Assembly: GCA_025350865.1 (NCBI GenBank)
Contig: JANXWZ010000108.1
Location: 1-55,836 of the forward strand
DNA length: 55,836 nt
Origin: Rhodanobacteraceae bacterium
Lineage (GTDB): Bacteria; Acidobacteriota; Terriglobia; Terriglobales; Acidobacteriaceae
Direction: 5' to 3'
Shown here: piece after piece, positions 1 through 55,836 of the stretch
Layout of the letters: every line of letters starts with the position of its first letter
Position numbering within the stretch: position 1 is the first letter of the stretch
Made by a program: the position numbers and the translations under genes
The notes under the pieces: generated by a model
What the model was told of the DNA's origin: nothing
What the model saw: only the letters and a program-made list of their open reading frames with translations
The model's database searches: none

Positions 1-786
1 GAGAACCACCCACACCTGCTGGCTGCGCTCTGTGGTGAACTGGCGGGTGATGAGCTTGCCGCGGCGCGCGGTCGCGGTCCAGGAGAGGTTTCGGAGTTCA
101 TCGCCGCCGACGTAGTCGCGCATACTCTCGAACTCGCGACCAGTGCCGCGCAGCTTCACCTTGCGGCGCTGCATTTCGAGTTGGCGGACGCGCATCAGGT
201 ACATGCTTGCATCCTCGCCGCTGGTGTCGAAGGCAGGGAAGACTCGGACGTCCTGCGACATGGGGCAGACGGCCCAACGCTCGACGAGTTTGGTCATGCC
301 GCGATAGCGCAGAAAGACGTTGCCCAGCCGCAGGTCTCCGCGAACGCCGGGGAAGCAGGTGACCTGGGTGCGTGCGGCATCGCGCGGAAAGGCCTCGACG
401 CGGCGGGTCTGGGGAATGGGCGTCAGTGTGGGGTGTAGGTCGTCGGTCAGGTCGATCTCGAGGATGCGGGAGGAATGCTGCAGGATTTGCAGCTCGACGT
501 GGGTTGGCTGTCCGAGGCGGGGAGAGTCGAGGAATCGACGGGTCACCTGCAGCTGCTGTGGCGACGGCAGCGACACTGCTTCGATGATTGCGATGAGGAG
601 TAGGAGTCCGTCCCAGGCGAACATCATCCAGATGCGATGAGGGTGAAAGAAGGCCGGGATGGACAGGAGGAGCCCGCAGAAGAGCAGCAGAAGAGCGCGG
701 CGCGTGAGGCCGAAACCCAGCACACGGCCGCCGCGTCCGAGGGGTCGCGCCTGCGCCGAAATTTCTGCTGGGATGAGTGTCCGCAT
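1..786 (-). CDS. DUF58 domain protein, partial (C-terminus beyond left edge)
   Basis: The reading frame starts at an ATG at 786 and stays open to base 1, giving 262 codons of an incomplete protein. Two hydrophobic stretches lie near the N-terminus (about residues 22-40 and 44-62), which would anchor it in the inner membrane. Near the window edge is the classic DUF58 block: a GxEFxxMRxYxxGDxxRxxxWxATAR-type motif followed by a short strand ending in QQVWVVL. DUF58 proteins have a vWA-like fold and are encoded beside MoxR ATPases, as here, where its start lies 9 bases after the MoxR stop. It is the last visible gene of a five-gene minus-strand operon. Its biochemical role is unknown; a link to envelope or protein-complex maturation is inferred from the family. 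Confidence 0.88.
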   Translation of the reverse strand, partial: MRTLIPAEISAQARPLGRGGRVLGFGLTRRALLLLFCGLLLSIPAFFHPHRIWMMFAWDGLLLLIAIIEAVSLPSPQQLQVTRRFLDSPRLGQPTHVELQILQHSSRILEIDLTDDLHPTLTPIPQTRRVEAFPRDAARTQVTCFPGVRGDLRLGNVFLRYRGMTKLVERWAVCPMSQDVRVFPAFDTSGEDASMYLMRVRQLEMQRRKVKLRGTGREFESMRDYVGGDELRNLSWTATARRGKLITRQFTTERSQQVWVVL

Positions 787-795
787 GGCCCTTGC

Positions 796-1782
796 CTACT
801 TTGGCAGCGCTGTGGCGGCCAGAACGTCGGCGATCACGCGATCCGGGTCGAAGCCTTCGAGTTCGGCCTCGGGGCGCAGGCTGAGCCGGTGCCTGAGGAC
901 AGGCAGTGCGGCGAGCTTGACGTCGTCGGGGATGAGGAAGTCGCGGCCTTCGCGAGCCGCGTAGCCCTTGCTTACCAGCAGCAGGGCGGCAGCAGCGCGG
1001 GGACTTGCGCCGAGCGCGATGGTTGGCCACTCGCGGGTGCGCCGGACGAGTGCGATCAGGTAGTCGAACAGCGCTGGCTCAACACGGACGGCGCGGACCT
1101 CAGCGCGTGCGGCACTGAGAGTGGCGAAGCTGATCGGCTCCAGCTCATGCAGTTCGAGGTCTTTGGCTGCGACGCTCGCGTGGTGTCGCTCGAGGATGAG
1201 CCGCTCATCGGCCAGGCGCGGATAGCCTACACGAATCTTGAGGAGGAAGCGGTCGAGCTGGGCTTCCGGAAGAGGGTATGTGCCCTCGAACTCCAGCGGA
1301 TTCTGAGTGGCGAAGACGGTGAAGAAGTCGTCGAGTGGCAAGGCCTGTCCGCCCATGGTGACCTGGCGCTCTTCCATTGCTTCGAGCAGACCGGCCTGGG
1401 TGCGGGGCGGCATGCGATTGATCTCGTCGGCCAGCAGAAACTGCGTAAAGACGGGACCCTGATGCAGGGTGAAGCGGTTGGTTTCGAGCGAAAAGACTTC
1501 GGTGCCGAGGATGTCTGCCGGCATCATGTCCGGCGTGCCCTGGACGCGGCGGAAGCCTAGTTGCAGAAAGCGGGCGAGGGTCTTGACGGCGAGGGTCTTG
1601 GCGACGCCGGGGACGCCTTCGACCAGGGCGTGGCCGCCGCAGAGCAGCGTGAGCAGCGCCTGATCGATCAGCTCTTCCTGGCCGGCAATGACACGACCGA
1701 TTTGCGTGCGTCCGTGCTCAAAGATGGCGAGAGTCGCCCGTACGCTGGATTCTTCCTGCTGCGTCACATCGATGTCGCTCAT
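796..1782 (-). CDS. MoxR-family AAA+ ATPase
   Basis: A 328-residue AAA+ ATPase of the MoxR subfamily, probably a chaperone-like remodeler that works with its DUF58 neighbour. The P-loop is GVPGVAKT at residues 56-63, with the Ala before the Lys that is common in MoxR. The Walker B motif is LLADE at about 116-120, and the MoxR-typical TQNPLE and LDRF segments follow. Length is normal for the family. There is no signal peptide, so it is cytoplasmic. The ATG at 1782 sits behind a GGGGG stretch. It lies 28 bases after the DUF4350 gene and 9 bases before the DUF58 gene, so cotranscription is very likely. The family is clear; its target is not. Confidence 0.93.
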   Translation of the reverse strand: MSDIDVTQQEESSVRATLAIFEHGRTQIGRVIAGQEELIDQALLTLLCGGHALVEGVPGVAKTLAVKTLARFLQLGFRRVQGTPDMMPADILGTEVFSLETNRFTLHQGPVFTQFLLADEINRMPPRTQAGLLEAMEERQVTMGGQALPLDDFFTVFATQNPLEFEGTYPLPEAQLDRFLLKIRVGYPRLADERLILERHHASVAAKDLELHELEPISFATLSAARAEVRAVRVEPALFDYLIALVRRTREWPTIALGASPRAAAALLLVSKGYAAREGRDFLIPDDVKLAALPVLRHRLSLRPEAELEGFDPDRVIADVLAATALPK

Positions 1783-1810
1783 AAACCCCCGTTTTGATCC
1801 TTTTCAAGCT

Positions 1811-3019
1811 TCAATCGCGCCGCAAAGTCTGGGCGCGCCGCATTGCAAATTTTTCGCGCAGTTTTGTCTCGTCGAGCTCCAGCGCCTGGATAAGGCTGAG
1901 TGCGCTTTTTGCCGTCATCGTTTGGCCTTCGGCGTTGCGGGCATGGTCGAGGTGCGATATCAGGTCGCTCCAATCCTCGCCGGTTCGCGACTGTAAGACC
2001 TCTCCGATACCCTGTGCGGGACCGCGGAGAACCTCGGGTGCAACACCGCAGCGGTCGCCGAGATAGGTGAGCAGACGGCGCTCGGCCGCGCCTACCGCGG
2101 CTTCGGTCGCTCCGGCGCTGGCGTAGAGCCGTCCCATGGATTCGGCGAACTCGATGGGGGACGTTCTCGGCAGGGTTACGGAAGCCCGCAACGGGCCGTT
2201 CCTGCGGCTGAAGCTGAGGATGAGTAGCAGGCCGATCAATGCGAGTTGCCAGCCGAGCGACCGCCACGGCAGGCCGCCCACGGTGTCGAAGATGGTCTCG
2301 TGCTGCTCGTGCAGATACTCGTCGAAGATGATGGTGCGTCCGGCGGCCGGTCCGAGGGTTGCAAGGAGAAGCTTGAGGTTACTGTTCTCCATCATCGCGC
2401 CGTTGGTCATGGGCTGCGGGGAGCTCCACCATACGGCTTCGCCTTCGCCGTGATGCAGCGCGACGACGACTCCATCCACGCCACAGCGCTGCTCCACGCG
2501 AAACTGCGGGCCGAGGGCGGACCAGCGAACCGGCATGGTGGTGGCGATGGTTCCGACACGGGCGAGCGAGCCGGGGCCTTCGGGTTGCGAATAGCAGAGG
2601 CCTTGATACACGTGGGTCGGTGCGGCTGTCTCGCCACCGGGCAACAAGCGGGCACCGCCCGAGCCGGTGGCCAGCACACGCCCGCCGCGGTTGATGAATT
2701 CGGCGACTGCGTCCTGCAGGCGCTTTAAATCTTTGACCGGGGGTACGGGCTCGGCGAAGACGGCGGTGGTCTTGGAGGCATCGACGGTGGCCAGCCACGT
2801 TTCGGGGCCGGTGGCGCGCTCGGCGCCGTAACCGAGCTGGGAGGTCAGGAGGAATGCGACCTTCAGGCCCTGCGTTCCGGCGTTGTAGGTGGTGGGCCTC
2901 GGGTCGTCGTCTGCTTCCTTGGGCCCAAAGATGCTGAAGACAACGGTAGCGACAAAGACTGCGCCGACGATCCAAAGGACGAGGCTCCGGTCGGCGCGTT
3001 TGTTCGTGGAGGCGGCCAT
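1811..3019 (-). CDS. DUF4350 domain-containing membrane protein
   Basis: A 402-residue protein with a membrane segment near the N-terminus (about residues 14-32) and a second at about 265-282 just before SRRN. The region between them would be periplasmic and resembles DUF4350: a glutamine-amidotransferase-like fold with an FAEPVPP segment, an NRGGRVLATGSGG turn, and a late IIFDEYLHEQH motif. DUF4350 genes regularly sit in MoxR/DUF58/DUF4129 operons, as here. The start immediately follows the DUF4129 stop (3020-3022). The C-terminal 120 residues would be cytoplasmic and are charged. Function is unknown; assignment to the family is confident. Confidence 0.85.
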   Translation of the reverse strand: MAASTNKRADRSLVLWIVGAVFVATVVFSIFGPKEADDDPRPTTYNAGTQGLKVAFLLTSQLGYGAERATGPETWLATVDASKTTAVFAEPVPPVKDLKRLQDAVAEFINRGGRVLATGSGGARLLPGGETAAPTHVYQGLCYSQPEGPGSLARVGTIATTMPVRWSALGPQFRVEQRCGVDGVVVALHHGEGEAVWWSSPQPMTNGAMMENSNLKLLLATLGPAAGRTIIFDEYLHEQHETIFDTVGGLPWRSLGWQLALIGLLLILSFSRRNGPLRASVTLPRTSPIEFAESMGRLYASAGATEAAVGAAERRLLTYLGDRCGVAPEVLRGPAQGIGEVLQSRTGEDWSDLISHLDHARNAEGQTMTAKSALSLIQALELDETKLREKFAMRRAQTLRRD

Positions 3020-3991
3020 CTAGACTGTCCTCATCTGGTCGAGCATGGCTTTGGCGTCACGGTAGTCGCTCTCGGCGGCGGGGCGGAGACCGTACCAGAT
3101 GCGCTCGAAGACTCGCGTCAATCCACCAAGCTGTCGGCGGCGTTCGCTTCCCGGCTCTAGAAGGCTGAGATACTCGCGAGGGGTGCGTGCCCGGTTCTGT
3201 AGCCAGAACTTCTGGCCCTCGAGCATGACGATGGCCGACCAGTAGAGGCAGTGGACGGCCTCGCGCCAGTTGGCCTGGGCGGCCTCGAGCTCGGCGCGTT
3301 CGGCCCAGCTTTCGCTTTCGGCGTGCCACGCCTGCGTGGGCTTGGAGCCGGTGTCGATGCGGAGGCGGTCCTGCCGGTTCAGCCTCCAGGCCCACAGGAC
3401 GAGGCCGACTACGGCCAGCAGCAGTACGCCGTATTCGAGCGTGGGGGCGATCCACCAGGCCTTGGGCAGGAAGCTGCTTGTGCCGGCGAAGAGCTTGTTG
3501 ATCAGCAGCATCAATGCTGCGACTTTCGCCGCGAAGTAGGACGTCTGCTGGACGCGGTTGAACTCGGGCTGGGCGAGAATTGCGTTGGCGCGGGCGCGGG
3601 CATCTTCATCCGGGGCAGCGGATTGGCTGTCCGCCAGATCGTGCGCGTCGTCGGCCAGGTGTTCCTCGGCGGCGTCCAGGAGCTCTACGCGGGTTGAGAA
3701 TTTCGGGTCTTTGCAGAGATTCAGAGTGAGCTGTAGCCAGTCCCAGCGGGTGGCGAATTTGTCATCCACCATGGCGGGACTCGGCACGACGCTGGCACCG
3801 CAGGCTGCGGCGTCGATTTTGCAACGCTCCACGAGCGAGCGCATTGCGGTGATTTGTTGGAGGGACTGGTCGGTTGAAATGCGCTGCAGCTTGAGGCTGG
3901 GGGCTGGCCGCGGCGTCTCGTCGTCCTGCGCGTAAGCGGCTGGGACGAGGAGCAGGCAGGCGATTACCCACGCTGAGCAAATTCTACCCAT
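3020..3991 (-). CDS. DUF4129 domain-containing protein with signal peptide
   Basis: A 323-residue protein. Residues 1-21 form a signal peptide ending in AYA, followed by QDDE. A periplasmic segment is followed by a membrane helix at about 186-206. The C-terminal cytoplasmic part carries the DUF4129 signature WREAVHCLYWSAI, with the family-typical RTPREYL and FERIWYG segments after it. DUF4129 is often fused to transglutaminase-like domains; here it stands alone. The gene begins 4 bases after the stop of the upstream membrane-protein gene and abuts DUF4350, so the five genes form one tight transcription unit. Precise function is unknown. Confidence 0.85.
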   Translation of the reverse strand: MGRICSAWVIACLLLVPAAYAQDDETPRPAPSLKLQRISTDQSLQQITAMRSLVERCKIDAAACGASVVPSPAMVDDKFATRWDWLQLTLNLCKDPKFSTRVELLDAAEEHLADDAHDLADSQSAAPDEDARARANAILAQPEFNRVQQTSYFAAKVAALMLLINKLFAGTSSFLPKAWWIAPTLEYGVLLLAVVGLVLWAWRLNRQDRLRIDTGSKPTQAWHAESESWAERAELEAAQANWREAVHCLYWSAIVMLEGQKFWLQNRARTPREYLSLLEPGSERRRQLGGLTRVFERIWYGLRPAAESDYRDAKAMLDQMRTV

Positions 3992-3995
3992 GCGG

Positions 3996-5024
3996 TCAAA
4001 CCAGCTCCGAGGTAAAAGGCGACGGCAGTTCGCCTGGCGGGAGCTCGACGACCGGCTTCAGTCCGCCGACGCGATTGAGGAGCATCTCGACGTCGAAGCC
4101 CTCGTCACGTACGCGAGCATCGATGTAGAGTAGGCAAAAGGCGATGGCGCCGACCGGGGTGACTAACGAGTTGGAGAGGAAGGTCGTTAGCAGCGTGAGC
4201 GCCTCCAGGGCGGCTCGCTGACCGCCATGGGCCAGGTTCATCAAGGCTGCGGCTGTCGTCTGGGCGACACCGGCCACGAGGGTGAGCACCCACATGAGGA
4301 AGAGCAGACCGAGTACGCTCCACAACCGGCCGCGAGTTAGAACTTTGCTGCGCCGCATCGACTGGCGGACCTTGAGGTTTTCGACAACGGAGGCGACGAT
4401 GGCCAGGGAATTACGCATGTAGGCATAGAAAGCGTAGAAGAGGCTCAAGCCTGCGAGAACGAGGACCAGGATTCCGACGGGACGGAGGGTGGCTCCAGGG
4501 ATGGATATAAGGATGGCTCCGATGATGCTTAATACCATTGGCAGCCACACCGCACTCGAGGATTGCCATAGGACGATGAGGATGTAACGGAACCACTTGT
4601 CGCGCACCAGGCGAAAGGCCTTGCCGATGGTGGTTTCGTAACCGAGGTAGACATCGGAGACTGCCGAAACCGTCGCGGCCTGGGTGACGCTGAAGGCCAC
4701 AACCTGGAACAGGGCGATGAACAACGAAGCGAGGCCACCAATGAGCGCCACTTTGGATGCATCCGCGGGTGCTGGCTTCGTTCCGGCGAGGCCCCAGGTC
4801 ATCTGTACAAATGAACCAATCGTGACGACGGATGCCGATACCACGGCCAATCCCGCAAACAGCCAGAAGCGCTTGCGATAGAGGGTGAAGGTGCGGTCAA
4901 GAATTTCGCCGAGGCTCAGCGGACGTAGTTCATACAGCAGCTCTGGTGGCCGTGGAGGCGGTGGCGCAGAAGGCAAAGACAGGGAACCCATTCCGGAACC
5001 GGAAAACTCTGTTGATTCGAGCAC
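3996..5024 (-). CDS. Polytopic membrane protein, first gene of the MoxR operon
   Basis: A 342-residue protein starting with GTG at 5024 behind a GGAG placed 5 bases upstream. After a Pro-rich cytoplasmic N-terminus comes the segment LRPLSLGEILDRTFTLYRK, which resembles the opening of the glycerophosphoryl-diester-phosphodiesterase membrane-domain family. About six hydrophobic helices follow (roughly residues 52-75, 92-120, 150-180, 180-205, 233-255, 270-300). No phosphodiesterase catalytic domain is present, so it is not an enzyme of that kind. As first gene of the MoxR operon it may be a membrane scaffold for the MoxR/DUF58/DUF4129/DUF4350 proteins, which is inference. Confidence 0.75.
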   Translation of the reverse strand: MLESTEFSGSGMGSLSLPSAPPPPRPPELLYELRPLSLGEILDRTFTLYRKRFWLFAGLAVVSASVVTIGSFVQMTWGLAGTKPAPADASKVALIGGLASLFIALFQVVAFSVTQAATVSAVSDVYLGYETTIGKAFRLVRDKWFRYILIVLWQSSSAVWLPMVLSIIGAILISIPGATLRPVGILVLVLAGLSLFYAFYAYMRNSLAIVASVVENLKVRQSMRRSKVLTRGRLWSVLGLLFLMWVLTLVAGVAQTTAAALMNLAHGGQRAALEALTLLTTFLSNSLVTPVGAIAFCLLYIDARVRDEGFDVEMLLNRVGGLKPVVELPPGELPSPFTSELV

Positions 5025-5086
5025 ATTGACTCCAACCTAAACGGTGGGCCTAGCCTACCACAGCGTCGTGGGCAATTAGTCGCGGC

Positions 5087-5222
5087 GAGGAGCTTGCTGC
5101 AATAGCCAGAACACAGAGCGAGAGCGTACCCCAGCGGCTAAAGCCGGATTGCAAAATACAACACGTGCGGCACGGCTGAAGCCGTGCCGTCAAGCGAAAC
5201 GGAATATTTCAGCAAGCTCTCC
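5087..5222. repeat. REP/MITE-like palindromic element
   Basis: The 205-bp gap between the kinase gene and the MoxR operon holds a symmetric element. Its ends are inverted repeats: AGCTTGCTGCAATA at 5091-5104 and TATTTCAGCAAGCT at 5205-5218, 13 of 14 pairing. Inside are two hairpins with related cores. The first is CGGC-TAAA-GCCG at about 5134-5145. The second is the perfect 9-bp stem CGGCACGGC-TGAA-GCCGTGCCG at 5068+100 to 5189 (5168-5189). GGCTAAAGCC and GGCTGAAGCC cores in intergenic DNA are, from memory, common dispersed repeats of Acidobacteria genomes. Only this copy was seen in the window. Confidence 0.6.
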
Positions 5223-5229
5223 CCGATCG

Positions 5230-7998
5230 TCAATGCGTTATGAGGACTGCCAAGAGGAGCTTGCGGATGCGGGTGGGCGGATCGCCGGGCCGCGGCGGGT
5301 CGAGTAACGCGATGCCCTCCCTGGCGATCGCATCAGCCTGCTTCGGCTGACCGTCAGCCTGCAGTGCCTGGGCGAGTTCGAGCAGAAAGTAGGCGCGTTT
5401 ACGGTGGGTGAGAGCCACGCCCCGTTCGGCCATCGCGATGATTTGTTGTCGGTTGCGTAGTGATGCGGGTTCTGCCCGGAGCATTGCGGAGACGGAAAGG
5501 TCGAGGTTTCGAGGCGAGGCGTTTGACTTCATCGCGATGCGCTGGAGGACGGCGATCGCGGCCCGCGATACGGCCTCGGTTTCTGCGGGCTGGCCCAGCG
5601 CGTACTGGATTGCGCCGAGGCGAACCTGTACGTTGGCGACCTCCTGCGCAGGGTCGTCGTTGCCGGGCTGTAGCGCGATGAGCTTGCGAATGGTGGCGGC
5701 TTCTTCCTGGAGGAAGGCGGCGGCGGTCTGCAGGTTCTGCTGGCGCTGTCCGGGCTTGGCCGCGAGTACAGGGTCTGCGGCAGCTTCCGACGCTGTGGCG
5801 GCATCGTCCAAAACACGCTTCAGATCTCCGAAGGCGCGAGTGTCTTTGGGGTCGGCTTCCGCGAGCTTTCGGTAGATGGCCAGAGACTGCGCGAAAAGCG
5901 GAGCGGCGGTGGTGTAGTCGCCCACGTCGGCGAGGGCTACGGCTATTTTGCGGACCAGGACGGCGTGCAGTCGCAAAGTATTCAGCTTGGCGAGCTCCTG
6001 GGCGGGCAACGCCTCGACAACTTTCAGGGCTATGCGGAACTCTTCGCGCGCGCGCGGCGAGTCTTCATCAATCTGAGCGTTGCCGATGTGCAGGTGCATA
6101 TAGCCCGGACCACGGCGGGCGGGCATGTAGGTGGGGTCGAGGCTGAGGGCGCGCTCATCCATGGCAAGCGAGCGTCGGTACATCGCGATGCCGGCGGCGT
6201 TGTCGGCCATCCCGGCATCTTCGCAATACTCATCGCCGAGAACCTGGTTGGCCGTGGACGCCTCAAGCAGCAGCGGCGCTGTGACTCCGGGGAGCGCGAG
6301 GATGCGGTCATAGGTCTGGACGGCGGACTTGAGCGCAGCGATGGAATTTTCGGGGTTTCCGGCGGTTGTGAGGACCTCACCACGATCCTCGACGGCAGTG
6401 GCCAGGACGCGCAGAGCTTCGGTGTCAGACGGGTGCGCGTCGACCACAGCCTGCGCGAGGGCGATGGCTTTGCCAAGACTCTTGAGGGCACCGGGGGTGT
6501 CGGCCGCATTCTGCTCATAGGCGTCGCCCTGCACGCCGCCGAGACTGGTGTAAGCGCGGGCGAGATCAAGTTGCGTCTGGCGGTCGCCTTGGGCATCGGC
6601 GGCCATACGGTCGAGGTGTTCGAGCACGCGGCTGACGAGCAGTTTCTGCGCGCCGGTGGAGCCGGGGATATCTTTGAGCGCCTGATCGAGCTCCGACAGG
6701 AGGCTGTTGCTGAGCTGACGCAGATCCTGCGATCGTGCCTCGGCGCGCTGGCGTTCGCGATTGGCTACGTGAGCTTGCCACAAGACACCGGCGATTCCAG
6801 CCATGATACTGACCAGCAAGAGCGCGGCGGCGGCGAGCGGAACCTTGTTGCGGCGAACGAATTTTCCTGCGATGTAGCTCCAATTGCCGCGGCAGGCCGA
6901 TACCGGGCGGCCATCGATCCAGGCCTGGATGTCGGCGGCGAATTGATCGACGGTAAGGTAGCGTTGTTGCGGCTCTTTGCGCAGGGCCTTGAGGATGATC
7001 GCGTCTAGATCGGCATCGATGGTGAAGTGGCTCATGGTGGCGACGCTGCTGGGTTTGGGCGGCACGTCGGTGCAGATGACACGCAACATCTCCGCCGTTG
7101 TGAATTCCTTGAGCTCGTACGGAAGTACACGGGCAAGCAAGAGGTAGAGCAGGACGCCCAGCGAGTAGATGTCGGAGGCGGTGGTGATGGGGTCGCCGAG
7201 AACCTGCTCGGGGCTGGCGTATTGCGGGGTGAAGGCCTGAAGGCCAAGTTGGGTGAAGCCGCTGGCGGCGTCGGAATCGGTGGGGACGACCAGCTTGGCG
7301 GTGCCGAAGTCGAGCAGGCGCGGTGTGCCGTCGGCGGCGACGAGGATGTTGTCGGGTTTGAGGTCACGGTGGATGACGAGGTTCTGATGGGCGAATTGCA
7401 CGGCTCCGCAGACCTTCAGGAAGAGGGCGAGGCGGTCGCGCAGACTGAGAGAATTTTCCTCGCAGAATCGCTGGATGGAAACGCCGTCGACGAAGTCCAT
7501 GGCTAGGTAGAGCTCGCCGGTTTCCGCCACGCCGCCGTCGAGCATGTGGGCGATGTAAGGGTGGACGAGGCCGGCGAGGATCTGGCGTTCGAGGCGAAAA
7601 CGCTCGCGGAAGAGATCGGTGGCGAGAGGCATGTCGATGAGCTTGATGGCGACCTGCTGCTCGAATTGTCCGTCGTCACGATGCGCCAGGTAGACGGCTC
7701 CCATGCCTCCGCGACCGATGAGTGAGTCGAGGCAATAGGGCCCGATCAAGCGGCCGGGATGTGCTGCGGCGGAACGAGCTTCGCGAACGATTCTGGAGCC
7801 GAATAATTCCTCGGCCTCGCAGGCCTCAAGCAGCGAGCGCAGCTCTGCCATGAGGGTGGTGTCTCCGGCGCATCGCCGCTGGAGGGTCGCCTCGCGTTGA
7901 TCGCGTGGGACGTCGAGCAGATCGTGGAAGATTCGCTCGGCTGGATCCGGCACCGGGTCCGGCGGCACGGGATTGGGCGGCATGTTCGATGGTGACAA
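5230..7998 (-). CDS. Transmembrane serine/threonine protein kinase with C-terminal TPR-like repeats
   Basis: A 922-residue Hanks-type kinase. The glycine loop GRGGMG is at 95-100, the ATP-anchoring Lys is 119 (VAIK), the catalytic loop HRDLKPDN is 210-217 with Asp212, the metal-binding DFG is 230-232, and the SPEQ segment replaces APE. All catalytic residues are intact. A single membrane helix at about 386-408 is followed by an extracytoplasmic helical region of some 500 residues, rich in Ala and resembling tetratricopeptide repeats, likely a sensor or docking part. The start is TTG at 7998, supported by GGGAG seven bases upstream; the ATG at 7983 is too far from it. It lies 45 bases behind an ECF sigma gene in the same operon, so the sigma factor is a plausible substrate. 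Confidence 0.93.
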   Translation of the reverse strand: MSPSNMPPNPVPPDPVPDPAERIFHDLLDVPRDQREATLQRRCAGDTTLMAELRSLLEACEAEELFGSRIVREARSAAAHPGRLIGPYCLDSLIGRGGMGAVYLAHRDDGQFEQQVAIKLIDMPLATDLFRERFRLERQILAGLVHPYIAHMLDGGVAETGELYLAMDFVDGVSIQRFCEENSLSLRDRLALFLKVCGAVQFAHQNLVIHRDLKPDNILVAADGTPRLLDFGTAKLVVPTDSDAASGFTQLGLQAFTPQYASPEQVLGDPITTASDIYSLGVLLYLLLARVLPYELKEFTTAEMLRVICTDVPPKPSSVATMSHFTIDADLDAIILKALRKEPQQRYLTVDQFAADIQAWIDGRPVSACRGNWSYIAGKFVRRNKVPLAAAALLLVSIMAGIAGVLWQAHVANRERQRAEARSQDLRQLSNSLLSELDQALKDIPGSTGAQKLLVSRVLEHLDRMAADAQGDRQTQLDLARAYTSLGGVQGDAYEQNAADTPGALKSLGKAIALAQAVVDAHPSDTEALRVLATAVEDRGEVLTTAGNPENSIAALKSAVQTYDRILALPGVTAPLLLEASTANQVLGDEYCEDAGMADNAAGIAMYRRSLAMDERALSLDPTYMPARRGPGYMHLHIGNAQIDEDSPRAREEFRIALKVVEALPAQELAKLNTLRLHAVLVRKIAVALADVGDYTTAAPLFAQSLAIYRKLAEADPKDTRAFGDLKRVLDDAATASEAAADPVLAAKPGQRQQNLQTAAAFLQEEAATIRKLIALQPGNDDPAQEVANVQVRLGAIQYALGQPAETEAVSRAAIAVLQRIAMKSNASPRNLDLSVSAMLRAEPASLRNRQQIIAMAERGVALTHRKRAYFLLELAQALQADGQPKQADAIAREGIALLDPPRPGDPPTRIRKLLLAVLITH

Positions 7999-8043
7999 GC
8001 AGTCTCTCCCTGACCAGACAGCGCAAAAGGTGGAGCAAATGAC

Positions 8044-8625
8044 TCAGGGTCTGGTGAGAATGGCGGCTGGGTCCGGCTGGATGCGACGAAAGAGCCAGGC
8101 CCGCGCGTACTTGAGGTCGCGGTCGATGGTGGCCTTGGAGAGGTGCATCAGGTCAGCGGTTTCGTCGGCAGTGCAGCCGAGGAAGTAGCGCAGCTCCACC
8201 ATCTGGACTTTGGTGGGGTCGATGGCGGCGAACTCGTCGAGGGCGCGGCTGAGCTCGATCATCTCCACGCTGCCGATGCCGACCCAGGCCATATCGTCGC
8301 TGAGGGGCACGTGTTCCGCGTGGCCTCCGCGCCGCTGGGCGTGGTTGCCGCGCGCATGGTCGATGAGGATCATGCGCATGATTTTGGCGGAGAAGGTGTA
8401 GAAGTGGGCGCGGTCGGTCCAGTCTGCCTTCTTTTGGCCGAGCAGCCGCAGGTAGAGCTCATGGACAAGCGAGGTGGCCTGCATGACGCCGGGATCTCGC
8501 TCGCGCCGGATGTAGGAGGCGGCGAGTTCGCGCAGGCGGGGATAGACGAGGGGGACAAGCTGGTCGAAGGCGTCGGGTTCGCCATCCTTCCACTTTGTCA
8601 GCAGTACGGTGATTTCGCCGTCCAA
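8044..8625 (-). CDS. ECF-type RNA polymerase sigma factor (acidobacterial SigX6-like)
   Basis: From a TTG at 8625 preceded by GGGGAG with a 5-base spacer, the protein is 193 residues, the usual size; an in-frame ATG at 8703 would add 26 residues that do not look like the family. Region 2 runs to about residue 90 and ends with a DHARGNHAQRRGG segment. Region 4 (about 130-190) contains the helix-turn-helix ETADLMHLSKATIDRDLKYARAWL. The acidic DAED motif normally found in region 2.2 is replaced by QATS at about residues 49-52. No anti-sigma gene is adjacent; the next gene is a Ser/Thr kinase, pointing to control by phosphorylation (inference). Confidence 0.92.
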   Translation of the reverse strand: MDGEITVLLTKWKDGEPDAFDQLVPLVYPRLRELAASYIRRERDPGVMQATSLVHELYLRLLGQKKADWTDRAHFYTFSAKIMRMILIDHARGNHAQRRGGHAEHVPLSDDMAWVGIGSVEMIELSRALDEFAAIDPTKVQMVELRYFLGCTADETADLMHLSKATIDRDLKYARAWLFRRIQPDPAAILTRP

Positions 8626-8806
8626 ATAAGCTCCCCGAGGGTTCCGTGCGCGGCATGGCTCTGCAAACAGCAGCAATTTTGTTTGCCGTAAGCCTAGCAC
8701 CACACCGGGCCAAAGAAAAATTTGAGCGGAGGTGAGTCATTTTGATTTGGTCCAACGCAGTCCTCATTGAATCCCGCTGTGCGAAATCCACCCTGAGGAA
8801 ACTGCG

Positions 8807-11800
8807 ATGAAGAACTTGATGCATCTCCCGGAAATAACGAACCTTCCATCTGCCACCAGCACAAGTTCAACCTCGTTCGCTTCCCGCTTGTGGCGGATGG
8901 TGTGGGGCGCGGCTGCCGTTCTGTTGAGCGCGACAATGATTCATGCCCAGCAGCCTGCCGCCGGCGTACGGGCGAACTACGGCAACGTGCCGCTAAGCTT
9001 TGAGGCCAACCACGGGCAGACCGATCGGCGCGTGCAGTTCTTCTCTCGCGGCGCCGGGTACGGACTGTTTCTGACTCCCGGCGAAGCGATTCTCGAGCTC
9101 GAAAACCCCGCATCTGCCGCGAAGAAGATCGGAAAGCCCTCCCCAATCGAAAGCACGACCCTGCGCATGAAGCTCTTGGGCGCAAATGCCAACGCCCCGG
9201 TGGCTGGGGCGGATGCGCTTCCCGGCCGGGCCAACTACTTTGTCGGTTCCGACAGCCGTAAGTGGACCACCGACGTTGAGACCTACAAGAAGGTCAGCTA
9301 CAGCGCCGTCTATCCCGGCATCGACCTGGTGTACTACGGCAACCAGCAACAGTTGGAGTACGACTTCGTCCTGGCACCGGGTGCCGATACCAACAAGATC
9401 GCGCTGAGCTTTTCCGGAGCCACACCCAAGTTGAATGCGCAGGGCGACCTGGTGTTTGCGTCGAAGGCGGGCGAGACGAGCTTTCACAAGCCGGTGGTCT
9501 ACCAGATGGCGGGCGAAGCTCGTGTGCTTGTCGCTGGAGCTTATAAGCTGAAGGGCCAGGAGGTCGGGTTCGAGCTGGGTTCGTATGACCATTCCAAGGC
9601 GCTGGTGATCGACCCTGTGCTGAGCTATGGAACGTTTCTGGGCGGAAGCCTCGATGATCGCGGCTTTGCGATTCAGGTCGACGCAGCCGGCAATGCCTAC
9701 ATTCTCGGCGATACCGTGTCGCTTAACTTTCCCACGGTCAACGCCTATTCCAGCGGCAACCATAATACGAGCAACGGCTGGGTTGTCTTCGTGAGCAAAC
9801 TCAACCCGACAGGCACCGCGCTTATCTACTCGACGTTCGTCGGAGGTGTCGCTGACTCGCATGGCCTCGGGCTCGCCATCGATGCCGCCGGAAACGCCTA
9901 CTTCGCGGGATACACCGGTGCGGGCGACTATCCAGTAACCGCCGGAGCCTTCCAGACCCAATGCGGGTCGAACTTCACCACCGTCAACAATGTGCTCACG
10001 CGCGTTAGCGGTTGCGGCCCCAGTGCCTCGAGCAGCGCCTTCCTGACCAAGCTTAGTCCGGCGGGGAACTCTCTTGTTTACTCCAGCTTTCTTGGAGGCA
10101 ATGCGTTCACGGGTGCTACGTCGGTCGCAGTCGATGCAGCGGGCGAGGCGTATATCGCTGGCAACACCAACTCCTTCTGCGGTGCAGGGCCATACTACCC
10201 GGCCCCATTTGCGAACCACGTCGAAGACTGCTTCCCGACCACCGCTGGTTCCTACCAGACCATGATCAATGGCGCGTTCACCCCCGGAGCTCAGATCTTG
10301 GGCTTCCTCGCAAAGTTCTCGGCCAATGGATCGGCCCTGATGTATTCCACGCTGTTCGCGGCCCCGACCAACACCGCACCAAGTGGCGGTGCTTTGACCA
10401 ACACGGTCAATGCCATTGCTGTCGATACCTCCGGCAACGCGTACATCACGGGCAACGGCGGCTATGGGCTTCCCACCACCCCCAACGCCTTCTATGTGCC
10501 GCCCGCCAATTCATCGACAATTCTTCCGCCCTATCCGGCATACGTCGCCAAGTTCGATCCCACGAAGTCAGGCGCATCTTCGCTGGTCTACAGCACGTTC
10601 CTTGGGTCTGCGGTGCAGACAGCGAACGCCTCCAACTATGCCAACACAGGGACCAGCATCGTGGTGGATGCCAGTGGTGACGCGATCGTAGCGGGCTATG
10701 CGAATGTTTGCGGCTTTCCGACCACTGTGGGTGCCTATCAGCCGAGCTTTCCGACCTCCGGCAATGGTTCCACGGGTTGCCAGGATGGTTTCGTCACCAA
10801 GGTGAATCCGACTGGCACCGGGCTGGTGTGGTCGACTTTGTTGGGTAGCGGGCGCAACGCCTCCGTTACCAACACGACGGCTAACGCGGTCGCTCTGGGC
10901 GCGAACGGCAACGTCTATGTCGCCCTCAACGCGGGTGGCGGAACCTTCCCTCTGGTGAATGCGCTGCGCACCGCAACCAGCGGCGGCTCGGTGGTTGCCG
11001 AGCTCGATTCCACCGGTAGCAACCTGCTGTTCTCCACCTACCTCGGAAGCTACGGGAGCAGCGGCTACGGCGGAACGGATGTCGCCACAGGAGTCGCTGT
11101 CGATCCGAACGGCAACATGTACGTTACGGGCAGGATGGACGCGAACACGTTGACGATCCCGACGACGCCGGGGGCGCTGCAGACCACATACCAAGGCGGA
11201 TCCTATGACGCGTTTGTCTTGAAGATCGCACCCACGATCACCAGCACCACGGCGTTAACTATCCCAACCGGAACGGTGAGCGCGGGCCAGCCGGTAGTGT
11301 TGTCGGCTAAGGTATCAGGTCCGACTGGCACGACCGCCGTTCCGACCGGCACGGTTACTTTCCTGAGCGGGAGCACAACCCTGGGCACGGGAGCGCTGTC
11401 GGCCGGCGTGGCTACCTACACAGCTCCGAGTCTGAACGCCACAACCTACACGATCACGGCCAGCTATCCCGGCGACACGAACTTCGCTGCGAGTGTCTCT
11501 GCGGCGAGCACCTTGGTGGTCAGCCCAGTTACGCCGACGGTGAGGCTGACCGCGCCAGCCACCGCGAATGCAGGCGCTTCGGTGACGCTGAGTGTCGCGG
11601 TTACGGGCGCTACTGGAACGCCGACCGGAACTGTGGTCTTCAATAATGGTGCGGCGACGCTTTCCACGCAGACACTCGCGTCGGGCGCGGCGAGCTTCTC
11701 CACAAGTAGCCTGTCCGTCGGGGCACACAGCATCACGGTCAGCTACAGTGGCGACAGTATCTTCGCAGCTGGGGTTACTGCGGCGCAGACTGTGACTGTC

Positions 11801-12607
11801 TCGCTGCTGACCCCCACTGTGACGTTGACCGCTCCGGCCACGGCAGTGGTTGGCGCGTCGGTGACGCTGGGTGTTACGGTTGCCGGAACGGGTGGCACGC
11901 CGACTGGCAGCGTCACCTTCAAGGATGGGTCGACGACGCTCTCCACGGTGACGCTGACTTCGGGCGCTGCAAGCTACTCGACGACAACCCTCGCGGTTGG
12001 TGCGCACAGCATTACGGCGAGCTACAGCGGGGATAGCACCTTTGCGGCGACGGTTTCCTCGGCGCAGACGGTGACGATCAACGTGGCACCGGCGATCACG
12101 TTTAGCGCAGTACCGGCGACGCTGACGCTGGCGCACGGAGCCACGGGTACGGTCGTCATTACCGGCACACCGGTGGGTGGCTACACCGGGACGGTGACGT
12201 TCTCCTGCGGCACACTGCCTTCGGCCGCAGCTTGTACGTTTGCTCCCACCAGCCTGGCGTTGAGCGGCAACAACGTGGCGCAGAGTACGACGTTGACCAT
12301 CACAACCAGCCTGACCGCGATGTTGGAACAGCTTCCGGGGCAGAGGATGATCCCGGGGATTGTGCTTGCGATTGTGCTGCTGCCCCTCAGCCTGACGCGC
12401 CGAATTCTTCGCGGTCGTCGCGCCGGACGAGGTTTGTTGGTGGTTTTGATGATGCTGGCTTCGCTTGGCGCGGTGGCCGGGCTCAGCGGATGTGGTTCGT
12501 CCGGTCCGACGACGATCACCACGCCGGTTGGTACCTACAGCCTCACGGTAACTGCCTCGGCTGCCAGCGGGAGCTCAACCCTCACCATTCCGATCACGGT
12601 GCAATAG
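8807..12607 (+). CDS. Giant secreted/surface protein with SBBP beta-propeller repeats and Ig-like domains
   Basis: A 1266-residue protein. A long signal sequence ends near residue 47 (IHAQQ). Residues about 60-265 form the conserved N-terminal module that precedes SBBP repeats (NHGQTDRRVQFFSRG near its start). From about 265 to 800 come SBBP-type repeats, each with an AVD..GNAYI(T/A)G core and LVYSTFLGG strands. From about 810 to 1090 there are three to four Ig-like repeats with GTPTGTVxF and HSITxSYSGDS cores. The last Ig-like domain is interrupted by two hydrophobic segments (about 1182-1200 and 1210-1228), the second ending in LSGCGSSG. Likely surface exposed; the exact role is unknown. 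It is monocistronic and ends before a bidirectional terminator. Confidence 0.88.
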   Translation: MKNLMHLPEITNLPSATSTSSTSFASRLWRMVWGAAAVLLSATMIHAQQPAAGVRANYGNVPLSFEANHGQTDRRVQFFSRGAGYGLFLTPGEAILELENPASAAKKIGKPSPIESTTLRMKLLGANANAPVAGADALPGRANYFVGSDSRKWTTDVETYKKVSYSAVYPGIDLVYYGNQQQLEYDFVLAPGADTNKIALSFSGATPKLNAQGDLVFASKAGETSFHKPVVYQMAGEARVLVAGAYKLKGQEVGFELGSYDHSKALVIDPVLSYGTFLGGSLDDRGFAIQVDAAGNAYILGDTVSLNFPTVNAYSSGNHNTSNGWVVFVSKLNPTGTALIYSTFVGGVADSHGLGLAIDAAGNAYFAGYTGAGDYPVTAGAFQTQCGSNFTTVNNVLTRVSGCGPSASSSAFLTKLSPAGNSLVYSSFLGGNAFTGATSVAVDAAGEAYIAGNTNSFCGAGPYYPAPFANHVEDCFPTTAGSYQTMINGAFTPGAQILGFLAKFSANGSALMYSTLFAAPTNTAPSGGALTNTVNAIAVDTSGNAYITGNGGYGLPTTPNAFYVPPANSSTILPPYPAYVAKFDPTKSGASSLVYSTFLGSAVQTANASNYANTGTSIVVDASGDAIVAGYANVCGFPTTVGAYQPSFPTSGNGSTGCQDGFVTKVNPTGTGLVWSTLLGSGRNASVTNTTANAVALGANGNVYVALNAGGGTFPLVNALRTATSGGSVVAELDSTGSNLLFSTYLGSYGSSGYGGTDVATGVAVDPNGNMYVTGRMDANTLTIPTTPGALQTTYQGGSYDAFVLKIAPTITSTTALTIPTGTVSAGQPVVLSAKVSGPTGTTAVPTGTVTFLSGSTTLGTGALSAGVATYTAPSLNATTYTITASYPGDTNFAASVSAASTLVVSPVTPTVRLTAPATANAGASVTLSVAVTGATGTPTGTVVFNNGAATLSTQTLASGAASFSTSSLSVGAHSITVSYSGDSIFAAGVTAAQTVTVSLLTPTVTLTAPATAVVGASVTLGVTVAGTGGTPTGSVTFKDGSTTLSTVTLTSGAASYSTTTLAVGAHSITASYSGDSTFAATVSSAQTVTINVAPAITFSAVPATLTLAHGATGTVVITGTPVGGYTGTVTFSCGTLPSAAACTFAPTSLALSGNNVAQSTTLTITTSLTAMLEQLPGQRMIPGIVLAIVLLPLSLTRRILRGRRAGRGLLVVLMMLASLGAVAGLSGCGSSGPTTITTPVGTYSLTVTASAASGSSTLTIPITVQ

Positions 12608-12628
12608 CCGCTTCGGCAACATGAATTG

Positions 12629-12672
12629 AAACTAAGATGGAGGGCCGGAAGTGCGGCCCTCCATCTTAGTTT
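12629..12672. terminator. Bidirectional terminator between the SBBP/Ig gene and fdhD
   Basis: A perfect 19-bp stem (12629-12647 with 12654-12672) closed by the six-base loop GAAGTG. The stem starts AAACTAAG and ends CTTAGTTT, so each strand has As before and Ts after the GC-rich core, as expected for a terminator that works in both directions. It lies exactly between two converging stop codons (12607 and 12682). Confidence 0.9.
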
Positions 12673-12681
12673 GGGTTGGCG

Positions 12682-13650
12682 TCAGTCGCCTGTCGCTTGC
12701 GGTTCGCGCCGGAGGATGCGCTCGGCGCCGTTGTAGATGTTGAATCGGCGGTCTCGCAGAAAGCCGATCAGCGTGATGTCGAACTGGCGGGCCACCTGCA
12801 CGGCAAGGCTGGAGGGTGCGCCGACCGCGACGACCATAGGCACACTCGCCATCAGCGCCTTCTGCAGGAGTTCGAAGCTGGCGCGGCCGGAGAGCATCAG
12901 CAGGCGGTCGCGCAGCGGGAGGCGGTCGGCGAGAAACTGCCGGCCGAGAAGCTTATCGACTGCGTTGTGGCGACCGATATCCTCGGCGGCAGCGTGCAGG
13001 GTGCCGTGGCGATCGAACAAGCCTGCGCCGTGGATGCCGCCGGTATTGCGGAAGAGCGTTTGTGCGGAGGTCAGGCTTTCGGGCAGCGAATAGATGGTCT
13101 CGGCGTCCACGGTGAAGGTGTTGCGCAGGCGGGGTGGCCCTATGGTTTGTAGGGCCAGCAAGGACGCTTTGCCGCAGATGCCGCAGCTTGAGGTGGTGTA
13201 GAAGTTGCGCTCGAGGGTCGCCACGTTGAGTTCTACCGAGGGATCGAGTTCAACTCGAACGACATTGCCGATGGAGCTGGGGGAGAGCACAGCCCCCTGA
13301 ACGGGGATAAGACACGTCGCGGATTGAGAGGGGTCGGGCGTGGCGTAATCGATGCTGACGATGTCGCTGCTTTCGCGCACGACGCCTTCGGTCATCAGAA
13401 AACCGGTAGCGAGGTGAAGGTCGTCGCCGGGCGTGCGCATGGTGACGGAGATGGACCGGATCTGACGGTGTTCGCGCGGCCCGTACATCAGTTGAATTTC
13501 GAGTGGCTCTTCGACGGCGAGAGTGTCTTCCAGAACATGGGAAGTCGAGCCTGCAACCTGATCGATCGCGACCTTTGCCGTGGCGCGCGACTGGGTCGCC
13601 TCTCCGGGAGCGTGGGGCTTGGCGGTTTCGTGCTGGAGGGTTGAGGGCAT
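12682..13650 (-). CDS. fdhD: Formate dehydrogenase accessory sulfurtransferase FdhD
   Basis: A 322-residue protein matching FdhD, which passes sulfur to the molybdenum cofactor of formate dehydrogenase. The sulfur-relay cysteines are C156 and C159 in SSCGICGK. Other family landmarks are TGGIHGAG, the DIGRHNAVDKLLG block at about 220-232, and LMLSGRASFELLQKA. The N-terminal 40 residues are variable and the true start could lie slightly downstream of 13650. It is divergent from the formate dehydrogenase gene it serves, with 233 bp between the two starts, a common arrangement. Confidence 0.94.
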   Translation of the reverse strand: MPSTLQHETAKPHAPGEATQSRATAKVAIDQVAGSTSHVLEDTLAVEEPLEIQLMYGPREHRQIRSISVTMRTPGDDLHLATGFLMTEGVVRESSDIVSIDYATPDPSQSATCLIPVQGAVLSPSSIGNVVRVELDPSVELNVATLERNFYTTSSCGICGKASLLALQTIGPPRLRNTFTVDAETIYSLPESLTSAQTLFRNTGGIHGAGLFDRHGTLHAAAEDIGRHNAVDKLLGRQFLADRLPLRDRLLMLSGRASFELLQKALMASVPMVVAVGAPSSLAVQVARQFDITLIGFLRDRRFNIYNGAERILRREPQATGD

Positions 13651-13840
13651 AGCGGTAGCGGGTTGTGGAACGGCGTCGACAGTTCAATTATGGCGCAATC
13701 GTCGCATGACTGAGCAAATACCACCCATGCTCTTGGCAGGGCATCAAAAGAAACGCTATGCTTTGCAATTGCGGGTCGAGGATCAATGCGATCTATCGCT
13801 GCCGTCGGGTATAGTGCGGAGTGGAACGTGGTATGAGTGC

Positions 13841-13864
13841 CAAGGAACGTAGGCCAGTTCCTTG
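13841..13864 (+). promoter_or_regulatory. Hairpin in the leader of the formate dehydrogenase gene
   Basis: A perfect 8-bp stem CAAGGAAC / GTTCCTTG with loop GTAGGCCA lies 20 bases before the ATG at 13884. A TATAGT sequence at 13810-13815 could be the -10 box; no convincing -35 partner was seen. The purine-rich GAGGGGG that would be the ribosome site starts inside or right after the right arm and is 13 bases from the ATG, so the hairpin could affect translation. Confidence 0.4.
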
Positions 13865-13883
13865 AGGGGGACGCAAGAAAACT

Positions 13884-16800
13884 ATGGTTGATCAGCGTGT
13901 TGCACCGCAAGCCGTGTTGGGGGCTGTTACAACCCAGGGGGAGAATGCGGTTTCGGTTTCTTTGGACGGATCGCTTGTGATGGCTCGCGCCGGCGAGGCG
14001 CTGATTGAAACCATTCTGCGGCACGAGACGATCCCCCACATCTGTTATCACTCCGAGTTGATGGGGCCGATACAAACCTGCGACACCTGCATGGTCGAAG
14101 TGGATGGGAAACTGGTGCGTGCATGCGGTGTTACCGCACGGGCAGGGATGAGCGTGGTGACGCGGTCGATTCGCGCCGTGTCGGCCCGTGCCGAGGCCTA
14201 CGACGTCATCCTCGGCAATCACATGCTTTACTGCACGGTCTGCGATAACAACAACGAGAACTGCCGCGTGCATAACGTGGCCAAGGACCTGAAGGTCGAG
14301 CACCAGGTACACGAATTCAAACCCAAGCCGTATGCGGTGGATGATTCGAACCCTTTCTATCGCTACGATCCGAGCCAGTGCATTCTATGCGGCCAGTGTG
14401 TGCAGGCGTGTCAAAACGTGCAGGTGAACGAGACGCTGACCATCGACTGGGAGCGGGAATCGCCGCGAGTGATGTGGGATGGCGGCGAACAGATTGCGGG
14501 CTCAAGCTGCGTCTCCTGCGGCCACTGCATTACGGTTTGCCCGTGCAACGCCCTAATGGAGAAGTCGATGTTGGGCGAGGCCGGCTTTCTGACCAAGATA
14601 AAGCCGACGCCGCTTAACAAGCTGATCGAGGTGGTGAAGTCGATTGAGCCGGAGACAGGATATGGGCCGATCCTGCAGGTTTCCGAGGTGGAAGCGGCCA
14701 TGCGTGAGGAGCGCATCAATCGGACGAAGACCGTGTGCACCTACTGCGGTGTTGGTTGCAGCTACGACGTGTGGACCAAGGGGCGAAAGATCCTGAAGGT
14801 CGAGCCCGGGCTGGGCGATGCGAATGCGATTTCGACCTGCGTGAAGGGCAAGTTCGGCTGGGACTATGTGAACCACAAGGATCGGTTGCAAAAGCCGCTG
14901 ATCCGCGAGGGCAGTGGCTTCCGGGAAGCGAGCTGGGAAGAAGCACTGACGCTGGTGGCGACGCGGCTGGGATCGATCAAGAAGAGGTTCGGACCGGATT
15001 CGATCGGCGTTGTGATCTCCTCCAAGACCACCAATGAAGACGGCTACGTGATGCAGAAGTTTGCGCGCACGGTGATCGGGACCAATAACGTCGACAACTG
15101 CTCGCGGTACTGCCAGTCTCCGGCAACGACGGGGCTTTGGCGTACGGTGGGCTACGGCGGTGACTCCGGATCGATTGAGGATATTGGCAAATCCGCGCTG
15201 GTGGTCACGGTTGGCAGCAATACGACAGAGAGCCATCCCGTGCTTGCGACTCGCGTGAAGCGCGCTCACAAACTGCATGGGCAGCGGCTGATCGTTGCCG
15301 ACCTGCGCAGGCATGAGATGGCGGAGCGCGCGGACATCTTCTTCCGTCCGCGGCCCGGCACCGATCTTGCGTGGCTGTGCGCAATGAGCCGGTACATGTT
15401 TGACCACGGCTATGCAAAGACCGAGTTTCTGGCCCAGCATGTGAACGGAGTCGAAGAGTATCGCAAGAGTCTTGAAGGTTTCACGATGGAGTATGCCGCC
15501 GCGATCTGCGAGGTGCCGATCGAGACACTGATCGCGGTTGCGGAAGAGATGGCTGCAGCCGAGACGATGTGCATTCTATGGGCGATGGGTGTAACCCAGC
15601 ATGTCGATGGGTCGGACACATCGACGGCGATTTCGAACCTGCTGCTGGTCACCGGGAATTACATGAAGCCGGGCTGCGGGTCGTATCCTTTGCGAGGCCA
15701 TAACAACGTGCAGGGTGCGAGCGATATGGGTGCGATGCCGGACATGTTCCCTGGCTACCAGCATGTTTCCGATGACCCTGTGCGAGCGAAGTTCGAAGCG
15801 GCTTGGGGTATGAAGCTGCCCGCCAAACGCGGCTATGACAATCATGAGATGGTCGATGCTGCATTGGAAGGCAAGCTCCGCGCTATGTATCTTGCCGGCG
15901 AGGATATGGTCGCTGCCGACGCCAACTCAAATCGTGTTGGAGAGGGCTTCAGCAAGCTGGACTTCTTCGTCGTACAGGACATCTTCTTTACCGAGACGTG
16001 CCGCTACGCCGACGTCATTCTGCCCGGTGCACCTGCGCTGGAGAAGGACGGCACCTTTACCAATACCGAGCGTCGCGTTCAGAGACTGTATCAAGCTCTG
16101 CCGGAACTGGGCGACAGCAAGGCCGACTGGAAGATCACGCAGGAACTTGCGCAGAAGATGGGCCATGCGTGGGATTACAAGCACCCAGCGGACATTATGG
16201 CGGAGATGGCGTCGCTGACGCCGCTATATGAGGGCGCATCCTTCGCCCGACTCGAAGGGTATAAGACGTTGCAGTGGCCTATCCACCAGGACGGCACAGA
16301 TGAACCGATCCTCTATCTGGATGGGTTTCACTTCCCGGACAAGAAAGCGAAGCTGTATCCGCTGGAATTTCGCGAGCCAACCGACCAGCCGAACGCGGAG
16401 TTCGATTTGTTCCTCAACAACGGCCGTGTGCTGGAGCACTTCCACGGAGGCAACATGACACACCGGGTTGCCGGAATCCATCACGAGAATCCAGAGCGCT
16501 ACGTCGAGATTTCAACGGAGCTGGCCGCAGAGCGCAACGTAGTCTCTGGGCGCTGGGTTCGGCTGGTCAGCCATCACGGAGCCGTAAAGCTGAAGGCGCT
16601 GGTGACCGATCGCGTGCAGGGCAAACAGGTGCACCTGGCGTTGACCTCGCAGGAAGGCCCGGTGAATGTGCTGACGGGCTCAATGGTGGACACCACCACC
16701 CATACGCCCGCTTACAAGGAGACTGCGATTCGCATGGAGCTGCTGCCGGAACAGGGCAACAACCCGCTGCACGCGTCGAACTTCCGCTTCTCGGGCAAGC

Positions 16801-16916
16801 GTACGCCCCAGATCGGAGTGCAGGTGGAACGGAAGTGGAAGCGCAGTGACTACAAAATGCCGGGGCTGGATACGGCCAAGGCGCAAAAGGATCTCGTACA
16901 GATCACGACTAAGTAA
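13884..16916 (+). CDS. Formate dehydrogenase alpha subunit (ForC/YjgC type)
   Basis: A 1010-residue molybdopterin oxidoreductase. Residues 30-90 are a 2Fe-2S ferredoxin domain (C54, C66, C69, C81), followed by a His-Cys3 cluster site (H113, C117, C120, C127) and two 4Fe-4S clusters (C166/169/172/176 and C209/212/215/219). The catalytic part begins with C285, C288, C292 and C319. The metal-ligand residue is Cys410 in SRYCQSP, not selenocysteine. The following residue is Gln411, where well-studied formate dehydrogenases have His. The C-terminal domain (about 860-1000) is the MopB-binding barrel. Its partner encoded 29 bases downstream is a DUF1641 protein, the same pairing as Bacillus ForC/ForE. 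No NADH-binding subunit is nearby, so electrons may go to the quinone pool (inference). Confidence 0.92.
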   Translation: MVDQRVAPQAVLGAVTTQGENAVSVSLDGSLVMARAGEALIETILRHETIPHICYHSELMGPIQTCDTCMVEVDGKLVRACGVTARAGMSVVTRSIRAVSARAEAYDVILGNHMLYCTVCDNNNENCRVHNVAKDLKVEHQVHEFKPKPYAVDDSNPFYRYDPSQCILCGQCVQACQNVQVNETLTIDWERESPRVMWDGGEQIAGSSCVSCGHCITVCPCNALMEKSMLGEAGFLTKIKPTPLNKLIEVVKSIEPETGYGPILQVSEVEAAMREERINRTKTVCTYCGVGCSYDVWTKGRKILKVEPGLGDANAISTCVKGKFGWDYVNHKDRLQKPLIREGSGFREASWEEALTLVATRLGSIKKRFGPDSIGVVISSKTTNEDGYVMQKFARTVIGTNNVDNCSRYCQSPATTGLWRTVGYGGDSGSIEDIGKSALVVTVGSNTTESHPVLATRVKRAHKLHGQRLIVADLRRHEMAERADIFFRPRPGTDLAWLCAMSRYMFDHGYAKTEFLAQHVNGVEEYRKSLEGFTMEYAAAICEVPIETLIAVAEEMAAAETMCILWAMGVTQHVDGSDTSTAISNLLLVTGNYMKPGCGSYPLRGHNNVQGASDMGAMPDMFPGYQHVSDDPVRAKFEAAWGMKLPAKRGYDNHEMVDAALEGKLRAMYLAGEDMVAADANSNRVGEGFSKLDFFVVQDIFFTETCRYADVILPGAPALEKDGTFTNTERRVQRLYQALPELGDSKADWKITQELAQKMGHAWDYKHPADIMAEMASLTPLYEGASFARLEGYKTLQWPIHQDGTDEPILYLDGFHFPDKKAKLYPLEFREPTDQPNAEFDLFLNNGRVLEHFHGGNMTHRVAGIHHENPERYVEISTELAAERNVVSGRWVRLVSHHGAVKLKALVTDRVQGKQVHLALTSQEGPVNVLTGSMVDTTTHTPAYKETAIRMELLPEQGNNPLHASNFRFSGKRTPQIGVQVERKWKRSDYKMPGLDTAKAQKDLVQITTK

Positions 16917-16945
16917 CAGGATTGATTTTCAAGGAAAGTGAAGCT

Positions 16946-17428
16946 ATGGCCGTTCCTGTTGATTTTCGTACGCTCACGCCGCCGGATTCGCGTGAAGACC
17001 TCATCCGCCAGCTGCAGGAAGCTCCTGTGAAGCATGCTGAAGCACTACTGGCGACGTATGAACTCGTGCAGCGATTGCATGACAGCGGTGTGATTCCGCT
17101 GCTGAACGGTATGCTGAGCGCTGGCGACGAGGTCGTGGCGCGCGTCGTTGATGTAGTCAGTTCCAAGGAAGCGGTCAACCTGCTGCGCGTCGCGTTGATG
17201 GCGGTGGACCTTGCGGGTTCCATGGACGTGGATAAGCTGGCACAAGCTTTGAAGCCACCGCCGAATGAGAAAGAACCCTCACTGTGGCAGCTCGGCAAGG
17301 AAGCAACCGGTAAGGACGCGCGTCGGGGTGTGGCGGCTGCCGTTCAGCTGCTTACCGTGTTTGGGGCAGCGCTTGCGGAACGATCTGCAGGCACCCAAAA
17401 GGACGCCAGCCCCAAAGAGCCAGCCTAG
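16946..17428 (+). CDS. DUF1641 protein, formate dehydrogenase partner (ForE/YjgD-like)
   Basis: Start chosen at the ATG at 16946, with AAGGA about 10 bases upstream, giving 160 residues; the in-frame ATG at 16922 lies almost directly on the stop of the upstream gene. The protein is mostly helical, with LVQRLHDSGVIPLLNGMLSAGDEVV typical of DUF1641. DUF1641 proteins accompany cytoplasmic ForC-type formate dehydrogenases and are thought to link them to the membrane quinone pool; this one is in the same operon, 29 bases behind. No iron-sulfur or other cofactor motif is visible. Confidence 0.85.
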   Translation: MAVPVDFRTLTPPDSREDLIRQLQEAPVKHAEALLATYELVQRLHDSGVIPLLNGMLSAGDEVVARVVDVVSSKEAVNLLRVALMAVDLAGSMDVDKLAQALKPPPNEKEPSLWQLGKEATGKDARRGVAAAVQLLTVFGAALAERSAGTQKDASPKEPA

Positions 17429-17458
17429 CGCCGGAGCGTTTCCAACGAAGCCGCCTGG

Positions 17459-18724
17459 TCATACCGAGTGGAAGCCTGCCTTTCTCATCGCGATTCCAAC
17501 CTCTCGGTTTTTAGCGAATGTCGACCACACGAACCCGGTACGGTAGTTTTCCGCCATCACGACGCTGATGCCGAGGTCGATCCCCAGGACTTTCTCGTCG
17601 TACCAATTTTCGTCGGGATTCATTGCGTCGCAGAAGCCGTAGCGCCCCCAGCCTAATTTGCCGTAATTAGCCTTGAGGGCTCGCTGTACGCGCAGGCAGG
17701 CATCGGGGAGAAACGGCAGCGAGCCGGCCGAGGCGTAGGGCACGATCGATCCGTCGATGCCACCGAAGCTTGGCGGTCCACCCCACGCCACGTAACCGTG
17801 CCGCGAGTCCGATGCGCTGATGCCCCAGTAGTCTGCGGAATACGGCTTTCCCATGCCGAGACAGAACGCCATGTGCGCCTGTGTGGCCAGAGTGGAGTTT
17901 GCAAAGTAGTCGGCGAATACGTCGCGCTTTTTGCGAAAGTCGAACCAGGCGTGACTGTACTGATGGACGAACAAGGGGTCGATCGCGGTGATGTACTCGA
18001 CGCCCGCGTAAGTCATTTTGGGCCGGGTCCAGGCGAGCCAGCAGGCGGGGTCGACAGGATGGGTTGGAGACCCGATCGCCAACAGATAAAGCATCATCAA
18101 TTCGCAGTATTGGTTCCAGCGGGACTTAAGAAAGTTGCCCTTATAAGACCCCATGGAAAACGTGTTGCTCCCATTGAGCATCCACGGCCAGTCGACGCGG
18201 TCATAGATCTCTGTAGCCAGTTTTACAATCTCGGCATCGCGGCTGAAGTAGGCTCTAGCCGTGAGCACACCACATAACAGAATCGCCGTATCGATGGAAG
18301 ATATTTCGCTGCCCGGAACGGACACGGCCGTCTCGCGATCGGTGAAGTGGGAAAAGAAACCGTGGTCATGCGGCATGTCCTCTGCGTGGAAACGCAAAGT
18401 GCGGCGCACTTGCTCGATCAGCTCCGCGTGCGGGCGGTAGGCTCGCTTGTCCGAGATACAAAGGGCCGTCAGTCCAAAGCCGGTGGCTGCGATGCTGGCC
18501 ATTCGGCGCGGATCTAATGCACCGGTGGCGTTGATCGCCGTAGCAGCATCCAGGACCTGCCCCGTCACCGGACTTGCCTGCTCCACGAAGTAGAGACAGC
18601 CGCGCATCTGCATGTCATCGAGGAATGCATCGTCGTCGGCGGAGTGCGCCTGAGCGAGCGATGGCAACGGACCCGAGAGGGCCGTCCCCGCCAACAACTT
18701 GAGTAGGTCGCGCCGATCCATCAT
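17459..18724 (-). CDS. Glucoamylase-family glycoside hydrolase, Tat-type signal
   Basis: About 421 residues from the ATG at 18724 (a second ATG at 18721 is equally possible); both lie right behind the stop of the GH39 gene, so translation is probably coupled. The N-terminus MDRRDLLKLLAG with a later SLAQA cleavage site looks like a twin-arginine signal, suggesting export as a folded protein. The rest matches the PF10091 glucoamylase-like (alpha/alpha-toroid) family: GFGLTALCI, GHFSHF-like segments, WNQYCELMMLYLLAIGSP, QYSHAWFDFR and GWGRYGFCDAMNP. Family members act on beta- or alpha-glucans; the substrate here is not certain. It is the third gene of the TonB receptor/GH39 unit. Confidence 0.87.
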   Translation of the reverse strand: MMDRRDLLKLLAGTALSGPLPSLAQAHSADDDAFLDDMQMRGCLYFVEQASPVTGQVLDAATAINATGALDPRRMASIAATGFGLTALCISDKRAYRPHAELIEQVRRTLRFHAEDMPHDHGFFSHFTDRETAVSVPGSEISSIDTAILLCGVLTARAYFSRDAEIVKLATEIYDRVDWPWMLNGSNTFSMGSYKGNFLKSRWNQYCELMMLYLLAIGSPTHPVDPACWLAWTRPKMTYAGVEYITAIDPLFVHQYSHAWFDFRKKRDVFADYFANSTLATQAHMAFCLGMGKPYSADYWGISASDSRHGYVAWGGPPSFGGIDGSIVPYASAGSLPFLPDACLRVQRALKANYGKLGWGRYGFCDAMNPDENWYDEKVLGIDLGISVVMAENYRTGFVWSTFAKNREVGIAMRKAGFHSV

Positions 18725-18725
18725 C

Positions 18726-20306
18726 CTAGCGTGCCATGGTAACAACTACGAGACCATGTGCGGGCACGACTATGTTCAACCGTCCTTGATTGAGCCTCAC
18801 GCGCTCGGGCGATGCCATAGCTCCGGCTGTTTGTAACTTGACTACTTGATCTTTGGTCAGATCGCCTGGCGGGCGTCCCATTGCGTCGAAGGCCTTGAGA
18901 ACATTGCCGTGGTCGTCGTCGATTCGCCATATCTCCACGGCAGCGTTCGCGGTTACGTTCTGGAGGGTGACGCGAAACGATTTCGCTGAGCCGGAGTTTG
19001 CCTGCGGCATTGTGTAAGCCGCGCCGGTCCCGACGGGTGGCGCGTAGTTCCAGAGCGCAACGGCGAGTCCCCCAGATGCAGTGACGGTAGCCATCGCAGA
19101 CTCGGAGCCAAGCGTCAACCGTTTGTCTCCCAACTTGTGCAGGGCGCGAAAGACATTGAGCGACGGCTTGGGAACGTGATCCGCAGCGACTAATCCGAAG
19201 CCTCCGTAGAACGGCGAGCGCACGACCCCCTGCTCTTCGAACACGTCTGAAAACGCCCAGTAGGCCATGTTCTGGACGAGCCCGTCGCACTGGCGGATGG
19301 TGTTTGCCAGCCATGGACCCATGTAGTCGGAGTCGGTGACGTTGGGCTCATTCGCGTAGCTGGCGTTGTACTCGGAGAAGATGAGCGGAATGGTCGGGTA
19401 GGCCGACTGTGTGATCTCCCGATGAACTTTCTGCACGGCCCGGAAGACCATCATGTCGCGTGGGATGTTCTCTTGAGTGCCGAGAACGTCTGGCGCGGTG
19501 TCGTTGGCATAGACGTGGGTGGAGACGAAGTCGACGGGAACATTGGCGGCCTTGGTATGGGCGAGAAAGGGTGCGACCCATGCCGCCTGGGCTGTCGACG
19601 GGCCGCCCACCTGGAGCCGCGGGGAGACTGCTTTGAGCGCCCTTGCGGTGTGGTCATATAGCTCGAAGTATGTGGGCTGCTTCGGGTTGCCGACCCAGAA
19701 GTCGATGTTCGGTTCGTTCCAGACTTCAAACTTCCAGGAGGCGACCTCGTCCAGGCCGTAACGCTCAACCAGATGCTCGGCGAACGCGCGAATCATCTTG
19801 TCCCAGGCGTCGTAGTCTTTTGGCGGCGAGACGTCGGGCTTGTACCAGAAGGCATGCAAGGCGGCTGGATCGCTTGCCATCTTGCGCGGCATAAAGCTCA
19901 TTTCAACGAACGGCTTTACCCCAGCTTCCATGACTCCGTCGTAGATTTGGTCGACGTAGGAGAAGTTGTAGACCGATGCGTCATTAGCGGCTTGCGCAGC
20001 CAGACCAGGGTTCTTCACCTGGCGATCCGGGTCGTACAGACCGACCTCGTCATTGAAGATTCCGTGGAAGCGTATGGATTGAAATCCGGTTGCTTCCTTG
20101 ACCGCGCGCAGATCGTCACGATAGCTCTGACGCAACGATAGGATCGCTCTGCCAGAGCCGAACGTCTGCTCCCAGAAATGTGGGAAGGGGGTCGTCGAGG
20201 CATGAGCATCGATGGTGATTTGCTCCGGCTCCTGGGCGTAGGCGTGGCTCGTGAAACCAGAGAAGGCGGGAAGAGTCAGGAGTGCGGCGCAGAGCAGAAT
20301 TCGCAT
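18726..20306 (-). CDS. GH39-family glycoside hydrolase (beta-xylosidase-like), secreted
   Basis: About 526 residues from the ATG at 20306, which has GGAG eight bases upstream; the earlier TTG would overlap that ribosome site. Residues 1-24 are a signal peptide ending in AYAQ. A TIM barrel contains the acid/base Glu198 in WNEPN and the nucleophile Glu312 in FSEYN, the spacing and context of GH39 beta-xylosidases and alpha-L-iduronidases. A beta-sandwich C-terminal domain follows from about residue 390. The gene lies between a TonB receptor and a glucoamylase-family enzyme, so it probably degrades a plant or microbial glycan in the periplasm. Exact linkage specificity cannot be read from sequence. 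Confidence 0.9.
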   Translation of the reverse strand: MRILLCAALLTLPAFSGFTSHAYAQEPEQITIDAHASTTPFPHFWEQTFGSGRAILSLRQSYRDDLRAVKEATGFQSIRFHGIFNDEVGLYDPDRQVKNPGLAAQAANDASVYNFSYVDQIYDGVMEAGVKPFVEMSFMPRKMASDPAALHAFWYKPDVSPPKDYDAWDKMIRAFAEHLVERYGLDEVASWKFEVWNEPNIDFWVGNPKQPTYFELYDHTARALKAVSPRLQVGGPSTAQAAWVAPFLAHTKAANVPVDFVSTHVYANDTAPDVLGTQENIPRDMMVFRAVQKVHREITQSAYPTIPLIFSEYNASYANEPNVTDSDYMGPWLANTIRQCDGLVQNMAYWAFSDVFEEQGVVRSPFYGGFGLVAADHVPKPSLNVFRALHKLGDKRLTLGSESAMATVTASGGLAVALWNYAPPVGTGAAYTMPQANSGSAKSFRVTLQNVTANAAVEIWRIDDDHGNVLKAFDAMGRPPGDLTKDQVVKLQTAGAMASPERVRLNQGRLNIVVPAHGLVVVTMAR

Positions 20307-20365
20307 ATCGGACTCCAAACTTTCATTCGACGCAAGATTGCAAGTGCTACAGGAAGGGTGGTTGC

Positions 20366-20393
20366 GGGTGGCCGATTGTATGGCCGGCCACCC
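20366..20393 (-). terminator. Hairpin between TonB receptor and GH39 genes
   Basis: A 9-bp perfect stem (GGGTGGCCG at 20366-20374, CGGCCACCC at 20385-20393) with a ten-base loop, placed right after the receptor stop codon. On the minus strand it is preceded by AAAA and not followed by a T-tract, so it may only reduce read-through or protect the mRNA end. Confidence 0.45.
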
Positions 20394-20400
20394 TGCGTTT

Positions 20401-23400
20401 TTAGAACTGGAAGCGGGCCAGCAATTCGATCACGCGACCCTCGTCTGCGCCTTGTGCGTAGCCGAAGTATGCGCTTGCGATGTTTGATCCGCCGGAGTTG
20501 TTGCCGATGGGCTGCAGCTGGAGTTTGTTGAAGACGTTATACATGTTGGCCTGGAGCCGGAGCAGGGTGTGGCGCTCGCCAAAGTCATGCGCGAACTCCT
20601 TGGCCATGCTCATGTCTATGTTCTGGTAGCAGGGGCCGCGGAAGCTGTTGCGACCGATTCCCGGTTTATAGACTCCGGTTGGCGGGAGGATGGTGGTGAA
20701 GTAATTGGCACCGCCTACGTTGGTTGCGCCGTTGAAGCGATTGGAGAAGTTCGAGCCAGTAGTGAACGCGTCGTTCGAGCAGCTGGTCCCGCCTCCACCG
20801 CTGTAAGCAATCGGACGCACGACGTTCTGCGTCGCAGCGCCATTCTGGATTGGTACGGTGTTCAGGTTGGTCGTAATCGGAGTCCACGGGAAGCCGGTGT
20901 GGTAGGTGTAGGTGGCATTGAGCTGGAAGCCGCTGACGAGCGCATCGAGAACCGCGCTATGCGTGTGGAAGGTTGGAGTCTGGTACAGCGCGGTTGCGGT
21001 AACCCGGTGCTTCACGTCGTAGTCTGAAGGCCCGTACTCGCTGGCATTGTTAGCTGGGTTGGTTTGATTTGCCGCACCGTCAGCCAGATCTCCGTTGGAG
21101 ACCTGGTCCATCGATTTTGCATAGGTGTAGTTGACGGTGTAGGCGATCCCATGACGCATCGGCCGTTCGAGCCGGGCGTTGAGGGAGTTGTAGTTCTGCA
21201 CCGAATCGGTCTGCGCGAAATACGCCGCATATACCGGGGAGTTTGCCTGGTTGTAGAGGAAGTTCTGATTGACGAGGCGAGCGTAGTGGTGACCCACGCT
21301 GCCGGCGTATCCAATGGTTGCAGTAGTGTTGAAGCCGAGCGAGCGCTGGATGTCGAGAGAATAGAGGTCGCTCGACGGGTACTTCAGGTTGTAGGGAGCA
21401 CCGTAGATTTCAATCTGAGGGGCCGGTTGACCCGGCGTGATCGCATTCGGGAATCCAGATGCGTTGATGCCTGTTTTGAGCGAGGGGTTCGGTGCAAAGC
21501 TTGATGGGGAGTGACTGGATCCGAGGCCGTACTTGATACCTGCCGTGTTGCCGGGCCCACCGCAGCATAGGCCGAAGGTGGCGATTCCGGGTCCGTCTTC
21601 CAGTGCGTTATTGAACAACGCAACGTCGAGCCGGTTGTACGCAAGGCTATAACCGCCGCGGATGACCATCTTGTTTTTAAAGATTGCGGGGGTATACGCG
21701 AAACCGATCTTCGGGCCGTAGTTGTTGTGCTGGAAATTCCACAGATGATCGTGCGGAACAAGCGCCAGTCCTGCCAGTTCCTTACCGGCAGGTCCAAGGA
21801 CGGGATAGTTCGTCTGTGACCCCTTGTTGGCCAGCGGCGTGAATTCCTCCCAACGCAATCCCATGTTCAACGTGAAGTTTGGAGTAACTTTCCAGTCGTG
21901 CTGTACGAAGGCAGCATAGTTCTCCGAGCGGAAGTATCGCTGGGTATTTGCCACCCCACCGGTGTTAGGATCAGCGGTAATCTGCTCGAACACGGAAGCG
22001 TCATTGGCGAAGGCAAAGAGGCCGTTGAACGCGTAGATCGGGCGCTCCTCACCGAACAGGTTGTCGTTGTCCTGTTCGAACCGGACTTCGACGCCTGCGC
22101 GAATGGTGTGATTGCCGAACGTGTGGGTCAGCGTATCGCGGACTTCATAGGTATTCTCGGCAAACTTCGCGGGGCTGGTGTTGCCGAAATTTACGCCGAA
22201 CTGGATGGGGAAGGGGTAGTTCTGAACGTTGACATACGGGATGCCGAAGTTGACCGCGTCGCCGCCATCCTTTACCTGATCATCAGCGAAACGGGTGCTG
22301 TTTCCGCGCAGTTCATTCAGCCAGCGCGGCGAAAAGGTGTGGATGTAAATGAGAGTGGCGGCCGAATTGAGCGGCTTGAAGGGCAGATAGTTCTGTGCTG
22401 CCGCAGGGCTCGTCCCGCTGGTGCCGAGGTTGTCGAGCTTTGTGAAGAAGACTGATCCCGCCACGAGATCCTTCGGAGTGATCTGCCAGTCCAGGCGACC
22501 GTTGTACTGGTTTCCGCGGCTTTGGCTCGGGACTTTGATCTGGGCAAACTGAACGTCGGGAATGCCGTCGAGCCCAGCCCCAATGTTGTTGGTTGGAAAG
22601 ACTCCAAGCTGCGATGCGCCGCCCGGGGTGAAAGAGCCAAGGTCCAGGCCGCCTGTGACTACGGCACAGTTTGTTGCGTTGAGGCCAGCGCAGGTCGGGG
22701 TGAGGAGACCGACGATGTTCGGAATGGAAGCGGGGTCGGCTACAATCCGCTGCGAGACGCCGCCCGACCGGTTACTTGCCAACGCAGCTCGATATTGTGG
22801 CGACAGCACATACGCCGTTGCGACGCTGGCGTTATTCTGCTTGTACTCCGAGAAGCTGGCAAAGAGGAAGAGCTTGTCCTTAACGACTGGACCGCCGAGC
22901 GATGCCGCCCAGGTGCGCTGCTTGTTGTTGTTACGGACCGTTGCGGTCCCGGGTGCTGGTCCACCGTACTTATTGAACTGGTTGAGGCCGGGTTCGTCAT
23001 AGAGGAAAAACAACGACCCGTGAATCTGGTTTGTGCCGCTCTTGCTGACGACCTGAATCTGCGCGCCCGTGTTCCGGCCGAGGCTCGCATCGTAAGAGGT
23101 GGAGACAACGTTAATCGCGTTTACGGCTTCCTGGTTGGGCGAAACTACCGCCGCGCCACCATGGGTCAGCGAGTTCACACTGACGCCGTCGATCATATAG
23201 TTGTTGTCCGACTGGCGCTGTCCGTTGGCCGAAATTTGCACGGCATTTTCTGTCTGGTAGATGCCGGAGTTCGAGCCGCCGGGACCCGCACCGTTGGGGA
23301 GGAAGACCGCATTTCCATTGCCTGCACGGGCCGCGTCTCCGCTGATGCCTGGCGCGGTGCGAATGAGTTCGTATGGGTCGGCACCGAAGATTGGCAGCCG

Positions 23401-23874
23401 CTGAATTTCTTCACTGTCGATGGTTCGTCCGATACTTGCATCCGTCGTCTGGAGCAGGGGAGCAGCATCCGCGTTGACCGTGATGCTTTGCGACTCCTGA
23501 CCGGTCTGCAGGGTTACATTGAGGTCCCTCGGGGTTTCCGCCGCTAGCGAGACGTTGGACTGCACGTTCTGCTGAAAGCCCTTGGCGGCCACCGTGACGG
23601 TATAGCTGCCGGGAGCTAACTCTCGAAACTGAAATGTGCCGGAAGGTCCAGAGACTACGGTCTGTTTGGCCTGCGTGGAGTCATTGCTGAGGGTGACTGT
23701 GGCGCCAGGAATCACGGCCTGCGTGGGGTCCTGGACGGTGCCCGAAAGGCTCGCGCCGAACTGAGCGCGGGCGATTGTGGGTGCCGCGCAAACCAGCGCG
23801 ATCAGGATCAAAACAGCGCCGCATCTGCGCATAAGATTGCTACAGCAGGAAAAACATTTCGACATCACCGACAT
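20401..23874 (-). CDS. TonB-dependent receptor, Oar-like, with carboxypeptidase-regulatory-like domain
   Basis: A 1157-residue outer-membrane protein. The start at 23874 follows GGAGG by four bases; an ATG three codons later is possible. A signal peptide ends near ARAQ (about residue 38). Residues 42-125 form the CarboxypepD_reg domain (SGTVQDPTQAVIPGATVTL). A plug domain follows with DGVSVNSL and SGTNQIHGSLFFLYDEP, and the rest is a large beta barrel. The C-terminus is RVIELLARFQF, ending in Phe as expected for BAM-assembled barrels. No TonB box was clear. Position upstream of two glycoside hydrolases suggests uptake of oligosaccharides (inference); such receptors are numerous in Terriglobia. 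Confidence 0.92.
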   Translation of the reverse strand: MSVMSKCFSCCSNLMRRCGAVLILIALVCAAPTIARAQFGASLSGTVQDPTQAVIPGATVTLSNDSTQAKQTVVSGPSGTFQFRELAPGSYTVTVAAKGFQQNVQSNVSLAAETPRDLNVTLQTGQESQSITVNADAAPLLQTTDASIGRTIDSEEIQRLPIFGADPYELIRTAPGISGDAARAGNGNAVFLPNGAGPGGSNSGIYQTENAVQISANGQRQSDNNYMIDGVSVNSLTHGGAAVVSPNQEAVNAINVVSTSYDASLGRNTGAQIQVVSKSGTNQIHGSLFFLYDEPGLNQFNKYGGPAPGTATVRNNNKQRTWAASLGGPVVKDKLFLFASFSEYKQNNASVATAYVLSPQYRAALASNRSGGVSQRIVADPASIPNIVGLLTPTCAGLNATNCAVVTGGLDLGSFTPGGASQLGVFPTNNIGAGLDGIPDVQFAQIKVPSQSRGNQYNGRLDWQITPKDLVAGSVFFTKLDNLGTSGTSPAAAQNYLPFKPLNSAATLIYIHTFSPRWLNELRGNSTRFADDQVKDGGDAVNFGIPYVNVQNYPFPIQFGVNFGNTSPAKFAENTYEVRDTLTHTFGNHTIRAGVEVRFEQDNDNLFGEERPIYAFNGLFAFANDASVFEQITADPNTGGVANTQRYFRSENYAAFVQHDWKVTPNFTLNMGLRWEEFTPLANKGSQTNYPVLGPAGKELAGLALVPHDHLWNFQHNNYGPKIGFAYTPAIFKNKMVIRGGYSLAYNRLDVALFNNALEDGPGIATFGLCCGGPGNTAGIKYGLGSSHSPSSFAPNPSLKTGINASGFPNAITPGQPAPQIEIYGAPYNLKYPSSDLYSLDIQRSLGFNTTATIGYAGSVGHHYARLVNQNFLYNQANSPVYAAYFAQTDSVQNYNSLNARLERPMRHGIAYTVNYTYAKSMDQVSNGDLADGAANQTNPANNASEYGPSDYDVKHRVTATALYQTPTFHTHSAVLDALVSGFQLNATYTYHTGFPWTPITTNLNTVPIQNGAATQNVVRPIAYSGGGGTSCSNDAFTTGSNFSNRFNGATNVGGANYFTTILPPTGVYKPGIGRNSFRGPCYQNIDMSMAKEFAHDFGERHTLLRLQANMYNVFNKLQLQPIGNNSGGSNIASAYFGYAQGADEGRVIELLARFQF

Positions 23875-24192
23875 ACTGCCTCCAAGGTGTTCGTAAAGCT
23901 CTTATTGCGCTGTTTCATTCGCGTAGGGGTAGTGAGCGGATGTGTGCACTTGTGAGCACCCTATGCCGGTTTTATGGCACGCTCTGGCTGCGTCGGCACT
24001 TTCATACCAACGGTGAACTGCAAGCCCGCGACCGCAAATCTAAAACGACAAACAACTCAATGATTTGCGACGCTGTCGGCCGGACTGGGGTTGTCTGCGG
24101 CTGCAATTTGTGGTGTTTTAAACCGCGCGGTGCGGGGAAATCGGCAAAAAAGGCGAGCCCGAGGCGGAACTCTGATTCCAGGCGCAAGAAAA
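23875..24192. other. Gap upstream of the glycan-locus TonB receptor
   Basis: No gene is supported here. The stretch should hold the promoter of the receptor (minus strand), but no convincing -35/-10 pair was found. An imperfect palindrome with arms GTGC/GCAC (around 23944-23959, containing GTGCACTTGTGAGCAC) could be an operator. GGAGG is adjacent to the receptor start. Confidence 0.35.
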
Positions 24193-24219
24193 GGGGAAGG
24201 CGGATGGTCCGCCTTCCCC
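24189..24219 (-). terminator. Rho-independent terminator of the peptidase operon
   Basis: A perfect 12-bp stem (GGGGAAGGCGGA at 24193-24204, TCCGCCTTCCCC at 24208-24219) with the three-base loop TGG. Read on the minus strand it is followed directly by TTTTCTT, a proper T-tract, and it lies 20 bases after the stop of the M14 peptidase gene. Confidence 0.88.
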
Positions 24220-24238
24220 CTCTTGATCGGTTCACGGT

Positions 24239-27200
24239 TTACTTTGTTGTGGGTTCTGTTAATGGAATCGCCAGATGATCGTGATTCAAAATGCTGTTGA
24301 ATACGAGGTTGTAGCTGCCGATGGTTTCGCCGCGATAGATCGGGTTGTTGGCGAAGAGCAACACGTTGCCCGAACCCACGTGGGCATCGACGACGATGGC
24401 GTGTTCTGCAATAACAGCGCCCTTATCGAGGAGGCCGGAGAGCAGGAGGTTCTTCGCCTCATCGAAGCGCAGGATCACCTGCGGCCGCGACGCCGGTGGC
24501 AGCACCTGCGGGTTGTTGCGGGTTTGCTCGTCGGTGAGCGCTTTCGCTTCCCAGACCTGCTGCTTGGCTGGGATCTCAGGGTCTACGTTGACCCGGCCTT
24601 GCGGCGCATCAATTTCGTCCGGGCCGCCGCGACCCGTGGGCCGATGAGCGTAGAGATCCATAAGAACGCGACCACCTCCGCGAGCAAGCGTGTTGCTGAC
24701 GTTGAAGCTCATGCCGTCGGCGCTCATGACGGGCAGTTTGGCGTCATAACCGTAGGCGATGGCACTGTTCTTCGCGACGAAGACACTGCCCAGCACGCTG
24801 CCCACGACGCGGCTGTCTGCCTTGGGGTTGATGCTGACGCCGGGTGCGAGTCCGGTGTCGATTGCGAACTGCGCGGTGTCTTCGCAGGTGATGAGAAGGC
24901 CGCCCTTGCTGACGAACGTCTTCAACTTCTCAAGACCGGTATAGCCGAGACCGGGCCGCGTATCGGCTGTTTCGTCGAGGCCGCCGAGGTTTGGCGTCAG
25001 GTCGGTCTTCTGCCAGGGAAGCGCGTTGGTAAACATGGGCAGGCCGTCGATGATGTCGGTGCTGGAGGCGCGGCCCACCGGGGCAAAGACGATGACGTCG
25101 AACTTGCTATTGAGGTCACTCTCGGTAGCGATCTTCTGCGTACTTAGGTACGTGAACGGAATGCCTGCGACATCGAACGCCTGGCGCCACCAGCCTTCGG
25201 TCTGCGTCGCGAGCCACGTGTGCATGAAGGCGATGCGCGGCGCGGTGACTGGGTGCGAGGCGACAGTAGGCGCTGCGTCGAGTCGAACTCCATCGAGCGC
25301 AAGCTTATGAAGCGCTGCGGTCGCCGCTGCTTCGTCGACGCCGGTGACGAGAAGCGATCCGGGGGCGAAGTGAGTCCCCTGTGCGTCGAACGCCTGCTCG
25401 GCGATGGCGAAGTGCGCCTGCTTGAGTTGGAACAGAAGCGAGAGCAACGTCGTCTGGCCGGTGTTGGCGATGGCTAAGGTAGAGCCGGTCCCGGTGAGCT
25501 TGCCAACGCTGGCCTGAAGATCAGTCACGGGCGTCATGGTGGACTGCAAGAACTTTGCGTCCGTTACGCGCGAGACCTTGACGTTGAACAACTCGCTGTA
25601 GGACCAGCCGGTGTCGTCGTAGGGGTGCTTCTGCGGATCGTCAGGTGCCCAGTACTGCTTGTCGAGAAGGGCGTCGGCTACGCGGGAGTAAGGCTGGTCA
25701 AGACGGATGACGTAGCTGCCTGCGGGGAACTTGACGGTAGTTGGCTTGTCGTCTTTCTTCGCCGGTGTCTTCTCGTCTTTGGTCGCGGAGCTATCGTCTT
25801 TTGGCTCTTCCTTCTTCTCGAGTTTTTTGGGAGCGGGGATGGTAACTTCCATTTCTGCGGAAAGCTGCTGGATTTCTACGTGCTGTGCCTCCAGCACTTT
25901 CAGCAACTGGAGCTGGCGATTGGTCTCTGCGGGGTTGGCGGCGAGAACGTATGCGGCCGGGCCTTCCAGTGTCGGCTTCTGTACCGAGCGCTTGCTCTTG
26001 GCGTAGTAGTTCTCGAGGAAGTGATGCGTGTTGTGCGAGAAGTAAGAGAGCGTCGTCAGCAAGGCACTCTGCTCGTAGTTGTTGTTGTCGCGCTGCGACC
26101 AGACTACCGAGGCGGGGGGAGGGTTCTGGCGGTACCAGGTGCGGGAGTACTGCTCTGGAGTGAGGGTGCGCTTTACGGTGTCGGCACCGCCATTTCCGAA
26201 CGTCTCGTAGAGGCGGCTGATGCCGTTATGCATGCCTGCGAGGAACATGAGGTAGCCGGGGCTCCAGGTGTCGAAGTCACCGTGGGTGAAGACGCCGGGC
26301 ATGCCGAAGCTCTGCATCTGTGCGACGTTATTCCAGCCAAGTTCGGCCCACTCATCGGCCAGCGTGGGGTCGATCCACGCGTTGTAGGGGCCGTCGCCGA
26401 CGGTGTTGTCGTAGAGGAAGGGAACGGATTCGTGGAGGTCGTGCAGCACCTGCGCGTGCCAGCCGAGGTAGGCGCCGAGCACGTTGCGCGTGAGGGCGAG
26501 GGTCATGCCCATGGCGTCGCGATTGTTATCGTGCGCAACGTAGTGGCCCCAGTAGGTGAGACGCGGATAGATCTCGTTCGGGTGGGCTTTGTGCCACTTG
26601 TAGATGTCGACCATGCGGTCGCGGCCATCGACTTCAACGACCGGTGTGATCAGCACGATCATGTGCGAGCGGATGTACTTGATGTAAGGCGAGTCATCGA
26701 CCGCGAGGCGGTAGGCCATCTCCATCAGAGCTGTGGGAGCGCCGGTTTCGGATGAGTGAATGGTGCCAGTGATGTAGTAGACAGGGAATGATTTGTCGAT
26801 CAGCGGCTGGGCCTTGGCGTCGTCGAGACCGATGGTGCGCGGGTCGGCGAGTTGGGACAGGCGGGCGTCATTCTCCTTCTGCGCCTTGAGGAGTTCGGCG
26901 TCGGCGATGGCGACGGCGATCATCTCGCGCCCCTCTTCGGTCTTGCCGATGGTGACCACCTTCACGCGCGGCGAGGACTTCTCCAGAAGCCGGAAATACT
27001 TGTACACGTCCTCGGCGTACGGCAGCATGTCGGGTGCGCCGGCAACGTCGCCTAGCACCTTCTCAGGGGTTGGCACGGTGGTGGAGGCGGGGAGGTACTC
27101 GACCAGCGGCGAGAGGAAGCGCGGCTCGGTCGTGTACTTGTGGATGCGATCGGTGTACGACTGATCGATGGGCTGTTTAGGATCGCGAGCAAAATTGCTG

Positions 27201-27277
27201 CTGAGTTGTGCGTGCGAAGCTGCGACAGACAGGAGGCCGAGAGCGGAAGCTGTGACGAGGTTACGACCGAAGCGCAT
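24239..27277 (-). CDS. M14-family zinc carboxypeptidase-like metallopeptidase
   Basis: A 1012-residue secreted protein; signal peptide to about residue 23 (SHAQ). The M14 zinc site begins with H174-x-x-E177 in GTIHSSETGAP, and a third His is available in the HDLHES segment (H279 or H282). HDNNRDAMGM is the substrate-binding Asn-Arg region. After residue about 470 a Lys/Glu/Asp-rich linker (KKLEKKEEPKDD and so on) leads into a C-terminal half of about 500 residues, similar in size to other acidobacterial large M14 proteins and probably a non-catalytic domain. It is the last gene of the operon, 26 bases behind the S9 peptidase. Likely trims peptides in the periplasm or outside. Confidence 0.9.
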   Translation of the reverse strand: MRFGRNLVTASALGLLSVAASHAQLSSNFARDPKQPIDQSYTDRIHKYTTEPRFLSPLVEYLPASTTVPTPEKVLGDVAGAPDMLPYAEDVYKYFRLLEKSSPRVKVVTIGKTEEGREMIAVAIADAELLKAQKENDARLSQLADPRTIGLDDAKAQPLIDKSFPVYYITGTIHSSETGAPTALMEMAYRLAVDDSPYIKYIRSHMIVLITPVVEVDGRDRMVDIYKWHKAHPNEIYPRLTYWGHYVAHDNNRDAMGMTLALTRNVLGAYLGWHAQVLHDLHESVPFLYDNTVGDGPYNAWIDPTLADEWAELGWNNVAQMQSFGMPGVFTHGDFDTWSPGYLMFLAGMHNGISRLYETFGNGGADTVKRTLTPEQYSRTWYRQNPPPASVVWSQRDNNNYEQSALLTTLSYFSHNTHHFLENYYAKSKRSVQKPTLEGPAAYVLAANPAETNRQLQLLKVLEAQHVEIQQLSAEMEVTIPAPKKLEKKEEPKDDSSATKDEKTPAKKDDKPTTVKFPAGSYVIRLDQPYSRVADALLDKQYWAPDDPQKHPYDDTGWSYSELFNVKVSRVTDAKFLQSTMTPVTDLQASVGKLTGTGSTLAIANTGQTTLLSLLFQLKQAHFAIAEQAFDAQGTHFAPGSLLVTGVDEAAATAALHKLALDGVRLDAAPTVASHPVTAPRIAFMHTWLATQTEGWWRQAFDVAGIPFTYLSTQKIATESDLNSKFDVIVFAPVGRASSTDIIDGLPMFTNALPWQKTDLTPNLGGLDETADTRPGLGYTGLEKLKTFVSKGGLLITCEDTAQFAIDTGLAPGVSINPKADSRVVGSVLGSVFVAKNSAIAYGYDAKLPVMSADGMSFNVSNTLARGGGRVLMDLYAHRPTGRGGPDEIDAPQGRVNVDPEIPAKQQVWEAKALTDEQTRNNPQVLPPASRPQVILRFDEAKNLLLSGLLDKGAVIAEHAIVVDAHVGSGNVLLFANNPIYRGETIGSYNLVFNSILNHDHLAIPLTEPTTK

Positions 27278-27303
27278 TGGGACCTTTCGAGGTGGGGTGT
27301 TGC

Positions 27304-29325
27304 TTAGGGTTTGTTAGGTGGGATGGTGCCTGCGAATCCATCGTGCATGAACTTGATCATATGATCGCGAGCGATGATGCCGGCCCACGGCTCCGTGCTT
27401 GGCTGGCCGGCGAAGTTTGCACCGAGTGCACCGTGATCTTCGCGAGGGAAGAGCAGCATCTGCACAGATACACCTTCCTGACGCAGCGCGCGGTAGTACT
27501 CCTTCGACTGGCCTTCAGGGTCGGTGGTGTCAGTCTGACCCTGCAATAACAGGAACGGAGTCTTGGCGTGCTCAGCATAGGCCAGAGGGCTTTGACGCCA
27601 GGCCGATTCGAAGTGACGCCACGGCTGCCCGGTGTACCAGCGGTCCCCGTACGAACCTGCCTCGGTGCCGTACTCGCTGAACTGATCGATCACCGGCGCG
27701 CCGGAGATGATCGCCTTGAAGCGTGTGGTCTTGCCTTCGACGAAGCCAGCCATTTCGCCGCCGTAGCTGTAGCCGATCAGCGCCATCTTGTCTGCGTCAA
27801 TAGGTGCGGACTTGATGGCTTCGTCGACTGCGGCCATGATGTCGAGGTAGTCGCCGTTGCCCATGTCGTCTTTGTTGGCGGCCTCGAAGGCGACCCCGTA
27901 GCCGGTGCTGCCTCGGGGGTTGGTGATGAGTACGGCCCAGCCCTGGCCGAGCAGCAGGTTGGTCAGCGGGGAGTAGGTGTCTGTGAATTGGCCGCGTGGG
28001 CCGCCGTGTACGTTGACGACGAGCGGGACCTTGCCAGAGGCGGCCTGTGGCGGCAGATAGAGGAGTCCCTCGATGTTGAAACCGGCGCGCTCGAACAGGA
28101 TCGTCTTCGGGGCGCCAGCAGTCCAGGCGGCGGGGACGAGTTCCGGTGGAGCGAGCTTATGACCCGGCTGATCGAGTGACGGCACCATGTAGACCAGGCC
28201 CGGAGAGGTGCTGGAGCTGCCGACATAAACGTAGGGTCCAGCCTTACCCTGCTGGCGAAGACCTGCAATGGTTGGCAGGCCGAGGTCGAACACCTTCATG
28301 CCGCCGGTTGCGAGGTTGATCGACGCGTTGGTACGCTTCATGCCGCGCGTAAGGCTCACGAGAACAGAGCTGTCGTCGGGGGAGACGTTGAGCTGATCCG
28401 GGGCAATGGTGCCGTCCTTCAATGAGCTGGTGAGGTTGCGCAGCTTGGCGGTGGCGAGGTCGAAGACGAAGACGTCGGCGCAGCCCTCAGGCGCGTCCTG
28501 TTCGCATTTTGCGGCGATGACCAGGCGGTCACTCTTGTTGGTGAAGGCTGCGCGGCGCGTAGATTCCGGCAGGCCCTTCACCTTCTCCTGAGCCGAGGGG
28601 TCTTTGACGGAGACGATTGTGCCGATGGCACTGGGGCCGAGATCGCGCAGGCGGGCGTGGGTGAGGACGAGCAGCTTGTCGGACTGCTCCGACCAGGCAA
28701 TGGAATCCATGTCTACCAGCGCGGGCACTTCGCGGCTTGCGAATGTCTTTGCGTCCAGCAGATAAAGCCTGTGCTCCAACTCATCGTGCTCGACCCATTC
28801 GACATCCTTCTTGTCCCGTTTATCTTTGGTCCGCGCGGCCGGTTCGGGGTCTGTAGCAATGACGGCAATGGTCTGGCCGTCCGGCGAGACGGAGAAACTG
28901 CCGACCGACACGGCGAGTGGTGTCTCGCCTGGAGTGGGTGGGCGCTCAAGTTTGACGGGGGAGGCTTCACCACCGTCGAGAGGCAAACGGTAGAGGCTGG
29001 ATTTGTTGTCGCGGCGCGAGAGGAAGAGGATTGCCGAGTTGTCCGGCAGATATTCGGGGCTGCGTTCGCCCGATGCGTCGGCGGGGCTGAACGTCAGCTG
29101 GCGCGCGGGCTGTCCATCGGTGTTCAGCAACCAGAGATGGGTCTTGCCGCCAGTAGCCGTGCTGTCGGTGATGACGGCGACGACGTGTTTTTGGTCGGGC
29201 GACAGCTGCGGCGAGGCGATGGTGCGGAGTTGGCGAAGCTCTTCGTTGGTGGGGAAGTGCTGCTGCGCAAACGAGGGCACACAGTAGGCGAAGAGAGCAA
29301 ACACACCACCAACGTAGCGATTCAT
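27304..29325 (-). CDS. S9-family prolyl-oligopeptidase-like serine peptidase, secreted
   Basis: 673 residues from the ATG at 29325, which follows GGAAG by six bases; the TTG two codons before would disturb that spacing. A signal peptide ends at SFAQ. Residues about 30-400 form a beta-propeller with repeated SPDG/SPDD turns. The alpha/beta-hydrolase domain carries Ser520 in GYSYGGE, Asp599 in GQTD and His631 in REDHG, a complete triad. VHGGPRGQF and TNPRGSTGYG are family landmarks. It is encoded between a TonB receptor and an M14 peptidase, which fits a peptide-degradation role. Confidence 0.93.
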   Translation of the reverse strand: MNRYVGGVFALFAYCVPSFAQQHFPTNEELRQLRTIASPQLSPDQKHVVAVITDSTATGGKTHLWLLNTDGQPARQLTFSPADASGERSPEYLPDNSAILFLSRRDNKSSLYRLPLDGGEASPVKLERPPTPGETPLAVSVGSFSVSPDGQTIAVIATDPEPAARTKDKRDKKDVEWVEHDELEHRLYLLDAKTFASREVPALVDMDSIAWSEQSDKLLVLTHARLRDLGPSAIGTIVSVKDPSAQEKVKGLPESTRRAAFTNKSDRLVIAAKCEQDAPEGCADVFVFDLATAKLRNLTSSLKDGTIAPDQLNVSPDDSSVLVSLTRGMKRTNASINLATGGMKVFDLGLPTIAGLRQQGKAGPYVYVGSSSTSPGLVYMVPSLDQPGHKLAPPELVPAAWTAGAPKTILFERAGFNIEGLLYLPPQAASGKVPLVVNVHGGPRGQFTDTYSPLTNLLLGQGWAVLITNPRGSTGYGVAFEAANKDDMGNGDYLDIMAAVDEAIKSAPIDADKMALIGYSYGGEMAGFVEGKTTRFKAIISGAPVIDQFSEYGTEAGSYGDRWYTGQPWRHFESAWRQSPLAYAEHAKTPFLLLQGQTDTTDPEGQSKEYYRALRQEGVSVQMLLFPREDHGALGANFAGQPSTEPWAGIIARDHMIKFMHDGFAGTIPPNKP

Positions 29326-29352
29326 GAGCAACTTCCTTCAATCCGATGTTTT

Positions 29353-29398
29353 GCCCCCGTGCACTCGCTGTAAGGACATAGTGCGAGTGCACGGGGGC
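29353..29398 (-). terminator. Strong hairpin after the second TonB receptor gene
   Basis: A perfect 16-bp stem (GCCCCCGTGCACTCGC at 29353-29368 with its complement at 29383-29398) and a 14-base loop. It sits between the receptor stop (29412) and the S9 peptidase start (29325). There is no T-tract on the minus strand, so partial termination or mRNA stabilisation is likelier than complete termination. Confidence 0.6.
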
Positions 29399-29411
29399 AG
29401 GTGGGTTGCGG

Positions 29412-32400
29412 TTAGAACTGGTAGCGGAGCGAGAACTGCTGACGCCGCGCAGTCGTTAGGGTGCTGCTGTATCTGCCGAACGAACCGCTCGTTACGTTGG
29501 TGCTGGCAAGACTGCCGAAGCGCACCGAGTTGGTTACGTTGAAGACTTCCCAGGCGAACTGCATGGAGTGATACTCGGTGATCTGGAAGGGCTTGAACAC
29601 GCTTGCATCCGCTCCGAAGTAGCCGTCGCGACGGAAGTTGTTGCGCTGACCTGCTTCGCCGGGGTAGGGAAGGCGGAGATAGGGACCGCCGTTCGAGACG
29701 GTATTGGTGATTGCCGCTGCAACATCTTTCGGAATCGCATATGGTACCCGGTTGACATCGCCAGTGGTGCCGGTGTTGAAGCTGCCCGTCTTGACGGCGA
29801 AGCTTGCAATCTCCCAGTCGGTGGTAAATCCGCCCTCGGTAGCCGAGAAGGGAAGTCCGCTGGTCCAACGCGTAATGTTAGCAAGACGCCATCCGCCAAT
29901 CGCGAGATCGGTGAAGTGGTTGACCTTGCCGCCAAATGCCTTGCCACGTCCGAAAGGCAGGCTGTAGGAAGCCGTGAAGGTGATCAGGTGCCGGGTATCG
30001 AAGTCCGATACGCCGCGCGACTGTGCCGGGTTGAAGGCATTGGTGATGTAGGAGCTGACACCGCCCAGCGCAAGGCTATCGCGCTCGGTATCGGAACCGA
30101 GGTCGATCGAGTTGCCATAGGTGTAGCTGAGGTCCGACTGTAGACCGTGGCTTGAAGGATGACGCAGCACGAACTGACCGGCGTTATAGGAGGAAGTGCC
30201 GATGGTCGACTGTGCATACAGTGCCGAGAACTGACCCTGGAACATACGGTTCGCAGGAGCGTTTGCCGGGCAGCCGTATGTGCAGTAGTTGTCGATATCG
30301 GCGGTGGACTGGGTCTCGCCGGCGATCTTGCGGTTGGGCGCAAACTCCAGCGTGTAGATGTTCTGCGTGGCCGACTTGCCGGTACCGTCGTAGGTGATCA
30401 CGCCCTTCGAATTGCGGATGACGATGTTCGCCATCTGCGGGAAGATATTTTCGAAGTACGGGATGGTTGCAATGTTCGTGGCCTTGCTGCTGCCGCCGTT
30501 TGCATCGACTGCCGCAGCCAACTGCGCGCCAGCCTGGAAGTAGCTGGTGCCAGACTTTGTATCCACCAGGTTGGTGGGCGTCGTCAGATCGAGCTGCTGA
30601 ACCAGCTTGCGACCGAAGCGTCCAACGTATGCGGCTTCAAGCGTGAAGCCTCCAGGCAGCGCACGCTGAATCGACAGGTTCACGACCTCGGAGTACGGGG
30701 TCTTGATCTTGTTGTCGATGCCCGAGCTGATGAGGAAGCCGGTGCTCGAAGGCGCGTACGGGAAGTTGAGGGTGGCTGCCGGGGTGACCTTCGGCAGATT
30801 CGGCAGCGTGAAGCGATCGACGAAGCGCGGTGCGGTCTCGGGCGAGAGCACGTTGAGTGCGCTCGACAAGCTGCTGGCAAGACCGAACGAACCCTTCTGG
30901 TTGAAGCCGTTGATGATGCCCTGGCCGAAGTGGTCATAGTACAGGCCGGCACCGGCGCGGATGGACGTCTTGCTGTTGAGCGCGTAGGCGACCGAGAACC
31001 GCGGAGCGATGTTCAACTTCTGCTTGGCCCAGTATCCCGGACGGCCATAGACTGGCCCGTTCGGAGCGAAGGCGATGGTCGGGTTGTAGGTCTGGCCGGC
31101 AGCTGCCGCCGCGGCGCGCTGGGTGAGGATCGCGTGCGTGTCGATGGTCGGAGCAGCGGACTGACCGTTGCTCTCATACGGCACCTGCAGGATGCTGTGG
31201 CGCAGCCCGAAGGTGAGCGTGAGCTTCGGAGTGGCGCGCCAGGAATCCTGCGCGAAGTACTCGAACTCGTTGGACACGAATGCGCGTACCACTGGAGCGC
31301 CCACTGCGAGCAGCGTACCGGTGTTCCCGCCGGAGGAGACGGCGTAGTTGATGTTCTGTGAGATGGCGGGCAGAGCGCCGACCAGGTTGCCGTACGCCGT
31401 GAGGTAGTTGTTGGTAAAGCCGGACGATACGGGGAAGATGGTTGCGCTCAAGGTGGAGGGATCGGGCAAGCCGTTGGTCGTCAGGCCAAGCGGATTGGTG
31501 CTGCCACCGTAGAACGAGTTGGCATCGGTCTTGGAGTTGTTGTGGATCAGCCGCCAGGAGGCGCCGACCTGGATGGAGTGGTTGCCACGCGTGTAGTTCA
31601 GGTTGTCGTTGATGCTGTTGATGGGAACGCTGCGGATCGAGTTGCGGGTTTCGCCGGTTGGCGAGGCGATGAAGCGGATGTCCGTATAGCTGCCGACACC
31701 CTGACCGGAGGTTCCGAAGCCCTGACGGGTATAGCCGTAGCGGATATCGTTCACCATCCGCGGGTTGATGATGTAGGTATATCCGACAGCGATGCCCTTG
31801 GTGTTGTCCTTTGTTGCGCTGGAGGGCGGGAGACCGGGGAACTGCTGCGTTCCGCTGATCACGTCCTTCTGCAGGTTGCCACGCACGAAGATGTGGTGAT
31901 TCGCGGTGGGTGTGTAGTCGAACTTCACGATCGACGTGTTGTGCGTGTACGGCGTAGGCGACGAAAACGTGAACGAACCTTCGTTCAAGCCGTCGCCGAG
32001 AGTAGTGCCGTTGGCGCGCGGGATCTGCGCGAAGTATGCGAGGATGGCGGTGTTGGGACCGGGGCCCTTGGGACAAACGCCGTTCGCCACGCAAGGTTGG
32101 TCAAGGGTCGTGATTTGGGCGGGCGTCAGGCTCTGGATATTGCCTTTCGTGTCGCGGTATTGAATATTGCCGGCGCGGTATGAATCGGTCGGAACTTCCT
32201 GCGTTACGGTCGCGCTCTCATGTGTGCGTACGCCTTCGTAGTTGAAAAAGAAGAAAAGTTTGTCCTTGAGGATGGGGCCACCGAACGTGCCGCCGAAGGT
32301 GTTGCGAGTCAATTGGGGCGGCTTGTTTGCCGTTCCGCTGAGGGCCTGGGTCTGCTTGGGGAACCACTCGTTCGCGGCAAAATAACGATTGCGCCAGTAC

Positions 32401-33170
32401 TCATAGGCGCTGCCGTGGAACTTGTTTGTGCCGCTCTTGGTTACCAGCGTCACCTGCGCACCGGAGGAACGACCGGCTTCAGCGTTGGCGCTTGCAGTCG
32501 TCACGCGATACTCCTGCGTTGAATCGATCGTCGACCGGAGAACGCCGGTGAAGGCGTAACCGAAGGTCTGGTCGTTGTCGTCGAGGCCGTCGAGCGTGAT
32601 GTTGCCCTGGTCGGAGCGAGCGCCTGCGACTGCACCCAGACGGCTATCCGTAGTAGCAGCAGGATTGCTCGCGCTGTTGTTGTTTCCGAAGTACAACACT
32701 CCCGGCTGCAGGCTGAGCAGGTCGGCGACATTGCGCGCGTCGATCGGCATCGTCTCCAGTTGCTCACTGCTGATCGCGTTGCCAATGGTTGCATCGGTAA
32801 AGTTCAGGGTTGACGAAGTCGAAACCTCGACCGTCTCTTTTGCTGAGCCGACCGACAGTTTGAAGTCGATGGTTGCAGGCTGGCTGACCAGCAGTTGTGT
32901 CTGCTTTTCGACTGCGCCGAAACCGGCTGCAGTGGCCGTGATCGTATACGTCGACGGCTTGATTTCCACGAAGCTGTAATCGCCGCCTTTGCCGACAGGA
33001 TGCGTCTGCGAGGTGTTGGACGTGACATCTGTGATGGTGACCGATGCCGTCGAGACGACTGCTCCCGTCGGATCCGTGACCACACCTCGGACCGATGTGG
33101 TGGCGTTTTGGGCGATCGCGGTCGCAGCGAAGACCAGGAAAGAGCTAAAGGCGAATAACCTGCGGATCAT
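29412..33170 (-). CDS. TonB-dependent receptor, Oar-like, in the peptidase operon
   Basis: 1252 residues from the ATG at 33170, which has GGAGG eight bases upstream; the TTG at 33185 overlaps that site. Signal peptide ends at AIAQN. The CarboxypepD_reg domain (VRGVVTDPTGAVVSTASVTI) occupies about residues 25-110, then a plug with DGLDDNDQT and SGTNKFHGSAYEYWRNR, then a long barrel. The C-terminus QFSLRYQF ends in Phe. It is flanked by an M14 gene upstream and S9 and M14 genes downstream on the same strand, so import of peptides is inferred. It is only distantly similar to the receptor at 20401-23874. Confidence 0.92.
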   Translation of the reverse strand: MIRRLFAFSSFLVFAATAIAQNATTSVRGVVTDPTGAVVSTASVTITDVTSNTSQTHPVGKGGDYSFVEIKPSTYTITATAAGFGAVEKQTQLLVSQPATIDFKLSVGSAKETVEVSTSSTLNFTDATIGNAISSEQLETMPIDARNVADLLSLQPGVLYFGNNNSASNPAATTDSRLGAVAGARSDQGNITLDGLDDNDQTFGYAFTGVLRSTIDSTQEYRVTTASANAEAGRSSGAQVTLVTKSGTNKFHGSAYEYWRNRYFAANEWFPKQTQALSGTANKPPQLTRNTFGGTFGGPILKDKLFFFFNYEGVRTHESATVTQEVPTDSYRAGNIQYRDTKGNIQSLTPAQITTLDQPCVANGVCPKGPGPNTAILAYFAQIPRANGTTLGDGLNEGSFTFSSPTPYTHNTSIVKFDYTPTANHHIFVRGNLQKDVISGTQQFPGLPPSSATKDNTKGIAVGYTYIINPRMVNDIRYGYTRQGFGTSGQGVGSYTDIRFIASPTGETRNSIRSVPINSINDNLNYTRGNHSIQVGASWRLIHNNSKTDANSFYGGSTNPLGLTTNGLPDPSTLSATIFPVSSGFTNNYLTAYGNLVGALPAISQNINYAVSSGGNTGTLLAVGAPVVRAFVSNEFEYFAQDSWRATPKLTLTFGLRHSILQVPYESNGQSAAPTIDTHAILTQRAAAAAAGQTYNPTIAFAPNGPVYGRPGYWAKQKLNIAPRFSVAYALNSKTSIRAGAGLYYDHFGQGIINGFNQKGSFGLASSLSSALNVLSPETAPRFVDRFTLPNLPKVTPAATLNFPYAPSSTGFLISSGIDNKIKTPYSEVVNLSIQRALPGGFTLEAAYVGRFGRKLVQQLDLTTPTNLVDTKSGTSYFQAGAQLAAAVDANGGSSKATNIATIPYFENIFPQMANIVIRNSKGVITYDGTGKSATQNIYTLEFAPNRKIAGETQSTADIDNYCTYGCPANAPANRMFQGQFSALYAQSTIGTSSYNAGQFVLRHPSSHGLQSDLSYTYGNSIDLGSDTERDSLALGGVSSYITNAFNPAQSRGVSDFDTRHLITFTASYSLPFGRGKAFGGKVNHFTDLAIGGWRLANITRWTSGLPFSATEGGFTTDWEIASFAVKTGSFNTGTTGDVNRVPYAIPKDVAAAITNTVSNGGPYLRLPYPGEAGQRNNFRRDGYFGADASVFKPFQITEYHSMQFAWEVFNVTNSVRFGSLASTNVTSGSFGRYSSTLTTARRQQFSLRYQF

Positions 33171-33243
33171 GGTGTAGTCCTCCAAAAATGAAACAAATGA
33201 AAAGTCTTGGGCACTGCCTCGAGAAAACGTATTGCCTCGAAAT

Positions 33244-35898
33244 TTAGGGGGTCACTCCCCCGGTACGACGTGTCGGGGCAGAGGGCTCTCCTGTTGCGGT
33301 TGCGGGTGATGTGGCAGGCGGGATCGATTCTGCCGGCATCGGCGGGTTGTCATACTGATAAAGCGCGTTGAACATATAGCGGTAGGTGCCGTGGGCCTGC
33401 CCACGATGCTGCGGTTTGAAGCCGTAGAGCAGAATGCGGCCTCTGCCATAGCTCACCTCGAGCGCCGCAATCTTGTCGTGCAACATTTCGGAGTGGATGA
33501 TCATGCCGCTCTCCAAGGGGTCTTGCTCGCGTGGATAACGGGCCAGAACCGCGCCCTTGAACCCCGGTAGCAGGTCGAAGGCGGGACCGCGCTCAAACAT
33601 GATTACTGGTGAATCCGGCACGCCGAAGTTGACGGGCTGTTCGCCACGCGACTTCTCGATCTTCAGCAACGCTCCGGCGCAGAAGAACTTGTCGTTGGCG
33701 ACGCCTTCCAGCACATTCTTCACAGGCAGCGACATCAACGGAATCAGCGCGGCAGCCGCCTGGTTGAAGGCGATCAACGTGCCGCCGTCCTGCACGAACT
33801 CCTGCAGATTGGTGAGGCCGTTGCGCTCGATGCCGCCGGCGTACTGGCCGGGAACGCTTCCCGTCGCAAAGCCGTTCATCAACTGGCGCGAGCTCATGTC
33901 CGGCAGGATGATGACGTCGTAGCGGGCGCGCAGCCCGGACGAGCGGATGTCGGCGTTGTAGATGCTGATGGGCTTGAAGCTGTAATCTTCAAGAATCCAG
34001 CGGGTCCAGCCTTCGTCGATCGACGGGCTCCACGGCCGATAGAGGCCAACGCGTGCGGCCTTCAAGGGGACGGTGTGGGCTGGTTCCGTCGTGGCAGTTG
34101 CGCCAATCGAGAACTTCTTCGCCAGCGACTCAATCTCGGCTCTTGCAATGCCGCCGACCACAAAGGCGCCGCGCTCCGTGCCTTCGGCTGTCTTTACGGC
34201 GTCGGACGCCATCGAGACCGTTCCACCCTTGGCCAGAACGGCGTTCACCAGCTTGAATGCTGCGTTCGGTTTGTGGCTGATCGCAAACTGCGTGCCTTCA
34301 CCGGATATCGCTGATGCGGGAAGCTTGACCTCGGTGATTTTGAGCAATGCCGAACGCTGCTCTGCGGTCATCGGATCGGTGATGGCATCTACCGAAACAC
34401 CCATCTGCAGCGGAAGCGTCCAGCCAGTAATGTCATACGGAAGGTGCGCTCCGGCGGCGGTGCTGCCGGTGGCTGCGGCGGGGTAGACCTGGCGCTCAAA
34501 CAGCTCCTTCGCCATCGCCGCGAAGGGCTGATCCATCGGGATGACCCAGGATCCAGCGGGGTAATCGATGCCGTTAGTCTTGAATCCGGCCTTGGTCTGG
34601 TACACGTCGAGGCCGTTGTCGATCATCTTCTGCGCTAGCAGTCCGGCTTCGGGCACGTCAGACTGCTTGTCGCTAATGACATAGCCGTAGGGCGGCTCGG
34701 TGCGGTGAATGCTGTCGCGAGCGGCCTGGTAGCGGTTGTAGTTCAGCGATTCGCGATTCTTGGCGGCGAGATCGAGTACGGACATGGAGCCGGCAACCAT
34801 ATAGTCGACAGCATCCTTCAGCCTCCACCAGCCACCCTCCCAGGGAGTGGTGTACATGGTGCCGGGGCGCAGGTCCCGGAACTCCGTCGGGAACTCGTCA
34901 ACCGTGTAAAAGCGCGGAGTTGCGTACCGATAAAGAGCGGTTTCGGTAAAGAAGGAAATCTCGTTGCGGAAGACGCCGGCCCAGTCGGTAAAACCCGCGT
35001 ACCAGTTGTCGAAACGCGACTCGTGAATGGCACCGGGCATGTTGTGTTGGTCGAGATACGCGGCCATGTTGGTGCCAATCACATTGAGCCAGCTGCGCAC
35101 GTAGGGGCTGACGTTGCTGGAGATGGGGTCCGCAAACGGCGGAATCCAGATGCGGCCGGGGAAGGGTGCCGTCTGGTGCTGACAGTAGAAGATGACCGGG
35201 CTGTATTCCAGCTCAGCCTTCACGACGACCTGCTCTTCCTTCATGTTCAGCATGAAGCCGTCGCGGTTGTTGTCGTGGCCGACGTACTCCTGATAAAGGA
35301 ACGGAAGCGGCGCGACCTCGTACTTGGTGCCGAGATTCTGCCGGTACCAGGAGACGACCATATCCTGACCGTCGGGATTGAGAGTGGGCCACAGGACGAG
35401 GACGACGTTGTCGAGAATTGCCGTGACTTCGGGATCGTCCTTCGCTGAAAGAAGCTTGTACGCGAGCGCGATGGAGTGCTGGCCGCCAGCGACCTCAGAG
35501 GAGTGGAGACCGCCGTCGATGTGGACGATCGCCTTGGTCTGACGCGCCAACTGAAGGGCCTGCTGATCGTTTAGCCCCTCCCCGGTGGCGAGACGGCGGG
35601 CGTTTTTCTTGTACTCGTCCAGTCGGGCGAGGTTTGCAGGCGAAGAGATGACACCGACCTCGATGTCGCGGCCCTGCGAAGTCTTCCCGACCGTAAACAT
35701 CTTCATCCGGTCGGAGGCCTGTGCCATGGCATGGAAATACTTGACCGATTCCTCGTAGTTCGCCAGATAGAAGTCATCGCCGGGAGTGTGCCCGAGAAAG
35801 GCGGAGGGTGTCGGTAATTGCGCGAACGGAGTGGCCGTGGCGATTCCGAACCAGAGCAACGAACAACCCAACCACTTTCTCGGCGCAAAACTCATCAT
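33244..35898 (-). CDS. M14-family metallopeptidase, first gene of the peptidase operon
   Basis: 884 residues from the ATG at 35898; the alternative upstream start at 35937 would add 13 residues before a good signal peptide (WLGCSLLWFGIATATPFAQ). The zinc motif is HSSE in GGLHSSEVAGG and the second landmark is HDNNRDGFMLN. The C-terminal half is long, as in the other M14 protein at 24239-27277, with which it shares architecture but limited identity. The Shine-Dalgarno site is weak (AAAGAGA). The gene is 73 bases upstream of the receptor start and probably opens the four-gene unit. Confidence 0.9.
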   Translation of the reverse strand: MMSFAPRKWLGCSLLWFGIATATPFAQLPTPSAFLGHTPGDDFYLANYEESVKYFHAMAQASDRMKMFTVGKTSQGRDIEVGVISSPANLARLDEYKKNARRLATGEGLNDQQALQLARQTKAIVHIDGGLHSSEVAGGQHSIALAYKLLSAKDDPEVTAILDNVVLVLWPTLNPDGQDMVVSWYRQNLGTKYEVAPLPFLYQEYVGHDNNRDGFMLNMKEEQVVVKAELEYSPVIFYCQHQTAPFPGRIWIPPFADPISSNVSPYVRSWLNVIGTNMAAYLDQHNMPGAIHESRFDNWYAGFTDWAGVFRNEISFFTETALYRYATPRFYTVDEFPTEFRDLRPGTMYTTPWEGGWWRLKDAVDYMVAGSMSVLDLAAKNRESLNYNRYQAARDSIHRTEPPYGYVISDKQSDVPEAGLLAQKMIDNGLDVYQTKAGFKTNGIDYPAGSWVIPMDQPFAAMAKELFERQVYPAAATGSTAAGAHLPYDITGWTLPLQMGVSVDAITDPMTAEQRSALLKITEVKLPASAISGEGTQFAISHKPNAAFKLVNAVLAKGGTVSMASDAVKTAEGTERGAFVVGGIARAEIESLAKKFSIGATATTEPAHTVPLKAARVGLYRPWSPSIDEGWTRWILEDYSFKPISIYNADIRSSGLRARYDVIILPDMSSRQLMNGFATGSVPGQYAGGIERNGLTNLQEFVQDGGTLIAFNQAAAALIPLMSLPVKNVLEGVANDKFFCAGALLKIEKSRGEQPVNFGVPDSPVIMFERGPAFDLLPGFKGAVLARYPREQDPLESGMIIHSEMLHDKIAALEVSYGRGRILLYGFKPQHRGQAHGTYRYMFNALYQYDNPPMPAESIPPATSPATATGEPSAPTRRTGGVTP

Positions 35899-36323
35899 TG
35901 TCTCTTTTCGTGGAACCCAACGACTTCGTTGAAGCAAGCTTGACCTCGCGGATACAACCCGAGGCGAATTTGTGGCAACGCAGACGCAACACCGGGGACT
36001 CTGCGGTCCAAAACCAGGGAGCCAAAATCAGGTCAGCTTAGGACGACGCCAAAGCTGTTTTTTTTCGTGAATAATTTGAATGTAAAGAAATCGTTACGAA
36101 ACTGCAATGGGCATCTGTTACGTCGCGGAAAATCGTTTCATTCCCGGACGAAATGAGTCATTGCAGGCAGATCGCGTGGCCCACTGTCCGCGCCTGTATT
36201 CATGCTGTCGACTAATTCGCTCTCTATTTTTGGTTCCCGGCTTCTGTCGGGAAGCGCACCCATCCGACGGGACTATTCCGCCCGGCTCCGACGCGAGTCA
36301 TCGGCGTCTCTAGATCGCCTGGT
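35899..36323. other. Gap upstream of the peptidase operon
   Basis: No gene is supported. On the minus strand a weak promoter can be read: TTGCAG (36108-36103) and TACATT (36085-36080), 17 bases apart, with the palindrome-like GTTTCGTAAC in the spacer. The near-identical motif recurs at 39695-39714. The region 36108-36323 also contains the 3' flank of the phosphatase gene; no terminator-like hairpin was seen there. Confidence 0.35.
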
Positions 36324-38327
36324 TCAAAGCTGACGTGCGAGCAGGAGGGTGATGTCGTCGGGTTGCTCGTGGTCGCCGATCCACTGCTTGACGGCCGCGA
36401 GGACGGTGGCCATGATGACGGGGAGCGGCCTGTCTTTAATTGGGGTGATCAGCTCGATGAGGCGCTGCTGGCCGAAGTCGTGCCCGTCCTGCTCGGGTTC
36501 GGTGACGCCGTCGGTGAACGCAATCAGGAGATCGCCGGAATTCAGTTGAACGGCGGCCTCGGAGTACACAATGCCGGGCAGCAGGCCGACGACGGAGCCG
36601 CCGACGTCCAGGCGCTCAATGGTCCCTGCGGCGGTGAGGATGATGGGCGGTAGATGGCCGCCATTGGAGTACGTCAGGGCGCGGGTTTCGGCCACATAGC
36701 AGGCGGCAAACAGGGTGGCGTAGCGCGAGGATTGGGTGCTGCGGTAGAGCGACCGGTTGATGGTCTCCATCATCGCAGCGGGCGAGATCGTTGTCCCGGT
36801 GGCTGAGTTCGCGTCGAAGCTGAGGGCGCGGATGGAGGAGTGAAGCGACGCCATCAGGAGCGCGGCCGACATGCCCTTGCCGCTGATGTCGCCGAGTGTG
36901 AGGCAGACGGCGTTTTGCGGGCCGAGGATGAAGTCGTAGTAGTCGCCGCCGACAGAAAGGGCAGGAACGCAGACCGCGTGGAGTTCCAGACCGGCGGTCG
37001 TGGTGGGGGACTGGGGGAAGAGTGTGCGCTGTACATCCTGGGCGATTGAAAGCTCGTTGAGGAGCTTGTCTTTTTCGCGCTGCTGGATGAGGAGGTCCGC
37101 AATGGAGCCTGCCATGCGGTTGAAGGAGCCGGCAAGTTCCCCAAGCTGGTCGGGACGCTTTACGGGAACGCGGTGCTCGAGGTTGCCCGCATCGATAGCT
37201 CTGGTGCCGCGGTACAGGGCAGCAACGGAAGAGACGATGGTTCGGCTGACCACGATCGCCATAACCACGGCGAATAACTCAAGCACAGCGAACGCCACAA
37301 TGACGGTGAGCAGGATGTAACGCGCGACCGCCCCGCCGGAAAAGGAGTTGGCAAAGAGGCGGTGGTAGAGGATGGTGGGGCGGGAGGCGACGACGATGAT
37401 GGAGGATGTCTTTCCGCCGTTGTTCCATGCGTAGATGGGGATTGGCGCACTGAAATAGATGGGCGCGTCGAAGAGGTTGGCGGCGGCGGGGAGCGAGCCG
37501 CCTTTCAGGTCGACTTGATCGGTTGAATGGCGTGCGGCCGCTTTGGGGGCGGCTTCCGGATTCTTGCCGGGACTCTCATCTTCGTTGTGGGAGAAGATGC
37601 GCAGGGCACCGAGGCTCGCGTCGAGAGAGCCAAGCGTGGGTTCGTCGAGAGGCCTGGAGCCAAAGATTTCGGCGGGGCCGTGGGGGGTGTTGGCGGTGTC
37701 GGCGGCGCAGAGGTACAGGCGGCCGTCCCGCTCGATGATGCCGCGGAAGGAGTGGAGCAGCCAGGCGGGTACAGGCTCATCGGGGCGGGCGAGGGAGTCT
37801 GCCGAGGCGGCGGAGAGGGGCTGCCACTTACCGTTGTTTAGTACCGAGATGCTGGCGCGCGTTGAAGGCCTGCCGGTGTCGGAGATAAGGTGTTGGCTCA
37901 TCGCGGCCGCACTTGCGGTGTCTTCGGCCACAGCTTTGCTGGCTTCGTCGAGGTCGGCGAGCGCGGTGTTGGTGGAGTACTGGCCGGCGAAAAGGTACAG
38001 GGCGATGCTGCCGAGAATCGAGAAGAGGACGATGGGCGCGAGTCCCATCAGGAGATATGTCAGCGTGAGACGGTTTCGGACCGACCAGAGGACACGCCTG
38101 CTAAACCAGCGAAAAAAGAGAAGGAGCACACAGACGGCGAGCGGGATCGTTGCGACCACGAGCAGAGTGACGGCGAGGCCGCGGAAGAGGCCAAGGATGA
38201 CCCCAAAGATGAGACAGACGACGAAAGTCCCGAGGAGCCATAGCGTGAAGCGGGCTAGGCGGGTCTGGCGGGCGTACCAGCGTTTGGCGTTAGCAAGAAA
38301 CGGCCGTGGTGGTGGGGCGGTCGGCAT
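36324..38327 (-). CDS. Membrane-bound HAMP/PP2C (SpoIIE-type) serine phosphatase
   Basis: 667 residues from the ATG at 38327 (a GTG at 38339 is the alternative; AAAGG lies upstream of both). Two hydrophobic hairpins in the first 120 residues and another helix at about 330-365 frame an extracytoplasmic region of some 200 residues. A HAMP linker (GTRAIDAGNLEHRVPVK) leads through a short coiled coil into a PP2C domain with VGGDYYDF, GKGMSAALLMA and TDGVTEP, the metal-binding residues being intact. This is the RsbU layout: sensing outside, dephosphorylation of an anti-sigma-factor antagonist or other partner inside. No anti-sigma or STAS gene is nearby, so its target is unknown. Confidence 0.92.
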   Translation of the reverse strand: MPTAPPPRPFLANAKRWYARQTRLARFTLWLLGTFVVCLIFGVILGLFRGLAVTLLVVATIPLAVCVLLLFFRWFSRRVLWSVRNRLTLTYLLMGLAPIVLFSILGSIALYLFAGQYSTNTALADLDEASKAVAEDTASAAAMSQHLISDTGRPSTRASISVLNNGKWQPLSAASADSLARPDEPVPAWLLHSFRGIIERDGRLYLCAADTANTPHGPAEIFGSRPLDEPTLGSLDASLGALRIFSHNEDESPGKNPEAAPKAAARHSTDQVDLKGGSLPAAANLFDAPIYFSAPIPIYAWNNGGKTSSIIVVASRPTILYHRLFANSFSGGAVARYILLTVIVAFAVLELFAVVMAIVVSRTIVSSVAALYRGTRAIDAGNLEHRVPVKRPDQLGELAGSFNRMAGSIADLLIQQREKDKLLNELSIAQDVQRTLFPQSPTTTAGLELHAVCVPALSVGGDYYDFILGPQNAVCLTLGDISGKGMSAALLMASLHSSIRALSFDANSATGTTISPAAMMETINRSLYRSTQSSRYATLFAACYVAETRALTYSNGGHLPPIILTAAGTIERLDVGGSVVGLLPGIVYSEAAVQLNSGDLLIAFTDGVTEPEQDGHDFGQQRLIELITPIKDRPLPVIMATVLAAVKQWIGDHEQPDDITLLLARQL

Positions 38328-38415
38328 GGAATTGCACACCTTTCATGCGGAGCCCACAGTGGGTGCTGTGTGCGCTCCATCATACGGTGTGCCGAGGTTG
38401 TTGGGAGTGATGTGT

Positions 38416-38491
38416 TGGAGCACCGAATGGGATTTGAACCCATGAATACTGGTTTTGCAGACCAGCGCGTTAGCCACTTCGCCATCGGTGC
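38416..38491 (-). tRNA. tRNA-Cys (GCA)
   Basis: A full cloverleaf can be drawn on the minus strand: acceptor GCACCGA/TCGGTGC, anticodon stem CTGGT/ACCAG with loop CTGCAAA (anticodon GCA), T-arm ATGGG-TTCAAAT-CCCAT, and an encoded CCA end at 38416-38418. The discriminator base is U, which is the identity element of tRNA-Cys. No other tRNA was found. Confidence 0.95.
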
Positions 38492-38509
38492 TTCCTGTTG
38501 CAACCTCAA

Positions 38510-38547
38510 AGTCAAAACCCACCCGGCACTCTGGCAGCGGGTGGGTT
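38510..38547 (-). terminator. Terminator-like hairpin just upstream of tRNA-Cys
   Basis: On the minus strand AACCCACCCG (38547-38538) pairs perfectly with CGGGTGGGTT (38525-38516) around a 12-base loop, then TTGACTTT follows, so that four Ts come directly after the GC-rich stem. It lies 19 bases before the 5' end of tRNA-Cys and 37 bases after the stop of a Cys-rich micro-ORF. It could end the micro-ORF transcript or act as an attenuator of the tRNA gene. Confidence 0.55.
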
Positions 38548-38583
38548 CAAAGTTGTTTCGAAAGCTTCTTGCTCCGATTTCAC

Positions 38584-38646
38584 TCAGCCACACACTGCGG
38601 TGTCATCGCAGCAACAGCAGGTCGTGTGTGAGATTGCAATCGTCAT
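38584..38646 (-). CDS. Putative 20-residue Cys-rich leader peptide
   Basis: An ATG at 38646 opens a 20-codon frame ending in TGA at 38584-38586. The peptide has four consecutive Cys codons (TGC TGT TGC TGC) at positions 10-13 and a fifth Cys at position 19. GAGAG lies seven bases upstream of the ATG. The coding DNA itself contains complementary arms CACACAC and GTGTGTG that enclose the Cys codons. Nothing similar is known to me at this site, and translation is unproven. Its importance is its position, just ahead of a terminator-like hairpin and tRNA-Cys. Confidence 0.45.
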   Translation of the reverse strand: MTIAISHTTCCCCDDTAVCG

Positions 38647-38763
38647 AGGCTTACTCTCAAAACTCAATTTCGTACCGCGCCAGCTTTGGGTTTCAGATCA
38701 GCTAGCATGGTGAAGCCGTTTGCCCCACTGCGGTATCTCGAATCTCTCACTGGAGGACGTGCG

Positions 38764-39675
38764 ATGTCAACCCTGCCACCCATGCAGCCTCTCGACTATG
38801 CCTTGGTCGATGTCTTCGCCGAGCGCTCCCTCGAAGGCAATTGCCTCGCCATCTTCACCAATGGCACCGGCCTTTCGACGGCTCAGATGCAGGCCCTCGC
38901 CCGCGAGATGAATCTGCCTGAAACCACGTTCATCATTCCGGATCAGGACGAGCGGGAAGGCGTGCATGTGCGCATCTTCACGGTGCAGGAGGAACTGCCC
39001 TTTGCGGGGCATCCTACGCTGGGGACGGCGTCCTGGCTGTATTTGAATCGACCTGAACTGCGGGAGCGCGGCAATGTCACACTCCGGTTGAAGGCTGGCG
39101 ATATCACGGTCACGTTCGAGCAGCCAAGCAACAATGAGGCCGGCGTCTTTGGGACGATGCGTCAGCTTGATCCGTTCTTCGGCATGGTTCATTCGCGCGA
39201 GGAGGTCGCTACCGCGATCAACGTGCCTCTGGAGGACCTGGATGCCTCGCTCCCCATCCAGACCGTCTCCACGGGGCTGGCGTTCTGCATTGTGCCGCTC
39301 GCTTCGATGGCGGCGATTGGCCGCCTGTGTATCCCGCAGGGGAGCGCGCAGGCTTATCTTGCGAAGACCGATGCGAAGTTTTTCTACTGCACCACGCGGG
39401 CGGACGCAGCCTCCGGTGCGGACTTCCACTCGCGCATGCAGTTCTACAACGGTGAAGATCCGGCCACGGGTTCGGCCTCGGGATGCGCGATCTCCTACCT
39501 CGTTCGTCATGGCGTGGTGCCTGGTGGTCGTGCGACGGTGCTGGAGCAAGGCGTTGAGATCCATCGGCCGTCGCGAATTCATGTCAGCGCGACTGTCAAG
39601 GGTGAAGTTGTAAGCGATGTGTTCGTTGGCGGACGCACCATCTCTGTTGCAAGTGGACGCTTTTTCCAACGCTGA
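38764..39675 (+). CDS. PhzF-family isomerase/epimerase-like protein
   Basis: 303 residues from the ATG at 38764, which has GGAGG seven bases upstream; an in-frame ATG at 38686 lacks a ribosome site. The protein shows the PhzF fold signatures: EGNCLAIF, PETTFI with the conserved catalytic Glu, FAGHPTLGTA and, in the second half, NGEDPATGSASG. The length is typical. PhzF proteins isomerise small carboxylic acids; PhzF itself acts in phenazine synthesis, but most family members have unknown substrates and no phenazine genes are present here. It stands alone, divergent from the tRNA-Cys unit. Confidence 0.92.
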   Translation: MSTLPPMQPLDYALVDVFAERSLEGNCLAIFTNGTGLSTAQMQALAREMNLPETTFIIPDQDEREGVHVRIFTVQEELPFAGHPTLGTASWLYLNRPELRERGNVTLRLKAGDITVTFEQPSNNEAGVFGTMRQLDPFFGMVHSREEVATAINVPLEDLDASLPIQTVSTGLAFCIVPLASMAAIGRLCIPQGSAQAYLAKTDAKFFYCTTRADAASGADFHSRMQFYNGEDPATGSASGCAISYLVRHGVVPGGRATVLEQGVEIHRPSRIHVSATVKGEVVSDVFVGGRTISVASGRFFQR

Positions 39676-39788
39676 ATCCAATCTTTCCCACAGCGATTTG
39701 TTACGAAACAGCAACAATTACGGGCACGCACAAAAATCGGTGGATGAGACGGTACTAATGTGGTGTAGTTTCGCTTTATTTTCGCCTA

Positions 39789-39817
39789 TTGACCAGTTGG
39801 GTTCCTGTTCGTAGTGT
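39789..39817 (+). promoter_or_regulatory. Candidate sigma-70-type promoter in the gap before the response regulator
   Basis: TTGACC (5 of 6 to consensus), 17-base spacer, TAGTGT (3 of 6). Identified by eye only. Confidence 0.35.
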
Positions 39818-40160
39818 TGGGGAGCGATGAAGGAGCGAGCGAGTCGACTGGAGAACAACACGACCCGCAAATGCCTTCATGACTGTACCGTTTTGATTGA
39901 TCTACCTAACAGCCTGAGTTGAGAGAAGACTGACTGTTTCGGCAGTCCTGCCTTTTCCGGAAGCAGCTTTTCGGCCCGTGAGCGCATTGTTTGGATTCAG
40001 TTCTGAAGTCACCTTGCATGGTGGTCGAGGGGCCGTTCGAAAAACACTGCGATCGCGGCCCTGGAACCCCCTGCGCCTTTTTCCGGATACGCCCCAAACC
40101 AGGGCGGCAGGCAGACTGCGCCGTGCAGCGACGATCTTCTCGCAACGACCGCGACATTGT

Positions 40161-40190
40161 GTCGGTCGGAATTGCAGCATTCCGACCGAC
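40161..40190. other. Perfect 12-bp hairpin in the gap
   Basis: GTCGGTCGGAAT at 40161-40172 and ATTCCGACCGAC at 40179-40190 pair fully around TGCAGC. No T-tract follows on either strand, so it is a structured RNA element or a protein-binding palindrome rather than a standard terminator. Confidence 0.55.
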
Positions 40191-40391
40191 CCATCACTGG
40201 GCCCCTGATTCCGGTTGTCCGGAGCAGCCGCCCTTGCTCGTCCTAAACCTCGGCAGTCGATGCCGCGGTAGCCGAACGAGGGTCCCGGTAAACCTCTAAC
40301 CCGCCTGTGGCGACCGGTCAAACAGCCGATCGCCCCCCAACCTAAGCCGCCCGCGCCCAACCAGCTCCCGGGGGAAAGAGAATAGAAAACT

Positions 40392-40874
40392 ATGCGCCCA
40401 AAGAAGGTCATTCTCTGCGTCGACGATAACGAACAAGCCCTCTCCGTCCGCACGTTTCTGCTGGAAACACGCGGCTATCGCGTCATCACCGCCTCCACGG
40501 CGAAAGAGGCTCTGGACATTGTGCGACGCACGATTCCCGGAACGCTCGATCTGCTGATCGCCGACCTCCTGCTCCCGGGCATGGACGGCAACGACCTGGT
40601 CCGGCACGCCAAGCAGATGCATCCAATGATGCCCGCGCTGATCGTCAGTGGATCGGTCACCGCCTACGATCGCGCACTCGCCGCCGATGCCTTTTTGCCC
40701 AAGGGCGCGGGTACGGCAGCCGAGTTGCTTGAGAAGATCCGGGTGTTGGTTGCCCGCAAACGCGGCCCCAAGAAGCAGTACCCCGCGCCTACTTATGCGC
40801 CGCAGCTGCAACCGCAATCGGTTGGGTCGAGCGCAGCGGATGATTCGCCATTGAAGCATTCGATCGCCAGCTGA
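40392..40874 (+). CDS. Stand-alone response regulator receiver protein
   Basis: A 160-residue CheY-like protein. It has the acidic pair DD in ILCVDDNE, the phosphoacceptor Asp in LLIADLLLPGMDG, the conserved Ser in IVSGS and the Lys in FLPKGA. No output domain follows; the last 35 residues are Pro/Gln-rich and probably disordered. No histidine kinase gene is adjacent, so its partner is elsewhere. Ribosome site: GGGGGAAAGAG precedes the ATG by about 10 bases. Its stop is 6 bases from the convergent recG stop. Confidence 0.9.
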   Translation: MRPKKVILCVDDNEQALSVRTFLLETRGYRVITASTAKEALDIVRRTIPGTLDLLIADLLLPGMDGNDLVRHAKQMHPMMPALIVSGSVTAYDRALAADAFLPKGAGTAAELLEKIRVLVARKRGPKKQYPAPTYAPQLQPQSVGSSAADDSPLKHSIAS

Positions 40875-40880
40875 TTCGCC

Positions 40881-43259
40881 TCAGGCTTCTACCAGACCAT
40901 AGCGCCGCTGCCATTGCAATTTCAGCCTAGCCCAGACCCCGCCGATCTCTTCCTTCGAGAGCGCGGGGTCAGGCTTTTCGGCGAAGCGCGCGGCCTCCGC
41001 CTTGGCTAGCTCGAGGATGGCGCGATCGCGTAGAAGGCTGGCGACGCGGAACTCCGGCATACCGGCTTGCCGCGTGCCGAAGAACTCGCCCGGACCGCGT
41101 TGTTGCAGGTCCATCTCGGCCAGGGCAAAGCCGTCCTGCGTGGCGACCATGGCGTCCAGCCGAGCTTCCGCGGACTCGCTCACGTTGCCGCCAGTCATCA
41201 GGATGCAGAAGCTCTTCGCGGCTCCTCGGCCTACGCGTCCACGCAACTGATGCATCTGGGCGAGGCCGAAGCGTTCGGCGTGTTCGATCACCATCACGCT
41301 GGCGTTGGGCACGTCGACACCGACCTCGATCACCGTGGTGGCGATCAATACGTCCGTCTCTCCTCGCTGGAACCGGCGCATGGCGACTTCCTTATCGTCG
41401 GCGGACATGCGCCCATGCAGCAGGCCAAGGCGCAGTCCGGCGAGTGGTCCGGCGCGGAGCTCTTCATACATTTGTGTCGCGGAACGAAGCTTCGCCTTGG
41501 GGAACAGACCTGCAGCTTTCGCCTTCTTGCCGCGTACGGCGGGAATAGCTGAAGGTTCTTCGTCTCGCGCGAAGTCGAGCTCGGGCTGATCGTCCTTTGC
41601 GCCTTCGATGACCGGATAAACGATGTACGCCTGCTGCCCCTTGGCGACGTGCTGGCGGATGAAATCCCACACCTTTGGGGCTTTGTCTTCGCTGGTTCGG
41701 CGCGTGACGATCGGCGTCCGCCCCGGCGGTAGTTCGTCGATGATGCTGACGTCCATGTCGCCGTAGATGGTGAGGGCGAGCGTCCGTGGGATCGGTGTCG
41801 CGGTCATCACCAGAACGTCGGGATCTGTAACCCCTCCGGATGCATTTGGTTTCTTCATCAGCTTGAAGCGCTGCTGAACACCGAAGCGGTGCTGCTCATC
41901 TACCACCACGAGGCCGAGGTTGGCGAAGTCGACCTTCTCTTCGATCAAGGCGTGCGTCCCGATGGCGAGATGCGTCTCGCCGCGCATGATGCGGCCCTGG
42001 CCCTCGCGCTTGCGGTCGGTGTCGAGCGAGCCTGTCAGCAACGTGACGCGGTAGGGTTTGCCGGTCAGCGGCGAGAGTTTGTCGGCGAGCAGCTTCTTCG
42101 CGCTCAGGTAGTGCTGCGTCGCGAGAATTTCAGTCGGCGCCATCAGCGCGGCCTGGTAGCCATTTTCAATAGCGACGAGCGCGGCCTGCATCGCGACGAT
42201 CGTCTTGCCGGAGCCTACGTCTCCTTGCAGCAGGCGGCGCATGGGCTGGGGCTTCTTCATGTCGCCGACAATCTCTCCCAGCACGCGCTTCTGCGCCGTG
42301 GTTGGATGGAAGGGAAGCACCTGCTTGACCGCTTCGCGGACATTCGTGCCGGTCTCAAAGGTGGTGCCGATGCGTTCCCGCATGCGCTTGCGTTTCAGCT
42401 CCAGCCCGAGTTCGAGATACCACAGCTCTTCAAAGATAAGCCTCCGATGTGCCGGGGTCGCCGCGCTTTGCAGGTCGGCGAGTTTCGTTCCAGCTTCAGG
42501 GAAGTGGATCGCCTTCAGCGCCTGCATGCGCCCGGGCAGGTGGAGCCTTGCGCGCAACGCTTTGGGCAAGGTTTCTTCGGCCTCGACGCCGGCTTCGGTC
42601 AGCTCTTCGAAGACGCTCCACATCACGCGGCGCGTCCACTTGCTGGTCAGCTTGGAGCCCCACGGAGTTGTGCCGCCGAGCGACTCATAGACGGGGACGA
42701 TGCGGCCCATTTCGAGCATGGCGAACTCGGCGTCGGGCCCGGTCGCGCCGGGCTCCGGCAGGAACTCAAACTGCGGCTGGATTAGCTTGAAGCGGCCTGA
42801 TCCGCCGGATCGCGACGGCTCCAGCTTGCCGTAGACCGCGACGCGCTGGCCGAGGCGAAACTTATCCTTCAGGTAGGTTCCGTTGAACCACGTGCACTGG
42901 ATGGTGGACTGGCCCATGCGGACTTTGTTCATCCCCACCTCAAACGATGGACCCGTTTGAGATGGGGCACCCGATTGATCGTGGATGCCCGGAGCGGACA
43001 GGCCAAGCGTCAGCTCAAACAGTCCCGCGCCAGCCTTGGTGCGGAGCAGTGTCGAGCCGCGTACGTCGCCGATCAGCGAGGCCATGTCGCCGGCAGTCAT
43101 CTCGGCGATGGAGCGCGGGTTCAGCCGGTCCTCATAGCGGAACGGCAGGTGGTAGAGCAGGTCTTCCACCGTTTCGACACCGCGCTTGGCCAGTCCCTCG
43201 GCGATACGTTCGCCGACGCGTTTTACGAACTTTACCGGCGTCGATAGCTGCAGCGTCAC
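40881..43259 (-). CDS. recG: ATP-dependent DNA helicase RecG
   Basis: A 792-residue helicase that remodels stalled replication forks and branched DNA. An N-terminal helix-hairpin-like segment (TVEDLLYHLPFRYEDR) is followed by the wedge OB-fold domain (about 60-165), then the helicase core: P-loop GDVGSGKT at 346-353, DEQH at 454-457, and RGRVGRG in motif VI. It is about 100 residues longer than usual. Extra segments lie at about residues 88-118 inside the wedge domain, encoded over a palindrome (42933-42967), and at about 560-605, a charged Lys/Ala/Glu-rich stretch. The start is GTG at 43259; the last bases of the upstream GT87 gene overlap it (GTGA), implying coupled translation. Confidence 0.95.
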   Translation of the reverse strand: MTLQLSTPVKFVKRVGERIAEGLAKRGVETVEDLLYHLPFRYEDRLNPRSIAEMTAGDMASLIGDVRGSTLLRTKAGAGLFELTLGLSAPGIHDQSGAPSQTGPSFEVGMNKVRMGQSTIQCTWFNGTYLKDKFRLGQRVAVYGKLEPSRSGGSGRFKLIQPQFEFLPEPGATGPDAEFAMLEMGRIVPVYESLGGTTPWGSKLTSKWTRRVMWSVFEELTEAGVEAEETLPKALRARLHLPGRMQALKAIHFPEAGTKLADLQSAATPAHRRLIFEELWYLELGLELKRKRMRERIGTTFETGTNVREAVKQVLPFHPTTAQKRVLGEIVGDMKKPQPMRRLLQGDVGSGKTIVAMQAALVAIENGYQAALMAPTEILATQHYLSAKKLLADKLSPLTGKPYRVTLLTGSLDTDRKREGQGRIMRGETHLAIGTHALIEEKVDFANLGLVVVDEQHRFGVQQRFKLMKKPNASGGVTDPDVLVMTATPIPRTLALTIYGDMDVSIIDELPPGRTPIVTRRTSEDKAPKVWDFIRQHVAKGQQAYIVYPVIEGAKDDQPELDFARDEEPSAIPAVRGKKAKAAGLFPKAKLRSATQMYEELRAGPLAGLRLGLLHGRMSADDKEVAMRRFQRGETDVLIATTVIEVGVDVPNASVMVIEHAERFGLAQMHQLRGRVGRGAAKSFCILMTGGNVSESAEARLDAMVATQDGFALAEMDLQQRGPGEFFGTRQAGMPEFRVASLLRDRAILELAKAEAARFAEKPDPALSKEEIGGVWARLKLQWQRRYGLVEA
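42933..42967. repeat. Palindrome inside recG coding sequence
   Basis: CCCCACCTCAAACG (42933-42946) and CGTTTGAGATGGGG (42954-42967) pair with one mismatch around ATGGACC. It is read in frame as residues about 98-109 of RecG, within a segment that ordinary RecG proteins lack. It resembles short intergenic repeats of this group, and so may be an inserted repeat that kept the frame open. Confidence 0.5.
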
Positions 43260-44497
43260 TCCCTGATGCTACCCGACTTGGTGACGCCTAATAGGCTGGC
43301 GAGCAGCACGATGATGATGGCTATCTCGATAACGGGATTCAGCGGCTGAAAACGCAGTCGGGTAAGCACGTGCGTCCAGACCTTTTCGTTGGTCAGCCAG
43401 AAGGCCACACCGACGGCGTACAGCCAGGCGATCGAGCGTCTGGTTCGGGCGAGTTCCACCGCGGCAGGGATCAGGAGCAGGGCTGAGACGCGATCGTAGC
43501 CGCGATGATAGATAGGCAGCAGGCTGATCATCTGGCCAAGCGAAGTCATCGTCCACGGGTAGCGTTCCAACGCGCCGGATCGTCTTGCGAGGATTGTGGC
43601 AATGATAGCGAGCGCGGCTGTTGTGAGCCATGCCAGTGCGTTGATCGACCGCCGACCGAGGTGGTGGATCGTGGCGAAAGATGTCTGGATGTTGAGGAAG
43701 TCGAAGGAGAAGTTGCTGGTGAAGTCCGACGAGGCCAGTGGCGCGATGGACAGACTGAAGGCATGGTGCAGCGTTTCGAGGTAATGGAACGAGCCGAGTC
43801 TGAAGCGGTAGCTCAACAGGCCGACGAGCAATAGCAGCAGTGCGATCCCGCATGCCTTTGCGGCGGCTGTACGGGTGTCGCGCCGCAGCAGCAGAACGAT
43901 GACTACACCCAGCGCAAGTTGCGGCTTCAAGGCAAGCGCTAATCCCAGCGCAATGCAGCCGATCCAGGCCAATCGACGCTGTTCAAGCAATACAAAACAG
44001 GCGAGAGCAGCCAGTCCGGCTTCTAGCAGCGCCGGGTTGCCGTATTCCAGCGCGCCGAGGACCGCCTCGCCGGCTAACAGGGCAAGCAGAATGATGCCAG
44101 CCGGGTCCCATAGACGAATGCGAAAGCGCCACAGCATCAGGCCGGCGCAAAATGCGGCGAGCAGTCCGCCGGTGAGGTCAAACAAGTGGGCGGCGAGCGG
44201 CCACGGAAGAGCCTCGTACGGCAGCACAAGAATCAACGCCGACGGCGGATACACCGGACTCATCTGCCAGATTTCGCCCTTCGCATCGTGGCGTCGTGCG
44301 GCCTCAGCGTTCAGTGTCTGCGAGTCATACGGGTCGCAACCGGCGACGAGGCACTGGGCTCCGGTCTGGATGTTGCTGAAGTCACTAAACGGAGCCTTGC
44401 GCCACAGCGACGCGGCACCCGCAGCGGAGAAGATGGCGACCACCACGGCGATCAGGGCGAGGAGCGAGATACCTCTTGAGGATGGCCGCGGCGGCAT
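43256..44497 (-). CDS. DUF2029/GT87 polytopic mannosyltransferase-like protein
   Basis: 413 residues from the ATG at 44497, just after the stop of its paralogue (44506). About ten membrane helices are spread over the whole length. The AGCDPYD segment after the first helix is the conserved periplasmic/active loop in this family, followed by MSPVYPPSALIL. GT87 proteins are lipid-linked-sugar glycosyltransferases that add mannose or arabinose in cell-envelope glycan synthesis; the sugar here is unknown. The gene overlaps recG by four bases (GTGA). Confidence 0.83.
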   Translation of the reverse strand: MPPRPSSRGISLLALIAVVVAIFSAAGAASLWRKAPFSDFSNIQTGAQCLVAGCDPYDSQTLNAEAARRHDAKGEIWQMSPVYPPSALILVLPYEALPWPLAAHLFDLTGGLLAAFCAGLMLWRFRIRLWDPAGIILLALLAGEAVLGALEYGNPALLEAGLAALACFVLLEQRRLAWIGCIALGLALALKPQLALGVVIVLLLRRDTRTAAAKACGIALLLLLVGLLSYRFRLGSFHYLETLHHAFSLSIAPLASSDFTSNFSFDFLNIQTSFATIHHLGRRSINALAWLTTAALAIIATILARRSGALERYPWTMTSLGQMISLLPIYHRGYDRVSALLLIPAAVELARTRRSIAWLYAVGVAFWLTNEKVWTHVLTRLRFQPLNPVIEIAIIIVLLASLLGVTKSGSIRE

Positions 44498-44505
44498 GTC
44501 CCATA

Positions 44506-45780
44506 CTAGCAATGCTCGAACTGCCGTTGCGGCTGGCGCGCCGTCCATAGAAGGCTTGCCAGCAGCAGGAAGCAGAACAACACATCCTCGACCGGGCTTT
44601 GCGCCGTGTACCGCCAGCGTCGCAGCACATGTTCCATCAAGGTGTCATTGGCTACCCAGAGTGCGATCAGCGCGCAGTACAGCCACGCCACAACTTTGCG
44701 ACTGGCTGCCATTTCTGCCGCCGCAGGAATCAGCAGTAAGGCCGTCGAACGGTCGTAGCCACGGTGATATACGGGCAGCAAACTGATCGCCAGGGACAGC
44801 GCAATGATCGTCCACGGCTTCTGCCTCAGCGCCTTCGTCCTGCTCGCCAACCATGCCGTAGCGGAGGCTAGTCCGACCGTTGTAGCCCATGCCAGTGCGT
44901 TGACCGCGCCGCGCGAGAGGTGCGGAATTTTTACGAACGTGACCTGAATATTCAGGAAGTCGTAGGCCTCGAGATTGGCAAAGTCGGACGATCCCTCAGG
45001 CATCACCGAAAGACCGATCGCCCAACGCAACGATTCGAGGAAGTGGAACGATCCCAACCGCAGGCGATAGCTTGCGATTCCCAGGACGAGCAGACCGGCA
45101 GCCATGAAGGCGGCCTTCAAAGCGAGGGCTCGGGTGTCTCGCCGGCAAAAGAATACAAGCGCCGGGCCAACCGCCAGTTGAGGTTTCAACGACAAGGCTA
45201 GCCCCAGCAGAATCCAGCCAAGTGTGTTGGCTGCGGTGCGCCGGACGTCACTCTCCCGTAGGAACAGCAGGCCCGCAATCGCGGTAAGTGCCGTCGCCGG
45301 AACCACCGGGTTGCCGAAACTGATCGCATCTCGAAACGGAATGCAGTAGAGGAGCGCCGCAAAGATCAAGACGGGCGGGTCCCAGATCCTGAGCCGAAAC
45401 CGCAGCACCATCCAGGTTGCGGCACCCGCCGTCAAAATCGTGCTAAGTCCAACAAAAACAAAGGCAGCGGCGGGCCAGCTCATGGCCGCAAATGGCAGCA
45501 GAATGATCAGCGTGCTGGCCGGATAGACCGGGCTCATGGCAAAGACGATTGGCTTTGGCTCGTGCCGCAGCGCGATCAACGCATTCATATTGTCGGCGTA
45601 GTAGGGGTCGCAGCCGGCCAGCAGACACTGGCTGCCCGTTTGCAGGTAGCTGAAGTCGCCAAAGTTCGGGCGATAGTGGTTACGGGCGTGCGTTATGGTG
45701 ATGATTGTGGTCCAGGCGGTCAACAATACCGCTGCGAGCGCGAGCAGCCAGACACCGCGCGTCGAAGACGTTGATTCCAT
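44506..45780 (-). CDS. DUF2029/GT87 polytopic glycosyltransferase-like protein, paralogue
   Basis: 424 residues, about ten membrane helices, with AGCDPYY and MSPVYPASTLIILLP aligning with the neighbouring paralogue at 43256-44497. The LALSLKPQLAVGPALVFF block is also shared. The two arose by tandem duplication and have diverged strongly. It is the first gene of the GT87-GT87-recG unit. Start ATG at 45780; only a weak ribosome site is visible. Confidence 0.83.
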   Translation of the reverse strand: MESTSSTRGVWLLALAAVLLTAWTTIITITHARNHYRPNFGDFSYLQTGSQCLLAGCDPYYADNMNALIALRHEPKPIVFAMSPVYPASTLIILLPFAAMSWPAAAFVFVGLSTILTAGAATWMVLRFRLRIWDPPVLIFAALLYCIPFRDAISFGNPVVPATALTAIAGLLFLRESDVRRTAANTLGWILLGLALSLKPQLAVGPALVFFCRRDTRALALKAAFMAAGLLVLGIASYRLRLGSFHFLESLRWAIGLSVMPEGSSDFANLEAYDFLNIQVTFVKIPHLSRGAVNALAWATTVGLASATAWLASRTKALRQKPWTIIALSLAISLLPVYHRGYDRSTALLLIPAAAEMAASRKVVAWLYCALIALWVANDTLMEHVLRRWRYTAQSPVEDVLFCFLLLASLLWTARQPQRQFEHC

Positions 45781-45866
45781 GACTCATAGTATCAATCTGG
45801 CGATTGCGGCCTGGTGGTCCGGATTGCGGTGGAACAATAAGTGCCTTTGTAAGTCCCGACTCAGCT

Positions 45867-45872
45867 TATACT
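45867..45872 (+). promoter_or_regulatory. Candidate -10 box upstream of the secreted protein gene
   Basis: TATACT in an otherwise GC-rich gap, 157 bases before the ATG at 46030; the -35 partner is unclear. A hairpin with 8-bp arms (CAGCGTGG at 45947-45954, CCACGCTG at 45970-45977) lies in the presumed leader. Confidence 0.3.
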
Positions 45873-46029
45873 TTGGAATTGCAACGGCCCGATTGTTACC
45901 TTTGCGCGGCGTTGCATGGCGCGGCTTAGGGATGGAAAAAACGTCGCAGCGTGGAATAATTGTGGTTTGCCACGCTGTTAGAGCAGATGCAGGAACCGGC
46001 GCGAAGACGTCGGAGATAGACAGAAAACA

Positions 46030-46620
46030 ATGCGCTTCTATTTATTACTTCTGGGGTTATTCGCAGTCGCCAATCCGATCTTCGAACACCAGGCCGAACA
46101 ACCGATTCGGACGACGATCTGCGCCATTAAAGGCTCGCCGTCGATCTTCAATGGTCGGCTGGTAGAGGTGTCGGGCTATGCCACGCATGGCGCGGACAAC
46201 TCCATGTTTGAGGATCCAACCTGCTTCTGGAGCAAGGACAATCCCGGCATCTGGATGGAGTACGGCGGGACGACCGGCACCCCGAAGACAAAGTCGAGCA
46301 CTCCAGCCAATGCCGTTGACCCCAGAATAATGGTGGTTCAGGGTATCGGCGTCGTGCTGAATCACAACGCCACCTTCGACCAGTTCGACAAGCTGCTGCA
46401 CTCCGTTCCCGGGAAAGATGTTTCCGTGAGAGCTACGGTTCGCGCGCGTTTTTTCGTGACGCCCGAGATGGTGGACGGCAAGTTGAATACGGGCAAGGGT
46501 TATGGTCGCAAGGGGTGTTGCATGCTGTTCGCCATCGAGCAGGTAACGGCGCTCGAATCGACTGCTGCCGAGCCTTCCATTTTCGACCTCGCCAAGACGT
46601 ACACGCCGCACAAGCCCTGA
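46030..46620 (+). CDS. Secreted protein of unknown function (possible OB-fold)
   Basis: A 196-residue protein. Residues 1-15 look like a short signal peptide (FYLLLLGLFAVANP). A NGRLVEVSGYATHG strand near residue 40 and the later KDVSVRATVRARFF strand suggest a small beta-barrel such as an OB fold. Cysteines occur in TTICAI, TCFW and GCCMLF, which may form disulfides outside the cytoplasm. I do not recognise the family. It is followed 32 bases later by the ABC exporter genes, but no functional link is evident. Confidence 0.7.
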   Translation: MRFYLLLLGLFAVANPIFEHQAEQPIRTTICAIKGSPSIFNGRLVEVSGYATHGADNSMFEDPTCFWSKDNPGIWMEYGGTTGTPKTKSSTPANAVDPRIMVVQGIGVVLNHNATFDQFDKLLHSVPGKDVSVRATVRARFFVTPEMVDGKLNTGKGYGRKGCCMLFAIEQVTALESTAAEPSIFDLAKTYTPHKP

Positions 46621-46652
46621 AGCCGGAGCCTGCTACACTGCTCTGGTCCGCC

Positions 46653-47550
<898 letters not shown>

Positions 47551-47558
<8 letters not shown>

Positions 47559-48780
47559 CATCTGGTTGATCGCCCGGCGCGAGTATCGAGAGCGCATCAA
47601 GACGAGGGCGTTTCTGATCGCGACCTTGCTGATTCCGGTGCTCCTCGGCGGTCTCGGGTTCGGCAGCGGGTTTCTAGCTCAGCGGACCAAGGCTTCGGCG
47701 CACATTGCCATTCTTTCGGATGGCTCAGTGCTTGCGCAGGACCTGAAGCATGAACTGGAGCAGGGCAAGGACAGCAACATGCGTGTCGATCTGGAATCCC
47801 TGGATGATGCGACAGTGGCTCGCCTGAATGCTCAACTGAAGGATTCCAAGCAGGGTCTGGTGGGTTATCTGCGCGTAGTTCCGCCAGCCGACCCACAGTC
47901 AAGGCCGCGGTTCATTTATCGCGGCCGGTCCGCCTCTGATATCGGCACTGATACTGCCCTAAAGCAGGCGATTAAATCCGTGCTGATGCGGGAGAAACTG
48001 ACCGGGCGCGGCATGGGTCTGAAGGACATCGACGCAATGCTGGCGCCGGTGGAGATTGAGAATCCGGAGACGGGCGATACGACGGCGGCGTTCTTTGGGG
48101 CTTACATCATGTTCATCCTGATGTACATGGTGATCATGCTGTACAGCATGAATACGGCGCGGTCGATCATCGAGGAGAAGTCGAGCCGCATCTTCGAAGT
48201 GCTGCTCTCGACGATTACCCCGGAGGAGCTGCTGGCGGGAAAGATTCTGGGCGTTGGAGCTGTGGGCGTGACGCAGACCTCGATCTGGATGTCGGCGGCC
48301 GGTCTGCTCGGCGTCTACTTTGCAGGCAGTCTGTCGGGCAGCGGTGGACATTCCATCGTCACCGTGCCGCAGATGTTGTTCTTCGTGTTGTACTTCATCT
48401 TTGCGTTTCTGCTCTACTCGTCCATTGCGGCTGGGCTGGGCGCGACGACGAACTCCGAGCAGGAATTGCAGCAGCTAAACATGTTCCTGGTGCTGCCGCT
48501 GTTTTGCTGCATGATGTCGCTGCTGACGGTGATCAAGAGCCCTGATTCTACGTTCGCCAAGGTGATGTCGTTGGTGCCGTTCTTCAGCCCGCTGCTGATG
48601 AACCTGCGAATCTCGATCGGCACACCCCAGCCGTGGGAGATTGCCCTAAGCTTTGCGCTGATGAGCGTCAGCATCGTCGCAATTCTTTGGGTGTCCAGCC
48701 GAATCTATCGCGTGGGGATTTTGATGTACGGTAAGAAGCCGAATCTGCCCGAGATTTTGCGCTGGTTGAAGTACAGCTAG
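47551..48780 (+). CDS. ABC-2 family permease (NatB-like)
   Basis: 409 residues from the ATG at 47551 (ATGCATAA overlaps the stop of the ATPase gene). One helix near the N-terminus (about 21-41) is followed by a periplasmic loop of about 140 residues and then about five helices from residue 185 to 390. IEEKSSRIFEVLLSTITPEELLAGKI is the conserved ABC-2 cytoplasmic coupling region. Together with the ATPase it makes a complete half-transporter pair. Confidence 0.9.
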
Positions 48781-48799
48781 GCACGGCTACACTAACTCA

Positions 48800-49444
48800 G
48801 TGGCTTACACCTTCACCCAACGCCTCACGCTCGCCATCGTCCCGCGACTGACAGCACTGCTGATCAGGGTTGTCGGCGCGACGTTGCGATATGAGGATGT
48901 GTTTGCGCAAGGCTACGGTGAGCCGGTTCGCGGCGACCTGATCCCCGGACCGACGGTCTACGCCTTCTGGCATCGCTCGTTGCTCACCTGTGCGCATCGG
49001 TTTCAGGGCCGGGGGATCGCCATCATGATTTCGCGCAGCTTCGATGGCGAGTTGATCGCCCGGACAGTCGAGTTGCTGGGCTTTCGAGCCGTGCGCGGAT
49101 CGAGTTCGCGCGGCGGCACTGCAGGTCTGCGGGAGATGGTTGTGGCCTACAAATCCGGGCATCGATGCGCCTTTACTGCCGATGGTCCGCGTGGCCCGGC
49201 GATGGTCGCGCAGCCCGGGCCGGTCCAGCTCGCACAGTTGGTGGAGGCCCCGTGGGTGGGAGCCTTCTATGCGATTCCCATCAGCGCGTGGGAGCTGGAA
49301 TCGTGGGACCGATTCCTGATTCCGAAACCGTTTTCGCGTGTCGTGATGACCTGGCCAAAGCACATTCCGGCGAGCGAAGCGACATTGCCGCGCGTACAGC
49401 AGGCACTGGACGAAGCCGTGGCCATGGCGGAGGCTGTGCGCTGA
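48800..49444 (+). CDS. DUF374 lysophospholipid acyltransferase family protein
   Basis: 214 residues beginning with GTG at 48800. FWHRSLL provides the His that acts with the later acidic residue in acyltransferases, although DUF374 has HR rather than the HxxxxD of Pls[22 protein letters not shown] and [10 protein letters not shown] are the DUF374 blocks. Members sit near lipid A or envelope genes and probably transfer acyl groups to a membrane acceptor. Its TGA overlaps the queA ATG (ATGA), so the two are translationally coupled although functionally unrelated. Confidence 0.88.
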
Positions 49445-50523
49445 TGCTGGTGTCGGATTTTGATTTCGAGCTGCCGGAAGAGTTGATCGCGCAGCAGCCG
49501 CCAACTGTGCGCGGGTCGAGCCGTATGTTGCGCGTCGACCGTGCGACTGGCGCGGTTGCAGACGATCACTTTCGCAACCTGCCCGAACATTTAAGGGCTG
49601 GCGATCTGCTGGTGCTGAACGACTCGCGTGTCCTGCCAGCGCGGCTCTACGCGGTGCGTGCGGGGCTGACGACCCAGGCGAGTTCGCCTTCGCCGAGTGG
49701 AAAGATTGAAGTGCTGCTGACGCAACAATTGAGTGCGGGCGAGTGGTCGGCGCTGGTCAGGCCGGGGCGCAAGGTGCCGGTCGGCGAGACGCTGCTTTTT
49801 CCTGACGACACGGGCGCGACAGTGCTGACTTCCGAGGTGATCAGGGCGGGTGAGTTTGGCGAGCGGACGCTGCGGTTTGCCGCAGACCCACTGTTCCTGC
49901 AGAAGCTGGACCGCATTGGGCATATGCCGCTGCCGCCGTACATTCATCGGGATGATTCGCAGGATGACAAGGCACGATACCAGACGGTCTATGCTGCGAC
50001 ACCGGGATCGGCAGCGGCTCCGACAGCGGGGCTCCACTTTACGTCGGAGATACTGGCCGAGTTGCATGCTCGCGGGGTTCAGGTGGAGCGCGTGACGCTG
50101 CATGTCGGGCTTGGAACATTTCAGCCTGTGCGGGTTGAACGGCTGGAGGATATTCGGCTGCATACGGAGCACTACACGCTTTCCGCCGAGACGGCTGCCG
50201 CCGTTAACGCCGCGTTGAAAGAAGGACGGCGGATCATTGCGGCAGGCACGACGACGACTCGGACGCTGGAACATTGCGCGGCGATTGAAAGGCTGGAAGC
50301 GCACTCCGGCTCGACGAACATCTTCATTCAGCCAGGGCATCGGTTTCGGGTGGTGTCGGGATTGCTGACGAACTTCCACCTCCCCCAGTCGACCCTGCTG
50401 ATGCTCGTGTCGGCGTTTCTCGGCTCGGAGCACGGAAGAGAGAGAGCGTTGGCCGCGTATGGGCATGCTATCCGTGAGCGATATCACTTTTTCAGTTACG
50501 GCGATTGCATGTTTATGGCCTAA
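49444..50523 (+). CDS. queA: tRNA preQ1(34) S-adenosylmethionine ribosyltransferase-isomerase QueA
   Basis: 359 residues. It makes epoxyqueuosine in tRNA from preQ1 and SAM. Landmarks: [13 protein letters not shown] at the start, [30 protein letters not shown] followed by [10 protein letters not shown], and [18 protein letters not shown] Ser/Pro-rich insert of about ten residues (around 69-78, QASSPSPSG) interrupts a loop that in other QueA proteins goes straight to GKIEVLL. It overlaps the acyltransferase gene by one base. Confidence 0.95.
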
Positions 50524-50728
50524 TTTCCGGCAATCCATTGGGCGGCCCGGAACGTTACTCATAAATCCCACAAAAAAATTCACAATGCACGCAACGGCGC
50601 GAAAGGCACCGGGCATCAGAGGCTCTGTTCGGGTTATCCCGATAACTCGAGACGCGCGGTTTCGGTGTTAGATCGCCAATAACGGCACGGTCGTGCGCTC
50701 GTTCAGCCCCTTATTCCAGAAGTGAAGT

Positions 50729-51091
50729 ATGTTTATACCCCGTGGTATTTTGCGAGTCGCACTTGTGGCTTGCCTCGTCATTCCTGCCGGCACCAGGTTA
50801 CAGGCGCAAGAACCGGATAATTCCGCCCACAACAAGTCACAGAAGACAACTGCTGACCAGTCGTCACATTCGGCGTCCGACCGCGAAATCACGCAGAAAA
50901 TCCGAAAGGCTGTGATGGCCGACAAGTCGCTCTCCACGTACGGCCACAACTGCAAGATCATCGCCCAGAATGGCATGGTGACGCTGAAGGGACCCGTTCA
51001 TTCCGAAGACGAAAAGACGGCCATCGTGAGCCATGCGGCGGAGATCGTGGGCAAGGACCACGTAACCGACAACCTCACAGTCAAGCCGTAA
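50729..51091 (+). CDS. BON-domain periplasmic protein
   Basis: A 120-residue protein: signal peptide ending at RLQAQ (residue 27), a low-complexity linker, and one BON domain from about 50 to 118 (DREITQKIRKAVMADKSL, VTLKGPVHSEDEKTAI). BON domains bind membranes or phospholipids; OsmY-like proteins protect against osmotic stress. It lies 58 bases upstream of another stress-type protein, so the two may be co-expressed. Confidence 0.88.
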   Translation: MFIPRGILRVALVACLVIPAGTRLQAQEPDNSAHNKSQKTTADQSSHSASDREITQKIRKAVMADKSLSTYGHNCKIIAQNGMVTLKGPVHSEDEKTAIVSHAAEIVGKDHVTDNLTVKP

Positions 51092-51149
51092 TTGACCGCT
51101 TCTAAAGCGTCACAACCAGCAACGAGAACCCAGTTTAAGGAGAATCAAA

Positions 51150-51812
51150 ATGGCAGGCAAAAACACGGCAGCATTTGCAATCTTCCCCACGCGTGCGGCG
51201 GCTGAAACCGCTGTTGATCGCTTGACGGCTTCAGGCTTCTCAAATGGCGACGTATCAGTCCTGATGTCCGATACCAACAGCTCGCGCGACTTTGCCGCAG
51301 AGAAAAACACCAAGGCTCCAGAGGGGACGACTGCCGGTGCGATTGGCGGCAGCGCGATCGGCGGCACACTCGGTCTGCTTGCAGGCATCGGGGCGCTTGC
51401 GATTCCCGGTGTTGGACCCCTGATCGCTGCGGGGCCCATCATGGCGACACTTGCCGGTCTGGGTGTCGGCGGAGCGGTAGGCGGCCTTCTGGGAGCGCTC
51501 GTCGGTATGGGAATCCCGGAGTATGAGGCCAAGCGTTACGAGGGTCGCGTCAAGGATGGCGGCATCCTGGTGTCGGTCCACTGCGACACTTCAGAGGAGG
51601 TCACACGCGCCAAGGAAGTCCTGAAGGAGTGTGGCGGAGAAGATGTCGCGTCAGCCGGCGAAAAGGCCGTCAGCACCCATGGAGTCGAAAGCGACCGCGA
51701 CACCACCCGCCTTGAGGACGAACGGTTGTCCGGCGGGAATTACGTTGAACGGGATCTCGATGGGACCCGGCCTGTCGTGGTTGAGCACGCCGGCACCAGG
51801 ACCACCTACTAA
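51150..51812 (+). CDS. Glycine-zipper stress-type protein (YflT-like N-terminus)
   Basis: A 220-residue protein with AAGGAG-type ribosome site (TAAGGAG) nine bases before the ATG. Residues 8-45 resemble the general-stress YflT/DUF1269 region (AFAIFPTRAAAETAVDRLTASGF). Residues about 63-120 are two Gly/Ala-rich hydrophobic segments in GxxxG pattern, likely membrane-inserting. After EYEAKRYEGRVKDGGILVSVHC the tail (170-220) is acidic and disordered. Comparable proteins are common in Acidobacteria and stress-induced; function is not known. Confidence 0.75.
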   Translation: MAGKNTAAFAIFPTRAAAETAVDRLTASGFSNGDVSVLMSDTNSSRDFAAEKNTKAPEGTTAGAIGGSAIGGTLGLLAGIGALAIPGVGPLIAAGPIMATLAGLGVGGAVGGLLGALVGMGIPEYEAKRYEGRVKDGGILVSVHCDTSEEVTRAKEVLKECGGEDVASAGEKAVSTHGVESDRDTTRLEDERLSGGNYVERDLDGTRPVVVEHAGTRTTY

Positions 51813-51830
51813 GCCCTTAACGTTCAGACG

Positions 51831-51864
51831 AGCGCCTGCACTGGATACGTTCCGTGCAGGCGCT
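51831..51864. terminator. Hairpin between stress protein and polA
   Basis: A perfect 11-bp stem AGCGCCTGCAC (51831-51841) / GTGCAGGCGCT (51854-51864), with GGA/TCC able to extend it inside the 12-base loop. It follows the stop at 51812 by 18 bases. There is no T-tract, so efficiency is uncertain. Confidence 0.5.
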
Positions 51865-51914
51865 GTCGCGTGTGGATACCTTAGGTAGCATGGCGCGAGT
51901 ACCATCATAGGAAC

Positions 51915-54890
51915 ATGGCAGCCAACAATTCCAAGCCCCCCGTCTACCTGCTCGACACCATGGCGTTCATCTTCCGCGCGTACCACGCGATGCAGCGCCA
52001 GCGCCCGATGTCCACGCGCACCGGCATCCCGACCGCCGCGACGTATGTTTTCGTCAACATGATCAACAAGCTGCGCAAGGACTTCCAGCCGCAGTATCTG
52101 GCTGCGGTGTATGACGTCGGGGCGCCCGTCCATCGCAACGAGATGGCCGCGCAGATGAAGGATGTGCAGAAATTCAACATCAAGACGCAGGCGTTCGAGA
52201 CCGTCGAGTATGGCGGCTACAAGGCCAATCGGGCCGAGACGCCGCCCGACCTGATCCAGCAGCAGCCTTACATCCGGCGCGCGTTGGAGGCATTCCGTAT
52301 TCCTATCCTCTACAACGAAGGTTTTGAAGCGGACGACGTGATCGGCACGCTGTCGTGTCAGCTTTCGGCGCTAGGCCACCATGTCTACGTCGTCTCGCCG
52401 GACAAGGACATGATGCAGCTAGTGACGCAGGATGTGTCGATTCTGAATCCGACCAAGGACAACCTGATCCTCAACCCGAAGAAGGTGGAAGAGGTGCTGG
52501 GCGTGCCGCCGGAGCGCGTAATCGACGTGATGGCGCTGCGTGGTGACTCGGTTGATAACATTCCCGGTGCACCCGGAATTGGCGACAAAGGCTCGGTGGA
52601 GCTGATCCTGCAGTTTGGATCAGTGGAGGCAGCGCTGGATCGCGCCGACGAGGTGAAGAAGAAAACGTATCGGGAATCGTTACAAAACAATCGCGAGAAC
52701 ATCCTGCTCTCAAAGGAGTTGGTGACGATCCATACGACGGTGCCGATTGAGTACACGCTGGACGCGATGATGACTCAGCCGGTGGACAACGCGGCGTGCC
52801 GTGAGCTGTTCAGCGAGCTTGAATTTACGACCATGCTGAAGGAACTTGCGCCGGCCGTCGACAATTCGGTGATTGCCTATCAGTTGAAGCCTACGGCGGA
52901 GGAGATCTCGCAATTGCTGGCGGAAGCTCGTGCGATCGATCCGGCGACAAATGCGCCCCACGGCTTGTCGTTTGCGATCTTCGCTGACGCTCGTGCGCTA
53001 GTGGAAGAGGTCGCGGCTGAGCCGGATGCAGAAACTGTCGAGCCAGAGCCTGCGCCCGCGCAGACTATGTCGTTGTTCGGGATGGAAGCGCCCGCGGCGC
53101 AGCCGGAGCTGTCGCCTCCTGTTCAGGACCCTGCGTGCAGGCTTGGGCTGGCTGTCTCGCAGTCGGCCGCGCTTGAGGTGTCGCTGGATGCGCCCGGTCT
53201 GCGCGAGGCTTTGGAAGATGCGTCGCTGCCCAAGGATTTGCACGACTTGAAGGCGGTTTTGCGTGCGTTGCATCCGCATGGAGTCACGCTGGCCGGCGTT
53301 CGCGACGATGTAATGCTGATGAGTTATCTCGTGAACCCGACGCATGCCTCGCATACCTTGCCGGATGTGGCGGCGCGTTTCACCCAGCGGGCGCTAACGC
53401 CTGTGGTGAAGGGAGTTGTGTCGCCAAATTTGCTTCCGGAGGCAGCGAATGCGATCCATCGCATTGCGCCAATCCTGCGCGAAGAGGTGTTAAAGGCAGC
53501 GACGGTAGTGCATGAAATTCCCAAGGATGATCCGTCGCTTGGTGGTGCGGTGACGACGGAGATGTTGTTCGGCTCGGAGAAAGGTGCGAAGGCAACCGCA
53601 GATCCCTCCGCTTTGCTGCGGGATGACAACCAAAATGACCTTCGGGACGACAAAAAGTTTCCGGATCTGATGGATGTGTACGACACCATCGACCTGCCGC
53701 TGGTATCCGTGCTGTTGCGGATGGAGGAAGTGGGTGTTCGGATCGATCCGGTGGTTCTGCGCGATATGTCGGACCGGCTTGCCATCGAGATCGACAACCT
53801 GGCGCAGCGCATCTATACGGACTCCGGCCAGAGCTTCAACATCAACTCACCCAAGCAGCTTGGCGACGTGCTCTTCAACAAGATGAACCTGCCCAAGCCG
53901 ATGAAGTATGGCAAGGGTAAGGTGGTTTCGACCGCGCAGGATGTGTTGGAAGAGTTGGCGGAGCATCATCCAATCGCCGCGCTCGTAATTGAGCATCGGC
54001 AGTTGCAAAAGCTGAAGTCGACCTACCTCGATCAGCTGCCAGCCCTGGCGGATTCGAACGGCCGCATCCACACCACGTTCAACCAGGTGGGCACGGCAAC
54101 GGGTCGACTCTCCAGCACGAACCCGAATCTGCAGAACATCCCGACGCGCACTGTGATCGGTCGTGAGATTCGCGCGGCCTTTATTGCCGCTCCCGGCAAC
54201 CTGCTCATGTCGGCCGACTACTCGCAGATTGAGCTGCGCCTGATGGCGCATTTCTCGCAGGACCCGCTGCTGCTGAACGCCTATCGCACCGATCAGGATA
54301 TTCATACGCTGACCGCCTCGGAGGTCTTCGGGATTCCCGTTGCGGAGTTGGATAAGGAGACTCGAGCGCGGGCGAAGGCTGTGAATTTCGGAATCGTGTA
54401 TGGCATCAGTCCGTTCGGGCTGGCGGCGCAACTGGGCATCGACCAGAAAATCGCGAAGCAGTACATAGAGACGTACTACGAGCGCTACGCCGGGATCAAA
54501 CGCTTTATCGACGAGACGCTGGAGCAGGTGCGTCGCGAGCAGGCGGTAAGGACTTACTTCGGACGCATCCGGCCTATCCCGGACATTCAATCGCGCAACC
54601 CGAACATGCGCGGATTCGCTGAGCGCACGGCGATCAACACGCCGCTGCAGGGGACGGCTGCAGACTTGATCAAGCTGGCGATGATCGCGCTGGATCGCAA
54701 GATGACTGAGCGGAAGATGAAGTCGGTGATGACGCTCCAGGTGCATGACGAACTGCTGTTCGATGTGGTGCCGCATGAGGCTTCGGAGTTAGAGGCTTTA
54801 GTGAAGTACGAGATGGAACACGTGGCTGAGTTCTCGGTGCCGATCGTGGCGGAGGTTGGGGTCGGAAGCAACTGGCGGGATATCAAGTGA
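51915..54890 (+). CDS. polA: DNA polymerase I
   Basis: A 991-residue family A polymerase. The N-terminal 5' nuclease (about 1-305) has VYLLDTMAFIFRAYHAM, the EADDVIGTL metal site and the H3TH region. The middle region (about 345-560) corresponds to the 3'-5' proofreading domain but lacks the DxE metal motif; only SYLVNP and related strands remain. The polymerase domain has motif A with Asp768 (DYSQIELR), motif B RAKAVNFGIVYG at about 815-827, and motif C with Asp945 (VHDEL). An extra segment at about residues 559-582 is encoded by repeat-like DNA (53591-53660). The ATG at 51915 has no strong ribosome site (TAGGAA about six bases upstream). Confidence 0.96.
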   Translation: MAANNSKPPVYLLDTMAFIFRAYHAMQRQRPMSTRTGIPTAATYVFVNMINKLRKDFQPQYLAAVYDVGAPVHRNEMAAQMKDVQKFNIKTQAFETVEYGGYKANRAETPPDLIQQQPYIRRALEAFRIPILYNEGFEADDVIGTLSCQLSALGHHVYVVSPDKDMMQLVTQDVSILNPTKDNLILNPKKVEEVLGVPPERVIDVMALRGDSVDNIPGAPGIGDKGSVELILQFGSVEAALDRADEVKKKTYRESLQNNRENILLSKELVTIHTTVPIEYTLDAMMTQPVDNAACRELFSELEFTTMLKELAPAVDNSVIAYQLKPTAEEISQLLAEARAIDPATNAPHGLSFAIFADARALVEEVAAEPDAETVEPEPAPAQTMSLFGMEAPAAQPELSPPVQDPACRLGLAVSQSAALEVSLDAPGLREALEDASLPKDLHDLKAVLRALHPHGVTLAGVRDDVMLMSYLVNPTHASHTLPDVAARFTQRALTPVVKGVVSPNLLPEAANAIHRIAPILREEVLKAATVVHEIPKDDPSLGGAVTTEMLFGSEKGAKATADPSALLRDDNQNDLRDDKKFPDLMDVYDTIDLPLVSVLLRMEEVGVRIDPVVLRDMSDRLAIEIDNLAQRIYTDSGQSFNINSPKQLGDVLFNKMNLPKPMKYGKGKVVSTAQDVLEELAEHHPIAALVIEHRQLQKLKSTYLDQLPALADSNGRIHTTFNQVGTATGRLSSTNPNLQNIPTRTVIGREIRAAFIAAPGNLLMSADYSQIELRLMAHFSQDPLLLNAYRTDQDIHTLTASEVFGIPVAELDKETRARAKAVNFGIVYGISPFGLAAQLGIDQKIAKQYIETYYERYAGIKRFIDETLEQVRREQAVRTYFGRIRPIPDIQSRNPNMRGFAERTAINTPLQGTAADLIKLAMIALDRKMTERKMKSVMTLQVHDELLFDVVPHEASELEALVKYEMEHVAEFSVPIVAEVGVGSNWRDIK
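53591..53660. repeat. Repeat-like palindromic segment inside polA coding sequence
   Basis: The arms ATCCCTCCGC (53602-53611) and GCTGCGGGAT (53615-53624) pair at 8 of 10 positions around TTT. They are followed by two near-identical direct repeats, CGGGATGACAA (53619-53629) and CGGGACGACAA (53643-53653). From memory, DNA of this kind (GATCC...GGGATGACAA) is a dispersed intergenic repeat in Terriglobia. Here it is read in frame as about 24 residues of PolA with a doubled LRDD motif. Confidence 0.55.
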
Positions 54891-54953
54891 GTTCCGGGTG
54901 GACGAGCTTACCCAAGATCGCGGTGCTAGAATTTGCTTAGAGCGAAGGCCGAG

Positions 54954-55163
54954 ATGCAGACCGTAATCGACATTCCCGAGCAAGAGATCAGCCTGCTTGA
55001 AAAGCTGAGCGCGGAGCGCAAGGTGCCGCGCGACGAGATCGTTCGCAGCGCTATCTCGAACTATCTCCGGGCAGAGACTGCGCGTGACGCCGCGTTTGGT
55101 TTGTGGGCTGACAAGAACATCGACGGTCTTGAGTACCAGCTTCGCATGAGGGATGAGTGGTAG
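54954..55163 (+). CDS. VapB-type ribbon-helix-helix antitoxin
   Basis: 69 residues from the ATG at 54954, with GAAGG seven bases upstream. It begins with the beta strand QTVIDIP and continues with two helices (QEISLLEKLSAERK, PRDEIVRSAISNYL) typical of CopG/RHH DNA-binding proteins. The acidic, aromatic tail (GLWADKNIDGLEY) is probably the toxin-binding part. It overlaps the PIN toxin gene by seven bases, and the pair likely represses its own promoter; TAGAAT at 54927-54932 is a possible -10. Confidence 0.85.
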   Translation: MQTVIDIPEQEISLLEKLSAERKVPRDEIVRSAISNYLRAETARDAAFGLWADKNIDGLEYQLRMRDEW

Positions 55164-55534
55164 GTCAGGATGGATTATTCGATACGAATATTCTGACCGA
55201 TGACCTGAATGGAGAGGCTCGCGCGAAGGCGGTCATTGCGCGCTATCGGAGCCAGTCCATCAGCATAATTTCCTGGATGGAAGTGATGGCGGGTACTGAC
55301 GCGCTGGATGAAGCGACGACTCGAAACTACCTCGATACCTTTCGAATTGTTCCCATTTCCACGCCGATCGCTGAACAGGCCGCCAGCCTGCGAAGGGCTA
55401 CGCGGTTGAAATTACCCGACGCCATCATTCTCGCGACCGCTCAGGTTGAGGAATGTACCTTGATCACGCGCAACAGCCGGGACTACGATGCCAACGACAT
55501 CGGAATCAGCATTCCTTACCAACTCAAACCGTGA
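55157..55534 (+). CDS. PIN-domain ribonuclease toxin (VapC-like)
   Basis: 125 residues beginning with GTG at 55157 inside the antitoxin's last codons. The PIN acidic residues are present: Asp in LFDTNIL, Glu in SWMEVMAG, Asp in LPDAIILATA, and a late Asp in TRNSRDY. The catalytic core is therefore intact and the toxin is probably functional RNase. Translation from an overlapping GTG links it tightly to antitoxin synthesis. Confidence 0.87.
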   Translation: MVGQDGLFDTNILTDDLNGEARAKAVIARYRSQSISIISWMEVMAGTDALDEATTRNYLDTFRIVPISTPIAEQAASLRRATRLKLPDAIILATAQVEECTLITRNSRDYDANDIGISIPYQLKP

Positions 55535-55572
55535 TTCGTCATACGACTGATTCGCTCAGCACCGGAGATTCC

Positions 55573-55836
55573 ATGACCCGCACTGTGATCCTTAGCGCCG
55601 CACTCGCCCTTGTTTCTGCAACCGCCTCCGCCCAGACCGCACCTGCTACCCATGGCATCGACCTGACGGCGATGGATAAATCCGTCATTCCTGGTGACGA
55701 TTTCTACCATTATGCCGACGGCCAGTGGATTGCCCGCACCGAAATTCCGGCGGATCGCGCCTCGGTTGGCGTGTTTGCGCTGCTGGCTGACCGCAGCAAC
55801 AAGCAGGTGGCGTCGATTGTTGAGGAAGCGGCGAAG
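55573..55836 (+). CDS. M13-family metallopeptidase, partial (runs off right edge)
   Basis: 88 codons are visible from the ATG at 55573, which follows GGAG by five bases. A signal peptide ends at ASAQ (about residue 20). The sequence DDFYHYADGQWIARTEIPADRAS matches, in parts, the conserved N-terminal helix of neprilysin/endothelin-converting-enzyme peptidases. The zinc motif HExxH would lie beyond the window. Likely a periplasmic or outer-membrane-anchored peptidase. Confidence 0.85.
   Translation, partial: MTRTVILSAALALVSATASAQTAPATHGIDLTAMDKSVIPGDDFYHYADGQWIARTEIPADRASVGVFALLADRSNKQVASIVEEAAK

Follow-up and report, generated by a model that had tools for sequence, protein, structure and literature searches.

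A poly-cysteine leader and terminator before tRNA-Cys in Acidobacteriaceae: a probable attenuator of a tRNA gene

Genes for tRNAs are commonly regarded as being under growth-rate control. The window, by which we mean the whole 55,836-nt stretch of DNA analyzed here, raises the question of whether a tRNA gene can also be controlled through the decoding of its own amino acid. On its minus strand a short ORF with consecutive Cys codons, an intrinsic terminator and a tRNA-Cys gene follow one another:

38584..38646, minus strand: poly-Cys leader ORF with stop, MTIAISHTTCCCCDDTAVCG, 20 codons, ATG to TGA (direct reading; Cys ORF in relatives)
38608..38619, minus strand: control codons TGC TGT TGC TGC (direct reading)
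38517..38546, minus strand: intrinsic terminator hairpin, ACCCACCCG ... CGGGTGGGT (direct reading; similar hairpins in relatives)
38508..38517, minus strand: T-rich tail TTTTGACTTT (direct reading)
38416..38491, minus strand: tRNA-Cys (GCA) with encoded CCA (ARAGORN; Rfam RF00005, 68.8 bits)

The first-pass annotation had described a 20-codon minus-strand frame with four consecutive Cys codons, and this frame is indeed found at 38646-38584. A fifth Cys stands at codon 19 of the peptide MTIAISHTTCCCCDDTAVCG, and the ORF listing gives a 27-aa version that begins at an upstream TTG in the same frame. The 37 nt between the leader stop codon and the hairpin and the GCA anticodon of the tRNA-Cys (ARAGORN; Rfam RF00005) were likewise described correctly, and the 19 bases given for the distance between the hairpin tail and the tRNA have to be corrected to 16 nt from TTTTGACTTT, or 22 nt from TTTT. 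The terminator arms are ACCCACCCG at 38546-38538 and CGGGTGGGT at 38525-38517, and the first T of the tail TTTTGACTTT doubles as the last stem base; the tail is short, which counts against reading the locus as an attenuator. A simple consensus scan of 38200-38900 listed neither a terminator nor a promoter, and may have missed the hairpin because its loop limit was 3–8 nt and the loop here is about 12 nt.

When 61 genomes were searched with the locus, 38 gave a match, which was almost always confined to the tRNA. Three weak matches (G031, G006, G007) pointed to a leader-like sequence farther upstream, and in 30 loci inspected the leader was seen, for most of the genus, about 750–1000 nt before the tRNA. 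With a 40-base tRNA-Cys pattern we obtained 76 named stretches, whose titles almost all refer to Acidobacteria, Acidobacteriaceae or genera of these (Edaphobacter, Granulicella, Terriglobus, Silvibacterium, Acidipila, Acidobacterium and Paracidobacterium), with L172 and L183 under other taxon labels, and a tRNA search across 249 genomes of the order matched 147, with 70 loci taken. A poly-Cys ORF (at least three Cys) precedes a terminator at 120 of the 170 loci scanned; some genomes occur twice among these loci, once under a handle and once under a name, and distinct counts drop exact copies only. Of the 99 distinct leaders 97 were used, the exclusions being L161, where the script chose a non-leader ORF, and L242, where other sequence separates the ORF from the tRNA, 634 nt away. 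The remaining 50 loci include eight with less than 700 nt of upstream sequence and some at which the leader was missed by the terminator or start-codon rule (e.g., L157, L120, L181, L173). Around this tRNA, 26 of the 70 loci have no poly-Cys ORF before a terminator by the scan; four of the 26 (L204, L205, L252, L255) do show a Cys ORF, and most of the others none. The leader is absent at loci of the sister family f2 (L228–L230) and of genera g21, g24, g32, g36, g71 and g94, and none was found at six tRNA-Cys copies of two g25 genomes, G247 (L214, L232, L233) and G367 (L234, L245, L248). At L003 (G011), which has no peroxiredoxin at the locus, the Cys run has degenerated into an Arg run (MTMISNSTRRRRCIGDRVRV in a translation made by eye), and the terminator and 5′ element are kept. 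The alignment of relatives proposed in the first-pass annotation thus shows that the Cys run, its frame and the terminator all recur, and the arrangement of leader, terminator and tRNA-Cys is, judging by sequence, kept in Acidobacteriaceae relatives.

Is this leader specifically a Cys leader, and is it translated? For a count that was not selected on Cys, the 3′-most strict terminator before the tRNA was taken at each locus (96 distinct), and the largest count of each amino acid was recorded in ATG ORFs ending no more than 130 nt 5′ of it. At least four Cys were found at 89 of the 96 distinct loci, the next amino acid being Leu at 24, and runs of three or more were of Cys at 79 and of Leu at 12. 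Among these 96 loci 80 have a TGY run of three or more, and at 79 of them the Cys frame offers both an upstream ATG and a stop ahead of the hairpin, compared with 0 and 9 for the other frames; a Leu-frame reading as CTG CTG TTG CTG is ruled out, as it has ATG and stop at only 9 of the 80. A TGY x4 run is not rare on its own (62 in the 4.8-Mb window genome against 42 for the reversed pattern), and what exceeds chance is its conservation in relatives; a chance run is ruled out by this recurrence (the 89 of 96 loci and the 79 of 80 frames). Inspection of 30 of the 62 TGY x4 sites, the other 32 including that of the window itself, revealed three distinct short Cys ORFs, none of them followed by such a terminator, and no second Cys attenuator.

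Substitution patterns speak differently. Over 76 pairs pN/pS was 0.89 in the Cys frame and 0.44 and 1.49 in the other frames, so by this measure no purifying selection on the whole leader peptide was found, and among 26 disjoint pairs the changes in Cys codons were not enriched for synonymous ones (9/53, p 0.76). Cys columns were nevertheless kept more often than others (146/190 vs 168/278). We read this as selection that acts on the number of Cys codons and not on the peptide, as far as these counts can indicate. This is what attenuation predicts, and it also means that the evidence for translation is limited: the openness of the frame favors translation of the leader ORF, and pN/pS and the synonymous counts do not. 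Codon-substitution tests do not prove translation; pN/pS was set aside as unhelpful for that purpose.

An attenuator further needs an antiterminator that excludes the terminator. The first-pass annotation had failed to see a strong one by eye and proposed folding the RNA, and the fold does predict such a pairing, between the end of the ORF and the terminator 5′ arm:

38588..38598, minus strand: antiterminator 5′ strand (region 2), GCAGTGTGTGG, last ORF codons (MFE fold with a ribosome at the first Cys codon)
38534..38544, minus strand: antiterminator 3′ strand (region 3), CCACCCGCTGC, overlapping the terminator 5′ arm (MFE fold; flanking-base covariation in relatives)

In the predicted fold of the window, GCAGUGUGUGG (38598-38588) pairs with CCACCCGCUGC (38544-38534) over 10 bp with one U-C mismatch. 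When relatives were folded in the same way, the ribosome being set on the longest run at its first Cys codon and the RNA extending up to the terminator loop, the terminator 5′ arm was paired upstream in 94 of 97 leaders, where dinucleotide shuffles gave an expectation of 53.5. In most cases it pairs with the G-rich ORF end, e.g., GGGTGTGTGG and TGCGGGTGT. If the ribosome is placed at the stop codon instead, the arm is predicted to be free in 88 of 96; in untranslated folds it is still sequestered in 63 of 97, and the default state is therefore not clearly termination. A short-arm duplex test gave a mean z of -1.39, with 64 of 97 leaders below -1 and three above 1, and it understates the window pairing, since the arm had been trimmed to 11 nt. 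The base flanking the paired core covaries with its partner (arm G/C 23, G/T 0, A/C 11, A/T 9; Fisher p 3e-4, a statistic that ignores the relatedness of the sequences), and L121 and L238 show matched changes of the core itself, CACCTGC with GCAGGTG. The ORF, its frame, the Cys run, the terminator, the mutually exclusive pairing in predicted form and the recurrence in relatives are thus all present in the sequence.

In relatives the usual order is a divergent phzF-like gene, the poly-Cys leader, the terminator, a peroxiredoxin gene and tRNA-Cys, and the window lacks the peroxiredoxin. A peroxiredoxin motif lies between terminator and tRNA-Cys, as the first gene after the terminator, for 76 of the 97 distinct leaders, and the three proteins scanned carry Pfam AhpC-TSA and 1-cysPrx_C domains. 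The other 21 show the direct order, with no more than 300 nt from leader to tRNA-Cys and no peroxiredoxin. They are the window, L123, L124, L023, L113, L114, L144, L147, L148, L203, L207, L209, L222, L237–L241, L244, L247 and L250, and they come from genera g1, g25, g46 and g60 plus the records L113 and L148; L124, a named Granulicella record, falls with g1 rows in a tree of phzF. This tree (75 rows, a quick method without bootstrap, midpoint root) groups L113, L114, L120 and L144 as a clade of their own (SH-aLRT 100), separate from the window and from the remaining losses, and its labels need seven changes, at least three of them forced by starred branches. The window genome encodes a peroxiredoxin of 71% identity elsewhere (contig C29), and no such leader was found in the 500 nt upstream of it. 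Additional peroxiredoxin genes were seen at a few loci: L018 has a second one after tRNA-Cys (804-1460, minus strand), L096 and L097 (G023, G001) have two in tandem before it, and at L173 a peroxiredoxin gene stands before each of two tRNA-Cys copies, with the leader seen only before the first.

A transcription start between hairpin and tRNA would speak against an attenuator, as the first-pass annotation pointed out, and the 22-nt gap between T-run and tRNA in the window appears to hold none, as no promoter was found there. The corresponding gap is 10 nt in L222 (g46), 10 nt in L239 (g25) and 34 nt in L247. Gaps of 10–22 nt (window, L222 and L239, from three genera) leave too little room for a promoter, and one could fit in the 52–163 nt of the other 17 of the 21 direct cases. 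A GCATAAT precedes tRNA-Cys within the gap in L123, L124 and L023, and also in L021, which has neither leader nor peroxiredoxin. The gene behind the tRNA-Cys of the window is of the SpoIIE/HAMP type. An ORF that by one of its motifs presumably resembles short-chain dehydrogenases follows at about 100 nt in L114/L188, L144/L190 and L209 and at about 640 nt in L203; L207 and L148 have something else, and L123, L124 and L023 have ORFs on the opposite strand. As the genes behind the tRNA differ among the direct loci inspected, the tRNA is the target that they share. The dehydrogenase-like ORF of L114, L144 and L209, at a distance of about 95–110 nt, could share the tRNA-Cys transcript.

Upstream of the leader, the window shows the following features:

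38673..38734, minus strand: three-way-junction RNA element of the 5′ UTR, helices P1, P2 and P3 (model R1; covariation, 24 rows)
38741..38746, minus strand: candidate -10 hexamer GAGATT, weak, spacer 18 (position by analogy with relatives)
38765..38770, minus strand: -35 hexamer TTGACA (direct reading; TTGACA in 25 of 25 aligned rows)
38764..39675, plus strand: divergent phzF-family gene, a syntenic marker (Pfam PF02567, E 1.7e-49 on the longer ORF 38686-39675)

The candidate -10 is a poor match and absent from the output of the consensus scan, which counts against the attenuator reading. TTGACN occurs no more than 150 nt upstream of the leader in 91 of 96 distinct leaders, compared with 250 of 2355 background segments. 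In the window the TTGACA overlaps the likely phzF start codon (ATG 38764-38766), as it does by look in many relatives, and this overlap has helped the conservation of the hexamer. A phzF-like ORF lies upstream at the 75 loci used for the tree and not at every locus, and the hexamer is present also where phzF was not found (e.g., L117, L119, L131, L143). The leader ATG follows the -10 by 5–14 nt in 23 of the 91 leaders with TTGACN. In the window it is 94 nt from the candidate -10, from which we infer a 5′ UTR of roughly 85–90 nt that would carry the RNA element.

This element lies directly after the promoter in Edaphobacter- and Granulicella-type rows and usually spans about 48 nt, 62 in the window. 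In 24 rows 96.8% of cells are paired, and the covariation score is 0.258 vs 0.175 shuffled; nine cells are changed on both sides, a number reached by 1 of 500 shuffles, and further pair types are not unusual in number (81 of 500 shuffles). Model R1 matches the window at 49.4 bits (E 3.3e-7), the window's own row being part of the model, as well as 29 of 300 family genomes and 34 of the 76 named stretches at E up to 1. Fifteen of 16 inspected R1 loci have both the Cys ORF and the peroxiredoxin; the match in G086 (L106), with neither, is counted as false. L006 lacks the element, and Rfam holds no family that matches it. The element, seen at the window, the A1 rows, L082–L105 and L107–L110, is a candidate new RNA motif, and our guess is that it might serve ribosome loading or act as a second input.

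We consider it likely that the locus is a transcription attenuator in which a ribosome would stall at Cys codons, and that its regulated product in the window genome is tRNA-Cys itself. RNA polymerase would start upstream of the poly-Cys ORF. With plentiful Cys-tRNA the ribosome would reach the stop codon and cover the GTGTGTGG segment at the ORF end, upon which the terminator hairpin would form and the tRNA would not be made. With charged tRNA-Cys scarce, the ribosome would stall at TGC TGT TGC TGC and free 38598-38588 to pair with 38544-38534; the terminator 5′ arm would then be taken, and the polymerase would read into tRNA-Cys. Translation of the leader, stalling, read-through and the response to charging are what we infer from this arrangement. 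In most relatives examined the same switch would read into a 1-Cys-type peroxiredoxin and then tRNA-Cys. It seems probable, with somewhat less assurance, that closed-loop control of tRNA-Cys by its own decoding is widespread among Acidobacteriaceae: the poly-Cys leader would gauge the rate at which tRNA-Cys reaches the ribosome and adjust transcription of the tRNA gene. In most lineages examined a thiol peroxidase would share this switch, and Edaphobacter and Granulicella add a 5′ RNA element. That the first-pass annotation was right to suspect an attenuator is supported, as far as DNA alone can tell, by the conservation, the antiterminator, the narrow gap and the 21 direct leaders.

The leader and terminator might be concerned with the peroxiredoxin only, which they would regulate in relatives; the window would then have lost that gene and retained a decaying leader, its tRNA-Cys being made by leaky read-through. 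The peroxiredoxin motif behind 76 of 97 leaders fits such a history, as do the position of the window among peroxiredoxin-bearing rows in the phzF tree, the degenerate Cys run of L003, also without peroxiredoxin there, and L021 and L127, which have neither leader nor peroxiredoxin (L127 with 672 nt upstream only). The window, however, has its ORF, Cys run, terminator and 10-bp antiterminator all intact, and the direct order is found with its Cys codons kept in several genera (g25, g46, g60), for which reason we regard a relic as unlikely. It is quite improbable that the nascent peptide is the sensor, with oxidation of its cysteines or metal binding to them stalling or freeing the ribosome and so controlling peroxiredoxin and tRNA-Cys. 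A peroxiredoxin as the usual target and the common spacing of the type CMCLCCCC would suit this, but the number of Cys (3 to 11 per peptide) and their spacing vary widely and little else is conserved, which points to codons and not to a site that binds a ligand, and tRNA-Cys as the common target fits decoding better.

If the hairpin just ended the transcript of a small peptide or sRNA and the tRNA had its own promoter, the GCATAAT-like motifs before tRNA-Cys in L123, L124, L023 and L021 and the 52–163-nt gaps in 17 of 21 direct cases would be accounted for. That promoter would not fit into the 10–22-nt gaps of the window, L222 and L239, however, and the recurrent Cys codons and antiterminator pairing would be left unexplained; we hold such independent units to be very improbable.

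Attenuation by stalling at Cys codons, the reading that we prefer, has well-known counterparts. Attenuators of the trp/his type combine a short ORF rich in codons of the regulating amino acid, an intrinsic terminator and a mutually exclusive antiterminator with ribosome stalling, and the window locus, known from its sequence, resembles them in its Cys-codon ORF, terminator, exclusive antiterminator and putative stalling logic. What marks leader-peptide attenuators is found here as well: enrichment in codons of one amino acid, an intrinsic terminator between leader ORF and first downstream gene in the window and in relatives, and an antiterminator predicted to be exposed by stalling. Whereas the target of the trp/his type is a biosynthetic operon, here a tRNA gene would be controlled, alone or together with a peroxiredoxin, and the input and output of the regulator would be the same molecule. 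T-box riboswitches sense uncharged tRNA and control a terminator; they share the logic of tRNA charging and termination, but sensing here would pass through a translated ORF. Neither a T-box nor another known RNA family was found for the leader by Rfam 15 on the window or on 20 loci at E up to 1, and the sub-gathering matches besides tRNA were an antisense Plastid-ycf2 on the tRNA, CRISPR-DR29 and CsrC.

Poly-Cys leaderless short-ORF attenuators of mycobacteria were reportedly described by Canestrari and colleagues in 2020. In the passages of a review that deal with them, mycobacterial short ORFs with contiguous Cys codons are described as cysteine-dependent attenuation, and translational control of the downstream genes is spoken of (PMC9031893). 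By that account the likeness lies in the contiguous Cys codons of a short ORF. The mycobacterial ORFs are leaderless and belong to a different phylum, whereas the window leader probably has the 5′ UTR with RNA element described above; some leaders of the present set, those with an ATG 5–14 nt after the -10 (23/91), may be leaderless too. The review passages further concern translation of downstream coding genes, whereas in the window the terminator is followed first by a tRNA gene, so that control by translation is impossible there. Titles and abstract openings of the literature, a scope outside which most subscription papers lie, yielded no leader-peptide attenuator of a tRNA gene. If the proposed switch operates, soil Acidobacteria would make more tRNA-Cys when cysteine decoding falls short; the supply of this tRNA would correct itself, and the locus would be a clear natural example for the study of how a rare tRNA is balanced with codon demand. 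The peroxiredoxin link suggests that the cell takes a shortage of charged tRNA-Cys as a warning that cysteine is being lost to oxidation.

Among the 47 tRNAs of the window genome there are two tRNA-Cys, the second one different, and the leader-linked copy thus need not be essential. Among 30 genomes tested, a full-length second tRNA-Cys of the Gly-Cys cluster type was present in 26 and not found in G336 (L239), G252, G189 and G007, all draft assemblies. Partial copies of the leader-linked tRNA-Cys, comprising its 3′ part only, were seen in G009, G015, G029, G032, G025, G006 and G000:C30:6-55, the pattern left by elements that integrate into tRNA genes.
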